From Prochlorococcus sp. AG-363-N20 (lineage in GTDB: Bacteria; Cyanobacteriota; Cyanobacteriia; PCC-6307; Cyanobiaceae): a stretch of DNA of 53,162 nucleotides. Of this stretch, positions 1 through 53,162 are shown one piece after another. Where the stretch lies: positions 1-53,162 of the forward strand of contig QCFX01000010.1 in the NCBI GenBank assembly GCA_003280105.1. Direction: 5' to 3'. How positions within the stretch are numbered: the stretch's first letter is position 1; each line of letters starts with the position of its first letter. The translations under genes and the position numbers were made by a program. The notes beneath the pieces were generated by a model. That model made no database searches, was not told where the DNA came from, and saw only the letters and a list, made by a program, of their open reading frames with translations.

Positions 1-451
1 TCACACAGCCGCGGCGCAAGGAACAATAGCGGTGGACAATATTCTTGGTCTCTCTAGAGAAATTGATTATCGAAGCATTCCTGCAGCGACTTTTACTCAC
101 CCAGAAATCAGCTCAGTTGGTTTGAGTGAGGTTGAGGCTAAAGCAATGGCGGATCAAAAGGGTTTTGATGTTGGTGGTGTACGTAGCTATTTCAAGGCAA
201 ATTCCAAAGCCTTGGCGGAACTTGAGAGTGATGGCTTAATGAAATTGCTCTTCCGCAAGGATACTGGTGAGGTTTTGGGAGCACATATTTATGGGTTACA
301 TGCTGCTGATCTGATTCAAGAAGTAGCTAATGCAATTGCAAGACGTCAGAGTGTTGTTGATTTGACACGTGAAGTGCATACTCATCCCACCCTTAGTGAA
401 GTTGTTGAGTTTGCTTATAAACAGGCTGCTCAACAAGTAAGTAGAACCTGA
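1..451 (+). CDS. lpdA: Dihydrolipoamide dehydrogenase, C-terminal part (cut by window start)
   Basis: The reading frame is open from the first bases and stops at a TGA, so only about the last 149 residues are present. This is the C-terminal dimerisation domain of the FAD-dependent E3 subunit, which reoxidises lipoyl groups of the pyruvate dehydrogenase and glycine cleavage complexes. The interface segment HPEISSVGLSE and the terminal HTHPTLSE motif are visible; the latter carries the catalytic His-Glu pair of the disulfide oxidoreductase family. The first GTG in frame (position 32) is internal, not a start. trpC follows after about 77 bases on the same strand. The identity is secure; the FAD and redox-cysteine domains lie outside the window. 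Confidence 0.93.
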   Translation, partial: HTAAAQGTIAVDNILGLSREIDYRSIPAATFTHPEISSVGLSEVEAKAMADQKGFDVGGVRSYFKANSKALAELESDGLMKLLFRKDTGEVLGAHIYGLHAADLIQEVANAIARRQSVVDLTREVHTHPTLSEVVEFAYKQAAQQVSRT

Positions 452-528
452 TCAAGTTCGGAACTGATCCCTATCATTATGCGATTAAAACAAATTACTT
501 ATTGGTTGCTTGAATCACTTGCATCCCT

Positions 529-1419
529 ATGAACATTAGACGCCGTCCACCCAACCCAAAAGTTAGGGTTGCAAACTTAGAATATGCAATTCCACATGAA
601 GAGTCAGAACCTAGGAATATTCTTGAAAAAATTGTTTGGGAGAAGGACCGAGAAGTTCATATTGCGCGTGAGAGAGTGCCAATTGACAAGCTAAAAAGAC
701 AGGTTGCAAAACTACCTTCTTCAAAAAACTTTCTTGAAGCTTTAAGAAACGCAAAGGTAATGCCGGCAGTTATAGCTGAGATAAAAAAGGCTAGTCCTAG
801 TAAAGGAGTCATTCGCCAGGATTTTGTACCTACCCGTATCGCTGAGGCATATAAAGAAGGAGGGGCTAGTTGCCTTTCTGTTTTGACAGACAAGACTTTC
901 TTTCAAGGTGGCTTTGAAGTACTTGTTGAAGTTAGGAAGGCTGTTGATCTTCCTATCCTTTGCAAAGACTTTATATTGACTCCCTATCAGCTCTATCAAG
1001 CCAGAGCAGCAGGCGCAGATGCGGTGTTATTAATTGCCGCAATTCTTTCTGATCAGGATTTGTTGTACCTGCGAAAGGCTGCTGAATCAATTGGATTAAC
1101 TGTTCTTGTAGAAGTCCATAATTCAGAAGAACTTGACCGAGTCTTGAGTATTGGCTCTTTCCCTTTAATTGGGATTAACAATCGAGACCTAACTACGTTT
1201 AAGACGGATTTATCTACTACTGAAAACCTTGCAGCAGAATTTAGATCGCGAATCTCAGAACAAAAGGCTTGCTTGGTTAGTGAATCAGGTTTATTTGAAC
1301 GCGCTGATTTGGATAGGGTTCATCAAGTTGGAGCAAGTGCGGTTTTGGTTGGTGAAGCTCTGATGCGTCAGGACGATATCTGTGCAGGACTTAAGAGATT
1401 AAGAGGCTTTGAAGGCTAG
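529..1419 (+). CDS. trpC: Indole-3-glycerol phosphate synthase
   Basis: This enzyme closes the indole ring from carboxyphenylamino-deoxyribulose phosphate in tryptophan synthesis. The 296-residue (beta/alpha)8 barrel has the family motif [12 protein letters not shown] at about residues 82-93 with the catalytic lysine, a CKDFI motif near residue 145, GINNRDL near 215 and VGEALMR near the end. About 45 charged residues precede the barrel, an extension that I recall from cyanobacterial TrpC and that is absent from short bacterial forms. The ATG at 529 is used because the extension reads continuously into the barrel. It is a single-gene TrpC with no TrpF fusion. Confidence 0.95.
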
Positions 1420-1514
1420 AGCAACTAGATGCCTATCCAATCCCAACTCATTTTAGAAGTATTGCTTCTTTCTTTTCTGCAATCAGGCAGAATTGATTTG
1501 CTAATTTCTTTTAA

Positions 1515-2183
1515 ATGCTCATAAGCGTCCTTACAGGTATTGCTGCAGGAGCTCTCCATGTAGTTGGTGGTGCCGATCACTTGATTGCAATGATGCCTAC
1601 TGCAATCAACCAGCCCAAAATGGCTTTACGCAATGGTTTGGCATGGGGGTTAGGTCACTCGGCAGGTGTTTTGACCCTTTCTACAATTGCAATTTTGATT
1701 AAAGATTTTGCACATATTCAACGTATGTCATCGTTGGCAGAGTTTTCAGTGGGACTAGCTCTAGTCCTTGTAGGCGCTTTGGCAATAAAAACAGCTTTGG
1801 GATTAGATATTCATACTCATGAGCACAGACATGGCGATGGTCACGATCACAAACATATTCACTTGCACTTACGAGGAAAACAAATACATAACCGCCATTC
1901 TCATACCTCCACAGGTTTAGGAGTTCTTCATGGACTAGCAGGTGCAAGCCACCTTTTGGCGATTATTCCTGCTTTGGCGCTGCCCCCTATTGGAGCAGTT
2001 GCATACATGGGGGCTTACTTCTTTGGATCCATAGCAGCTATGGGGCTTGTATTGTGTCTTATTTCAATTGCCACTTCGCGCGTAGGGAAAAAGGGTTTGC
2101 CATTAATGGTGGGACTTACGGGTGGGCTTTCAATTGCTATCGGCCTTTTTTGGCTTCACAAAAACACTCTTCAAATTATTTAG
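1515..2183 (+). CDS. sodT: Putative nickel transporter of the Ni-SOD locus (SodT-like)
   Basis: A 222-residue membrane protein with about six hydrophobic segments and a histidine-rich loop at roughly residues 102-131 that alternates His with Asp and Gly. The first helix carries a GGADHL motif and a later helix repeats GLAGASHL, a pattern of the NicO/HupE/UreJ group of Ni/Co carriers. It converges on sodX and sodN, which fits nickel supply for the Ni-SOD; the name sodT follows the marine cyanobacterial locus. Function is inferred from family features and context. The metal could be cobalt in principle, but the neighbours argue for nickel. Confidence 0.8.
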   Translation: MLISVLTGIAAGALHVVGGADHLIAMMPTAINQPKMALRNGLAWGLGHSAGVLTLSTIAILIKDFAHIQRMSSLAEFSVGLALVLVGALAIKTALGLDIHTHEHRHGDGHDHKHIHLHLRGKQIHNRHSHTSTGLGVLHGLAGASHLLAIIPALALPPIGAVAYMGAYFFGSIAAMGLVLCLISIATSRVGKKGLPLMVGLTGGLSIAIGLFWLHKNTLQII

Positions 2184-2202
2184 CGATTTTAAGAAGTGCA
2201 TT

Positions 2203-2538
2203 TTAATTGTTGGGAATTATCTGCTCCACTATTCCACAAAGTTGATTCTTATTGACCAGGCCAAATTGGCGACTATCAATGCTTGAAACTTCATTGTCTC
2301 CTCTGAGTTCAAGGCCTACTGGAGAAGATCTTTTTACTCTTTTGATAATTAAAACTTCTGGATCAATTGGATTTTTTACCACTACTATGCTTCCTTTCTT
2401 AGGGAAGCAATTTCCTTGATTGACCGGCTTGTATATAACGAAATCCCCATTCAGCAAAGTAGGGCGCATAGAGTCTCCAGAGACACGACAGTATTTCCGA
2501 ACACCCAAAATAAGAAGAAGAAAGGAGTGAATATTCAC
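2203..2538 (-). CDS. sodX: Nickel-type superoxide dismutase maturation protease (S24/S26-like)
   Basis: SodX is a small signal-peptidase-like serine protease that removes the propeptide of Ni-SOD to expose the N-terminal histidine. The sequence shows the nucleophile motif SGDSMRPTL, the following GDFVIYKP strand, the general-base region VLIIKRVKR and the closing RGDN box. The frame is open upstream to a TTG at 2625, which would overlap sodN by 68 bases. I place the start at GTG 2538, giving about 111 residues, because sodN ends at 2558. That GTG lies inside a 24-bp perfect palindrome, so the true start is uncertain. It is probably cotranscribed with sodN. Confidence 0.85.
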   Translation of the reverse strand: MNIHSFLLLILGVRKYCRVSGDSMRPTLLNGDFVIYKPVNQGNCFPKKGSIVVVKNPIDPEVLIIKRVKRSSPVGLELRGDNEVSSIDSRQFGLVNKNQLCGIVEQIIPNN

Positions 2539-2544
2539 TCCTTT
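2521..2544 (-). promoter_or_regulatory. Perfect 24-bp palindrome between sodN and sodX
   Basis: Half-site AAAGGAGTGAAT is followed directly by its exact reverse complement. It begins 14 bases after the sodN stop codon and covers the Shine-Dalgarno-like AAAGGAG and the proposed GTG start of sodX. In the sodN-sodX transcript it would form a hairpin that pairs the ribosome-binding site. The RNA just after it is U-rich (CUUCUUCUUAUUUUG) but lacks a clean U tract. It could be a weak terminator, a translational brake or a protein-binding site. Confidence 0.6.
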
Positions 2545-2557
2545 AAATATTTTGTCT

Positions 2558-3031
2558 TTAGCTTGCTGTGACCCATGAGTCTGATCGACCTTTGGATTTC
2601 CAAAACATGTGGTGTATTTTTTCAACAGACTCCATTAAATCTTCTGCTTTTTTTTGGTCAATATTTACTTTGCATGCACTGCAAAGTTTGGCGGCTTTCC
2701 AAAATGTTTCATGAAGATCGGGGAATGAAGCTAAGTGCTCCGGCTTGAAATAATCAGTCCAAAGGATGAGAAGCTCTGTCTTTGTTTCCTTGGCTTGCTC
2801 TTCTTTAATAGCTACGAAGCGTGAGAAGGTGTTGTTATACGTAGCCCAAGCTGCTGGATCACTTCCTTGAGGTGGTTCCAAGGCAATTAATTTCTTTGTC
2901 ATAGAAAGTACAGCTTCTGCTGCAACACGAGCTGAAGCTGGGTCATAAACACCGCAAGGTCCGTCGCAATGAGCCTTGACCGTTGCAGTTGGCAGGCTAC
3001 TGAGGATTTTGGAAAGTGCCGAGCGCAACAT
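2558..3031 (-). CDS. sodN: Nickel superoxide dismutase precursor
   Basis: A 157-residue precursor of the small homohexameric Ni-SOD that converts superoxide to oxygen and peroxide. A 20-residue propeptide (ending TVKA) is followed by the nickel hook HCDGPCGVYDP. After cleavage His21 becomes the N-terminus, and Cys22, Cys26 and its backbone bind nickel. The mature chain is four-helical with the usual conserved SDPAAWATYNNTFSRFVA-type segment. The start is ATG 3031. SodX just downstream is the processing protease, and the sodT-like gene converges on the pair. A 15-bp palindrome lies 23-37 bases upstream of the start. Use of nickel rather than iron is typical of marine picocyanobacteria. Confidence 0.97.
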   Translation of the reverse strand: MLRSALSKILSSLPTATVKAHCDGPCGVYDPASARVAAEAVLSMTKKLIALEPPQGSDPAAWATYNNTFSRFVAIKEEQAKETKTELLILWTDYFKPEHLASFPDLHETFWKAAKLCSACKVNIDQKKAEDLMESVEKIHHMFWKSKGRSDSWVTAS

Positions 3032-3053
3032 CTGACAAAAATTTTAAAACCTA

Positions 3054-3068
3054 TTAGTAGCCTACTAA
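3054..3068. promoter_or_regulatory. Palindrome upstream of sodN
   Basis: TTAGTAG and CTACTAA arms flank a single C, 23-37 bases before the sodN ATG. The position suits an operator or the base of a short leader hairpin. It does not match an NtcA-type GTA-N8-TAC site. No transcription start is known, so the role is inferred from symmetry and position only. Confidence 0.4.
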
Positions 3069-3116
3069 AGGAAGTTATTAAATGGGTCTCAAATAAGTAG
3101 ACAAATTTGCACTCGT

Positions 3117-3722
3117 TCAATTGATATCCAAAAGTTCCACTTCAAAAATCAAGGTTGAATTAGGAGGAATCAGCCCGCCACCGATATTTCTACTTCCATA
3201 ACCAAGTTCTGGTGGGATGATCAATTTTCTTTTTCCACCCACTTTCATACCTGCGACTCCTTCGTCCCAACCTTTAATTACTTGCCCAGCCCCTAAGGCG
3301 AAACTGAATGGGCCCCTCCCGTAACTGCTGTCAAACTCTTTCCCGTTTTCAAGAGTGCCACTGTAATTTACGGAAACTCTTTTCCCTGCAGTTGCTTCTG
3401 CACCTGTGCCTTCAACAAGGTCAGTAATGCTCAAGCCACTTGCTGTGATCTTGGGACTATTCATTTCCAGGGGACCTCCAAGGGGTGAATTCTTTGATGC
3501 AGGCTTGTCTCTTGCCATTGCAAAGAGTATTGGATTGGGGTCGTCCGGGTCTAGTTCAAAAAGATTATTTGATCTTTGAACGGTTCCTGTTGTTGCTACT
3601 TCAGAGCCAGTAAAGGAGTTCCCCTTCTCAGCTAGCACCTGAGAAGGGGAAATGATTTGGCTTAGGAAAGCAACCATAAGGCAGCTGAGAAAGACCGAAA
3701 AACTAATTAGGACTTCACGCAC
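3117..3722 (-). CDS. FKBP-type peptidyl-prolyl cis-trans isomerase, exported or membrane-anchored
   Basis: The 201-residue protein begins with a hydrophobic stretch (about residues 5-30, a signal sequence or anchor), continues with a low-complexity linker of about 65 residues, and ends with a full FKBP domain from about residue 95. FKBP landmarks are visible: [18 protein letters not shown], the [12 protein letters not shown] active-site strand, PPELGYG and a final FEVELLDI. The domain catalyses proline isomerisation in folding; the leader places it in the periplasm or thylakoid lumen. The start is a GTG. It lies downstream of, and divergent from, lnt, and just upstream of sodN on the same strand. 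Confidence 0.9.
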
Positions 3723-3878
3723 GAGGCTTTTTGCTATTTCAAAATTATTCTTACAGGATATGTCTGCTTATAAAGCTTTTTTAGATTCCTTTTTACTTAG
3801 CAATAGTGGATGATTCATACAGAAAACTCACTTTTTCAAAAATTTTTCCATGAATACAGTTTTCTGTAGTGCTTGTTG

Positions 3879-5357
3879 ATGAGAAATGATCGATCTCTGA
3901 GTTTTTTAAAGGGCTCTTTAGGGGGCCTGCTTGCAGGCTTGGCGCTTTCACAAGGTGGATTCATTTTGATGCCCATTGCAACCGCTTTCCTTTGGGGGGT
4001 AAGTAGCAATATCTGGGCAAGTTCACTTTGGGGAGTAATTGCTGTATTGATAAGCCATCGTTGGCTTTTATCACTTCACCCACTCAATTGGATAGGCATT
4101 CCAGGACCATTAAGTTTGCTTATGACTTTTGGAGTTTGGATCTTTTGCGGAGCCCTTGGTGGGGCTCTTGTCGGATGTTGGTCTTGGGTTGCCAATTGTT
4201 CAATCTTTTTGGGAAAAAGAGGCTTGGGACTTGGAGAAAAAGCACTTTGTGTAATTGTCTTGGTGACTTTGTGGGGATTAGGAGAAATTGCCTTAGCTCA
4301 GACTCCATTGTTTTGGATAGGTATAGGCAGCAGCGTGCTCCCAGGGGATAGATTTTTAGCTGGATTGGCTCGCTGGATTGGAGCTGGCGGACTTTCAGCA
4401 GTGCTGTTAGTTATTGGATATTGGTTGTGGCAAGTATGGGCTGCTTTTTCTGGGCGAAAGAAATGGATTAAATCATTTTTGATAGGACTTTGCGGCCTCT
4501 TTTTTGCTCATTTGATTGGATTTAATTTGCTTCTTGAGGACTCTGTGTCGTCTGAGTCAATTCCTGTGGCGATTTGGCAGTCTGATATTCCTACAAGGAC
4601 TAAGTTTTCCCCTGAACAACAAGAAAGAATTCCAAAAGCCTTACTTAAAGCTCTTCAGTTTTCAAAGGGTATATCGGCTTCTTGGTTGATAGCGCCGGAA
4701 GGAACGCTAAGTGCTCGACAAGACCTTGTTATCCCTTCACCTCTACCATTGCTTTCAGGCGGGTTTAGATGGGTTAGAGGTGAACAGAGAAGTTCTTTGC
4801 TGGTTTTTGAGACTGGCAACGATTCCTTCTCAAATGCAATTGATAAGCATCGATTGGTTCCATTAGGGGAATGGTTCCCAAGCTTGCCTCAGGTTTCCTT
4901 TGAAGGACTCTCTGCTATCGGTGGTTTGCAACCAGGTAAGGCTTCAAGACTTCTCTCTTGGTCAGGACCGCCAGCTGCAGTGGCAATTTGTTATGAGTTA
5001 ACAGATGGTCATTCAATCGCTAAAGCTGTTGGAGAAGGGGCGGAATGGATTGTTGCAATAGCTAATCTCGATCCATATCCAATTTCTCTTCAGAAGCAAT
5101 TTCTTTCGCTTGCTCAATTGAGAAGTATTGAAACTGCCAGAGATTTAATTAGCTCAGCCAATACAGGTCCATCTGCATTGATATTGGCTTCAGGCAAGGT
5201 TCAAACAGTTCTCCCTGCTTTTTCAGAACGTGTCGGGTTAGTTAATCTCAATATTCATAAAGGTTTTACTGGTTATACATCTTGGGGAGAAGCCCCGTTG
5301 ATTCTATTTTTTTTAGTTGGCTTTTTGGGTATTGCTGTCTTTAGATTGAGAGATTAA
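3879..5357 (+). CDS. lnt: Apolipoprotein N-acyltransferase
   Basis: Lnt adds the third acyl chain to the N-terminal cysteine of lipoproteins in the inner membrane. The first half is a block of hydrophobic helices and the second a nitrilase-fold domain. Candidate catalytic residues sit in place: Glu274 in APEGTLS, Lys323 in DKHRLVPLGEWFP and Cys371 in AICYELTD. A last hydrophobic helix (FFLVGFLGIAVF) closes the protein. I use ATG 3879; an in-frame TTG six bases upstream would add two residues. It converges with mnmA after an 11-base gap. Confidence 0.92.
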   Translation: MRNDRSLSFLKGSLGGLLAGLALSQGGFILMPIATAFLWGVSSNIWASSLWGVIAVLISHRWLLSLHPLNWIGIPGPLSLLMTFGVWIFCGALGGALVGCWSWVANCSIFLGKRGLGLGEKALCVIVLVTLWGLGEIALAQTPLFWIGIGSSVLPGDRFLAGLARWIGAGGLSAVLLVIGYWLWQVWAAFSGRKKWIKSFLIGLCGLFFAHLIGFNLLLEDSVSSESIPVAIWQSDIPTRTKFSPEQQERIPKALLKALQFSKGISASWLIAPEGTLSARQDLVIPSPLPLLSGGFRWVRGEQRSSLLVFETGNDSFSNAIDKHRLVPLGEWFPSLPQVSFEGLSAIGGLQPGKASRLLSWSGPPAAVAICYELTDGHSIAKAVGEGAEWIVAIANLDPYPISLQKQFLSLAQLRSIETARDLISSANTGPSALILASGKVQTVLPAFSERVGLVNLNIHKGFTGYTSWGEAPLILFFLVGFLGIAVFRLRD

Positions 5358-5368
5358 AAAAAACTATT

Positions 5369-6595
5369 TTACAAGGATTGAAGTTGGATTATTCCTCCTC
5401 CCAAAACCACTTGTCCTTCATAAAAAACAGCTGCTTGTCCAGGCGTGATTGAAAACTGCTTTTCTTTAAAGCATATTTTGCATCGATATGGACGTTCTCT
5501 CTCAGAGTCTCTTTGAGTCGAATCAATAGGAGTGAGGGTTGCAAGTACAGGACGACTTCTATATCTCACTTGGACTTCTACCTTGATTGTGTCCTTAGGC
5601 GGGTGTATTGATAGCCAATTGATTTCACCCACAATGCAGCTTTTCTGGCCTGTTTGGTCTTTAGTTGCGACAACAATGCGATTCGTTTCGCTTTCGATTT
5701 TGATGACATGTAATGGTTCTTTCCATGAGACTCCCAGACCTTTTCTTTGGCCGATTGTGAAATGTTCTATGCCTTGATGTTGTCCAACCACTGTGCCATC
5801 TTGGAGAACGATTTCTCCTTGCCTTGGAGGAAGGTAATGATCCAAGAAAGAGCTCATAGAACCATGTTTTTCTGCAAGACAAAGATCTTGGCTCTCTGGC
5901 TTTTGAGCGGTGCGAAGCCCTAGCCTTTTTGCTTCTTCGCGTGTTTCTGACTTAGTTAACTCCCCTAAAGGAAAAACAATTTTCCCAAGAATCTCTTGAG
6001 GTAAATCATATAAAAAGTAACTTTGATCTTTATTTGAATCTCTTCCCCGTAAAAGTTGATATTGCTTGTTTACATGCTTGCTAAATGGAATCGACTTGTC
6101 TACTTCTTTTAAATTTCTAATACGTGCATAATGTCCAGTCGCTATGCGTTCAATGTTTGAATTCTCTTTTGTCCATTTGATCATGGAAGAAAACTTGACT
6201 GAGCGATTACATCTTGAACAAGGAATAGGAGTAATTCCTTCTTGATACCCCTTTAACAGACCTTGCACTATTTCCTCCTCAAAACTATTCCTTGTATCCA
6301 TCACATGATGAGGGATACCAAGCTGATTACATATTCCTGCTGCGTCAATTAGCCCATCAGAGCAGCAAGAACCATTTCCGCTCATGAGCCAAAGAGTAAG
6401 TCCTTCGACATGCCAACCTGCTTCTACAAGTAAAGCAGCTGTTAGAGAGCTATCTACGCCACCAGAAAGCCCTACCGCAACTGAATGCTTACCTCCTAAA
6501 CCCTTTAAATTTTTGATAACTTCATTGCCAGCAGTTGTGGCTGGTTGATTGCTCATCAATTCTTTTAAGAGTGAGAATGATTGCGGCATAGTCAT
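5369..6595 (-). CDS. mnmA: tRNA-uridine 2-sulfurtransferase
   Basis: MnmA thiolates U34 of tRNA-Lys, -Glu and -Gln using a persulfide donor. The PP-loop ATP-binding motif GLSGGVDSSLTA is at about residues 42-53. The nucleophilic cysteine follows in IPCSRCNRSVKF, the KPESQDLCL segment holds the second catalytic cysteine, and the FTIGQRKGLGV motif leads to the C-terminal barrel. About 35 residues precede the PP loop, somewhat longer than in enterobacteria. The ATG at 6595 is separated by only 44 bases from the divergent nnr gene, so both promoters must sit in or near that gap. Confidence 0.95.
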   Translation of the reverse strand: MTMPQSFSLLKELMSNQPATTAGNEVIKNLKGLGGKHSVAVGLSGGVDSSLTAALLVEAGWHVEGLTLWLMSGNGSCCSDGLIDAAGICNQLGIPHHVMDTRNSFEEEIVQGLLKGYQEGITPIPCSRCNRSVKFSSMIKWTKENSNIERIATGHYARIRNLKEVDKSIPFSKHVNKQYQLLRGRDSNKDQSYFLYDLPQEILGKIVFPLGELTKSETREEAKRLGLRTAQKPESQDLCLAEKHGSMSSFLDHYLPPRQGEIVLQDGTVVGQHQGIEHFTIGQRKGLGVSWKEPLHVIKIESETNRIVVATKDQTGQKSCIVGEINWLSIHPPKDTIKVEVQVRYRSRPVLATLTPIDSTQRDSERERPYRCKICFKEKQFSITPGQAAVFYEGQVVLGGGIIQLQSL

Positions 6596-6639
6596 GACCG
6601 CCCTGAAGTCTCCATAGTGGAAGAATATGCGGACATGTT

Positions 6640-8211
6640 GTGGTTTGGCCCAAGTTTGATTCAGACCATGTAATGGTCACTGCTTCTCAGATGGCAAAAC
6701 TTGAGAGTCAAATTCTCTCAGGTGGACTTCCGGTAGAAGCTTTGATGGAGAAAGTGGGTTTGGCAATGGCGAAATGGTTGACTCAACAGCCTGACTTGCT
6801 TGATCAAGGTGTCTTTTTTTTGATTGGGCCAGGTCATAATGGAGGAGATGGATTGGTTGTGGCTAGGGAGTTGCATCTGGCAGGAATAGACGTAAGCATT
6901 TGGTGCCCGTTCCCTATAAATAAAACCCTAACTTCCCAGCATTATTCTTATGCTAAATGGCTTGGAATCAAATGTTTTAAAGAAGCTCCTAGTGTTTCCA
7001 CAAAAGCACTTTGGGTAGAAGCACTTTTTGGTATCGGTCAGTGTCGACCTTTGGCAAAGTCAATTGCGCAATTGTTGCTAGATAGAGAACAAAATCAGCC
7101 AGGGCGTTTAGTTAGTTTGGATGTGCCAGCAGGGATTTGTGCTGATACCGGAAAAACTTTTGATAGTGGCGCTGCTGTGGCTGCTTTTACTTTGACAGCC
7201 GGTTTAGTTAAGCAAGGGCTTGTGCAAGATGTCTCAAAATCAAATGTGGGCAAACTTGTAAGAGTTGACCTTGGACTCTCAGAAAAAATTTTAAAATCGT
7301 TACCTAGGACTCAGCCAATTCGAATTTGCTCATCTGATCTGCTAACAATTTCTTGGCCTTATCTGCCGGCAGCCTCTAGTAAATATCAACGAGGTCGTGC
7401 GTTAGTGATGGCTGGGAGTGATCTATACCGTGGTGCTGCGCTCTTGGCCTTGCAAGGAGCTCTTGGAAGCGGAGTGGGAAGTATTAAAGCAGTTTTGCCA
7501 GAACCAGTGGCAAATACGTTATGGCAAGTTGCACCTGAAATCGTTTTAGAAGGTTCTTTTCGCCGAAAAGAGAATGGGGAAATAGATATCGGAAGTTTGT
7601 TAGCTCAATTAGACCTTCTAAGAATTGATTCGTTTTTAATGGGGCCTGGATTGAAGCTCTCAGAGGAAATTTGGAAAGAGCTTTTATATAAAGCTAAGGA
7701 TTTTGAAAGATTGCTTGTGTTAGATGCTGAAGCTCTGAATGTTTTGTCTGGATTGCCTGAAAGCTGGAAATGGTTAAAGAAAAGATTAGGGCCTACATGG
7801 ATTACGCCTCATTTTTCAGAGTTCCGAAGGTTGTTTCCAGAATTTAATGATCTTTGTCCATTAGAAGCAGCCAAGCAAGCTTCGCAATCTTCTGGAGCTG
7901 GGATATTGCTAAAAGGAGCTAATAGCATTATTTCTCTGCCAACAGGTTCAAATTGGCAGTTAACAGAAACCTCTCCTTTTGTCGCGCGGACAGGTTTGGG
8001 AGATTTGTTGGCTGGGTTTGCTGTTGGTGTTGGAGCGATGGGAGTAGCTGCTGACAACGCCTTTTCCTCTGAATACCTTGCTGTAGCTGCATTTGTTCAT
8101 TCCGAAGCAGCAAAAAGGACCAAAGAAGGTAGTTCGCCAAGCGTGGTCGCAGAATCGCTAAGAACCCTTGTCAGGACTATTCAGGAGGGTTGCGTAGCAA
8201 TAGATACTTGA
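6640..8211 (+). CDS. nnr: Bifunctional NAD(P)H-hydrate epimerase / ADP-dependent NAD(P)H-hydrate dehydratase
   Basis: This is a metabolite-repair enzyme: the N-terminal YjeF_N domain epimerises damaged NAD(P)H hydrates and the C-terminal ribokinase-like domain dehydrates the S form. GPGHNGGDGLVVA near residue 64 marks the epimerase. GPGLKLSEE near 335 and ARTGLGDLLAG near 449 mark the kinase-fold dehydratase with its catalytic Asp. At 523 residues it has the length of a full fusion. The start is GTG 6640; an in-frame ATG at 6673 would remove eleven residues. It is divergent from mnmA. Confidence 0.93.
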   Translation: MVWPKFDSDHVMVTASQMAKLESQILSGGLPVEALMEKVGLAMAKWLTQQPDLLDQGVFFLIGPGHNGGDGLVVARELHLAGIDVSIWCPFPINKTLTSQHYSYAKWLGIKCFKEAPSVSTKALWVEALFGIGQCRPLAKSIAQLLLDREQNQPGRLVSLDVPAGICADTGKTFDSGAAVAAFTLTAGLVKQGLVQDVSKSNVGKLVRVDLGLSEKILKSLPRTQPIRICSSDLLTISWPYLPAASSKYQRGRALVMAGSDLYRGAALLALQGALGSGVGSIKAVLPEPVANTLWQVAPEIVLEGSFRRKENGEIDIGSLLAQLDLLRIDSFLMGPGLKLSEEIWKELLYKAKDFERLLVLDAEALNVLSGLPESWKWLKKRLGPTWITPHFSEFRRLFPEFNDLCPLEAAKQASQSSGAGILLKGANSIISLPTGSNWQLTETSPFVARTGLGDLLAGFAVGVGAMGVAADNAFSSEYLAVAAFVHSEAAKRTKEGSSPSVVAESLRTLVRTIQEGCVAIDT

Positions 8212-8238
8212 AAGAGTGGTCAATGATCCTCTGTAGGG

Positions 8239-8280
8239 GGAAATGTGTAGATTTCCACGCAAGAATCTAAAGGGTTCTTG
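8239..8280 (+). promoter_or_regulatory. Two short inverted repeats ahead of the sigma factor gene
   Basis: GGAAAT (8239-8244) pairs with ATTTCC (8251-8256), and CAAGAATC (8260-8267) pairs with GGTTCTTG (8273-8280) with one G-T pair. They follow the nnr stop by about 30 bases and precede the sigma gene start by 67. The second could be a weak terminator, though no immediate T run follows. Either could lie in the sigma gene leader. Confidence 0.35.
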
Positions 8281-8346
8281 AAAGCTTGGGCTTTTTGTCG
8301 ATATCTGTAGGAAAGTCCTCTGCAACTGATTGGGCTTTATCAATAT

Positions 8347-9288
8347 ATGGTTTCCACCGCTCCCAAGACGGCTGAATCTCAAAGGCGCCGTAGTAGTGAC
8401 CCAATTAGTTGGTATTTATCAACAATTGGGCGTATCCCTCTTTTGACTCCTGCTGAGGAGATTGAGTTGGGTAATCAGGTTCAAGTGATGATGAACCTCA
8501 CTGAAGATTCTCTAATCAACGGGGAAACTAAAAAATTCAGTTCACATGAACGTCGTTTGATTCGTATTGGTCGACGGGCAAAAGAGCGAATGATGAAGGC
8601 CAATCTTCGATTGGTTGTAAGTGTTGCCAAGAAATACCAAGGCAAAGGATTGGAGCTTTTGGACCTTGTTCAAGAAGGTTCTCTTGGCTTAGAGCGTGCA
8701 GTGGAAAAGTTTGACCCTACTCGTGGTTACAAGTTTTCTACCTATGCTTTTTGGTGGATTAGGCAAAGCATGACGCGAGCCATTGCCTGTCAATCACGGA
8801 CAATTCGGTTGCCCGTGCATTTGAGCGAGAGACTTACAACTATTCGAAAAGTAAGTCTTGACCTGGCTCACAAATTAGGGGCAATGCCAAGTCGCATAGA
8901 GATTGCAGAGGCAATGGATATACCGTTGGAAGAACTTGATTCATTGCTTAGACAAGCACTCACAACTAGCAGCCTTGATGCGCCTGTAAATGGTGATGAG
9001 GGTCGCAGCTTTTTGGGTGACCTTATTGCAGACGCAACTGATGAAGAACCTTTAGACAAAGTTGAGCAAAGGATTCATCAGGAACAGCTTGGTAGATGGT
9101 TGAGTCATCTCAGCGAGCAAGAGCAACATGTTCTTAGACTTAGGTTTGGCTTGGAGGGAAATGAAAGGCATACTCTTGCTGAAATTGGCCGTCTTTTAGA
9201 GGTCTCTAGAGAACGAGTTCGACAAGTTGAATTAAAAGCACTTCGCAAACTTAGAAACTTAACTCGTAAGCTTCCTAGTGGTATTTGA
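8347..9288 (+). CDS. Group 2 (non-essential RpoD-like) sigma-70 factor
   Basis: The 313-residue protein has sigma regions 1.2 (WYLSTIGRIPLLTPAEEIELG), 2 (ANLRLVVSVAKKYQGKGLELLDLVQEG, and KFSTYAFWWIRQSM of the -10-binding helix), 3 and 4 (LRLRFGLEG and the helix-turn-helix SRERVRQVELKALRKLR). It lacks the long acidic region 1.1 of the primary cyanobacterial factor, hence the group 2 assignment. Such factors redirect RNA polymerase under light, nutrient or redox change. It starts at ATG 8347. Which paralogue this is cannot be decided from one copy, so no symbol is given. Confidence 0.9.
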   Translation: MVSTAPKTAESQRRRSSDPISWYLSTIGRIPLLTPAEEIELGNQVQVMMNLTEDSLINGETKKFSSHERRLIRIGRRAKERMMKANLRLVVSVAKKYQGKGLELLDLVQEGSLGLERAVEKFDPTRGYKFSTYAFWWIRQSMTRAIACQSRTIRLPVHLSERLTTIRKVSLDLAHKLGAMPSRIEIAEAMDIPLEELDSLLRQALTTSSLDAPVNGDEGRSFLGDLIADATDEEPLDKVEQRIHQEQLGRWLSHLSEQEQHVLRLRFGLEGNERHTLAEIGRLLEVSRERVRQVELKALRKLRNLTRKLPSGI

Positions 9289-9326
9289 TTTGAAGCGAAT
9301 TACCTTTATGCTCTTATTTTATATCT

Positions 9327-10427
9327 TCAATTGCTTTGCTCATCAGCCCAAATATAATTAGTTAGTTCATTCGGATCAGGTTCTTTTGCTTGCAATGCAA
9401 AGTCAATTGCATCAGAGACTATTTCATCTATTTCTTTTTCTATATCTCGCAATTCCTGACTTTTAACAAGCCCAGCCTCTGTAAGATCTTTCTCTAGTTT
9501 TTTTAAAGGATCCCTTTCTGCCCAGAATTTTTTTTCTTGTTCTGCGCGCAGCTCATCTGGGTCAGCTAATGAGTGACCTCGGAATCTATAGGTTAAGCAT
9601 TCTAAAAGTGTTGGACCTTCTCCTGCTCTTGCTCTTTCTAGGGCTCTTTGAGCGGCCCCACGAACTGCCATTACATCCATTCCGTCGACTTCTTCTCCTT
9701 TCATTCCAAAGGCTTCTGCTTTTCTCCAGATTTCTGGATCACTCGTTGCTCGATCATGAGCCATCCCAATTGCCCATTTGTTGTTCTCTACAACAAAAAG
9801 AATGGGCAATTTCCAGAGCTGAGCCATGTTTAGACATTCAAAAAATTGACCGTTATTACAAGTCCCATCTCCAAAAAACGCCGCAGTAACTGAATCACTA
9901 CTTGTATCGCTAAGAGCGTCACGCTTGTAGCGACTGGTAAAAGCTGCACCAAGTGCAACAGGGATTCCTTCTCCTATGAATGCATAACCGCCTAGTAAAT
10001 GGTGTTCTTTTGAGAAAAGGTGCATAGAACCTCCACGGCCCTTGCTGCAACCAGTCTCTTTGCCGAAAAGTTCGCTCATTACCTCTCTTGCAGGGACACC
10101 CGCGCTTAGGGCATGCACATGGTCTCTGTAAGTACTGCAAAACCAGTCATGTTGTTTTCTCATGGCACAGATCACACCTGAGCTAACAGCTTCTTGGCCG
10201 TTGTAGAGGTGAACGAAACCAAACATTTTCCCTCGGTAATACATTTCTGCACATTTATCTTCAAATCTTCGACCAAGAGTCATATCTCTGAAGAGCGTAA
10301 GACCTGTTTCTTTGTCCAAAATGGCAGGTTTTGCCGACACGTGATTCATCATTCTTTCGGCGTGATCGCCTGCCTCTATTGGCGTTTTGCCTGCTTGATT
10401 GGAGGCTGTTGCTGTTCCTTGGCTCAT
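9327..10427 (-). CDS. pdhA: Pyruvate dehydrogenase E1 component, alpha subunit
   Basis: The E1 alpha subunit binds thiamine diphosphate and decarboxylates pyruvate as an alpha2beta2 tetramer with PdhB. The thiamine-diphosphate motif runs from [16 protein letters not shown] to FVVENN at about residues 185-215. The phosphorylation-loop-like region [15 protein letters not shown] and the GRGGSMHLF loop are also present. The length of 366 residues is normal for the family. About 40 polar residues precede the conserved [11 protein letters not shown] segment. It is divergent from zipN with 104 bases between, and its E3 partner lpdA lies at the window start. Confidence 0.95.
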
Positions 10428-10531
10428 GCCAAATGCCTATCACTTCTTTTACGACTGTAAGGGCCTGCGGAAGAAAAATGGGCAAAACCCCTTCTGATGC
10501 CTAGAGTCTGATGCCAATGGCTTAGCTGCGA

Positions 10532-12607
10532 GTGGAATTGCCAATTGATCATTTCCGCTTATTAGGGGTAAACCCTGCTATTGAGGCCGAAGCAGTTCTT
10601 CGTGCTCTTCAGTTGCGCTTAGATCGAGCCCCTGATCAGGGCTTTACAAATGAAGTACTTGCGCAACGTGCTGAATTATTACGACTCTCAGCAGACCTTT
10701 TGCTTGATTCAAAACTGCGCCAAGAGTATGAAACTGCTTTATTAGGAGGGGCTTCTGGTCTTGAACTTTCTTCTAGTAGAGAGGTGGCAGGGCTGATTTT
10801 GCTTTGGGAAGCAGATGCGTCTTATGAAGCTTTTAATCTTGCCAAAAAGAGTTTGCAGCCTCCTCAGGCACCCGCATTGGGAAGTGGGCGGGAAGCTGAT
10901 TTGACATTGGTGGCTGTGTTGTCATGTCGAGATGCAGCTCGTCAAGAACAAGAAGAAAGGCACTATGAGTCTTCTGCCTTGCTTTTGCAGCAGGGAATTC
11001 AGTTGCTCCAGCGAATAGGCAAGCTTCCAGATGAGCGCAAAGTTTTAGAAAAGGAATTGGAATCATTACTTCCTTACAGGATTCTTGATCTTTTGAGTAG
11101 AGACCTGGGTGAGCAGGAATCACATCAAAATGGAATTGAATTGCTCGACGGCCTTGTTCGAGAGAGAGGTGGTCTTGAAGGGCGAAATAGGTCAAAGATG
11201 ATTGGCGGGCTTTCACAAGCGGATTTTGAACTTTTTTTTCAACAAATAAGAAAATTTCTCACTGTGCAGGAACAACTTGATTTGTTTTTTACCTGGCAAA
11301 AAAGAGGATCTTTGGATGCAGGATTCCTTGGGGCTATCGCATTGGTGGCAGCAGGCTTTTCACAACGCAAGCCAGAAAAATTGCATCAAGCTCGAAAACA
11401 GCTAAAGAAGATTGATATTCCAGGCTTAGATCCAATGCCATTGCTTGGATGTGTAGACCTTTTGCTGGCCGACATTAAACAAGCTGAGGAACGGTTTGGA
11501 AAAAGCTCAGATCATGAACTAAGTGATTGGCTTGAGAATTATCCAGGAGAAATATTGGAAGCTCTTTGTGATTATTCTCGAGACTGGCTAAGAAGAGATG
11601 TTTTGCCTGGTTATAGAGATGTTGATTCAAATGCAATTGATCTCGAGGCATGGTTTGCAGATCGAGATGTTCAGAGTTATTTAGAGGATTTAGACGACAA
11701 AGGAGCTTTTGGATTATCTAAATCTAGCTTCTCCTTTTTGTCATCAAATTCCTCAGAAAAAAAAGAAGAGTCCAATATCTCACAGGAAAAAAGTGATTTT
11801 GAATCTACTGAGATTGACACTGAGAAGGATGGTGATCTTCTAGAAGATTGCTCTGAAGAGAAAACAGATCCTATAGAGAAAGGATCTTCCCAGTTGCTCC
11901 AAAATAATCTTGCAATCTCCTGGCTTGTTGATCTAAAGGGTCGAGCTATCAACTGGTCAGTGCAAATCATTCCTTCACTGAGGAAAGTTGCTCCTCATTC
12001 GAAGGTTTTTGCTGGTTTGGTTGTTTTGATTTCTGGCATCTCAATCAGTTATTTCCACTTGCGTAATAGACCTTCTTTAGAACTTGTTAGTACTCAAAAG
12101 GAAATCAGCAAAGCTTTAACTCCAGAACCTTCTCAAGATCTGAAATTAATTGATTCTGCTCAGGAAGAGATTTCTTCAGGAATTAAAAGCGCCGAAGAAG
12201 CTTTGCCTATAGAGCCGTTAACTGTTGATAACCCCAGCAAAAAACAAGTTCAAGCTCTTCTGGAGGCATGGTTGAAAGGCAAGGCCTCGGTGCTTTCTGG
12301 AGGAGATAGTGCTGATTTGCCAATAGTCGCAAGACCCTCCCTATTGAAACGCATTCAATTGGACAGGGATAAAGACCGACAAAATAAAGAGAAGCAATTA
12401 ATTGAGGCATCGATCACTTCCTTAAAGTTGGTTGATAAAACTGCAAAGAGAATTGAAGCAAAAGTCAAACTCACATATAAAGATCAAAGAATTAATGCTG
12501 ATGGTGAAATAGTTTCTGAAACCTTGATACCTTCTTTAAAAGTTACTTATATCCTTGGACGAGAGAAAGAACTTTGGCAATTGGTTGCCTTTATAAGTGG
12601 TGACTAG
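10532..12607 (+). CDS. zipN: Cell division protein of the ZipN/Ftn2/ARC6 family
   Basis: In cyanobacteria this protein tethers FtsZ at mid-cell and organises the divisome; the plastid homologue is ARC6. The N-terminus (IDHFRLLGVNP, about residues 5-75) is the divergent J-like domain. A helical cytoplasmic region follows, then an acidic Ser/Glu-rich linker at about 400-450, one membrane helix near 490-510 (VFAGLVVLISGISISYF) and a C-terminal ARC6-type domain ending in LWQLVAFISGD. The start is GTG 10532. At 691 residues it has the length usual for cyanobacteria. Confidence 0.92.
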   Translation: MELPIDHFRLLGVNPAIEAEAVLRALQLRLDRAPDQGFTNEVLAQRAELLRLSADLLLDSKLRQEYETALLGGASGLELSSSREVAGLILLWEADASYEAFNLAKKSLQPPQAPALGSGREADLTLVAVLSCRDAARQEQEERHYESSALLLQQGIQLLQRIGKLPDERKVLEKELESLLPYRILDLLSRDLGEQESHQNGIELLDGLVRERGGLEGRNRSKMIGGLSQADFELFFQQIRKFLTVQEQLDLFFTWQKRGSLDAGFLGAIALVAAGFSQRKPEKLHQARKQLKKIDIPGLDPMPLLGCVDLLLADIKQAEERFGKSSDHELSDWLENYPGEILEALCDYSRDWLRRDVLPGYRDVDSNAIDLEAWFADRDVQSYLEDLDDKGAFGLSKSSFSFLSSNSSEKKEESNISQEKSDFESTEIDTEKDGDLLEDCSEEKTDPIEKGSSQLLQNNLAISWLVDLKGRAINWSVQIIPSLRKVAPHSKVFAGLVVLISGISISYFHLRNRPSLELVSTQKEISKALTPEPSQDLKLIDSAQEEISSGIKSAEEALPIEPLTVDNPSKKQVQALLEAWLKGKASVLSGGDSADLPIVARPSLLKRIQLDRDKDRQNKEKQLIEASITSLKLVDKTAKRIEAKVKLTYKDQRINADGEIVSETLIPSLKVTYILGREKELWQLVAFISGD

Positions 12608-12676
12608 TTATAGATTGCCCTATTGAAGAAAAATTTTTTCAACCTTACTCTTCCCTGATCTTTACTATTACCCAAA

Positions 12677-14143
12677 ATGTTTGATGAGCTTTCAGCCCGT
12701 TTTGAAGATGCAGTCAAAGGGCTAAAAGGAGAGGCACAAATTAGTGAAGGAAATATAGAAGGAGCGCTTAAAGAAGTTCGAAGAGCTTTACTAGAAGCTG
12801 ATGTAAGCCTTTCTGTTGTAAAAGGCTTTGTTGAAGAGGTAAGGCAAAAGGCTCTTGGCGCAGAGGTTGTGAGAGGGGTTTCTCCAGATCAGAAATTTAT
12901 TCAAGTAGTGCATGAAGAATTAGTCGAAGTGATGGGAGGAGCGAACACTCCTTTGACAAGTTCTCAAGATGAACCAACTGTAGTTCTAATGGCAGGACTT
13001 CAAGGAGCTGGCAAAACCACAGCCACCGCCAAGCTTGGACTGTATCTCAAAGAACAAGGGCGCAAAATATTGATGGTTGCAGCTGATGTCTATCGGCCTG
13101 CTGCTATTGATCAATTGCAAACACTAGGAGATCAAATAGATGTTGAGGTTTTTAGTCTTGGTGCAGAAGTAAAGCCAGAGGAAATAGCAGCAGCGGGGCT
13201 TTCCAAGGCAAAAGAAGAAGGCTTAGACATGGTTTTAGTCGATACAGCTGGGAGGCTTCAGATAGATGAAGAGATGATGGATGAAATGGTTCGAATACGT
13301 TCGGCCGTAGAACCTAAGGAAGTTTTATTAGTTGTTGATTCTATGATTGGCCAAGAGGCCGCAGACCTGACAAGAGCATTTCATGAAAAGGTAGGTATTA
13401 CAGGCGCAGTGCTAACAAAACTGGATGGTGATTCAAGAGGTGGAGCGGCATTATCTATAAGAAAAATTAGTGGTCAACCAATCAAATTCATTGGTACGGG
13501 GGAGAAGGTTGAAGCTTTACAGCCATTCCATCCAGAACGAATGGCAAGTCGAATTTTGGGGATGGGAGATGTATTGACTCTTGTAGAAAAGGCCCAGAAA
13601 GCTGTGGAGCTTGCAGATGCAGAGCAAATGCAGAGAAAGCTTCAGGAAGCAACGTTTGATTTTTCTGACTTTGTAAAACAGATGAGATTAATTAAACGAA
13701 TGGGGTCTTTGGGTGGACTCATGAAAATGATTCCAGGGATGAACAAAATTGATGATGGGATGCTTAAAAGTGGCGAGGAGCAGTTGAAACGAATTGAGGC
13801 GATGATTGGTTCTATGACTGAGGCAGAGCGAACTCAGCCAGAACTATTAGCGGCTCAACCGTCTAGAAGAAAAAGAGTAGGTATTGGTAGTGGACACACT
13901 GCGGCTGAGGTGGACAAGGTTTTGGCTGATTTTCAGAAAATGCGGGGCTTAATGAAGCAGATGTCTAGCGGAACCATGCCAGGAATGGGAGGTATGCCAG
14001 GAATGGGAGGTATGCCAGGAATGGGAGGTATGCCAGGAATTCCTATGGGGGCACAACAAAATGGGAGAGCAGGACGCGGGGGGGCAACAGCAACTCGAAA
14101 GCAGCGACCAGTCAAAAAAAAGAAGGGTTTTGGAGACCTTTGA
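12677..14143 (+). CDS. ffh: Signal recognition particle protein Ffh
   Basis: Ffh binds signal sequences of nascent membrane proteins and delivers ribosomes to FtsY. The N domain leads to the GTPase domain with GLQGAGKTTATAKL (about residues 107-120), DVYRPAAIDQL, DTAGRLQ and TKLDGDSRGGA. The M domain carries FVKQMRLIKRMGSLGGLMKMIPGM and the RNA-binding RRKRVGIGSG segment. The tail holds three and a half Met-rich GMPGMG repeats and a basic end. The ATG at 12677 is the natural start. rpsP follows on the same strand. Confidence 0.97.
   Translation: MFDELSARFEDAVKGLKGEAQISEGNIEGALKEVRRALLEADVSLSVVKGFVEEVRQKALGAEVVRGVSPDQKFIQVVHEELVEVMGGANTPLTSSQDEPTVVLMAGLQGAGKTTATAKLGLYLKEQGRKILMVAADVYRPAAIDQLQTLGDQIDVEVFSLGAEVKPEEIAAAGLSKAKEEGLDMVLVDTAGRLQIDEEMMDEMVRIRSAVEPKEVLLVVDSMIGQEAADLTRAFHEKVGITGAVLTKLDGDSRGGAALSIRKISGQPIKFIGTGEKVEALQPFHPERMASRILGMGDVLTLVEKAQKAVELADAEQMQRKLQEATFDFSDFVKQMRLIKRMGSLGGLMKMIPGMNKIDDGMLKSGEEQLKRIEAMIGSMTEAERTQPELLAAQPSRRKRVGIGSGHTAAEVDKVLADFQKMRGLMKQMSSGTMPGMGGMPGMGGMPGMGGMPGIPMGAQQNGRAGRGGATATRKQRPVKKKKGFGDL
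13976..14040 (+). repeat. 18-bp tandem repeat inside ffh
   Basis: The unit ATGCCAGGAATGGGAGGT is repeated three times, with a partial fourth copy, and encodes repeated MPGMGG. The copies are identical at the base level, which suggests recent slippage or expansion. It lies in the flexible Met/Gly tail of Ffh and does not change frame because the unit is a multiple of three. Confidence 0.9.
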
Positions 14144-14217
14144 CCCTCAGCAGGTTAATCTGTTTGTTTGACGGGAAATTTCTCGCCAAAGTGAACACCT
14201 GATTTTACTTGTAAACG

Positions 14218-14595
14218 ATGATAAAGCTCCGCCTTAAGCGGTTCGGAAAGAAGGGAGAAGCGAGTTTCCGTTTGGTTGCCTGTAACAGCACCTCACGTCG
14301 CGATGGCCGCCCACTTCAGGAATTAGGTTTTTATAACCCTCGAACTAAAGAAACAAGACTTGATACGGAAGCTTTGCGAACTCGCCTTAGTCAAGGAGCT
14401 CAACCAACTGAAGCGGTTAGATCTCTTTTGGAAAAAGGAGGTTTATTAGAGAAAAAAGTTCGACCTGCTGTATTAGTAGGGAAGGCAAAGCAAGAAGCTG
14501 CACGAAAGCTGGCTTCAAAACAAGCGGTTAAAGATAACTCTTCTAAAGTTGAAGATTCTCAGGAAGAAACTTCAACCGATAACACAGAATCCTGA
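14218..14595 (+). CDS. rpsP: 30S ribosomal protein S16
   Basis: The first 80 residues match S16: [37 protein letters not shown] and the [16 protein letters not shown] segment. The remaining 45 residues are a basic then acidic low-complexity tail, a longer extension than in E. coli S16 and common in cyanobacteria. S16 stabilises the 5' domain of 16S rRNA. The stop is followed eight bases later by the PhoH gene start, so these two are probably one transcription unit with ffh. Confidence 0.96.
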
Positions 14596-14603
14596 TCCTT
14601 CCA

Positions 14604-15572
14604 ATGCATGAAGCAGCCTCCTGTGGTCGCTTCTCTGTTGATTTACCTGATTCAGATGCAGCCATTGCATTATCTGGTATTGGGCAAAAGAACCTTTTTT
14701 ATTTAGAAACTCTCACAGGGGCTTCTTTTGTGATGAGGGGTTTGCAATTGGAAATAAGTGGGCAATTGACTCATGTTGAGAAAGCTTGTGCATTAATTGA
14801 ACTGATTCGCCCTATCTGGGAAGAAGGACAAGTGGTGTCAGAAGTTGATTTGCATACTGCTTTTAATGCTTTAGATGCTGGAGATAGTGCTGCCCATGCT
14901 CAATTGGGACAGAAAGTGCTTGCAAGAAGTCAGAGAGGTAATCTTTTGAGACCAAGAACTATTCGCCAAAAAGCTTATTTAGAAGCGATGGAAAAGTATG
15001 ACCTCACGTTTGGGTTGGGTCCAGCAGGTACAGGGAAAACTTTTTTGGCAACAGTTCTTGCAGTCCGAATGCTTACTGAGAGAAAAGTAGAAAGACTGAT
15101 TCTTACAAGGCCAGCTGTAGAAGCAGGCGAAAGGCTTGGGTTTCTTCCTGGAGATCTTCAGCAGAAGGTTGACCCATACCTGCGCCCGCTTTATGACGCC
15201 TTGCACTCTTTGCTTGGGCCAGAAAAAACAACTACTTTGCTTGAAAAAGGGGTAATAGAAGTAGCTCCTCTTGCCTATATGAGAGGGCGGACTCTTGAGG
15301 GGGCATTTGTCATTCTTGACGAGGCTCAAAATACAACCTCAGCTCAAATGCAAATGGTTTTGACTCGAATGGGCGAACGTTCTCGCATGGTTGTTAATGG
15401 AGATGTAACACAGGTTGACTTGCCTGCAGGTCAGAAGAGTGGCTTGCTAGAAGCCTCGGAATTGTTGAAATCTGTTGATGGAGTTGCTGTCTGTCGCTTG
15501 ACTTCTGCCGATATCGTTAGGCATCCTTTGGTTCAGAAGGTGGTAGATGCTTATGCCAATAAAGATAGGTAA
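14604..15572 (+). CDS. PhoH family ATPase
   Basis: A cytoplasmic P-loop ATPase of the PhoH group, linked in other bacteria to RNA metabolism; its exact role here is not known. A KH-like N-terminal region is followed by the PhoH core: FGLGPAGTGKTFLA Walker A at about residues 138-151, RPAVEAGERLGFLPGDL, and FVILDEAQNTT Walker B with the sensor VNGDVTQVD. The length of 322 residues is standard. It sits between rpsP and a Bax-inhibitor-like gene. Confidence 0.9.
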   Translation: MHEAASCGRFSVDLPDSDAAIALSGIGQKNLFYLETLTGASFVMRGLQLEISGQLTHVEKACALIELIRPIWEEGQVVSEVDLHTAFNALDAGDSAAHAQLGQKVLARSQRGNLLRPRTIRQKAYLEAMEKYDLTFGLGPAGTGKTFLATVLAVRMLTERKVERLILTRPAVEAGERLGFLPGDLQQKVDPYLRPLYDALHSLLGPEKTTTLLEKGVIEVAPLAYMRGRTLEGAFVILDEAQNTTSAQMQMVLTRMGERSRMVVNGDVTQVDLPAGQKSGLLEASELLKSVDGVAVCRLTSADIVRHPLVQKVVDAYANKDR

Positions 15573-15651
15573 TAGGGAGATCCGCACTAACAATTTCAGC
15601 AGTTCCTTTTATTTACTGGCAAAGTAAAGGGGTTATTAGATCTGGTGGGTT

Positions 15652-16389
15652 ATGCCAGCAAGCAGCAATTTTCAACAAGCTATTCGTGAGGCACAGTCAA
15701 GTGCTCTTGTAGGGCCAAATGTCGTCAACAAGGCTTTGCCTTATGTCGGCGGTGGAATGGTTCTTACCGCTGGAGGAGTTATTGGAGGCCTTTCACTCCA
15801 AGCGACTAACCCAGCATTATTTATGCCACTTTTTTGGGTCGCCTTAATTGGAAACTTGATTTTGTTCTTTGTCGCTCAGAATGTCGCGATGAAGGCAAAT
15901 AACAGTACTGCACTGCCTTTGCTAAGTGCTTACAGCATCATTACTGGCTACACACTTAGCGGAATTGTCGCAATCGCAATTGGCACTGCTGGTATTGGAG
16001 CTGTTGGTACAGCCGCTCTTGCGACAGGAATTACTTTTGGAATCGCTTCTGTTGTTGGTCGTCGTATGAGTGATAGTGTCGGCCAGGCATTGAGTGGTGT
16101 AGTAGGTCTTGGCTTAATTGGCTTGATTGTTGCAATGTTGGTTCAGCTAATTGGAGGACTATTTGCTCCTGGGATGTTTGGTGGGAGTGGCTTTGAGTTA
16201 ATGATTGCAGGTTTCGGGACTGTCCTTTTCGTTGGAATGTCTTTTGTTGACTTTTATACGATGCCTAGGACTTATAGGGATGATCAGTATTTGGCAGGTG
16301 CATTGGGAATGTATTTAACCTATATAAACTTGTTTATTTTTATTCTTCGATTAATGATTGCTTTGCAAGGTGGTGGACGTCGAGACTGA
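15652..16389 (+). CDS. Bax inhibitor-1 (BI-1/YccA) family membrane protein
   Basis: The 245-residue protein has about seven hydrophobic helices. Family features include the helix GYTLSGIVAIAIGTAG, the FGIASVVGRR turn and the closing FVDFYTMPRTYRDDQYLAGALGMYLTYINLFIFILRLM. BI-1 members are pH-sensitive calcium leak channels or protease modulators in other organisms; the role in cyanobacteria is unknown. The ATG at 15652 starts the protein. A strong hairpin terminator follows within 26 bases. Confidence 0.85.
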   Translation: MPASSNFQQAIREAQSSALVGPNVVNKALPYVGGGMVLTAGGVIGGLSLQATNPALFMPLFWVALIGNLILFFVAQNVAMKANNSTALPLLSAYSIITGYTLSGIVAIAIGTAGIGAVGTAALATGITFGIASVVGRRMSDSVGQALSGVVGLGLIGLIVAMLVQLIGGLFAPGMFGGSGFELMIAGFGTVLFVGMSFVDFYTMPRTYRDDQYLAGALGMYLTYINLFIFILRLMIALQGGGRRD

Positions 16390-16414
16390 ATTTGTAAAGG
16401 AGTTCAACCTATTC

Positions 16415-16448
16415 AATAAAAAAAGGGCTTATTAGCCCTTTTTTTATT
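16415..16448. terminator. Bidirectional Rho-independent terminator
   Basis: A perfect 15-bp stem (arms 16415-16429 and 16434-16448) with a four-base loop, GGGCT at the top and seven A/T pairs at the base. It gives a U run on both strands. It lies between convergent genes, and the TAA of the minus-strand gene (16444-16446) is part of the stem. Confidence 0.93.
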
Positions 16449-16986
16449 GAGTAGATTCTGCAATTGCATTAATACTCAGTGCAATTGCAAGTTTTTGATC
16501 TTTGTCATAACCCCATTTCGAAAGAAAAGCTTCATCTTCTCTTTCCTCTCCTAATTCTTTAGTTGCTTTAAGAAGAGCATCTAACCTTTTTTTTACTTCA
16601 TGCGTGTCTAACACTCTCAGGAGATCTTGACATCTTGAGGTTATTCTTTTTGAGGCTGACTCCCTTTCAAGGTCTCCTTTTCGCGCATGATGAATCGCCA
16701 TTGCAGTACTCATTGCAAGGTTGCGAGCCGCTAGATCTACAACTTCTTCGCCACCAGCTCTAAGTTGTACTACAAGAGGATCAGGGAGTCGATCCATTAG
16801 AGGACAATCACTTGACAAGCTAACAACAAAAAAACCACGTATTCCGTCTCTTGTTGTCAAGAGTTCTCCAACTTTGTCTGCAAGAACTTCGTCACTCAGT
16901 TCCCCTTTTTCCCAAGAATGGCACCAAAGCATTGCTATTTGCAGCGTATTTTCAAAAGTTTGATTCTTGTTGGTCATGGCTTTCAT
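16444..16986 (-). CDS. Conserved protein of unknown function
   Basis: I do not recognise a named family. The 180-residue product is soluble and mostly helical by composition, with no signal or membrane segment. It contains an acidic stretch (ELGEEREDEAFLSKWGYD near the C-terminus) and an internal GIRGFFVVSLSSDCPLMDRLPDPLVVQL region that looks like a conserved core. The ATG at 16986 (with a second at 16977) lies 41 bases from the divergent era start. The clean frame and the shared terminator support a real gene. Confidence 0.75.
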   Translation of the reverse strand: MKAMTNKNQTFENTLQIAMLWCHSWEKGELSDEVLADKVGELLTTRDGIRGFFVVSLSSDCPLMDRLPDPLVVQLRAGGEEVVDLAARNLAMSTAMAIHHARKGDLERESASKRITSRCQDLLRVLDTHEVKKRLDALLKATKELGEEREDEAFLSKWGYDKDQKLAIALSINAIAESTQ

Positions 16987-17027
16987 TTAAGTTTGGCTTC
17001 AGGTGATCGAGAGACCAAATTCAGGTC

Positions 17028-17972
17028 ATGTCTTTGAAAGAGCAAATACCCAAGGACTATCGGTCAGGTTTTGTCGCCTTAATAGGTAGACCAAATGTAG
17101 GCAAATCAACTTTAGTTAATCAATTAGTAGGTGAGAAAGTGGCAATCACCTCTCCAGTTGCTCAGACCACTCGCATTCGTCTACGGGCAATTGTGACCAC
17201 CTCAAAAGCTCAATTGATAATGGTTGATACTCCAGGGATACATAAGCCGCACCATTTACTTGGAGAAAGACTTGTTAAAAGTGCTAGGTCGACTATAGGA
17301 GAGGTAGATGTCGTATTGCTTTTACTGGATGGCTCTCAATTGCCAGGTAAAGGTGATAATTACATAATCAACCTGCTAAAGCAACAAAAATTGCCTGTAG
17401 TAGTTGTTTTGAATAAGTGGGACTTAGTGGGGAATGAGCAGAGCCAAAAGCGCGAAAAACTGTATAGGGATTTCTTGAGGCAGTCTTCTTGGCCTGTTTT
17501 TCGATGTAGTGCTCTAAAAGGTGATGGATGCCTTGATTTGCCGAAAGTTTTGACGGAATACTTGCCATTAGGTCCCCAGCTTTACCCTCCTGAATTGAGG
17601 TCAGACCAGCCTGAAAAGATTCTTCTTGCTGAATTAATTCGTGAACAGGTTCTGCTTCATACCAGAGAGGAAGTCCCTCATAGTGTTGCCGTTAGTATTG
17701 ATCGCGTGGAAGAAATCCCATCTAAGAAAAAAAAACCAAATAGCAAAAATCACACTGCCTTATTGGCAACAATATTGGTAGAGAGAAAAAGCCAGAAAGG
17801 CATATTGATTGGAAAGGCAGGTTCTATGCTCAAAACTATTGGTAAAGAAGCACGCTTTCAGATTCAAGCCCTAATAGATGGCCCAGTCTATTTGGAACTC
17901 TTCGTAAAGGTTGTTCCAGATTGGCGAAGTAAGCCGGCCCGCTTAGCAGAGTTGGGTTATGAGGAGAATTAA
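17028..17972 (+). CDS. era: GTPase Era
   Basis: Era binds the 3' end of 16S rRNA during 30S assembly. The GTPase motifs are GRPNVGKSTLVNQ (G1, about residues 20-32), a switch threonine in TSPVAQTTR, DTPGIHKP (G3) and NKWD (G4). The C-terminal KH domain shows ILVERKSQKGILIGKAGSMLKTIGKEAR, the RNA-binding signature of Era. It ends at ELGYEEN and has the standard length of 314 residues. Confidence 0.96.
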   Translation: MSLKEQIPKDYRSGFVALIGRPNVGKSTLVNQLVGEKVAITSPVAQTTRIRLRAIVTTSKAQLIMVDTPGIHKPHHLLGERLVKSARSTIGEVDVVLLLLDGSQLPGKGDNYIINLLKQQKLPVVVVLNKWDLVGNEQSQKREKLYRDFLRQSSWPVFRCSALKGDGCLDLPKVLTEYLPLGPQLYPPELRSDQPEKILLAELIREQVLLHTREEVPHSVAVSIDRVEEIPSKKKKPNSKNHTALLATILVERKSQKGILIGKAGSMLKTIGKEARFQIQALIDGPVYLELFVKVVPDWRSKPARLAELGYEEN

Positions 17973-18115
17973 TGGGATTTTTAACTAGAACTTTCCTGGC
18001 CCCTCGATTTTGCGCCCGCTTCTTTTATCGTTGAATTGCATAGGAAGAATTACTGTCAAGTAGTTAACTCTTGTGGAATTTCCCACAAGAGTTTGATCAA
18101 GCGATTTGCAAAATT

Positions 18116-18841
18116 ATGGAGCCCTATTGCCTTGATGTTGTGACGTTAGTCCCTCAGGTATTTGATTCTTTGAGATCTTTAGGAGTAATTGGACGTGCTT
18201 TTTCGTCGAGAATCGCAGAACTAAATGTTTATAACCCTCGAGACTTCACAAAAGATACTTATCGAAAAGTTGACGATGAGCCATATGGCGGAGGCGTTGG
18301 CATGGTTCTTAAGCCAGAGCCAATATTCGCTGCTTTTGATTCAATTTCAATCAAGTCTCGAACAAGAACTTTGCTTATGACTCCTCAGGGTAAACCTCTA
18401 GATCAAGGGGATTTACTTCGTTGGTCCAAGGAACATGATCAGTTGATTCTTCTTTGTGGTCAATATGAAGGCTTTGATGAAAGGATTCGAACCCTTGCCG
18501 ATGAAGAGGTGTCTATAGGGGATTTTGTCCTGACAGGAGGAGAATTACCTGCAATGGTGATTATTAATGGTGTGGTGCGCTTGCTTCAAGGGACTTTGGG
18601 CGCTCAGGAGTCGATTTTGGATGAGAGCCATTCTGAATTTCTTTTGGAACACCCTCAATACACAAGACCAGCTTTTTTTAGAGGTATGGAAGTCCCGGAA
18701 ATATTACGCAGTGGTGATCATGGGGCTATCGCCCAATGGAGAGCTGAACAGAGCAAAAACCGAACTAAGACTAGACGCCTTGATCTTTATTCGCGTTGGC
18801 TTGAGAAAGAATCATCTTCTCAAGAAAAAAAAGATAAATAG
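18116..18841 (+). CDS. trmD: tRNA (guanine-N1)-methyltransferase
   Basis: TrmD methylates G37 of tRNAs that read C- or G-starting codons, preventing frameshifts. The knotted SPOUT fold is marked by DDEPYGGGVGMVLKPEP (about residues 50-66 from the chosen start), LLCGQYEGFDERI and SIGDFVLTGGELPAMVIINGVVRLLQG. The frame opens at a TTG (18071), but homologues begin right before the FDVVTLFP-like strand. I therefore choose ATG 18116, which precedes LDVVTLVPQVFD. It lies between era and ispF. Confidence 0.93.
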   Translation: MEPYCLDVVTLVPQVFDSLRSLGVIGRAFSSRIAELNVYNPRDFTKDTYRKVDDEPYGGGVGMVLKPEPIFAAFDSISIKSRTRTLLMTPQGKPLDQGDLLRWSKEHDQLILLCGQYEGFDERIRTLADEEVSIGDFVLTGGELPAMVIINGVVRLLQGTLGAQESILDESHSEFLLEHPQYTRPAFFRGMEVPEILRSGDHGAIAQWRAEQSKNRTKTRRLDLYSRWLEKESSSQEKKDK

Positions 18842-18960
18842 CTTGAAAATTCTTTCTCAGTTGAGATGTTGAATCTGATTGTTAATGAATTCAGATAAGT
18901 TACTGGTAATATCACCGATCTCTCTATGCCCTTAACTAAGCCCGTTGGAGCAATTTACCT

Positions 18961-19461
18961 TTGACCAATAAAAGTCCTGAATTACGAATCGGTAATGGTT
19001 ATGACATTCATCGATTAGTACAAGGTGAGACTTTGATCCTTGGTGGCGTGCCGCTTGATCACCCTGATGGATTAGGTCTAGAAGGTCATAGTGATGCTGA
19101 TGTGCTGGCTCATGCAGTTACTGATGCTTTGTTAGGTGCAATAGCTTTGGGTGATATTGGAAAATTCTTCCCTCCAGAGGATCCTCAATGGAAAGGAGTT
19201 GATAGCTTGTTTCTTCTTGAAAAAGTTGTTGAACTAGTCAATCAAAAGGGTTGGATGGTTTCGAATGTTGATGCAGTCGTGATTGCTGAGAGGCCCAAGC
19301 TCAAGCCGCACATTGATTCGATGAGAACAAATTTGGCAAAATCTATGAGACTTGATTTTGCTTCTGTTGCAGTTAAAGCAACGACAAATGAGCGTTTGGG
19401 TGCTGAGGGGAGAGAGGAAGGTATTAGCTGTCACGCAGTTGCCTTATTAGTAAAACCATGA
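18961..19461 (+). CDS. ispF: 2-C-methyl-D-erythritol 2,4-cyclodiphosphate synthase
   Basis: IspF makes the cyclic diphosphate in the MEP isoprenoid pathway. The metal-binding GYDIHRL motif is at about residues 13-19, followed by [20 protein letters not shown]-type sequence, [14 protein letters not shown] and [15 protein letters not shown] near the end. At 166 residues it is normal. No ATG precedes the GYDIH motif, so a TTG start is needed: TTG 18961, or TTG 18946, which would add five residues. Its start and the next gene's start are both non-standard or overlapping, suggesting translational control within the cluster. Confidence 0.94.
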
Positions 19462-19913
19462 CAACAAATTGGGCCAAGCATAAATTCAAGAAACTTTCGT
19501 TTTTTTATGTTTTCCTAATAGGGCTTTGGATTATTTTATTTTGGAAGATTGATATGGCTCGATCTGATTATCAACACTTTCCCTCTGCTCAAGATTCAAG
19601 AGTTGTTGAGCATCTTCGTTTACACGTTTCAAAAGAAAACTTGCAAGCTTGGTTAGAGGCTGAAAAAGCGAGTTGGGCGCCATGGCTTTCTCAGAAGCCA
19701 GGCTTCATTGGACGACAAATGTTTTGGGATGAGCAAAGAGAAGAAGCTACTTTGCTTATTACTTGGGCTACTCGTGATCAATGGAAAAATATACCTCAAC
19801 CTGAAATAAATGCAGTTCAAAAACGCTTTGAAGAGCTTGCTCGTAATGCATCTGGCCAGGCAATAGGAAACCCTTTTCCTTTGAAATTTGAAGGGGAGTT
19901 GTTACCACAGTGA
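19458..19913 (+). CDS. TIGR03792-like protein (antibiotic-biosynthesis-monooxygenase fold), membrane-anchored
   Basis: One hydrophobic helix (about residues 15-32) is followed by a ferredoxin-like ABM domain. The core VVEHLRLHV, then [34 protein letters not shown], resembles the uncharacterised cyanobacterial family TIGR03792. No substrate or catalytic residue is known, so no reaction is assigned. The ATG overlaps the ispF stop by four bases, and its own TGA overlaps the next gene's GTG, so three genes are tightly coupled. Confidence 0.8.
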
Positions 19914-20563
19914 ATCAGATTCAATCGAGATTCGATTTAGATCGTTTTGGCAGGTTAGGAATGACTGAGGCGATTTTGGGAGAACATAAGAGTGTTCAGC
20001 AGATTGTAGAAATTTTAAAAAACCTTGAATCCTCCAATCAACTCGTATTAGTCACAAGGGTTCAGAAAGAAAAGGCGAAAGAAATAAAGAAAGTTTTTCG
20101 ACAAGCTGAATTTCATGCTCAGGCGAGTTGTTTAACTTTAGGAAGTCCAGCAGAGTTAAAGCCTTCTCTAGGAGAAGTCATAGTCCTAAGTGGAGGAACG
20201 AGTGATCTACCAGTAGCTGCGGAAGCTGAATTGGCTTTGCGTTGGCATGGAGTTGAAACAGAACTCTTGCTTGATGTAGGCGTATCTGGTTTGCATAGGC
20301 TTCTGGGGCAATTGGAAAGATTGAAAACAGCAAAAGTACTAATTGCTTGTGCAGGAATGGAGGGGGCTTTGCCCACGGTTCTCGCAGGACTGGTTCCTCA
20401 GCCTGTAATTGCCGTGCCTGTTTCTGTTGGATATGGGATTAGCTCATTAGGTAAAGCTGCTCTCCACAGCATGCTTTCAAGTTGTGCTCCTGGCCTGGTT
20501 GTTGTCAATATCGATAATGGTTATGGAGCAGGAATGGCCGCTCTTCGCATGCTCAAAGCTTGA
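19910..20563 (+). CDS. larB: LarB / CpmA-like (PurE-related) protein
   Basis: The C-terminal two thirds are a PurE-like domain: VLSGGTSDLPVAAEA, DVGVSGLHRL, ACAGMEGALPTVLAGL and VVNIDNGYGAGMAALRML. LarB carboxylates and hydrolyses nicotinic acid adenine dinucleotide in nickel-pincer cofactor synthesis, and a cyanobacterial relative (CpmA) was named as a circadian phase modifier. No larC or larE is in the window, so the biological role here is open. The start is GTG 19910 in a four-base overlap with the upstream gene. Confidence 0.85.
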   Translation: MNQIQSRFDLDRFGRLGMTEAILGEHKSVQQIVEILKNLESSNQLVLVTRVQKEKAKEIKKVFRQAEFHAQASCLTLGSPAELKPSLGEVIVLSGGTSDLPVAAEAELALRWHGVETELLLDVGVSGLHRLLGQLERLKTAKVLIACAGMEGALPTVLAGLVPQPVIAVPVSVGYGISSLGKAALHSMLSSCAPGLVVVNIDNGYGAGMAALRMLKA

Positions 20564-20581
20564 ATTTTATTTCGAACAGCT

Positions 20582-20749
20582 TCACAAGTGAGTTCTATGT
20601 ATCAAACCCTCATTTGAACCATTGTTTTTGAGTTCAAGTACTTGCTCGACCCAGAGTTTCATGGATCTAGGCAAACGATCTTGCTGATACCGCAAAATCG
20701 CTTCCATAAGTACTGGGGTATTTACCCAGTGCATATTTCTTCTTGCCAT
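20582..20749 (-). CDS. Small conserved-looking protein of unknown function, 55 residues
   Basis: An ATG frame with a stop codon immediately upstream encodes 55 residues. The chain is basic and amphipathic, with HWVNTPVLMEAILRYQQD and LPRSMKLWVEQVLELKNNG segments that look like two helices. Composition is protein-like, unlike the opposite-strand frames, and it fills part of an otherwise gene-free 536-base gap. It converges on larB with an 18-base gap. No clear ribosome-binding site is seen; the second Met (residue 6) is an alternative start. Function is unknown. Confidence 0.55.
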   Translation of the reverse strand: MARRNMHWVNTPVLMEAILRYQQDRLPRSMKLWVEQVLELKNNGSNEGLIHRTHL

Positions 20750-20814
20750 TCACAGTTGATGATTGAACCGAGTTTGGTTATTTCTGGTTGCAATGCAAGG
20801 TTTACTTCAAATAT

Positions 20815-20949
20815 TTACTCTTTATCGTCGCATTTAGTACCTAGCCTGGATAGCTCGTTGCTATGAGTGCTGGACTCAACATCTAGCAATCTATTGACAA
20901 GTTCAGAGAGGTCACGTTGTGCCAACTCTCCATTGTTCTCCCACTTCAT
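20815..20949 (-). CDS. Small protein of unknown function, 44 residues (possibly 5'-extended)
   Basis: ATG 20949 follows an AGGA nine bases upstream and opens a 44-residue frame, MKWENNGELAQRDLSELVNR and onward. The frame is open for about 40 further codons upstream, with protein-like text (SWYDLRNHAVSASSSPGPRA). An in-frame GTG at 20982 would give 55 residues, but the stretch before it has no ATG, GTG or TTG. Either translation begins at one of these two codons or this is the remainder of a longer gene. It lies 65 bases upstream of the other small gene on the same strand. Confidence 0.5.
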   Translation of the reverse strand: MKWENNGELAQRDLSELVNRLLDVESSTHSNELSRLGTKCDDKE

Positions 20950-21099
20950 AGCGCGTGGTCCTGGACTTGAAGAGGCAGACACTGCATGATTTCGTAAGTC
21001 GTACCAACTTAATTGTGTTGAAGCTCTGATTTTGTTCTTGTTGCACGTTTTTTCGAAAGAAATTGTGAAGAATTTGCTCCTTGTGCGGGTGTATGGAAT

Positions 21100-22089
21100 T
21101 TAAAGATGCTTTAAATTTGGATATGCAGTAACAAGTTTTTCTGCGCTAAGAACCTCTCCAGAGCCTTCTGGTTGCCAGATAACTTCTAAAGCAATTAGAT
21201 CATTTGAAGATATAGAGCCAAGAATTCTCAGGTTTTCTCCTAATTGCTCACTTGTTCCTGAATCCTTTGTATTTGGCTTGCTTTTGGACGCTAATAAAAT
21301 TGTGATTGCAATGTATTCGCTTGTTATATCTGCCTCGCCTGGTTTGTTTTCAGGGTTTTCGCTCTTAAAAACTTGTCCATAAGTGTTTGAAGTTAACTCT
21401 GCATCTAATTTGCTCCTCTCGGTCATTGAAAGTCTGTTGAAGGTTGACTCGGCGGCACTAAACGGAACATTGCCAGTCTCGAGATTGGCGTAAACCCACA
21501 AGTCAGGCTTTCTTAGCAGAGAAAGGGTGGTTTCTTGAAGAACACGTTGAAGCCCAATGGAATTACTTGTATCAGCTGAGAAAGCAAGTTCCCTCAGGTT
21601 TTCTTGTAATTCCTTTGCACTTGCTAAAAGACCTATTTGAAGCTGAATTAAGCTGACTGGACCTTGAGGTCGCTCGATTGCTTCTCTGGAACTTCCTATT
21701 GATGGGGTACTAGAGCCTTTAATTGCATTGGCTATCACTCCAGCAATTGAGATAAGGATAAGAAACCCAAAAAGGCCGCCACCGCCAAACCCGAAAATCG
21801 GGAGAATAAAGGGAAACCCAATTCCTCCTCCTCGATATCCTCGATATCCTCCATATCCTCCATAACCGCCTCGATATGAGCCTCCATATCCACCTGTTCG
21901 AGGAATTGATGGGGTGCTGCGGAAACTTCCTCCTCCTATCCGACCTCCACTAGCAGCATGACTGGGTTGAGGCTGGGCAAACATCACTCCCAAAGTTAGG
22001 GAGACTGCAAGAATCAACGCTGAGAGGAGTCTTGGGAAAGGAACTTTGCCAGGGAGTTTTGAAAATTTGGCCAACGACTTAATTGGCAA
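21100..22089 (-). CDS. DUF1517 family membrane protein
   Basis: The 329-residue protein has an N-terminal hydrophobic signal or anchor (LLSALILAVSLTLGVMFA, about residues 23-40). A Gly/Tyr/Arg-rich stretch (about 50-95) and a second hydrophobic segment (FGFLILISIAGVIANAI) follow, then a soluble domain with LQIGLLASAKELQENL and ITILLASKSK. This layout matches DUF1517, a cyanobacterial and plastid family without an assigned reaction. It lies 11 bases downstream of thiS and may share its transcript. Confidence 0.85.
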   Translation of the reverse strand: MPIKSLAKFSKLPGKVPFPRLLSALILAVSLTLGVMFAQPQPSHAASGGRIGGGSFRSTPSIPRTGGYGGSYRGGYGGYGGYRGYRGGGIGFPFILPIFGFGGGGLFGFLILISIAGVIANAIKGSSTPSIGSSREAIERPQGPVSLIQLQIGLLASAKELQENLRELAFSADTSNSIGLQRVLQETTLSLLRKPDLWVYANLETGNVPFSAAESTFNRLSMTERSKLDAELTSNTYGQVFKSENPENKPGEADITSEYIAITILLASKSKPNTKDSGTSEQLGENLRILGSISSNDLIALEVIWQPEGSGEVLSAEKLVTAYPNLKHL

Positions 22090-22100
22090 TTGAACAGACT

Positions 22101-22313
22101 TTAGGAACCCCCGCCCACAATCGTGACAATTTCAAGGTTGTCCCCGTCTTTTATCTGTTGTTGCTCCCAGTCTTTAGAACTAATTATCGTCCCGTTGTAT
22201 TCCACAACTATTAGTTGTGGGTGATAGCCAAGCTGTTCAATTAGATTTGCGAGACTTAAAAGCTTTCGTTCCGGCTCGATTTTCTTTATCTCACCGTTAA
22301 TTTGTATGTTCAT
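22101..22313 (-). CDS. thiS: Sulfur carrier protein ThiS
   Basis: A 70-residue ubiquitin-like protein that carries sulfur as a C-terminal thiocarboxylate for thiazole synthesis. MNIQINGEIKKIE and LIVVEYNGTIISSKDWEQQQIKDGDNLEIV are typical. The chain ends GGGS rather than the usual terminal GG, so either the last residue is tolerated or removed, or this tail is a lineage variant. Its ATG overlaps the thiE stop by four bases. Confidence 0.92.
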   Translation of the reverse strand: MNIQINGEIKKIEPERKLLSLANLIEQLGYHPQLIVVEYNGTIISSKDWEQQQIKDGDNLEIVTIVGGGS

Positions 22314-23356
22314 GAAAGCCTCTTAAGCAGCTCATGGATTGCACTATCAGGATTACTTGAATTCATAATTGCACTTAGTACAGCGACTCTTTCCGCTCCA
22401 GCTGAAAGCACCTCATTTAAGTTGGAGGTGTTGATTCCACCTATAGCAAACCAAGGTAGCTTTGTTGCTTTTGATACCTCGCTTACATAGCTAAGACCCC
22501 TTGGTTGCTCCTGAGGTTTATTTTTGGAGAGATGTACAGGACCTACTCCAAGATAATCACATCCTTCACTCTCTGCTTGTTCTAGTTGTTTTAGACAATG
22601 AGTGCTCCGACCAATTAACTTCTGAGATCCTATTAGTTGCCTGGCTATCTCCGTTGGAAGATCACCTTGCCCTAGATGAACACCATCAGCATCTACTGCA
22701 AGAGCAAGATCAATTCGATCATTAACAATAAAAAGTGATTCATAGCTTTTGCAAAGGTTAGATATTTTTTTTGCTTCTGAAAATCTTTCCATATCACTAC
22801 CATCTTTATTTCGATATTGAATCATGCTTACCCCTTTCTTGAGAGCGATTTCAATGGTTTTATAAATGTTCGTTTTGGGATCAGTAAGTAAGCAGAGTTT
22901 TGTAGAAAGAAGCTTTTTGCGACGTTTGAATCGAAGACTTGCATTGAGAACAGTTGTTTCTAGTTCATATAATCCATAGCGAATTGTTCCAGCCGTTTCG
23001 GATAGTTCAGGATCGCATTGTCTTGAGAATTCTTCGATGACTCTGAGTGCTTCTTGTGCGCGAGCGGAGTTTGCGGCTATTACATCCTCCGGACAATTTC
23101 TTGCAGATTGTGCAGGGTGAGTGATCCCTAACCCCTCATCGTTTTCAATGCAGCGAGCTTGTTTATATATTTCATGGTGAAGACTGCCTAATTGCTGTCT
23201 CCAACCTTTGAGTGTTACTACAAGATCTTTTTGCCTTAGTGTGAGCCTGCACCAATCTTCAATTACACGTAGACCTTCTCTAGCCCTGTCAAGATTGGCA
23301 TCTATGAGCTGTGCAACATTTGGATCAGGTAAAGAAGCGAAAGACATTAAATTCAT
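22310..23356 (-). CDS. thiE: Thiamine-phosphate synthase, cyanobacterial long form
   Basis: ThiE joins the thiazole and pyrimidine moieties into thiamine phosphate. The N-terminal third (NVAQLIDANLDRAREGLRVIEDWCR and AARAQEALRVIEEF-like repeats) is the ThiD2-type domain fused in cyanobacteria. The C-terminal barrel has the MIQYRNKDGS, VNDRIDLALAVDADGVHLGQGDLP and IGRSTH motifs and a final WFAIGGIN. The frame is open to 23377. I choose ATG 23356, which has an AAGG six bases upstream. thiS follows with an ATGA overlap. Confidence 0.93.
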   Translation of the reverse strand: MNLMSFASLPDPNVAQLIDANLDRAREGLRVIEDWCRLTLRQKDLVVTLKGWRQQLGSLHHEIYKQARCIENDEGLGITHPAQSARNCPEDVIAANSARAQEALRVIEEFSRQCDPELSETAGTIRYGLYELETTVLNASLRFKRRKKLLSTKLCLLTDPKTNIYKTIEIALKKGVSMIQYRNKDGSDMERFSEAKKISNLCKSYESLFIVNDRIDLALAVDADGVHLGQGDLPTEIARQLIGSQKLIGRSTHCLKQLEQAESEGCDYLGVGPVHLSKNKPQEQPRGLSYVSEVSKATKLPWFAIGGINTSNLNEVLSAGAERVAVLSAIMNSSNPDSAIHELLKRLS

Positions 23357-23416
23357 GCAAACCTTGGCAGAATGCATGCCACATAGTTTATGAACAACCG
23401 TAGTTCAGGTAGCACC

Positions 23417-23509
23417 ATGAATGTTTTGATTTGGGGAGTTCTTTTATTGGGAGGTATTGCTTGCTTTGTGGTGTGGGGTTTAGCTAATGCATATCCCATG
23501 ATTTCTTGA
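23417..23509 (+). CDS. 30-residue single-helix membrane protein
   Basis: ATG 23417 to TGA 23509 encodes a nearly wholly hydrophobic helix, MNVLIWGVLLLGGIACFVVW, followed by GLANAYPMIS. It resembles the small single-span subunits of photosynthetic complexes in size and style, but I cannot match it to a named Psb, Psa or Pet subunit. It sits alone on the plus strand between the thiE start and the convergent ribF end (three-base gap). No strong ribosome-binding site is visible. Confidence 0.6.
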   Translation: MNVLIWGVLLLGGIACFVVWGLANAYPMIS

Positions 23510-23512
23510 GTA

Positions 23513-24472
23513 TTAATTTTGATTTTCTCTTTGTAAAAAGATGCGAGCTAAAGAGGCATCTTCTCCTATTTGAAGGCTGAGCGAGGCAAGGTCCGTAAAC
23601 TTTTTTTGACCTCGGAGTCTTTTTGCAGGCTCGATAATTAATTCTTGACCGACCAAATCTAAATTTTGATCAAGAAGATGAACTTCTACAGCGGAAGGGG
23701 AATTGGGGTCAACTGTTGGCTGTGGTCCTAAATTCATTATTGCAGGTATGGACTTTATAGGATTAGAGAGTTTTGCCCAGGAGGCGTAGACGCCTGTTCC
23801 GGGAAGGAATTTCCGTCCATCAACACTTAAGTTTGCGGTGGGCCAGCCGAGACTTTTTCCGAGACCTTTACCTTTTATGACGCGACCACGAAAACTGTAT
23901 GGGCGTCCCATGAGATCTTTTGCTTCTTGCAGATTCCCATTCTTAAGAGCAGATCGAATTCGACTACTGCTCATGCGACCTTGAGGGTCTTCAAGGATTG
24001 GCAATACAGCAACTTTGACTCCTGATGCTTTTGCTATCTCTTTCAAAGTAGATGCGCTCCCTTCCCTATTGCGACCAAATCGAAAATTCTCTCCTACTGC
24101 TATTTGATTGGCTTTTAGAGTTTTTAAAAGAATTTTATGGACAAAATCTTCCGGAGAAAGTGAAGCTAAAGAACGATCGAAAGGGACCAATACCAATTGC
24201 TCAACGCCTAGCGGCTCTAAGAGAGAGGTCTTTTCTGAGGGCAGATCCAATCGAAGTCTTGTCTCGCCATAAAGAATTTCACGGGGATGTGGCCAAAAGC
24301 TAACCACTGTCGGAACTCCAAGAGAGTCCTGTGTAATGGCATTTATGACTCTGCGATGGCCTGAATGAAGACCATCAAAGCTGCCTAGAGCTAAAGCGGT
24401 AGGAAGCTTCGCTTGTTTTGGTGAACAAAGAGGGATCAAGGGAAACGTGCACAATTTGCGCTTAGATTGCAA
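23513..24472 (-). CDS. ribF: Bifunctional riboflavin kinase / FMN adenylyltransferase
   Basis: RibF makes FMN and FAD from riboflavin. The N-terminal nucleotidyltransferase domain shows ALGSFDGLHSGHRRVI (about residues 28-43), VVSFWPHPREIL and VGENFRFGRNREGS. The C-terminal kinase domain shows RGRVIKGKGLGKSLGWPTANL and GVYASWAKL, with the lipid-like VEVHLLDQNLDLVG strand. It is divergent from a DUF3611 gene with only 28 bases between, so one promoter must lie inside a coding sequence. Confidence 0.95.
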   Translation of the reverse strand: MQSKRKLCTFPLIPLCSPKQAKLPTALALGSFDGLHSGHRRVINAITQDSLGVPTVVSFWPHPREILYGETRLRLDLPSEKTSLLEPLGVEQLVLVPFDRSLASLSPEDFVHKILLKTLKANQIAVGENFRFGRNREGSASTLKEIAKASGVKVAVLPILEDPQGRMSSSRIRSALKNGNLQEAKDLMGRPYSFRGRVIKGKGLGKSLGWPTANLSVDGRKFLPGTGVYASWAKLSNPIKSIPAIMNLGPQPTVDPNSPSAVEVHLLDQNLDLVGQELIIEPAKRLRGQKKFTDLASLSLQIGEDASLARIFLQRENQN

Positions 24473-24500
24473 GTTTGAATGACCACCGCATTCTTTTTGG

Positions 24501-25064
24501 ATGGCAGATCAACTTGACTTTCAACTTCTTTCATTAGGTATGCGCCGGATGGGCTGGATTCGCTTCTGGATTCAGACAATTCTTGGGGTGGTTGTTGTAG
24601 GGGTTTTGCTTTTTAATAATGTTGGGAGCAGTCTTGCTCGTAATTCAGAGAGGGCATTAGGTCTAGGGCCTGGATTGTCTTTAACAACTCTTGCATTCTT
24701 AGTCTTGTTATACGGACTTTGGCAGGGCTGGTTAATAGTTCGAACAGGAAGGGCTCTTGATAGTGGAGCTCGCCCGAGCAGAGGAGAAACAAGCCGCTTG
24801 TTGAAACGAGGGGTTTTTGCGGACTTGTTGGGGCTGGTTTTTGCCTCCGTTGGCTATCAGTCACTGGCAGGTGCTCTTTTTGTTCAGGCGTCGATGCAAG
24901 CGCCAGGGATTTCTATTGGTGCTGGAATGAGGGCAATGGAGAATTATCCAATTACTTCATTAGAAATGCTTTCTGTTTTAAGTAATACTCAAGTTTTATT
25001 TGCACATGTGATTGGTTTAATCTTCTCCCTTTGGTTGTTACAGCGCATTTATCGCACAAATTAG
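24501..25064 (+). CDS. DUF3611 family membrane protein
   Basis: A 187-residue protein with four hydrophobic helices: WIRFWIQTILGVVVVGVLLF, LTTLAFLVLLYGLWQGWLIV, FADLLGLVFASVGYQSLAGALF and VLFAHVIGLIFSLWLLQRI. Polar loops include RALDSGARPSRGETSRLLKRG. This order matches the cyanobacterial and plastid DUF3611 group. The function is unknown. It ends nine bases from convergent surE. Confidence 0.8.
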   Translation: MADQLDFQLLSLGMRRMGWIRFWIQTILGVVVVGVLLFNNVGSSLARNSERALGLGPGLSLTTLAFLVLLYGLWQGWLIVRTGRALDSGARPSRGETSRLLKRGVFADLLGLVFASVGYQSLAGALFVQASMQAPGISIGAGMRAMENYPITSLEMLSVLSNTQVLFAHVIGLIFSLWLLQRIYRTN

Positions 25065-25072
25065 CTCTTTAG

Positions 25073-25858
25073 TCAGATGGCAGGTAAATCATCAAGCTTT
25101 CCTCTCCAAAAAAGATCAGGCTGAACAGGGGTTATTGAAGGAGACAAACTTTCGATTTGCGCCACATCACTAGGCCATTCAGAAGGCCCCGAACCTGTTG
25201 AGTTCAGATCCCTTACAGCTTCACCAGCCAACCAAAAATATGTATTTCCGCTTGGATCTATTCTTCTACTGAATTGTTCTTCGTAATGCCGCTTAGAGAG
25301 TTTCGTCCAACAAAGAGGCCCCATCTTGTCAGGATTGCAAGGTGGAATATTCAGATTGAGCAATAAATCCTGAGGCCAATTTTTTGAGAGTGCATTTTCT
25401 GCTAAATCCATCGCGAGTTCACCTGCAAACTTGAAATCCTGCCATTGGAAACAAGCAATGCTTACAGCTAGTGAGGGAATACCTTCTAGTGTTCCTTCTA
25501 GGGCCGCCGCTACTGTGCCTGAGCAAAAAATGTCAGTTCCGAGATTGGGACCATGATTTATTCCAGATAGAACTAAGTCTGGTTTCTCTTTAAGTAATTC
25601 GTAAAGGGCTAGCTTTATGCAATCTGCAGGAGTTCCGCTACAAGCCCAAGCAGTTATTCCTTTCTCAAACAACTTGTCTGCGCGTTCTGCTCTTATCGGA
25701 GATTTCAGAGTAAGGCCATGTCCTGTTGCCGAGCGTTCTTGATCAGGGCATACAACCGTTACTGAGTGGCCTCTTCTTAAAGCTGAAGAGGCAAGGGTTT
25801 GAATCCCTTCTGCGAAGACCCCGTCATCATTGCTAATTAGGATATTCAGAGGATGCAT
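25073..25858 (-). CDS. surE: 5'-nucleotidase / survival protein SurE
   Basis: SurE dephosphorylates nucleoside monophosphates and short polyphosphates with a divalent metal. The [12 protein letters not shown] motif (about residues 8-19) supplies the metal-binding Asp pair. [26 protein letters not shown] and [27 protein letters not shown] follow in family order. The 261-residue length is normal. It is divergent from pheS across 70 bases. Confidence 0.95.
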
Positions 25859-25928
25859 TGCGTAGGGACGCTCTAATGAGAACCTAGTTTGATCGCCGAC
25901 TAAAGTCAGTATTCAATCTCTTCCTGCC

Positions 25929-26936
25929 GTGAGTGACTCAGTCTTGCTTCAACAGCTTAAAGACCAATTAGAGCTTCTGGAAATAGAAGCGGAGAAAGAT
26001 ATCTCCGCAGCTTCAGATATGGATGCGCTTGAGCAATTAAGGGTCCGATATTTAGGGAAGAAAGGTCGTTTGTCTGAAATACTTGGAGGGATGGGTCGAC
26101 TCCCAGGAAGTGATCGCCCATTAGTTGGACAACGTGCGAATGTTCTTAAGGAAGGTTTGCAAAACCTTCTTGCTGATCGATTGAAAACATTAAAAGACCA
26201 AGCTCTAAATGATTTGATTGCAAATGAGATTATTGATGTCACAGCCCCTTCTAGTGGGATCCCTGCCGGTCACCGTCACCCTTTAATTAAAACAAGCGAT
26301 GAGATTGTCGATCTCTTTTGTGGATTGGGATATGGCGTGGCTGAAGGGCCAGAAGTCGAAACTGATCATTACAACTTCACGGCTTTAAATATTCCCAAAA
26401 ACCACCCAGCAAGAGATATGCAAGATACTTTTTATTTGAGTGGCAATAATCTTCTTAGGACGCATACTTCACCTGTTCAAATTCGCTTTTTAGAGAACAA
26501 CCCACCTCCAGTAAGGATAGTTTCTCCTGGAAGGGTTTTTAGGCGTGACTCTGTTGATGCGACACACTCTCCGGTTTTTCATCAAGTTGAAGTGCTTGCT
26601 ATAGATGAAGGTTTGGATTTTAGTCATTTAAGAGGAACTGTTATGGCATTTTTGAAGGCATTTTTTGGCGACTTGCCAGTACGTTTTCGAGCAAGTTATT
26701 TCCCCTTTACCGAACCCTCCGCTGAAGTAGATGTCCAGTGGCGTGGACGGTGGCTGGAAGTAATGGGATGTGGAATGGTCGATCCTGCGGTTTTGGAAGG
26801 GTTAGGAATTGACCCTGAAAGATGGACTGGATTTGCCGCTGGGCTTGGAGTAGAACGCTTTTGTATGGTTCGTCATGGCATTGACGACATCAGAAGGCTT
26901 TATACGAGTGATTTGCGCTTTTTGGAGCAATTCTGA
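25929..26936 (+). CDS. pheS: Phenylalanyl-tRNA synthetase alpha subunit
   Basis: PheS is the catalytic subunit of the alpha2beta2 class II synthetase. The N-terminal coiled coil ([20 protein letters not shown]) leads to the [13 protein letters not shown] tRNA-binding segment. Class II motifs are [17 protein letters not shown] (motif 2 region), [12 protein letters not shown] and [22 protein letters not shown] (motif 3). At 335 residues it is typical. The start is GTG 25929; the beta subunit gene is not in the window. Confidence 0.97.
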
Positions 26937-27034
26937 TAGGTCAGATCATGGTCAATTGCGTTGATATAAATCAACTTGAACAAAACAGCAAAGCGTTCAT
27001 TTAAAATAAGAGAGTACTTTGCCTCTTTCGATCG

Positions 27035-27943
27035 GTGTCCCGTGTAGGACTGATCGTTAATGATGGTAAGGAGTCTGCGGTAGAGGCTGCTCTTCGAATT
27101 CAGGCAAGCCTTGAGAAGGCTGGAAAAACTGTCGTGCGGGCCAGTAGTTCCGGAGGAATGGTTGGCTTCGCGAATCCAGACCAGCACATGCGCATGTTGG
27201 GTTACAACGCATGTGTACCTGATGGTTTTGATTCGTCTATGGCTTTTGCAATAGTGCTTGGAGGCGACGGGACTGTACTTTCTGCCGCAAGGCAAACGGC
27301 TCCCATTCAAGTCCCAATCCTCACTATTAATACCGGCCATATGGGCTTTCTTGCAGAAGCTTATTTGGCTGATATTGACAATGCTTTGGAAAAAGTCCTT
27401 TCAATGAAATGGACTTTGGAAGAAAGGAGTAGCCTTGTAGTCAGTGTTCTAAGAGGTGATCAACGTCGTTGGGAAGCTCTTTGCCTTAATGAGATGGCTT
27501 TGCATCGTGAACCTCTCACAAGTATGTGCCATTTTGAGATATCAATTGGTCGACATGCTCCTGTAGATATATCTGCTGACGGTGTCATCCTTTCTACTCC
27601 CACAGGTTCTACAGCGTATTCCCTTAGTGCTGGAGGGCCAGTTATTAGTCCTGACTGCCCAGTTTTGCAACTCACACCAATTGCTCCACATTCTCTTGCT
27701 TCAAGAGCGCTTGTGTTTAGTGATGCTGAGCCTGTGACCGTTTTTCCGGCTACTCCTGAACGATTGATGATGGTTGTTGATGGCAGTGCGGGTTGTTATG
27801 TCTGGCCTGAAGATAGGGTTTTGATACGTCGAAGTAACCACCCAGTTAAATTTGTTCGATTAGCAGACCATGAGTTCTTTCAGGTTCTACGAAATAAATT
27901 GGGGTGGGGTCTACCGCATGTTGCTAAGCCAGACCGCCAATAG
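27035..27943 (+). CDS. nadK: NAD kinase
   Basis: NadK phosphorylates NAD to NADP. The [13 protein letters not shown] motif (about residues 73-85) carries the catalytic Asp, followed by [24 protein letters not shown] and [25 protein letters not shown]. The start is GTG 27035. Picocyanobacteria usually carry two NAD kinases; this one is about 302 residues. The DUF192 gene begins inside its last 26 bases. Confidence 0.95.
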
Positions 27944-28472
27944 GAGGAAGATCTCATCGTTCTTACCCTCTAGAGGTTTTTTGCTTTTATGTTTTTTGGC
28001 CGTGTTAATACCTTCGGAAAAGAAACTTTTTGCGTCTCAAAATCCTGTCTTGTCTGAAGATCTTTCAGCACCTCAATATTTACCATTAGAAGCTGAATGG
28101 TGCTTACCCCAAAGCTCTTGCCTTGGATTGGAAGTGGCCGACACTGATTTTGAGAAAAGACTAGGTTTAATGAAAAGGCCTCCACTCGCAAAATGGAGTG
28201 GAATGCTTTTCCAGTTCGACCCTCCGCAAATTGTTCGTTTTTGGATGTATAACACCTACCACCCCGTAGACATGGTGTTTTGTTATGAGCATGCAGTTGT
28301 TGCTGTTTTGACGAATGTTCCAACTTGTTCACGCTTGCCTTGCCCTGGCTATGGCCCAGGTCTAGTTATTGATAATGTAATTGAGCTTTCTGCAGGCTCG
28401 GTAGAGCGGCTTAAAATTCAGGTAGGAGATGAAGTTGACCTTCGGTTTATAAACCTCTCTAAGCAGATTTAA
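27918..28472 (+). CDS. DUF192 family exported protein
   Basis: The product has a signal sequence ([13 protein letters not shown], then KKLFA) and a DUF192 domain: [50 protein letters not shown] and [27 protein letters not shown]. The family has no assigned reaction. The frame opens at an ATG at 27870, but I choose ATG 27918, which puts the signal sequence near the N-terminus and leaves a 26-base overlap with nadK, pointing to translational coupling. Three cysteines in the ordered domain are not typical of cytoplasmic proteins and fit export. Confidence 0.83.
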
Positions 28473-28499
28473 AAGTTGTTTAATTGATTTGAGTGACCT

Positions 28500-29786
28500 T
28501 TATGATCGTTTCCCTTTAAGGATGAAAACAGGATTTAAAGGCTCCAGGCGAGTTCCTTCTGAAAGAGGAATACCTCGAGAAGATTGATGTTGTTTGATAG
28601 TGACCTCAAGCCTTGCGCCTTTTAACAGCCTTATTAATGGTTCAATTGCTTCAAGAGTAACTAGCGGTATAACTACAATCCCAAATGGTTGGAGCTGTTT
28701 GATAATAGCTTTCAAGAGAAGCTCTCTTTGAGTACCACCTCCCCCTAAGAGGACTCTATTAGGCGGTTTGATTTTGTTTGATGGATCTCTGCCTTGAATT
28801 AGATTTAGGGCATCAGTTTCGAGTACTTTGAAGGGGTCAACATTTAGCCGTTTAGCATTGGCTTTAATTAGGGCAGCCCCTCCTGATCGCTTTTCAACAG
28901 CTATTAGTTGAATTTTTGGTCTTATTCTCAAAGCTTCTAGCCCAATACTCCCAACTCCGGCACCTATGTCCCATAGGACACCTTGTTCTGGGAGTTCAAG
29001 GTCAGCTAAAAGTTGAACCCTAACTTCACGTTTGGTCATTAGACCTGGTCGATCAGAATGCTGAAGATAGAAACCATCATTTATGCCGAATAAGGGCAAA
29101 TCTGTTGAGTTAGGAATTGAGGCCTCTGTTGCCAAGAGCACGACAAGGTGAAGAGGGTGTAAGTCAGAAGTTATTGATTCGGTAGGGAGGATTCGATGAA
29201 TTTGTTCTTGTGGGTGACCTAGACGTTCGAATATCCATAGGGCGTAATTTTCTTCTAATCCAGCTGCGTTGAGAAAATGCCTAACTGTTTCGACACCTCC
29301 TTGAGTTGGGTCTGTTAGTACAGCTAATGCTTTGGGACGTTTGTGTAAGGCTTTAGCTAAAGACCCTGGGTCTCTACCGTGCAAACTGATCCAAGAAGCA
29401 TCTTGCCATGGTCTTCCTAGCCGAGCGAAAGCCAGTTGAAGTGAAGTAGGAGCTGGATGGAATTGGAGTCGTTCCGAAGGGAATGATTCGATTAGAGCTC
29501 TACCTATTCCAAACCAAAGAGGGTCTCCGCTCGCCAACACAACAACTGGTTCAGTTTGTTCTTTCAACCAGGAAATTAGTTGCTTTGGTTTGTCGCTTGG
29601 ACACATCTCCGGAAGTTCACTTTCAATACTTTTCCTCCCCCACCATTCCGGCAAAGACTCCAGAATTCGTTCTGGCCCAGCGATCTTTTTTGTTGAGAGA
29701 ATTAGTCTCTGAAGAGACTCAGCAAGTTGCTCGAGGCCTGATGCATCAGTACCGATCACATGAATCAGGGTTACAACTTCCTTCAT
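28500..29786 (-). CDS. cobL: Precorrin-6Y C5,15-methyltransferase (decarboxylating), CbiE-CbiT fusion
   Basis: CobL methylates C5 and C15 and decarboxylates the acetate side chain in corrin synthesis. The N-terminal CbiE half has VHVIGTDASGLEQL-type start, VVLASGDPLWFGIGRAL and SLQLAFARLGRPWQDA. The C-terminal CbiT half has the SAM-binding LWDIGAGVGSIGLEALR and a VLLGGGGTQRELL loop. At 428 residues both domains are complete. Marine picocyanobacteria make a B12-like cofactor (pseudocobalamin), which fits. Confidence 0.93.
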   Translation of the reverse strand: MKEVVTLIHVIGTDASGLEQLAESLQRLILSTKKIAGPERILESLPEWWGRKSIESELPEMCPSDKPKQLISWLKEQTEPVVVLASGDPLWFGIGRALIESFPSERLQFHPAPTSLQLAFARLGRPWQDASWISLHGRDPGSLAKALHKRPKALAVLTDPTQGGVETVRHFLNAAGLEENYALWIFERLGHPQEQIHRILPTESITSDLHPLHLVVLLATEASIPNSTDLPLFGINDGFYLQHSDRPGLMTKREVRVQLLADLELPEQGVLWDIGAGVGSIGLEALRIRPKIQLIAVEKRSGGAALIKANAKRLNVDPFKVLETDALNLIQGRDPSNKIKPPNRVLLGGGGTQRELLLKAIIKQLQPFGIVVIPLVTLEAIEPLIRLLKGARLEVTIKQHQSSRGIPLSEGTRLEPLNPVFILKGKRS

Positions 29787-29858
29787 TGATTATTTGCTTA
29801 CATCTAAATAGTCTCTTCAACTTTAATTAAAAATCATCTTTTCTTTGATAGAAAGAAC

Positions 29859-30152
29859 TTGTTTAGAAACGAGAAACTATTGAAAACCAACAAGGAGCAG
29901 GATCCCCATTACTCCTTTAGGCGCCAACGCCTTCATGAACTTCTCATTGCATTGATTCATCAGCAAGAAGAACTGGAATTAATGGATGCAGAAGCTCTGA
30001 ACTTTGATGGCAGGGTTAACTCAACTCAAGATGTGGATCCAGCTAGTTGGCTTGATCGAAACCGTCGAATCTTGAAGAGGTATCAGTCTTTGGTACGTTC
30101 TGCCATAACTTTAGATGCTCTGCTTGATTCGGAGCAAAGTGATTCTGCTTAA
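29859..30152 (+). CDS. Conserved small protein of unknown function
   Basis: A 97-residue, highly charged, helical protein with no signal or membrane segment. The central part (RRQRLHELLIALIHQQEELELMDAEAL and DRNRRILKRYQSLVRSAITLDALL) suggests a helical hairpin or coiled coil. I do not recognise a family. The only start before the conserved part is TTG 29859. The following gene overlaps its end, so it belongs with that gene and ribD in one transcription unit. Confidence 0.65.
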   Translation: MFRNEKLLKTNKEQDPHYSFRRQRLHELLIALIHQQEELELMDAEALNFDGRVNSTQDVDPASWLDRNRRILKRYQSLVRSAITLDALLDSEQSDSA

Positions 30153-30660
30153 AACTCAACCGATTTGTAAGTTCGCAAAGGCCATTCTTCTTTTGATGGC
30201 CATTTTTGGCTTGTGCGTATTTAATCCGCATTTAGCTGAAGCCAAGCTTCAAATTAATCAAGGTGAAGATGGATCTCAAGTCACAAGGAGTTTGGAGAGC
30301 CTTAGAGATTTGGACTTGCAAACTTGGCAGGTGGTTGCATATTCACAAAGTACTGATCCAGATCTAATTGTTTTGCGCATAGTTGGCTATCCAGGAACTT
30401 TGCGACTGGATCATCCAACTTTTCTTCAAGTCCATTCAGGGCGACGAGACTGGTCCCTAAAAGATGTGACTTTGAGTAATCCAAAATTGGCTAAGGACCC
30501 AAGGCAGGCTGCTGCAGAATTTGAACTATCCCCTTTGCTAAAAGATTTATCTAATAACCGACCTCTTCGATTGCTCTTGCCAGATGTTTTTACAGATTTA
30601 CCAGTGCCTCCTTATGTTGTGACTGAGTGGCGTTCTTTATTGCAAAACGAGACTCTTTGA
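30139..30660 (+). CDS. DUF3122 family exported protein
   Basis: A signal sequence (FAKAILLLMAIFGLCVFNP, then HLAEA) precedes a soluble domain with GSQVTRSLESLRDLDLQTWQ, LIVLRIVGYPGTLRLDHP, FELSPLLKDLSNNRPLRLLLP and PPYVVTEWRSL. This is the cyanobacterial DUF3122 pattern with no known reaction. I use GTG 30139, preceded by GGAG, so that the signal begins near the N-terminus; ATG 30115 would add eight residues. Its TGA overlaps the ribD ATG by one base. Confidence 0.8.
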   Translation: MILLKTQPICKFAKAILLLMAIFGLCVFNPHLAEAKLQINQGEDGSQVTRSLESLRDLDLQTWQVVAYSQSTDPDLIVLRIVGYPGTLRLDHPTFLQVHSGRRDWSLKDVTLSNPKLAKDPRQAAAEFELSPLLKDLSNNRPLRLLLPDVFTDLPVPPYVVTEWRSLLQNETL

Positions 30661-31769
30661 TGATGGAATTTACTGGCTCTAATTCCGTCTTTGAGCCATG
30701 GATGAGACGCGCTCTTCAATTGGCCGCACTTGCGGATGGATTAACTAGCCCAAACCCTCTTGTAGGGGCTGTTGTTCTTAATGGTCAAGGGAAATTAGTT
30801 GGTGAGGGTTTCCATCTTCGTGCAGGGGAGTCTCATGCAGAAGTTGATGCTTTAAAGCAGGCAGGAAATAACGCAAAGGATGGCACTTTAATAGTCACTC
30901 TTGAGCCTTGTTGCCATCACGGGAAGACTCCACCTTGTACAGACTTAATTTTGAGTTCTGGGGTTAAAAAAGTTGTGGTCGCTTTAGAAGACCCTGACCC
31001 TCGAGTTTCTGGAAAAGGTATATCTCGCTTGCGTGCAGCGGGCATTGAAGTCTTTACTGGATTACTTGAGGAAGAAGCGGCTTTTCAAAATAGGGCATTT
31101 ATATTTCGAATCAGGAATGGACGCCCTTGGGGAGTTCTTAAATGGGCAATGAGCTTAGATGGAAGGACCGGATTGCCAAATGGTCAAAGTAAATGGATAA
31201 GTGGTAATGAATCCCGTAAATGGGTGTATAAACTTCGATCAAAATGTGATGCAGTAATTGTTGGGAGTGGAACTGTTCGTTCTGATGACCCCCTATTAAC
31301 TAGTAGAGGATTGTCAAGGCCAGAGCCTCTAAGAGTTGTTCTTTCTAAAAGTTTGCGTTTACCCTTTAACGCTCAGTTGTGGAACACGTCTTTGGCTAAA
31401 ACACTTATTGCTTATGGGCCAGATGCGCTTAAAGAGAACCTGGAGGAATTTCCAAAGGGGTTGAGTTTTTTACCTTTAAATTCAACTAGCCCAATTGAGC
31501 TGTTGCCTGCATTGGCAAAAAGAGATTGCAATCGGGTCCTTTGGGAGTGTGGCTCTGCTATTGCCTCTGAAGCTATCCAACAAGGCTGTGTTCAGGAGCT
31601 GGCAGTATTTGTAGCACCAAAATTGTTGGGAGGGATTAAGTCGATGGCCCCTCTGGATGACTTTGGATTCACTTCAATGAATCAAGTCATAGAAATGGGT
31701 AACTTTTCTATGGAGAAATTTGGTCAGGATTTGCTTTTGAGGATGCCTTTCTTAGGTGGTAAACCCTAA
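30660..31769 (+). CDS. ribD: Bifunctional riboflavin biosynthesis protein RibD
   Basis: RibD deaminates and reduces the pyrimidine intermediate of riboflavin synthesis. The N-terminal deaminase has GEGFHLRAGESHAEVDAL (His and Glu of the zinc site) and EPCCHHGKTPPCTDLIL with the two zinc cysteines. The C-terminal reductase has MSLDGRTGLPNGQSKWISG, AVIVGSGTVRSDDPLL and VLWECGSAIASEAIQQG. ATG 30660 overlaps the upstream stop (TGATG) and gives about 369 residues. ribF is also in the window. Confidence 0.95.
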   Translation: MMEFTGSNSVFEPWMRRALQLAALADGLTSPNPLVGAVVLNGQGKLVGEGFHLRAGESHAEVDALKQAGNNAKDGTLIVTLEPCCHHGKTPPCTDLILSSGVKKVVVALEDPDPRVSGKGISRLRAAGIEVFTGLLEEEAAFQNRAFIFRIRNGRPWGVLKWAMSLDGRTGLPNGQSKWISGNESRKWVYKLRSKCDAVIVGSGTVRSDDPLLTSRGLSRPEPLRVVLSKSLRLPFNAQLWNTSLAKTLIAYGPDALKENLEEFPKGLSFLPLNSTSPIELLPALAKRDCNRVLWECGSAIASEAIQQGCVQELAVFVAPKLLGGIKSMAPLDDFGFTSMNQVIEMGNFSMEKFGQDLLLRMPFLGGKP

Positions 31770-31860
31770 TTTTCTTTCCTACGTTCGGTTCTTACGCCAG
31801 AGGATCTAAACGCTTATCCTCTGAGACGCTTAATTTAGAGCTTGAATTCTGTTTTTGTTT

Positions 31861-33738
31861 ATGCCGATTCGCCAGGATGACAATCAGCCGAATCGGCGTT
31901 TCGGAATAATTAATTTTGTGCTGATCGGCTTTGGCGCATTGTTACTTATAAGTAGCTTCCTTCCTAACCCTGCTATGCAGGTCCCGAGAGTTCCTTATTC
32001 TCTCTTTATTGATCAGGTAAATGATGGGGAAGTTAAGAGGGCATATATAACTCAAGAGCAAATACGCTATGAGCTTTCTTCTCCTGAAGAAGGAGCCCCC
32101 TCTGTTTTGGCAACAACCCCCATATTTGATATGGATTTGCCTCAGCGATTAGAGACAAAAGGCGTAGAGTTCGCTGCTGCTCCTCCTAAGAAGCCAAATA
32201 TTTTTACGACTATCCTCAGTTGGGTCGTCCCGCCATTGATATTTATCCTTGTACTGCAGTTCTTTGCTCGTAGGAGCATGGGTGGAGGTGGTGCTCAAGG
32301 AGCATTGAGCTTTACTAAGAGCAAGGCAAAGGTATATGTCCCTGATGAGGAATCAAGAGTAACTTTTGATGATGTTGCAGGAGTTGATGAAGCCAAAGAT
32401 GAATTAACTGAGATTGTTGATTTCTTAAAGACTCCAGAAAGGTATACAGAAATAGGTGCTCGAATTCCTAAAGGAGTGCTTTTGGTTGGCCCTCCTGGTA
32501 CTGGGAAAACACTTTTATCGAAAGCAGTAGCAGGAGAGGCTGAAGTTCCATTCTTCATTATTTCTGGGTCTGAGTTTGTTGAATTATTTGTTGGCGCAGG
32601 TGCTGCTCGAGTACGTGACTTGTTTGAACAAGCCAAGAAAAAAGCCCCTTGCATAATTTTTATTGATGAACTAGATGCGATAGGTAAAAGCAGATCTGGA
32701 TCTATGGGTGTAGTCGGCGGCAATGACGAAAGAGAGCAGACACTAAATCAACTTTTAACTGAAATGGATGGCTTTGCCTCCACGGATAAACCTGTAATTG
32801 TTCTTGCAGCTACTAACCAACCTGAAGTTTTGGATGCAGCGCTTTTAAGACCTGGAAGATTTGATAGGCAAGTGTTGGTAGATAGACCTGACCTCTCTGG
32901 GAGGAAAACCATCCTTGAGATCTATGTCAAAAAAGTCAAATTAGCTGAAGGTGTAGATATCGACAGGATTGCGCAAGCAACAAGTGGCTTTGCAGGTGCT
33001 GATTTGGCCAATATGGTGAATGAAGCGGCTTTACTTGCGGCTCGAGGAAAGCGAAATAAAGTTGAGCAACAAGATCTAAACGAAGCAATAGAAAGAGTCG
33101 TTGCGGGATTAGAGAAAAAGAGTCGGGTACTCCAAGAAGACGAGAAAAAAATAGTTGCCTATCACGAGGTTGGTCACGCAATAGTTGGCCATCTAATGCC
33201 TGGGGGTAGCAAAGTGGCAAAGATTTCAATAGTTCCGAGAGGAATGAGTGCTCTTGGCTATACCTTGCAACTTCCTACTGAAGAAAGGTTTCTTAATTCA
33301 AAAGAAGACCTTCAAGGGCAAATTGCAACCTTGTTAGGAGGTCGTTCTGCTGAGGAAATTGTATTTGGCAAAATCACTACTGGAGCATCAAATGATCTTC
33401 AGAGAGCTACGGATTTAGCTGAACAGATGGTCGGCACTTATGGCATGAGTGAGATTTTGGGACCTTTGGCTTATGACAAACAAGGAGGCGGAGCTTTCCT
33501 TGGAGGAAATAACAATCCTCGAAGAGTGGTTAGCGATGCAACTGCGCAAGCTATAGATAAGGAGGTAAGGAGTCTTGTAGATACGGCACATGAAAATGCA
33601 TTGATGATTCTTAGACATAATCTTTCTTTGTTGGAAAATATTTCTCAGCAAATCCTCGAGAAAGAAGTTATAGAAGGAGATGAGCTTAAGCAAATGCTTG
33701 AAGAAAGCAGCTTGCCTCAACCACTTTTTTCGGCTTGA
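31861..33738 (+). CDS. ftsH: ATP-dependent zinc metalloprotease FtsH
   Basis: A thylakoid or plasma membrane AAA protease. Two N-terminal membrane helices (about 20-40 and 118-138) precede the AAA domain: [14 protein letters not shown] Walker [15 protein letters not shown] Walker B and [21 protein letters not shown] second region of homology. The protease has the zinc motif [10 protein letters not shown] and the third ligand in [12 protein letters not shown]. At about 625 residues it resembles the FtsH2/3 type that repairs photosystem II in cyanobacteria. I use ATG 31861; TTG 31855 would add two residues. Confidence 0.96.
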
Positions 33739-33792
33739 GGACTTGACTAAAGAGCATTTTTTCTCCGATAACTCCTCTTTAAAGCTTCCTCC

Positions 33793-34749
33793 ATGGAAAT
33801 TTCTCCCCATGGTGTCGCTGCCGTTCTTTCGAGTATTAAAGGCGGGGACTTCCTTTCTTCGGCAGATTTAACTGCTGACCAAACCAATGCGATTCTTGAC
33901 TTAGCTACTCAGCTAAAGAATGGGGATCGACGAATAGATTTAGGTAACCGTGTTTTGGGCTTGATTTTCACAAAGGCCTCAACACGAACAAGAGTTAGCT
34001 TTCAAGTCGCTATGGCCAGACTTGGAGGGCAAACAGTAGATTTAAATCCCCAGGTTACGCAGTTAGGGCGAGGAGAGCCTTTAGAAGATACAGCAAGAGT
34101 ATTGAGTCGTTTTTGTGATGTTTTAGCTGTAAGAACTTTCGCACAAAAAGAATTAGAGCAATATGCAAAATGGGCCTCGATTCCAGTTGTAAATGCTTTG
34201 ACGGATTTGGAACATCCATGCCAAGCATTAGCAGATTTTCTTACAATTCAAGAGACGTTTGGCAGCTTGTCTGGGCAGACTCTTGCCTATATAGGAGATG
34301 GCAATAATGTTGCTCACTCTTTGATGATATGTGGAGCCTTGTTAGGGGTGAACGTGAAAATAGGCACACCAAATGGTTTTGAGCCTCTTCCTGATGTCGT
34401 TGAGCACGCTCGGGCAATTGCGAAACCAAATACATCGATAGAACTTTCTAATGACCCCAAGGAGGCAGTAAAAGAAGCTACCGCTATATATACAGATGTT
34501 TGGGCTTCTATGGGTCAAGAAGAAGAGCAAGCTCAGAGAGAAAAAGCTTTTAAAAATTTTTGTTTAGATAAGGAACTGCTGTGTTGCGCAAGTTCAGAAG
34601 CCATAGTTCTACATTGCTTGCCTGCCCATAGAGGGGAAGAAATTAGTTCAGAGGTCATGGAGAGCTCTAAAAGCAGGATCTTTGATCAAGCCGAAAATCG
34701 ATTACATGTTCAGCAGGCTCTTTTGGCTGCTTTATTAGGGGGACTATGA
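33793..34749 (+). CDS. argF: Ornithine carbamoyltransferase
   Basis: ArgF makes citrulline from ornithine and carbamoyl phosphate. The carbamoyl-phosphate site FTKASTRTRVSFQVAM (about residues 57-72), VNALTDLEHPCQALADFLT, IGDGNNVAHSLM, YTDVWASMGQE and the ornithine-binding HCLPAHRGEEIS are in order. At 318 residues the length is normal. The stop lies just before lexA, and the two may be cotranscribed. Confidence 0.96.
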   Translation: MEISPHGVAAVLSSIKGGDFLSSADLTADQTNAILDLATQLKNGDRRIDLGNRVLGLIFTKASTRTRVSFQVAMARLGGQTVDLNPQVTQLGRGEPLEDTARVLSRFCDVLAVRTFAQKELEQYAKWASIPVVNALTDLEHPCQALADFLTIQETFGSLSGQTLAYIGDGNNVAHSLMICGALLGVNVKIGTPNGFEPLPDVVEHARAIAKPNTSIELSNDPKEAVKEATAIYTDVWASMGQEEEQAQREKAFKNFCLDKELLCCASSEAIVLHCLPAHRGEEISSEVMESSKSRIFDQAENRLHVQQALLAALLGGL

Positions 34750-34773
34750 AGGTTGCCAGGAGCCGATTGGGTA

Positions 34774-34787
34774 GGTACAAATGTATT
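34774..34787 (+). promoter_or_regulatory. LexA-box-like sequence ahead of lexA
   Basis: GGTACAAATGTATT differs at one position from the cyanobacterial LexA box as I recall it (RGTAC-N3-D-GTWCB). It lies between the argF stop and the likely lexA start, where an autoregulatory operator would be expected. It would be coding sequence if lexA began at TTG 34753. Confidence 0.4.
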
Positions 34788-34806
34788 GACGAGCAAATCC
34801 TTTTCT

Positions 34807-35424
34807 GTGTCTCTCCCTTCCAAAAATTTGCTAACGCCTGCCCAGCAAGAGCTTTATGACTGGTTGGTTGATTTTATAGGTGCTAATCACCATAGCCCTT
34901 CAATCAGGCAAATGATGCAAGCCATGGGATTGCGTTCTCCTGCTCCAATTCAGAGTAGGTTGCGTCACCTCCAAGAGAAGGGTTGGATTACATGGCAGGA
35001 AGGCCAAGCTAGAACTTTGCAATTGATTGGTGATTTAGTTTCTGGCATACCAGTGCTTGGAGCTGTAGCGGCAGGGGGATTAGTTGAAACTTTTGATGAT
35101 GTACAGGAAAGGCTTGACTTGAATACCGTGCTTGAGAAGCGAGGTGTGTTTGCTTTAACTGTTAATGGAGATTCGATGGTTGATGCATATATCGCTGATG
35201 GGGATGTAGTCCTAATGGAACCAGTATTAGAGGCCTCTCGAATACGGAATGGAACAGTTGTTAGTGCAATGGTTCCTGGAAGTGGAACCACATTGAAACA
35301 CTTTCACAGGAACGGCTCATTGATTAGGCTTGAAGCTGCTAACCCCGCATATGAGCCAATTGAATTGGAGGCAGACCAAGTCCAGATTCAAGGCAAACTT
35401 CTTGCTGTATGGCGTCAAGTTTGA
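34807..35424 (+). CDS. lexA: LexA family repressor
   Basis: The N-terminal winged helix has LTPAQQELYDWLVDFI and SPSIRQMMQAMGLRSPAPIQSRLRHL. The C-terminal S24 protease has the Ala-Gly cleavage site in VAAGGLVE, the catalytic serine in VNGDSMVDA and the lysine in GTTLKHFHR. It therefore keeps self-cleavage, unlike some cyanobacterial LexA proteins. The frame opens at TTG 34753, but homologues begin a few residues before the TPAQQELY helix. I choose GTG 34807 (205 residues), which leaves a LexA-box-like site upstream. The start remains uncertain. Confidence 0.9.
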   Translation: MSLPSKNLLTPAQQELYDWLVDFIGANHHSPSIRQMMQAMGLRSPAPIQSRLRHLQEKGWITWQEGQARTLQLIGDLVSGIPVLGAVAAGGLVETFDDVQERLDLNTVLEKRGVFALTVNGDSMVDAYIADGDVVLMEPVLEASRIRNGTVVSAMVPGSGTTLKHFHRNGSLIRLEAANPAYEPIELEADQVQIQGKLLAVWRQV

Positions 35425-35698
35425 TTGTCTAAAGGTTCAAACTTTATTTGAAAGTTTTCGTTTAACTGGGACACTTCTCTCTTATCAAGATTAAATATCA
35501 GGACTGTCTTTTCTCGCCGGATATAGATTGAATTTTCTATGGATATACTTGAAAGAAAACCCTTAACTGGAAAACACCGCAGGAAGGAAACACCGCAAGA
35601 GATGCATAGCTCGGAAATATGGGTATATTTTAGGCGCTCAACTATAATGTCTCTATTGACATGAGAGTGATTGCAATCACTCTCATGCCAACAATATT
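35425..35698. other. Non-coding spacer between lexA and tRNA-Ala
   Basis: About 270 bases without a supported frame. It holds a direct repeat (AAACACCGCARGA at 35572-35584 and 35588-35600), a TATAAT at 35643-35648 that is a likely -10 box for the tRNA gene, and a 28-bp perfect palindrome just before the tRNA. No clear -35 box is seen. It marks the border between core sequence and the AT-rich accessory block. Confidence 0.7.
35660..35687. promoter_or_regulatory. Perfect 28-bp palindrome in the tRNA-Ala leader
   Basis: The half-site CATGAGAGTGATTG is followed by its exact reverse complement. It lies between the TATAAT at 35643-35648 and the tRNA 5' end at 35699. If transcription starts near 35655 it is in the pre-tRNA leader and would fold as a stable hairpin. 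It could also be a dyad for a protein. There is no U run after it, so a simple terminator is unlikely. Confidence 0.6.
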
Positions 35699-35771
35699 GG
35701 GGCCATAGCTCAGCTGGTAGAGCACCTGCATGGCATGCAGGGGGTCAGCGGTTCGAATCCGCTTGGCTCCA
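35699..35771 (+). tRNA. tRNA-Ala (anticodon GGC)
   Basis: A 73-base cloverleaf: acceptor stem GGGGCCA with TGGCTCC, D arm AGCTCAGCTGGTAGAGC, anticodon stem CCTGC/GCAGG with loop ATGGCAT (anticodon GGC), and T arm with GGTTCGAATCC. The G3-U70 pair, the main alanine identity element, is present. CCA is not encoded. It stands at the edge of the accessory block. Confidence 0.97.
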
Positions 35772-35877
35772 CTTTTAATAAACACCTTCAAACCTTTTCA
35801 CAAGTTCTAAGAAGAATATTGATTTTTTGGTTTTATTAGTATCCTGACTTGCAAACAAATTTAGTGGAAAAAGTATA

Positions 35878-37379
35878 TTAGCTATGGGCGAATCTCCTTT
35901 GTATTTCAACTAAGAAGGCCTTGTCAAACTTGCTGAGGAGGGACATGAAAATAAAAAGAACCAGGAGGCAGGAAACTAACAATAAAGAGAATTTAAAGTA
36001 ATAATTTGACGGTATGAAGCCTTTTAAACTAATAGAATAAGCCGTACAAACAGCAAACGAAAAAGGAGCAAGAGCCTTAAAATAAGGCCATGAGACTTTG
36101 TATATCTTATTTGACAGCTTGCTTACGAAATATGCCCTACATAGCGAAGCTATTGCTATTGACCACCCAATTGAAATAAGTCCTAAATAAGGCACTGATA
36201 ATATAAAGACTGTTGTAAAGATAATGGCATATAACAGATATGAAATTAGATAATAAATTGGTTTCTTTTCTATAAGTATCCCTACCTGAGTTACATTTGC
36301 AATAAGTTGAATGCATATGCTTAGTACTAAGGGGAAAATTAGAATCTGTGACTCTGAATAAGATGATTCGCCAACAACTTCAACTATATTTGATGAGAAT
36401 ATTGACATTAGCAAGAGGAAAAATGAAGAGACTAATGCTATTAGCTTTAATGTAATTGAGAAAATTCTGTGAGAGCTTCTTCTGTTCGAGATCTTGAGAT
36501 AAACAGGCCCCCATGCGGTATTAAAAGCAGATTCTATAAGAGTTGATATTGCAGCAATTCTTGCGGCGAGGGCAAAGAGACCTAATTCATAATCCTCTAG
36601 AAACCATTTAACTAATACTCTTTCCCATAAAGGCATTAATGTTATAAGAGTACTTAGCAGACCTAAAGGAAGAGCAAAGTAAAAAAGCTTATTGATAGTT
36701 GATAGATTAATGCTATACAATGGTGATATTATTGACTTTTTTAAAACATAAAAATAATCCGATTATTGCAAATAATACCCTAGAAAATAAGTAGATTAAA
36801 AATACTGTATGAATGTCATTTGAACGGTCAAAAAATATGGCCATTACCATGAAAGCGGTAGCTAATGAGGAGGAAATTGAAAGAATCGAATAATACTTCA
36901 GGTTTGCAACCCATCTAAAGAGATCTAAGCAGTACTCAATTATTAGAAGGAATGGGATTTGGAGTGAGACTATTAAAAGTAAATTCTTTGGAGATTCAGA
37001 ATAAATATTATTGGAAATTATGTTATTAGAAAAAATGTAGAACAGGCAACTAAGAACCAAAGCAAAAGTAATCTGCATTAAAAGACTGTGCGAAGCCATT
37101 TCCTTTCTTTTTTGTGCACTCATTGGCTCATGCAGCAGCCTTCCTAAAGCAGGGATCTGGCCGAATATAGATGTGTTTACTAGAAAAATAATACTAGTTG
37201 AAAGGAAATCTATCTGACCTAAAATAGTTGGTGGAAAATTACGAGCAAGTGTGCTAAAAAATCAATAACCCTGCAAAACAATTTATAAACTTTGATACCG
37301 CAACTAATATTGAACCTTTCCCAAGGCTATATAGAAAATCTGATTGATTAGATATTTCTCTAATATTATTTCTTGGCAT
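35878..37379 (-). pseudogene. Wzx-type polysaccharide flippase, interrupted by two +1 frameshifts
   Basis: Three consecutive frames encode one protein of about 499 residues with 12 or so membrane helices, as in the polysaccharide flippase (Wzx/MATE-like) family that moves lipid-linked sugar units across the inner membrane. The first part (ATG 37379, MPRNNIREISNQSDFLYSLG) ends at a TAG right after a T6 run in the coding sense (37256-37261). The second part (FPPTILGQIDFLSTS and onward) ends after an A6 run (36737-36742). The third runs to 35878. Removing one base from each run restores a single 500-codon frame. It is a pseudogene as written. It could be restored by slippage. FkbM and DUF2079 neighbours support a surface-glycan role. 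Confidence 0.8.
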
Positions 37380-37483
37380 CTTACTTATCTAAGGAATTCT
37401 CTGTTGGAATAGCTACTATCATTTGATAATGAACTGACTTCAGCTGGTTAATCTTTTTAAATCTTCGCTGTTCCCCAAAGATA

Positions 37484-38257
37484 CTAATCAATAGTATTGA
37501 TAGCAATTTTTTTTATTATTCCTGGTCTAAAATCAAAATTCAGCTTTGGATCATAGAAGCTGTAACCTAGCGATTTCAGGAAATCAATACTCTCACTACT
37601 TCCATTATTTATCTCTTTTGAATCTTGCTCAAGTAAAATAACTGGCATATTTTTTTTAATCATTTCTTTGCTACCGCGTAGAACTTCTATCTCATGCCCC
37701 TCTGTGTCTATCTTTATAAGTGAAAGACTCTTTTTGTAATCTTTAAGTAAACAGTCTATTGTATCTGTCTTAACTTCAAATGAACCTCTTTCTTTTGAGG
37801 ATATTCTAGAACCACCCATATTTGCTTTATTTATAGACATAATAGCTGTGGATTTTTTGCTACTAATTGCCAACTTCTTGCAATGTATATTATCAAAACA
37901 ACTTGTATTCACTTTAAGTAGTTCGTATGTGATTGGAATAGGCTCAAAGGCTAAGACCTCTTCACTGATTTTGGAAAAATTAATAGAGTGACAACCAATA
38001 TTTGCCCCTATATCAATAAAAGTGCCTTTCTTAAGTAATTTATTCTTAATTAGGAATGCCATGACATCATCCATTAAAGATTTCTCGTAAGCTCCAAATT
38101 GATTTATAACTATTCCTATATGATCAAAAGAAAGAATTGCAATTTGCCTGCTTGTTCTTGAATTCCTTCTCGCAACACAGTGGTTAATAGCGTTTAAAGT
38201 AATTTCTAGAGCTAAAAAAGGCCTAAACCTTTTCTTGCTTTTGAAAGAGTGCAACAT
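37484..38257 (-). CDS. FkbM family methyltransferase
   Basis: The 257-residue protein carries a SAM-dependent methyltransferase domain: GTFIDIGANIGCHSINF (motif I, about residues 97-113), VLAFEPIPITYELL, VKTDTIDCLL and SLIKIDTEGHEIEVLRG, the hallmark of Methyltransf_21/FkbM. Such enzymes often O-methylate sugars in surface glycans; the substrate here is unknown. A run of eight A in the coding sense stays in frame. Its gene follows a 34-bp inverted repeat and precedes the flippase on the same strand. Confidence 0.9.
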   Translation of the reverse strand: MLHSFKSKKRFRPFLALEITLNAINHCVARRNSRTSRQIAILSFDHIGIVINQFGAYEKSLMDDVMAFLIKNKLLKKGTFIDIGANIGCHSINFSKISEEVLAFEPIPITYELLKVNTSCFDNIHCKKLAISSKKSTAIMSINKANMGGSRISSKERGSFEVKTDTIDCLLKDYKKSLSLIKIDTEGHEIEVLRGSKEMIKKNMPVILLEQDSKEINNGSSESIDFLKSLGYSFYDPKLNFDFRPGIIKKIAINTID

Positions 38258-38293
38258 GTACTTTTTTTTGATTTAGAGCCGTTTCAGGAGGTC

Positions 38294-38327
38294 CTACTAG
38301 AAACTATAGAACTATAGTTTCTAGTAG
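38294..38327. repeat. 34-bp inverted repeat (16-bp arms, two-base centre)
   Basis: CTACTAGAAACTATAG and its exact reverse complement are separated by AA. It lies 37 bases before the FkbM gene and downstream of the secreted-protein gene. It could end the upstream transcript or affect FkbM expression, but no T run follows on either strand. A remnant of a small mobile element is another option. Confidence 0.6.
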
Positions 38328-38460
38328 CCTCTATGAAGTCGAGAAATGAATTAACTAAATGGGATATACCCCTAACCCTTATTGAAATAAAGTGGCTAAT
38401 AAATAAAAAAGATATGTAAATAAATCGATTTAATCGTAAGAAATTCTCGAAGGTCTTTCT

Positions 38461-39244
38461 CTACCAGATTTCGAACTTAGGCCGGAACGGACCACTCCCA
38501 AAGCCTCCAACAGTATTGCTTCCACCTGGAACAACTGTCATGCCCGTGTTGGTAACTAAAAAAGTAACTTGAAGTCCAGAAGTTCCTTCTTCGATCACTA
38601 TTGGTGAATCGGGTGCAAAGCTGCCAACAAGTTTTGTTGAACTTCCACAGGAAGTAGAGGTTACATAGGCATCATTAGTGATCCTTGCTCTCATAACACC
38701 ACCTGACATTGGTGCGTAGGCTTCATATGATGGGTCTCCACCACAGCTTCCATTATTAAAATCATATAGCGTTTCTGTCCAATTTGAAGCTGGTGAACTT
38801 GTTGTTGAACCTCCCGAACTATTCGAATAATAAGTAATGTCATTTACTGTGTAGCTTCCACGCAACCCAAAAGTATTTTTTCATTTTTATGTATGCATAT
38901 TTATATGTATTATTTGGTGGTCTTGTAGCTGTGCCTCCTGCAAGACTTGCTGTTGTGCTTCCACCAATATCTACAGTAACTCCTCCCGTAGAGGTCAAAG
39001 TTGAAGTGCAAGTTGAGCCATCAAAGTTTGTACCAGTTAAAGGATCCCCTGTACATAAACCCATTTCATAAATGGTTATTTCGTAGCGTTCTGGAGTCCC
39101 TTCACAGTTAGAGCTAAAAGTTCCAGGATTATCTTCACATGCTGCAGATTGAATTTTTTCTGGGAAAGCCAAAGTAGATGCAAGGCAAATTCCACTAGCT
39201 GCTATGGCTTTGAGGAGTAAATTTTGAAACTTTGGATTTGACAT
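38461..39244 (-). pseudogene. Secreted protein of unknown function, interrupted by one +1 frameshift
   Basis: Two overlapping frames form one protein of about 260 residues. The first has a signal sequence (LLLKAIAASGICLASTLAF) and a Cys/Thr/Ser-rich region with CEDNPGTFSSNCEGTPERYEI, then runs off frame after an A6 run in the coding sense (38876-38881). Removing one A joins IKMKK to NTFGLRGSYTVNDITYY and continues to the TAG at 38461. Paired cysteines and Ser/Gly/Thr bias suggest an extracellular or surface protein. It follows the beta-barrel gene on the same strand. No family is recognised. Confidence 0.75.
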
Positions 39245-39300
39245 GGTTAAAAGAACAATGATTTGTTTGGAAGAGAAGGTTTACTTTTAATTAATGCGCT

Positions 39301-40564
39301 CTAACTGCCTGTTGCTCTATTGCTGAACTCTCCGGTAGAGCGCTCAAGCTTGACTTGGTAGCTACGTCTTACTGGCTGCGTCATCTGAGTAATCATATTT
39401 TTCTTGAAGTTTTTCTTGGCAAAAACCACTGGACTACTAGTTAGCTTTACCCGTAATCCATAGAATGTTTGATCTGTTTCAGGCAGTATTGAATTCACTT
39501 TTGTTTCGGTTGCGGAAAGTTCATTTGAAACCCATGCTTCAAAATTCACATGTGGTGAAGCTTGCCAATTCAAGGATGCTTCAGCCCCATTGTTATCCAC
39601 AGCATCTCGATAATCCCAATTGAAACCACGAACGAAAAATGCTATTTCGGGATTGTTTGGTAGGCGATAACCTACTTCAACATCCCAGCCTTCGACTACT
39701 TTTTTCTGTGTAACTGCCACCATCAACAGTTACCTCTTTTTTTCCAGTCCCCTGTAGATACCAGTTGTTCCTAACCTCAAAGTCCTTCCATAGATACTCT
39801 CCTCCCAAGCCAATTCGTGTATGCGCGGTGCTGTAGTTAGTAGTTCTGTAATCAAGGAAGGCATTTGCACCAAGCATTGATTCATCATTTGGACGATGCC
39901 TTATTCCTAAACCTAAGTTTGTTGTTGCACCTTTACTTTGTGCACCTGCAGTTAGTTTTGCTTGGGAGAATAAAAGTGTTTTTAAGTCACCTTCTTCATC
40001 TACTCCCATTTCCTTGAGCTTCATCAAGCTATCTATTGATAATGAGACACGTGAGTTCTTATCTCCAACGCTTCCTGCATTGAGTGCAATTGTAGTTTGA
40101 GCAAAAAATGGAATTTTTTGTATTTCATTATTTAAGTAACTGTTCGCAAGACCATTTGAACTATCAACCAAAAACCTTCTACCGTCATTTTTCATTACAT
40201 CAATATATTCATTGCTACCAGCATTGCTGTTAAGCATAGGAACAAAACGGGCTACATAATTAGCGCTTTTTTGAATTATTGATTCCAAGTTATTGGATGG
40301 ATTATGACCTTTGAATGAACCTAAGCAAGCCACAGAACGAGGATCATCAAAGATATTGCAGTCGGCTTGATTCCTGTGGATTGGATCTAGGTCAAACTTA
40401 AGGACCTTCTCATTGCTTGCACCCTTTGAGGCTATTAAGGACTGGCTTGGCAACTCATTTCGGTTATTAATGCTTGGATTTGCATTGACCTCTGCTTGAC
40501 TTGCTAAAGCAAAAAATGAGCCTAAAGCTATGGCGAGAGATGTTTTTCCTTTTAGCGATTGCAT
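39301..40564 (-). pseudogene. Inverse-autotransporter-like outer-membrane beta-barrel protein, interrupted by one +1 frameshift
   Basis: Two frames join into about 420 residues. A signal sequence (SLAIALGSFFALASQAEVNA) is followed by about 180 residues with a helical periplasmic part. The intimin/invasin-type barrel text comes next: LGLGIRHRPNDESMLGANAFLDY, then TRIGLGGEYLWKDFEVRNNWYL, and after the break VVEGWDVEVGYRLPNNPEIAF. The break is at an A6 run in the coding sense (39700-39705); removing one A restores the barrel. No Ig-like passenger follows, and the protein ends in a short basic tail. Family assignment rests on pattern memory (IAT_beta type). Confidence 0.72.
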
Positions 40565-40851
40565 TACTACACATATATTTAATTTGCCTTTTAGTGCATT
40601 TAAACCCTTTCGTCATAAACAATGCGGACACTTAATACTCTGCACATATAGAGATAGGCCCTCAAGCCGCCCTGTTCCCTTCTCAGGAAACTCTTCTTGT
40701 CAACTGTCTAGATGGTATGCAAACCCCGACAAAGCAAATAAAGGTTTGCATCCTCCTCTACAGACCGTTTGATCAGAAGGGTGTTGAACCAAACTTCTGA
40801 TTTGAGTAATTGTGGTTTCTAGCGGCTTAATGCTTAAGCTTTAAAATAGGA
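40565..40851. other. Non-coding spacer with two short inverted repeats
   Basis: No supported frame in about 287 bases. ATGCAAACC pairs with GGTTTGCAT across about 15 bases near 40717-40752, and ATCAGAAG pairs with CTTCTGAT near 40771-40801. Neither is followed by a convincing U run for the upstream minus-strand gene, though either may end or shape its transcript. It also contains the barrel gene's upstream region. Confidence 0.5.
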
Positions 40852-42267
40852 CTAATTCTCGATAGGTGTTGTTTCTCTAGAACAAATCCTAAGAAACTTA
40901 TTTGGTGAATAGCAATGCATCTTTGCAGATTTTGCTTCTTTCATTGCTTTAATGATTCTTTCATCTAGAGTGGATTCTTCAACAACTTTTAGCTTTCCAT
41001 TTACTCTTGCAAGATTTCTTTTCCCTGGAAAGACTAAATAATCGTAATTTTCGATTGCCAAATAATCTTTCTCCACAGTATATAAAACTCTTCTATTAGA
41101 AAATTGTGCGACATAATTGTCATTGGTTAATATGGAAGCATTGGCTTTTATATAAGGTTTGATCTGGGAGAGTGCGATTGCTTCTTTTGCTCTTGGTAAA
41201 TACCTGGATTGAAAATAGCCTGCTCTTGAGTAAGTAGAAAATGCAATGATTGATAAAAGTATAGTTGTATAAAATACTTTGTTTATATTTGACTTGGAAA
41301 GTGTTTTATTATATTCCAACGCATCAACACAAGCAACAATAATAAAAGGCAGTATTCCTATTGAGTAATGAGTATCAAGCTCTCTTTGCATTCCTTTGGA
41401 TGAGATTATATTTGTTAGATAAAAAGGGGTAGTCCCTATTAGTGCAGGAATTGACCTCTTATTTATAAGCGCCAAAAATGGTAGCAAAAGACCTAAAGTA
41501 TATAGAAAAATCGCCTCAGGCGGGGCTTCAGAAAAGATATTCCAAGGACTTGTTACCAGTGTTTTAATTATCTCAATATTACTTTCACCCAAATAACCTA
41601 GTCTTAGCTGAATAAAATCCCCAGCTTTCTGAGAATAACTAGAGGAAATAAGCCACCAAATGATTGAAACTATAAAAGTGAAGACTCCTTTGCTTGTTTT
41701 TCCTTTGATTAAGGCATAAAGGCCTAGACCAATTCCAAATAGTACCTGGGCCTTCTTTGCAAAAAGCGATAACATTAAAAAGAGATAGTAATAGCAAGTC
41801 TTATTTCTGCTTACCAGAAAAATAGAAAGTAACATGAATGGAGCAGTAATTACTTCTGGATGAAAGTTGGCTAGATTTACTAGAAATACATATGGACATA
41901 ATATTATTGCTATTGTTATAGAGAGAAGAATCTTTTTATTGAAAAACTTCTTTGAAGAGAATCTATATGCTATGTATGGAAGTGTCGATAAAGCAATGGA
42001 TTGCAAGCCAATTAAAGTATAGCTAGATGGAATTATCTTGTATGTAAACGCTATCGGTATTAGAAGTAGTGAGAAATGATCTTCTAAAGCAGATCTTCCT
42101 ATTAAGCTGCTTGGTTCATGTATACCACCATTAGCAATAAGCCATGTAAATTGTTCAAATAAGCCTAAATCTGCTATATCATTTCCCAATAGAAATTGCT
42201 TGCTGGCAGCACAGAAAAATAAAAATAAACCAAATAAAAGAGTTGTTTTTATTAATTGAGTCTTCAT
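40852..42267 (-). CDS. DUF2079 family multi-pass membrane protein
   Basis: The 471-residue protein has about 10 hydrophobic helices and a soluble C-terminal part. The DUF2079 signatures are ADLGLFEQFTWLIANGG, the EDHFSLLLIPIAF segment, LANFHPEVITAPFMLLSIFLV and a C-terminal SRYLPRAKEAIALSQIKPYIK stretch that ends in YDYLVF. The layout resembles GT-C type glycosyltransferases with an acidic motif in the first loop, so transfer of sugars from a lipid carrier is possible but unproven. It is divergent from a second DUF2079 gene. Confidence 0.85.
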   Translation of the reverse strand: MKTQLIKTTLLFGLFLFFCAASKQFLLGNDIADLGLFEQFTWLIANGGIHEPSSLIGRSALEDHFSLLLIPIAFTYKIIPSSYTLIGLQSIALSTLPYIAYRFSSKKFFNKKILLSITIAIILCPYVFLVNLANFHPEVITAPFMLLSIFLVSRNKTCYYYLFLMLSLFAKKAQVLFGIGLGLYALIKGKTSKGVFTFIVSIIWWLISSSYSQKAGDFIQLRLGYLGESNIEIIKTLVTSPWNIFSEAPPEAIFLYTLGLLLPFLALINKRSIPALIGTTPFYLTNIISSKGMQRELDTHYSIGILPFIIVACVDALEYNKTLSKSNINKVFYTTILLSIIAFSTYSRAGYFQSRYLPRAKEAIALSQIKPYIKANASILTNDNYVAQFSNRRVLYTVEKDYLAIENYDYLVFPGKRNLARVNGKLKVVEESTLDERIIKAMKEAKSAKMHCYSPNKFLRICSRETTPIEN

Positions 42268-42495
42268 TCTGTATTGGCTTATCTACTGATATAGATGTCA
42301 ATCATTTTATAATATGATTTGACTTGTATTGGGCTTAGAGCATTAGATTGACTATAATCTTTAGGCTAGGGCAAAATAAGTGGAAATTCCAGATGATCTA
42401 AAATGCAAACATCATTAGATTCGATTTCGTGAATTGTCTTAAATTATTTACACCGACCCTTAAAAGATCAAACTCCATTCTGATCCTTTTTTAAA

Positions 42496-43950
42496 GTGAA
42501 ACTTTCTCGGAAAATACCAAACGATACAGATTTAACAGAAGCTCCTTTCTTGCGAGAGAAAGGAAGCTTGATACCTAAAATTCCAAATCAACTTTTATAT
42601 ATTTGTTGTGCTATCTGTGTAGCTTTTTATCTCTTTTCTTTTTCTAGGCACCAACTTTTTCAAAGTAATGCATATGATATTGGAATATTTGATCAATGGA
42701 TTTGGCTCTTAAGTCAAGGCCTTCCTGTTATATCATCAATAACAAAATTTCATCTACTGGCTGATCACGGAGCCTGGGCCTTATATTTAGCATCTCCATT
42801 TTATAGGCTTCTGCCCACTATAAATTGGCTATTCTTTAGTCAGGCGTTTTGCTTAAGCTTTACTGCAATTCCTCTTTGGCTTTTAGCTAAACAGTCAAAA
42901 CTAAGTAATAAAAATGCTTGGGTAGTTTCTATTATCTGGTGGCTTCAACCTGTCGTCTTTAATACAAATCTTTTTGACTTTCACCCAGAAGTTTGGGCGA
43001 TGCCTGCTTTGGTCTTTGTTTACATATTTATAAGGGAAGATAAGTTTTTCCCTTGGCTGATCTTCTCATTGTTCGTTTTAGGCTGTCGAGATGGAATGGT
43101 TTTGATTATTGGTGGAATTGCTCTAGAGAATTTAATCAAAAGAAATATCAAGTGGTTTCTATTGAATGGAGGTATTTCTACTTTATGGTTTTTATTTCTT
43201 ACTTATTTCTTATATCCTTCCCTAGAGAAAGTTTCACAAGGTGGAATTAGCGCCACTACAACAAATCTAGAATCTATTTCGCAAACTTTAGTCAACCCGT
43301 TAATTCTAGCTTCAATCTTAGACCCTTTAGAAATTATTGTATATTTACTTCTTATAAGTATTGCTTTTCTGCCCTTTTGGCGTAAGGCCTCAATACCAAC
43401 TTTATATGCATGGATCCCCTTAGTGCTTTTAAACTTGATATCAGATAACCCATCTTTTAGAACGTTAATTCACCATTACAACCTTCCAATTGCTCTTATT
43501 GGAGTTGTTTCGGTAATAGATGGTCTCAGCATTAACCCGGATAGAAAAATACCATGGTATAAATTAGCTTGGATCACTATTTGCTGGGTTTGTCTTGCTA
43601 AACCTTATTTTTTTACAGGACCTTATCTTAAAAGAACATCTGATTTAAAAGCATTGAATCAATCGATAGCAATAGTTTTACCTCAGTCAAAGCTGCTTAC
43701 TACTAGTTATCTTGTCCCTCACCTCAGTCATCGAGAATATATAAATTTCCCGAGATTAGGAATAGATCCTTCTTTATATGTTGACCAAGTCGATACAGTT
43801 TTGCTTAACCCTCTTGATCCAGGATGGAATTCTAGTAGTAAGGCTCAACTTTTAATTCTTAATCAAGCCAAGAAGAAGGGTTGGAAATGTCGTCAATTTA
43901 ATCAAGGGCTGGAATTATGCACGTCATTAGATAATGAGAATATAAATTAA
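42496..43950 (+). CDS. DUF2079 family multi-pass membrane protein
   Basis: The 484-residue paralogue of the gene on the other side has YDIGIFDQWIWLLSQGL, LLADHGAWALYLASPFYRLL and NLFDFHPEVWAMPALVFVYI, with about 10 helices and a soluble C-terminus (YVDQVDTVLLNPLDPGW). Both paralogues share the DxGxFxQ-type loop, the DH pair and the FHPEV helix. The start is GTG 42496. The divergent arrangement and the 228-base shared upstream region suggest joint control. Substrate unknown; a glycan-assembly role is an inference from neighbours. Confidence 0.85.
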   Translation: MKLSRKIPNDTDLTEAPFLREKGSLIPKIPNQLLYICCAICVAFYLFSFSRHQLFQSNAYDIGIFDQWIWLLSQGLPVISSITKFHLLADHGAWALYLASPFYRLLPTINWLFFSQAFCLSFTAIPLWLLAKQSKLSNKNAWVVSIIWWLQPVVFNTNLFDFHPEVWAMPALVFVYIFIREDKFFPWLIFSLFVLGCRDGMVLIIGGIALENLIKRNIKWFLLNGGISTLWFLFLTYFLYPSLEKVSQGGISATTTNLESISQTLVNPLILASILDPLEIIVYLLLISIAFLPFWRKASIPTLYAWIPLVLLNLISDNPSFRTLIHHYNLPIALIGVVSVIDGLSINPDRKIPWYKLAWITICWVCLAKPYFFTGPYLKRTSDLKALNQSIAIVLPQSKLLTTSYLVPHLSHREYINFPRLGIDPSLYVDQVDTVLLNPLDPGWNSSSKAQLLILNQAKKKGWKCRQFNQGLELCTSLDNENIN

Positions 43951-44054
43951 TTAGATAAACTAATTTTGGATTCATGAAATTAAGTCTGATTTTTACAATT
44001 CAAATTCAGAATATAATTCTCGAGAAAGATAGAAATCAATCAACAGGAATTGTT

Positions 44055-44073
44055 CTTAGTAATTATTACTAAG
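44055..44073. promoter_or_regulatory. Palindrome upstream of the Nif11 gene promoter
   Basis: CTTAGTAAT and ATTACTAAG flank one T. The dyad ends 17 bases before a TATAAT (44090-44095), so it overlaps the expected -35 position. This is a normal place for a repressor or activator site. The protein that would bind it is unknown. Confidence 0.45.
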
Positions 44074-44166
44074 TGATATTGCCTATTCGTATAATACTAT
44101 TTACTACTTCCGCAGCGCGATTTCAAGTTCCTAGCTAGAGATTGATTAACTCCTATAGGAGGCTTC

Positions 44167-44355
44167 ATGTCTAAAAAACAGTTGGAAACTTTTTTTGCCA
44201 AAGCAAGTTCAGACAAGAATTTGCAAAAGCAAATAGTTGATTGTGGGCCTAATAACAGCTGTGTAGTTGCAGTTGGGAAGAAGTATGGCCACAACTTCTC
44301 ACCAGCGACAGTTAGTCACTGGCAGAGAGACCATAAGGGAGCACTTATCGCTTAG
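44167..44355 (+). CDS. Nif11-type leader-like small protein
   Basis: A 62-residue protein that opens with MSKKQLETFFAKASSDKNLQKQI and continues with CVVAVGKKYGHNFSPATV, the pattern of the Nif11 domain found in nitrogenase-region proteins and in leader peptides of prochlorosin-type lanthipeptides. It has a strong AGGAGG four bases before the ATG. It ends soon after the domain, without a GG-type cleavage site or a Cys-rich core, and no modifying enzyme is nearby. It is either a free-standing Nif11 protein or an orphan leader. Confidence 0.75.
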   Translation: MSKKQLETFFAKASSDKNLQKQIVDCGPNNSCVVAVGKKYGHNFSPATVSHWQRDHKGALIA

Positions 44356-44484
44356 CGATTTAATCAAGAATTGGTTTTTAGAGCTGGTCCGAAATAAATA
44401 CTTGTTATTCACAATCCAATAAATAGTTTGCAAGCTCTGAACCTCTCGGAGCCTGAGGGAAGTTGGTGAGATGAATTTGGGTAA

Positions 44485-44670
44485 TTAAAAGCCTTGATTA
44501 TCTTTATTGCTAGGAGTTGGAGATTGTTCTTCTTGTCCTTGAAATCTTTCAGCGATGAGTTTTATTCCTTTGAACAAATAGCGTAAAATCAATGCAGCCA
44601 CGGCAACCCAGCCTGCCGCAATTGCAATTGTAAGAAGTATTGCCCCTGGCCCAATGGCAGTATCTTGCAT
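44485..44670 (-). CDS. Small single-helix membrane protein
   Basis: The 61-residue chain has one hydrophobic helix (GAILLTIAIAAGWVAVAALILRYLF, about residues 9-33), then a basic patch KGIKLIAERF and a polar Gln/Ser/Pro tail. I do not recognise a family. The ATG start, the clean membrane helix with following positive charges and the absence of a competing frame support a real gene. Confidence 0.65.
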   Translation of the reverse strand: MQDTAIGPGAILLTIAIAAGWVAVAALILRYLFKGIKLIAERFQGQEEQSPTPSNKDNQGF

Positions 44671-44908
44671 GGCTGAATCATATCGATTGATATTGAAAAA
44701 GATACATTAAAAGTGTAAATACATCATTGTTTAGCTTGATTCCCGTTAATAGTGAACTTTCTGATCGTCAGCCTTTTGGAAGAAACTCAAATAGATTACA
44801 GAGCTTTAAACAATAAAAAAAACAAAATAGGTATTTATCCTTATTCAATGGTTAAAGTGGTTAAAAGTTGGATTTACTGAAGCCTGCTAATAGCGTCTTC
44901 CTCGGTCA

Positions 44909-45304
44909 ATGACTCAACCTGCCACACTTCAACGACTTGGCTCCAAGGTGCGAGTCAATATTGGTCAACTCAGGGACCGCTTATCTCCTGAATTAATTCA
45001 ACTGCTATCTGTTAATCCTGAAGGTAGGATTGTTGACTTCAAAATGACCGACGGCACTGGCATCGGTTTGGTTTTAGAGCTTGGTGACGGGACTATTAGT
45101 TGGTTCTTTGATGATGAGATAGAAGTTTGCATGGATGAAGAGAAGGAAATGTCTGCAGGCTTAATTTCTTCTTTTGACTATTCACAGGAAAGACAGATTA
45201 TTTTGGAGAAGCCCCCTGTATTTGTTAGTGAAAATATTATTGATGTCTTTAACCCAATTAAATTCTTTGGGTGGCTTCTTTACTCTTTAAAGGATGTAGT
45301 TTGA
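44909..45304 (+). CDS. PetP/DUF2862-like protein (cytochrome b6f-associated)
   Basis: The N-terminal 75 residues match the small SH3-like PetP/DUF2862 fold: KVRVNIGQLRDRLSPELIQLL, PEGRIVDFKMTDGTGIGLVLEL and GTISWFFDDEI. PetP is a peripheral subunit of cyanobacterial cytochrome b6f that affects linear electron flow. Here the chain continues for about 55 residues, including a hydrophobic end (FNPIKFFGWLLYSLKDVV) absent from the short PetP of Synechocystis. Whether it is the true PetP or a longer paralogue is open, so no symbol is given. Confidence 0.72.
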   Translation: MTQPATLQRLGSKVRVNIGQLRDRLSPELIQLLSVNPEGRIVDFKMTDGTGIGLVLELGDGTISWFFDDEIEVCMDEEKEMSAGLISSFDYSQERQIILEKPPVFVSENIIDVFNPIKFFGWLLYSLKDVV

Positions 45305-45332
45305 TATAAAGATTTTTAATCTATTAACTGCT

Positions 45333-45455
45333 TTAAGACACGATTACTTTTTTAGGAGCATTTTCTCTGTTTGTTATTGACTCCCACAGCAAAATTATTG
45401 TAAAAGGGCAGAAGACTACTCCGAAAATTGGTACTAACCAGTACTGCCAATCCAT
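45333..45455 (-). CDS. 40-residue single-helix membrane protein
   Basis: ATG 45455, preceded by AAAGGA eight bases upstream, opens MDWQYWLVPIFGVVFCPFTI and continues LLWESITNRENAPKKVIVS to a TAA at 45333. One hydrophobic helix is followed by a charged tail. The good ribosome-binding site and natural composition favour it over the longer overlapping frame on the same strand. Function unknown; the size is like a small photosystem or cytochrome subunit. Confidence 0.65.
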   Translation of the reverse strand: MDWQYWLVPIFGVVFCPFTIILLWESITNRENAPKKVIVS

Positions 45456-45570
45456 CTGAATCATCCTTTGACTTAAAGGTAGCCATAGAACTACTTATTG
45501 CAAACCCTTCCTGCGAGTATTTGTATTCGACCCTTGCTAGGGAAGCAGGCTCTTTTTGAGAATGAAGCAA

Positions 45571-45587
45571 TGCTTAAGCTTTAAGCA
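45571..45587 (+). terminator. Possible hairpin terminator
   Basis: TGCTTAA and TTAAGCA arms with a GCT loop, followed by ATTTTTG. The stem is short and AT-rich, so activity is doubtful. It would lie downstream of the PetP-like gene on the plus strand. Confidence 0.35.
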
Positions 45588-45661
45588 ATTTTTGAGTATT
45601 ACTTCTTATCGCATTTTTTGTATTGATGCGCTTTCTTTGGTCTAACTAAAAGTTGGGTTTG

Positions 45662-45847
45662 ATGACTAAGCAAATCACATCAAAGGAGGGCAGTAATTAT
45701 GCCAGTATTTTAGAGGCATATGGACGGGGCGAACTCTGGAATTCAGCATCTTCGTTGAGTGGGATTTCACAATTGAAAGATTCTTCATGCTTCCCAATGA
45801 TTCAGAGAAGCTCTATGCACTTCCCTTTTATATTAAAAGATTGGTAG
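45662..45847 (+). CDS. Doubtful small open reading frame
   Basis: A 61-residue frame from ATG 45662 with no clear ribosome-binding site, no recognisable domain and a Ser-rich composition. The stop codon lies in the loop of a 13-bp hairpin (45827-45860). It may be a decayed or spurious gene. I list it only because it is the longest frame in this gap. Confidence 0.25.
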   Translation: MTKQITSKEGSNYASILEAYGRGELWNSASSLSGISQLKDSSCFPMIQRSSMHFPFILKDW

Positions 45848-45860
45848 CTTTTAATATAAA
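45827..45860. terminator. AT-rich 13-bp hairpin, possible terminator
   Basis: TTTATATTAAAAG (45827-45839) pairs perfectly with 45848-45860 across an eight-base loop. It lies between a doubtful plus-strand frame and a convergent small minus-strand gene. There is no GC top to the stem and no long T run, so it is a weak candidate. Confidence 0.4.
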
Positions 45861-45900
45861 GAGAATGTCTCCTTTAAGTCTTTATATAGGTCTCTATTTC

Positions 45901-46125
45901 TTATCTTTTAGTAGATCCAGATTTTTCTGGAGGATTGGTAAATAAGAATTCCTTCAATTGAGAAATGATACTTTTATCTCTTTTAGTTGCTTTATTAGGT
46001 AATACAGGCTCCCCGTAAACCCATCTTTTGACATATCTTTTTCGCTGATCGCTATCTAGAGGGTCTATTAGAGCACTAAGTAAACCCTTTTCTAAAATTC
46101 GAATATTTTTTTTGGGGACTTTCAT
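45901..46125 (-). CDS. Small basic protein of unknown function
   Basis: A 74-residue, soluble, basic protein: KVPKKNIRILEKGLLSALID, then QRKRYVKRWVYGEPVLP and ISQLKEFLFTNPPEKS. The ATG at 46125 has AAAGGA eight bases upstream, which supports translation. No family is recognised. It sits alone between two hairpins in the accessory block. Confidence 0.65.
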   Translation of the reverse strand: MKVPKKNIRILEKGLLSALIDPLDSDQRKRYVKRWVYGEPVLPNKATKRDKSIISQLKEFLFTNPPEKSGSTKR

Positions 46126-46283
46126 CTTTTTATCCTTTTTCTAGACTCTTTACTTATTTCTAGCATTTAAAGAGTTTGGTGGAAGAAATATTTCAACATA
46201 TGGCAAGCATTTTTCTTTTGGGAAACTTCTAATCTTTGAGGAATGCCATTGGAGTGAATATTAGAGCTGATAATTTTTTAAAA

Positions 46284-46328
46284 AGAAGAAGCACTGACTT
46301 TAAAAAATCTAAAGTCAGTGCTTCTTCT
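46284..46328 (-). terminator. Strong hairpin terminator
   Basis: A perfect 19-bp stem (AGAAGAAGCACTGACTTTA with its complement) and a seven-base loop. On the minus strand the stem is followed by TTTTT, so it fits the end of the 46355-46675 gene 27 bases upstream of it. On the plus strand the following sequence is less U-rich. Confidence 0.85.
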
Positions 46329-46354
46329 GTTTATTTGTACCCGAAATTTTGAAA

Positions 46355-46675
46355 TTACTTTAACCCTAATGGGAAAAATATTAGTTCGGGGCCAGCAAGC
46401 ATAACTGAGGCGCCAACGATGACTGCCAAGATTTGAACACCAAAGAACTGCCTCCATCGGTATGAGAGCAAGGTTGAATCAGAGTTCAGTCCCCACCCTT
46501 CGGAGGGTTCATTTTGTGGAAGGCCGTAATAGATGAATTGAGAAACTTGGAATAGTGCAATCAATCCAAATACTGCTGGTAGTAGAGAAAAACCACCTGA
46601 AGGCTTGATTATCCCTATGTCAGATGGGTGTGGTAATTGAGTAGCGAAATCAATTAGATGGGTTAAGTCAGCCAT
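46355..46675 (-). CDS. Conserved-looking small membrane protein of unknown function
   Basis: From ATG 46675 the 106-residue chain starts MADLTHLIDFATQLPHPSDI. It has two hydrophobic helices (FSLLPAVFGLIALFQVSQFIYYGL and FFGVQILAVIVGASVMLAGP) linked by a loop NEPSEGWGLNSDSTLLSYRW. The style is of thylakoid proteins, but I cannot assign it to a known photosystem or cytochrome subunit. The frame is open upstream to 46729; the later ATG is preferred because the extra residues are not natural before this start. A strong terminator follows. Confidence 0.7.
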   Translation of the reverse strand: MADLTHLIDFATQLPHPSDIGIIKPSGGFSLLPAVFGLIALFQVSQFIYYGLPQNEPSEGWGLNSDSTLLSYRWRQFFGVQILAVIVGASVMLAGPELIFFPLGLK

Positions 46676-46884
46676 GTATTGAAAAGTAAATTTGGTTATT
46701 AATAGCCGAGAGGCTATTCCACTAAACAATTTTTCGTCGAGATCGTTACAAATTTGCTTTTTGATTCATTGGTTGCTTCGGACTTGAAGGGTTAATTGCC
46801 CATCAAACCATAGGAAGAGTGGGCACAGCTTTCCTCCTCAGGAAAAGTCTTCGACCGAGTGCTTGAAATACTCTTTTGGTATAG

Positions 46885-46958
46885 CGCTCCCTGCAGGATT
46901 CGAACCTGCGACAAGCTGCTTAGAAGGCAGCTGCTCTATCCAGCTGAGCTAAGGGAGC
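46885..46958 (-). tRNA. tRNA-Arg (anticodon TCT)
   Basis: Read on the minus strand: acceptor GCTCCCT/AGGGAGC, D arm TAGCTCAGCTGGATAGAGC, anticodon stem GCTGC/GCAGC with loop CTTCTAA (anticodon TCT, reading AGA/AGG), and T arm CGCAGGTTCGAATCCTGCG. The discriminator base is G and CCA is not encoded. It marks the far side of the accessory block that starts at tRNA-Ala. Confidence 0.96.
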
Positions 46959-47017
46959 AGACATTTGGCATGCCAGGGATTGAGGGGCTCGGCTCAACCG
47001 CCTATGGTTGAGATGCT

Positions 47018-47887
47018 TTGAAAGGGCATCTAATTGTGGCAAGGAGGCTTAACGACAGTCAGAAGATAAAGCTTTTGGAGGGTTACCGATCGGGGGAACC
47101 TACCTTGAGTCTTGCTGAAGCGTACGGCTGTAGTCAAAACACAGTAATTAGAACTGTAAAAGCCTTATTGCCTCCTGATGAATATAACGCCTTAAAAGCT
47201 TCTAGATCTAAAGGAGAATCTTCTCTGAATAAAGTTGAAACTACTAATAAAAACATAAAAAACCCTTCTGAGTTGTCTTTTCAAGTGCAGGGTTCCTCTC
47301 ATGAGGACGCATTGCAAGGAGAGAGCAATAATGCGAAAAGATCTTCCTCTAGAAATGAACAAATAGAAGAAGAAGATTGTAGGAACACAGAATTGGGACA
47401 GCCACTTGCTCTAGATGATGCTGATGACTTTAATGAAGAATCACCAGATGAAGCAATAGATAATGGTGCTTTTGAAGGAAGCCTTGGCGATCAAAATTCT
47501 TTAGAGGTTTTTCATGAGGTTGTGCCTCTTCTCTCTGAATTTCAGATTGAGGAGGAGCAAAAAGAAATCAAATGTGCCCCACTGATTCCAGGAGTTTTGC
47601 CAGGAAGTGTATATATGTTGGTTGATAGATTAGTCGAACTGGATGCACGTCCCTTAAAAGATTTTCCTGAGTTAGGAACTCTTTCAGAAGCAGATCTAGA
47701 AAAAAAAGCTCTTTCTTTATTCTCAACCCAACGTTCTGCTAGGCGTCATTGTGGAAGAAGTCAAAGGGTTATAAAAGTTCCTGATAGCAATGTATTTACT
47801 ATCTCAACACCTTTTTTATTAGCTCGAGGAATTACTAGGTTGGTTTTAGAGGGGTCTTTGATATCACTCGATTCAGGTAATCCTTGA
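47018..47887 (+). CDS. Protein of unknown function with an N-terminal helix-turn-helix
   Basis: Residues 8-50 (RRLNDSQKIKLLEGYRSGEP, then LSLAEAYGCSQNTVIRTVKALL) look like a resolvase/Hin-type HTH. The middle is a long acidic, Ser/Asn-rich region (about 70-180) likely disordered, and the C-terminal 100 residues (GVLPGSVYMLVDRLVELDARPLKDFPELGTL and RSARRHCGRSQRVIKVP) form a second compact domain. It may bind DNA, but the function is not known. TTG 47018 is the longest start; GTG 47036, before ARRLNDSQK, is equally possible. Confidence 0.75.
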   Translation: MKGHLIVARRLNDSQKIKLLEGYRSGEPTLSLAEAYGCSQNTVIRTVKALLPPDEYNALKASRSKGESSLNKVETTNKNIKNPSELSFQVQGSSHEDALQGESNNAKRSSSRNEQIEEEDCRNTELGQPLALDDADDFNEESPDEAIDNGAFEGSLGDQNSLEVFHEVVPLLSEFQIEEEQKEIKCAPLIPGVLPGSVYMLVDRLVELDARPLKDFPELGTLSEADLEKKALSLFSTQRSARRHCGRSQRVIKVPDSNVFTISTPFLLARGITRLVLEGSLISLDSGNP

Positions 47888-47891
47888 AGAT

Positions 47892-48119
47892 TTAGGACTT
47901 GTCCTTGGGAAGCAGTAATGCAGTTGTGCTGCCACCTGTAATAACTCCAAGGACAACTGAGATGCCTACAAGAAAACCCACTGGGAGAGGTGCTGTAGTG
48001 GTTACACCAAGTTTTAAAGCGAAGCGATTATTTAGATTTTGCGATCCAAGACAAAGCATGAAAAGCAGTAAGCCACTACTAAGAAAACTTATTGCAAGCA
48101 ATCTCAAACGAAGGGACAC
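47892..48119 (-). CDS. LapA-like small membrane protein
   Basis: Two hydrophobic helices (LLAISFLSSGLLLFMLCLG and LPVGFLVGISVVLGVITGGSTTALLL) with SQNLNNRFALKLGVTTTAPLP between resemble the LapA/DUF1049 arrangement. The 75-residue chain starts at GTG 48119. It converges with the HTH-containing gene, leaving a four-base gap. An opposite-strand frame of similar length lacks such features and is considered a shadow. Confidence 0.65.
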   Translation of the reverse strand: MSLRLRLLAISFLSSGLLLFMLCLGSQNLNNRFALKLGVTTTAPLPVGFLVGISVVLGVITGGSTTALLLPKDKS

Positions 48120-48160
48120 TGGCCTAATTAAAAGGTAAATACATTTTTATCTCACTAAAG

Positions 48161-49054
48161 CTAGCTGTCATGTCTTATGTTTGTTTGGTGAAGTAATGAA
48201 TATAAAAACCGTCTTGAATAAGATGATTTTTTAGCCACATTTCTAGCGGCTTCAGTTGCACTGGAACCATTATTTATTAATTCTTTCATCTCATCAATTA
48301 GTTCTGAATTTGTATATAGAGGACTTTTTTCTTCAGGGGCTCCTCCTAGAACAAGAGTAAACTCTCCAATAGGTTTTTGGGTGGTGAAATATCTCAGCGC
48401 AGCTCCAGTTGTTGCCCCAATATGTTCTTCATGACGCTTTGTGAGTTCACGAGATACTTGTAATGGACGTTGCTCTCCACATACTTCAACAAGTTCTTTA
48501 AGGAGCTTTATCAATCGATGAGGGGCCTCATATATAACAGTCGTTCTAGTCTCTTTTGCTATTTGAATTAATATCTTCTTCCTGCCATTGCCTTTTGAAG
48601 GGAGAAAACCTTCAAAACAAAAACGGTGGCATGGGAGGCCACTGCTTACAAGTGCTGTAGTGGCTGCACATGGGCCTGGAATGCAAATAACATCATGCCC
48701 GCTCTCTCTTGCTGCTTTTACGAGCTTTTCTCCAGGATCGCTTATTCCAGGAAGACCTGCATCGCTTATCAAGGCCAGGCTGTCTCCATTTTGGAGTAAC
48801 TCAAGAAATTGTGAGAGTCTGCTTTGGGTATTGTGCTCATAAAAGCTAAAAAGAGGTGCTTTTGCGCCTACTCTTTTCAAGAGCTTTCCACTATGCCGGG
48901 TATCCTCACAAGCGATCGCAGAGACTGATCTCAGTATTGATTCTGCTCTTGGAGAGAGATCTCCTAAGTGCCCGATAGGTGTGCCCACGACATAAAGCAC
49001 CCCACCTTCAGGCTCAAGACGGTGATTCGAAATTTCCTTGTCTTCGAAATTCAT
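48161..49054 (-). CDS. rsmI: 16S rRNA (cytidine-1402-2'-O)-methyltransferase
   Basis: RsmI methylates the ribose of C1402 in the decoding centre. Tetrapyrrole-methylase-type motifs: LYVVGTPIGHLGDLSPRA, IACEDTRHSGKLL, LISDAGLPGISDPGE, CIPGPCAATTALVSSGLP and VIYEAPHRLIKLL. The frame is open to 49144, but ATG 49054 fits the family length (297 residues). This ATG overlaps the ATG of divergent cysQ. GTG at about 48997 (before LYVVGTP) is a shorter option. Confidence 0.93.
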   Translation of the reverse strand: MNFEDKEISNHRLEPEGGVLYVVGTPIGHLGDLSPRAESILRSVSAIACEDTRHSGKLLKRVGAKAPLFSFYEHNTQSRLSQFLELLQNGDSLALISDAGLPGISDPGEKLVKAARESGHDVICIPGPCAATTALVSSGLPCHRFCFEGFLPSKGNGRKKILIQIAKETRTTVIYEAPHRLIKLLKELVEVCGEQRPLQVSRELTKRHEEHIGATTGAALRYFTTQKPIGEFTLVLGGAPEEKSPLYTNSELIDEMKELINNGSSATEAARNVAKKSSYSRRFLYSLLHQTNIRHDS

Positions 49055-49970
49055 GACGCAGTTAACACCCGAGCTTCCTGAAGGTGTGAAGTTAGATGAG
49101 CTTTTGATGTGTTTAAGGCACCTTAGTTGGGGTGCGGCTGACATCTTGATGGCTTATGCGAGGGGCCTAAAGCCTCCTCATGGATTTTCGCAAGAGCTCA
49201 AAGTTGATGATTCTGGAGATGGTCCGGTTTCAGCAGCTGACCTCGCTGTTAATAGTTGGTTGTTGGATGGACTTAATTCACATTTCCCCTTTTCTTCCTG
49301 GACATTATTAAGTGAAGAGTCCGCCAAAGGCCAACTTAAAGATGGATTGCCTTTGGAAGCAGATTGGCTGTGGATCCTTGATCCACTGGATGGAACAAAA
49401 GATTTTCTTAGTGGGAATGGTGAATATGCAGTTCATTTAGCTCTGGTTCACTGCCATAGGCCTGTATTGGGCGTTGTTCTAATCCCAGAGAATGAGGAGC
49501 TTTGGATTGGTGTTTTGGGAAGAGGTGCTTGGTGTGAGAAAAGAAATCAACATAGAAAATCTCCATTGTTTAGTAGACGATCTAATCTTTCTGAATTGAT
49601 TTTGGCCGTCAGTAGAAATCATAGAGATCAAAGACTTGAGCTTTTACTCAAACAGCTTCCTTTAGGGGATTCAAAGGCCATTGGGAGTGTCGGTTGCAAG
49701 GTCGCAACTATTTTGCGAGGGGAGACTGATATCTATATTTCTTTGTCAGGGGAAACAGCTCCTAAAGACTGGGATATTGCTGCCCCAGAAATTTTGTTGA
49801 AAGCTGCTGGAGGGGAATTTACTCATGCTGATGGAACAGAATTGCGATACAACACAGGAGATATCCGTCAAGCCGGATGCTTGATTGCGTCTCATGGAAT
49901 AAAACACCCTCAAGTATGTGAGATGGTGGCTCAAGAGATACGACTAATAGACCCTGATTTCAGGGTTTAA
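49053..49970 (+). CDS. cysQ: CysQ-like 3'(2'),5'-bisphosphate nucleotidase (inositol monophosphatase family)
   Basis: CysQ-type enzymes remove the 3' phosphate from PAP, a by-product of sulfate assimilation. The metal-site motifs are SEESAKG (Glu pair), WILDPLDGTKDFLSG and KDWDIAAPEILLKAAGG. DGPVSAADLAVNSWL precedes them as in the family. Some relatives act on inositol or fructose phosphates, so substrate is inferred. I choose ATG 49053 (305 residues); TTG 49038 would add five. The start codon overlaps that of rsmI on the other strand. Confidence 0.88.
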   Translation: MTQLTPELPEGVKLDELLMCLRHLSWGAADILMAYARGLKPPHGFSQELKVDDSGDGPVSAADLAVNSWLLDGLNSHFPFSSWTLLSEESAKGQLKDGLPLEADWLWILDPLDGTKDFLSGNGEYAVHLALVHCHRPVLGVVLIPENEELWIGVLGRGAWCEKRNQHRKSPLFSRRSNLSELILAVSRNHRDQRLELLLKQLPLGDSKAIGSVGCKVATILRGETDIYISLSGETAPKDWDIAAPEILLKAAGGEFTHADGTELRYNTGDIRQAGCLIASHGIKHPQVCEMVAQEIRLIDPDFRV

Positions 49971-49985
49971 CCTTTAAAAAGAAAA

Positions 49986-52151
49986 TTAATTCAGTGGTGC
50001 AACTGGTGTTGGTGTTGGATCTGGATGTGCATCTTCACCGTTTTGCGGGACTCCTCTCAATGTGAGGTTGATGCGACCACGATTGTCTATTTCTCTGACT
50101 CGCACAGTTACTACATCTCCGACTTTGACTACATCTTCAACTTTTTCAACTCTTGCTTCTGAAAGTTGCGAGATATGGATCATTCCTTCTTTCCCTGGAA
50201 GGATCTCTACAAAAGCACCTATAGGAATTATTCGCGTAATTCCACCGGTAAAGACTTCTCCCTCATGAACTTTCCTCGTAAGACCCTCGATAATTCTTTG
50301 AGCCTCTTCTGCAGCAGTTCCATCGTGAGAGGCAATTGTGACAATTCCTCCATCTTCTATGTCAATTTTGGTATTTGTTCTTTCGGTAATACCTTTTATT
50401 GTTCTGCCGCCAGGTCCAATCACTGTTCCTATTAGTTCAGGATCTATCCTGAAGCTAAGAAGCCTAGGAGCATGAGGTGAAAGCGTTTCTCTTGGCTGAT
50501 CAATAGCTTCCAGCATTTTCTCAAGAATGTGAATTCTTGCTGGACGAGCCTGGTTAATGGCATCGGCAACAGTTGCAACTTTTAGGCCTGTTATTTTCAT
50601 GTCCATTTGTAGAGCAGTTATCCCCTTTTCTGTTCCAGCAACTTTGAAGTCCATATCACCTAAGAAATCTTCTATCCCTTGAATATCCGTTAGGATTTTT
50701 ACTTCTTTACCTTCTTTTATAAGTCCCATAGCGGCTCCACTCACTGGAGCTTTTAGAGGTACTCCTGCATCCATAAGGGCCAAAGTACTGCCACATACCG
50801 ATCCCATGGATGTTGATCCGTTAGAGCTAAGTACTTCACTTACAACTCTAAGAACATAAGGGAAAGTGTCTTTTGCAGGGAGAACAGGAATTATTGCTCT
50901 TTCTGCTAGAGCACCATGCCCTACTTCCCGGCGACCAGGCGTACGCATTGGGCGTGTTTCGCCGACTGAATAAGGAGGGAAATTGTAATGGTGAATGTAG
51001 GTTTTCTCAGTATTTGGGTTAAGGTCGTCCATTTCTTGGGCATCACTAGGAGTCCCGAGAGTTGCTGTAGAAAGAACCTGGGTTAACCCTCTTTGGAAGA
51101 GTCCAGACCCATGTACGCGTTTTGGTAAAACACCAGCCGCTGATTGAATTTCTCTAACTTCGTCTAGAGCTCTTCCATCAACTCTCTTCCCTTCTTTGAT
51201 TATTTGTTCACGCATTAACTTTTTGGTTAGTGCTTTAAAACTATTGCTAAGCAACTTTGTATTTGATATAGCAGCTTTCTTAACTGCATTGTCTTCTTTT
51301 AGACCTTCTATAGTTTCTGAAACTTTTGCTTTTATTTCTTCAAGCTTGCTATCTCTTTCCTCTTTTGTTTGTTCAAACTGCTTAAGCACCTCTCCAATAC
51401 CTTTACTGCAATTCTTCTCTAGATAAGTAGGTATAACTGTATCTTGTTCTGGTTCTTCAGGCACCATTTGTTTGATTCCTGATTCTTTGAGAACAGATTC
51501 TTGCGCTTTGATTAATTCGCAAACTGCCTCATATCCAAAGTCAATAGCTTCAATAACATCTTGTTCTGTTAGCTGATTGGCCCCAGCTTCAACCATTACT
51601 ACTCCATCAGGAGTACCAGCTACAACTAAGTCAAGATCTCCTCTTTCAATTTCTCGATAGCTTGGGTTTAGAACAAAATCATCCCCTAGAAGTCCAACTC
51701 TCACTGCAGCCATTGGTCCATTAAATGGAATGCCTGCTAACAAAGTTGCCATTGATGCGCCAGTAACAGCTAGTACATCAGCTGGAACTCTTTCGTCTAA
51801 AGAAAGGCAGGTCGCGACGATCTGAATGTCATCTCTCATCCAAGAAGGAAATAAAGGCCTCATTGGACGATCTATAAGTCGTGAAATAAGCGTTGCTCTT
51901 TCTGGAGGGCGACCTTCACGTCTCATAAAGCTCCCCGGAATTCGACCGGCTGCATAGAGCCGTTCTTCGTAGTCACAAATAAGGGGGAGAAAGTCAATAC
52001 CTTCTCGGCCCGCAGCTCGTGTTGCAGTAACAAGGACTGCAGTGTCTCCGCACTCCACAAGAACTGATCCACCGGCCTGGGGCGCATATCGCCCTGTAGT
52101 CAGTCGTATCTCCCGACCATCAAAGGAGATCGACTTTGTCTGACCTTGCAC
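49986..52151 (-). CDS. pnp: Polyribonucleotide nucleotidyltransferase (PNPase)
   Basis: PNPase degrades RNA phosphorolytically from the 3' end, and in cyanobacteria also adds heteropolymeric tails. Two RNase PH domains are visible: the first with [32 protein letters not shown]; the second with [28 protein letters not shown] and [32 protein letters not shown] domain ([14 protein letters not shown]) and an S1 domain ([31 protein letters not shown]) close the protein. The start is GTG 52151, and the length of 721 residues is usual. Confidence 0.97.
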
Positions 52152-52326
52152 GTTTGCTTATGTCTTTTTATCTACCCACATTCTTGCATTTAACCGGCAC
52201 CCTTAACCACAAAATCAGATTTGATCCTCATTACAAAAGATTAGAAGCTTTAAAGAATGCTCATCAAAAACCAATCCTGATAAATGCTTAGGGCATATTT
52301 TTTAGGACTTGATAGGTCTTTAACAG

Positions 52327-52629
52327 TTACCAGCTTGACTTCACAACTCCTGGCAACTCTCCTTTGTGGGCCCTGGATCTTAGTTGGTTTCTGCATAGTC
52401 CAAAATCACGATATACCCCCCTTGGTTTCCCTGTTGCCCAGCAACGATTTCTTATTCGACTAGGTGCGCTATTCCTTGGTAGAGATTGGATTTTGCGATG
52501 TATTTCTAGACGCTCCATAGGGTCTTTGGCCGCATGGAAGGCTTTTAGAAGCGACATACGCTTTGCTGCGTATCTTTGAACAAGTTTTTTGCGCTTTACA
52601 TCGCGCGCAATCATTGACTTTTTGGCCAT
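52327..52629 (-). CDS. rpsN: 30S ribosomal protein S14
   Basis: The 100-residue S14 of the zinc-independent long type starts [20 protein letters not shown] and ends with [25 protein letters not shown], then [18 protein letters not shown]. It lacks the CxxC pairs of the short zinc form. It stands alone outside the main ribosomal clusters, upstream of pnp on the same strand and downstream of the protease gene. Confidence 0.97.
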
Positions 52630-52786
52630 GCGGTGGCGTGAATTAGTAAGAATCCAGAATGAATATTAACTCTTCGCCTGATTCCTTACTAACCCTTTAG
52701 ATGAGATTTCTTTTTGAGAAAGACAATCCAAAGCGTTTTTCCTGTGCGGAAAAGGTGTTTTAAGCTCTTTGATTGCCGATAGCTTT

Positions 52787-53162
52787 TTAACGGCCTATTA
52801 ACTCTTGGACCATTGAAAGTTGACTTGTATCTCGAATAATAAGAACAACGCTTAATCCAACAAGAAGAAGAAGACCTGATTGAATAAAAACCAGTTGAAC
52901 TTTTTCTGGAATAGGCCTTCCACGTATTCCTTCTATTAAAAGAAGTGCTAATTGCCCTCCATCTAAAAGTGGAAGTGGCAAAGAATTGAGAACAGCCAAA
53001 TTAATAGAAACAAGCGATGCAAAAAGAACTAGGCCTGAACTTCCTTCTCCTGAAAGTTGGGCACCTAATTCGACAATCTTGACTGGCCCACTTAATTGTT
53101 TGGCAGTAGCACTGAAGTCAGTAATTAGGCCTTGATACCCCTTCACGGTTCTGACTAGTAGA
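52787..53162 (-). CDS. rseP: Site-2 membrane metalloprotease (RseP/M50 family), C-terminal part, cut by window end
   Basis: The frame is open to the window edge, so the N-terminus with the HExxH zinc motif is missing. The visible part has SGPVKIVELGAQLSGEG, the helix NLAVLNSLPLPLLDGGQLALLLIEGIRGRPIPEK with the LDGG motif that holds the third zinc ligand, and a final membrane helix (LLLVGLSVVLIIRD). M50 proteases cleave anti-sigma factors or signal-peptide remnants within the membrane. A GTG at 53146 is internal. Confidence 0.93.
   Translation of the reverse strand, partial: LLVRTVKGYQGLITDFSATAKQLSGPVKIVELGAQLSGEGSSGLVLFASLVSINLAVLNSLPLPLLDGGQLALLLIEGIRGRPIPEKVQLVFIQSGLLLLVGLSVVLIIRDTSQLSMVQELIGR

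Follow-up and report, generated by a model that had tools for sequence, protein, structure and literature searches.

Recurrent RNA hairpins at the sodN-sodX junction of marine picocyanobacteria and their possible role in keeping SodX scarce

RNA hairpins at the junction of sodN and sodX, which encode nickel superoxide dismutase (NiSOD) and its maturation protease, look selected in several groups of marine picocyanobacteria, as judged from the sequences of the loci compared here. In Prochlorococcus sp. AG-363-N20, whose contig of 53,162 nucleotides is called the window, they comprise a perfect palindrome (H1) and a second stem-loop (H2). A tentative reading, given somewhat less than an even chance, is that the NiSOD maturation protease of marine picocyanobacteria has no conserved standard start codon, that ribosomes finishing sodN may enter sodX at AUU, AUC, or AUA (in the group labelled HL) or at a CUG lying over the stop codon (in the Synechococcus group), and that the first ~28 codons, with a terminator-shaped H1 and a covarying H2, may double as an RNA control element for setting the SodN:SodX ratio. 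Such ratio control written into coding sequence would provide test cases in organisms without Rho, as well as test cases for clade-wide non-AUG initiation.

The NiSOD of MIT9313 and its peptidase were reportedly described by Eitinger in 2004. According to the accessible part of PMC3441193, Prochlorococcus has sodN as its sole sod gene; that of PMC8346466 describes the activation of NiSOD by SodX via cleavage of the preprotein. In the open-licence literature, searched by title or abstract start, no description of these hairpins or of missing sodX starts was found; the accessible portion of PMC7368042 mentioned neither sodN nor superoxide, and that of PMC5009743 did not mention Prochlorococcus.

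Comparison set and structure scans

The loci gathered, including the window, numbered 202: 31 from pattern and sodX searches, 80 named ones by SodN, 30 by the sodN family, and 60 by place, the sodX matches, the sodN-family matches, and the 60 loci by place being taken from among the matches listed. Among these matches, genus g9 had far lower SodN scores (E about 1e-45 to 1e-47) than other family members listed. The motif rule was passed by 131 distinct junctions, 53 loci were exact repeats over 150 nt, and 18 were set aside, including eight distinct loci that were restored with hand-set anchors, seven duplicates of those eight, and three (L012, L020, and L022, from other cyanobacterial families and obtained via sodX matches) that were excluded, as no sodX adjoined sodN. 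The final set consisted of 139 distinct sodN-sodX junctions in four groups, LLother (65, including the window), YRQ (23), SynFCG (15), and HL (36). These labels were made from motif and gap; 9 of the 15 SynFCG loci belonged to named Synechococcus, and 9 of the 36 HL loci to named Prochlorococcus. HL and YRQ each formed one side of a branch with a support of 100 in the sodN DNA tree, SynFCG had a support of 43, and LLother was the remainder. The closest sodN DNA to that of the window (L039) had an identity of 80%. One locus (L165) had an odd gap of 76 nt, and another (L015) a 9-nt aligner gap inside H2. The gap of one YRQ locus (L077) was 118 nt, compared with 91 in the other 22, owing to 27 nt inserted in frame into the hydrophobic segment, on the upstream side of H2.

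Structure was scanned in 40-nt windows against dinucleotide shuffles and in 14-codon windows against 40 codon-preserving resamplings, and both scans singled out the same two places, H1 and H2. A hairpin was counted when the best codon-preserving window fell below a z of -2, with eight windows tried at H2 and six at H1 and at each control block, and with a codon pool taken from sodN and sodX of the same locus.

The junction in the window

The features of the locus are listed in Table 1. When folded, the 131 nt of RNA at the junction gave three stem-loops, the first in the terminal part of sodN and the next two being H1 and H2, with a z of -3.3 against dinucleotide shuffles (1 of 200 shuffles was equally low). 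A His-rich membrane-like ORF (1515-2183) is convergent with sodX, and 19 bases separate the 3' ends. No Pfam or NCBIfam model matched this ORF at E 0.001; it is possibly the nickel transporter to which the name sodT is given in the accessible part of PMC10119275.

Table 1. Features of the sodN-sodX locus in the Prochlorococcus sp. AG-363-N20 window
Feature	Position	Strand	Remark
sodN, nickel superoxide dismutase	2558..3031	-	TIGR02753, 233 bits; PF09055
sodX, NiSOD maturation protease (S26 type)	2203..2538	-	TIGR02754, 88.3 bits (cut-off 63.25); PF10502; drawn from GTG, actual start may be further upstream
sodN stop codon	2560-2558	-	
H1, perfect palindrome / RNA stem-loop	2521..2544	-	in frame in sodX codons KGVNIHSF; then CTTCTTCTTATTTT
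H2, second stem-loop	2471..2506	-	sodX codons immediately upstream of GxSM motif
GTG, candidate sodX start of the initial annotation	2536..2538	-	codon -23 relative to GxSM; valine codon by comparison
In-frame ATA, candidate non-canonical sodX start	2548..2550	-	downstream of sodN stop; inferred from sequence
In-frame TTG within sodN	2623..2625	-	sole ATG/GTG/TTG upstream of GTG in open frame (ORF 2203..2625)
ATG of GxSM motif (codon 0)	2467..2469	-	anchor for locus comparison

The 24-bp perfect palindrome noticed earlier at 2521-2544 (AAAGGAGTGAATATTCACTCCTTT) was confirmed, with two fully (100%) complementary arms of 12 bases each (AAAGGAGTGAAT and ATTCACTCCTTT) and a spacer of 0. It starts 13 bases downstream of the sodN stop codon on the minus strand and folds as RNA into a 10-bp stem with an AUAU loop (-13.3 kcal/mol). 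When codons were resampled with the encoded amino acids kept, only 2 of 4000 sequences folded as well (mean -4.7 kcal/mol), and the stability of H1 in the window thus exceeds the demand of its codons; in the case of H2, 38 of 4000 resamplings were as stable. Perfect hairpins with arms of at least 12 and a loop of at most 9 were abundant across the 53-kb window, with seven seen compared with 0.125 expected (mean of eight Markov-1 random windows) and five of the seven wholly or mostly between ORFs of at least 100 aa; therefore, the codon-preserving test is the better measure.

The palindrome occurred once in its own genome (79% complete) in a search allowing up to 3 mismatches, and in 1 of 400 family genomes, its own, at up to 2 mismatches. 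It thus does not behave as a repeated or mobile element, with no second copy in the genome and none in any of the other 399 family genomes covered, and an Rfam search of 1500-3800 yielded nothing above the gathering score and two matches far below it. Because the palindrome is private to one genome, its function is argued below from its class. The initial annotation also offered a protein dyad. A protein-binding site, for example that of a nickel- or iron-responsive repressor, would account for the perfect two-fold symmetry and the zero spacer. This reading was not sustained and is considered extremely unlikely, as the palindrome is a single copy private to this genome and lies within coding sequence downstream of sodN, whereas the hairpins that recur in relatives keep complementarity while their letters change.

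Directly 3' of H1 in the window, five T are found among the first eight bases (CTTCTTCT), interrupted by C, with no run longer than two in the first nine. A consensus terminator scan called the palindrome on both strands, with six sites in 2.3 kb compared with 2.6 (sd 1.7) expected. By sequence alone, H1 would satisfy the numeric cut-offs given in the accessible part of PMC13289151 (four or more U among 8 and an MFE under -10), which were applied there around measured 3' ends.

Coding nature of the purine run and GTG

According to the initial annotation, AAAGGAG was the ribosome-binding site and GTG the start of sodX, and the palindrome masked both. This assignment did not hold in the comparison, as the purine run overlaps GTG without spacing and the triplets behave as Lys-Gly-Val codons. 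Shine-Dalgarno sequences usually lie about 5-9 nt before the start codon. Among 48 LLother loci in register (the window included; gaps of 88, 91, 94, or 97 nt), codon -23 was GTG in only two (the window and L013), GTT in L035, and GTA in L154 and L030. Lys-Gly occupied codons -25/-24 in 7 of the 48, with GTG, GTG, AGC, GCA, GTT, CTT, and AAT as the next codons. From the sodN stop to codon -23, 62 of 64 LLother loci had no stop in the sodX frame, compared with 46 and 39 of 64 for the other two frames. As the sodX frame is mostly open here, the purine run appears to be part of the coding sequence, and reading seems to begin upstream of GTG. The pN/pS of the short zone was 0.33 in YRQ, 0.49 for codons -28 to -24 in HL, and 0.91 in LLother, a group in which both pS and pN approach saturation and this value by itself does not support coding. 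By this comparison, the arms of H1 behave as N-terminal codons of sodX. A masking hairpin, one that sequesters AAAGGAG and GTG and blocks initiation until it is opened, would fit the presence of the purine run and GTG within the 5' arm and the pairing of GGAGTG with CACTCC in both the window and L013, but it is highly improbable given the zero spacing, the turnover of GTG and of the codons after Lys-Gly, and the open frame upstream.

Start codons of sodX in relatives

In the window, the candidate starts of sodX would be TTG 2625, ATA 2550, GTG 2538, and later codons. The serine preceding the ATG of GxSM is presumably the S26 nucleophile of SodX, in which case this ATG cannot start an active protease. 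In 51 of the 139 loci (34 HL, 16 LLother, and 1 SynFCG), no ATG, GTG, or TTG was found before GxSM, and in 58 the open frame had none ahead of codon -15. Eight loci without a standard start (L014, L021, L029, L112, L139, L141, L142, and L158) belong to genomes listed as a single contig, the contigs measuring 1.6-2.7 Mb; therefore, the absent starts are not just a matter of fragmentary assemblies.

The frame of sodX relative to sodN was +1 in 53, +2 in 10, and 0 in 2 of the LLother loci, and +2 in 27, 0 in 5, and +1 in 4 of the HL loci. In HL, 31 of 36 loci have a stop in the sodX frame no more than 60 nt ahead of the sodN stop, and two loci (L131 and L139) carry one extra base directly after the sodN stop compared with L118. 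From these upstream stops, the occurrence of all three frame relations, and the extra base, it follows that entry into sodX in HL should lie after that base. All 36 HL loci have AUU, AUC, or AUA at codons -27 to -25 (codon -25 is ATT in 31 and ATC in 3), which is a candidate start, with the qualification that Ile codons are common in such sequence and that the loci are related. A CTG overlapping the sodN TGA was found in 9 of the 15 SynFCG loci, comprising all SynFCG loci in that frame, and in L142 and L015. The nine SynFCG loci and L015 also carry an in-frame ATG, GTG, or TTG upstream of codon -15; hence, only L142 has CTG without a standard rival. No YRQ locus (0/23) lacked a standard candidate, an ATG or GTG lying 23 nt before the sodN stop among the loci listed. 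A shared non-canonical start position was sought in LLother and none was found, and L004 had neither a standard start in the open frame nor ATT, ATC, ATA, or CTG in the interval scanned. Candidate start codons are thus available close to the stop of sodN in both HL and SynFCG, and none was seen in L004. A trade-off of the start codon against a hairpin, or of H1 against H2, was looked for in independent pairs on the tree and gave no signal (median p of 1 and 0.625, respectively), although the 6 and 10 starred pairs are a small basis for a verdict.

A different account of the missing starts is that SodX is made as an extension of SodN by frameshifting or read-through, which the hairpins would stimulate. 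The prevalence of the +1 relation in LLother (53/65), which is kept across gaps of 76, 88, 91, 94, 97, 100, and 115 nt, and the absence of any candidate start from L004 agree with such an extension. It is nevertheless improbable, as all three frame relations occur in both LLother and HL, L131 and L139 differ from L118 by one base just past the sodN stop, the HL sodX frame is stopped before the end of sodN in most loci, and H2 lies about 50 nt beyond the sodN stop. Reading that begins at weak or non-standard codons near the end of sodN is preferred here.

Hairpins at the H1 place in relatives

A hairpin at the place of H1 was present in 15/15 SynFCG, 25/65 LLother, 5/23 YRQ, and 0/36 HL loci. 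Six control blocks deeper in sodX passed the same threshold in 10, 10, 5, 3, 2, and 4 of the 65 LLother loci, so that the 38% for H1 compared with 3-15% in the controls represents an excess and not a rule; one YRQ control block in sodX reached 11/23. When sodN itself served as the control, the stretch about 71 codons before its stop had a mean z of -1.40 in LLother, with 45% of the 65 loci below -1.5, and elsewhere in sodN this proportion was 2-32%, compared with at most 37% for H1 and at most 49% for H2. Since the most structured part of sodN reaches a similar level, H1 in LLother is not outstanding, whereas H1 in SynFCG and H2 in YRQ (100%) stand out against the sodN controls. Structured peaks were also seen near codon -20 of sodN, with 52% of YRQ and 47% of HL loci below a z of -1.5. 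In LLother, 46 of the 65 loci had H1 or H2, 12 (including the window) had both, and 19 had neither. The five nearest relatives of the window by tree path (L033, L032, L161, L036, and L030) did not pass the threshold for H1, L036 being borderline at a z of -2.0.

In SynFCG, Ala codons such as GCAGCAGCAGG pair with Leu codons such as CTGCTGCTG to form the stem of H1, and a run of 6-7 T follows straight after it in 15/15 loci, compared with 0/963 control stretches. The run is spelled (CTT or TTT)-TTT-TGT, with TTT at codon -14 and TGT at codon -13 in all 15 loci, and it uses codons that are rare in these genes (TTT accounts for 12% of Phe and TGT for 19% of Cys codons over sodN plus the part of sodX that begins at codon 0). 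The predicted SynFCG H1 is thus an intrinsic terminator in shape that lies within coding sequence; the tails of most H1 in LLother are T-poor. In SynFCG, pS was about halved in codons -23 to -14 (0.365 compared with 0.68-0.70 elsewhere), but the same codons of HL, a hydrophobic zone without the hairpin, had a pS of 0.087, so that a low pS alone proves little. The register and letters of H1 differ by lineage, and excess stability is what was seen of it.

Covariation in H2

H2 was found in 23/23 YRQ, 33/65 LLother, 12/36 HL, and 1/15 SynFCG loci. Its pairs follow p+q = -39 and enclose a loop of four bases with the consensus TGTC, and in 54 loci below 92% SodN identity (53 LLother and 1 YRQ) this register paired 72% of cells, compared with 24-50% in neighbouring registers. 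In the pair counter, 70.6% of cells were paired (61.6 in shuffles), 77 cells were changed on both sides (42.1 in shuffles), and the covariation was 0.358 (0.235 in shuffles, and no more than 0.130 when the register was slid), with 0 of 500 shuffles as high for each of the three measures. There was no excess in the number of pairs with both-side change (7 compared with 8.1; 480/500 as high) or in further pair types (33 compared with 30.9; 112/500 as high). Relatedness and coding limit the shuffle control, but the slid registers and codon-preserving resampling point the same way. H2 shows compensatory changes in a fixed register. The check proposed in the initial annotation, conserved pairing with compensatory changes in relatives, thus gave a positive answer for H2 in three of five measures, and for H1 yielded only the excess stability. 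G-U pairs are frequent among the paired cells, as expected from folding of the mRNA strand, although coding could yield the same. The H2 zone of YRQ had a pS of 0.146, compared with 0.24-0.33 in its surroundings, and H2 of the window is not followed by a U run. Neither H2 nor the missing start codons in relatives appeared in the initial annotation.

A competing view is that Lys-Gly and Ser-Phe codons happen to pair, with the hairpin being a by-product of chance and coding that is idle in the window genome. That the palindrome is private to one genome and missing in the nearest relatives, that many changes are needed on the tree (26 for H1 and 31 for H2, where 67 of the 136 inner branches have poor support), and that one sodN stretch in LLother is as structured as H1 all speak for such a by-product. 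It is nonetheless judged rather unlikely in view of the rarity of equally stable codon-preserving samples (2/4000), the excess over the sodX control blocks, and the strong H1 in every SynFCG locus.

A possible device that keeps SodX scarce

The preferred reading, to which close to an even chance is given, is that H1 and H2 in the first sodX codons, together with weak starts, keep SodX low relative to SodN. The palindrome would be an mRNA stem-loop in the first translated codons of sodX, and H1 and H2 would be layers of one device, it being assumed that SodN is the more abundant product and that both genes share an mRNA. In a first step, transcript would be lost at the junction: in SynFCG by partial intrinsic termination at the hairpin and U run, and elsewhere by a stem-loop that forms the protected 3' end of sodN when the sodX part is degraded. 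In a second step, which the start codons described above partly bear out, few ribosomes, probably those that have just finished sodN, would enter sodX in many lineages, its start close to the end of sodN being weak or non-standard. H1 of the window would be a lineage-private form of this recurring element and, because its U tract is interrupted, would act as a leaky terminator or 3' barrier rather than as a mask of a ribosome-binding site. Against the device stand the absence of H1 in HL (0/36), in 18 of 23 YRQ loci, and in the five nearest relatives of the window. The earlier proposal that the hairpin sets the SodN/SodX ratio is therefore retained for the class, the terminator features of SynFCG H1 fitting partial termination, and is dropped for masking of the GTG and its ribosome-binding site; its authors held that relatives without the dyad would speak against it, and H1 was indeed absent from the nearest relatives and HL and present in other groups.

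Several known systems resemble parts of this device. The REP type of malE-malF consists of 3'-protective stem-loops between operon genes, and the likeness lies in a stem-loop just past the upstream gene that would shield it from 3' exonucleases; the junction hairpin differs in being single copy, lineage-specific in sequence, and within the downstream frame. The AUU starts of infC and pcnB are known non-AUG starts, and sodX is similar in having an AUU-class codon near its expected start and a low expected expression, but here the candidate start would belong to the maturation protease of a nickel enzyme and recur across a whole clade. Intra-operonic intrinsic terminators and attenuators share the stem and U run between two operon genes, SynFCG having the full layout, whereas here the element lies inside the coding sequence for a hydrophobic segment of the downstream gene, and the U tract is interrupted in the window. 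According to the accessible part of PMC13289151, cyanobacteria are without Rho, U-tract ends with upstream structure occur in Synechococcus elongatus, and 22% of its transcription units end like canonical intrinsic terminators. Termination-reinitiation coupling, as covered in the accessible parts of PMC6728339 and PMC12548453, is similar in that the reading of sodX in HL and SynFCG seems to begin at or near the sodN stop, with a CTGA overlap in nine SynFCG loci, L142, and L015; unlike in that coupling, the usual ATGA or TGATG was not seen at these stops, and CUG or AUU/AUC/AUA is available instead. The sodN-sodX junction of Streptomyces contains a 19-nt stretch with complementarity to a small RNA that arises by processing of the sodF 3'UTR, as stated in the accessible part of PMC3919588; the gene pair is the same, but the junction sequence is conserved there, whereas pairing recurs here instead.

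Other hairpins in the window

The FKBP gene (3117-3722, minus strand) contains a perfect 13-bp hairpin with a loop of 7 at 3619-3651, in the 5' part of its coding sequence after a signal-peptide-like segment. As a conserved feature this hairpin was rejected, with no conserved structure there in 22 distinct relatives. Six more perfect hairpins with arms of 11-19 were located at 16413-16450, 18066-18093, 35660-35687, 38294-38327, 45827-45860, and 46284-46328, and all but one of these lie entirely or largely between ORFs of at least 100 aa. The hairpin at 35660-35687 has no spacer and forms a 28-bp palindrome flanked by convergent ORFs.
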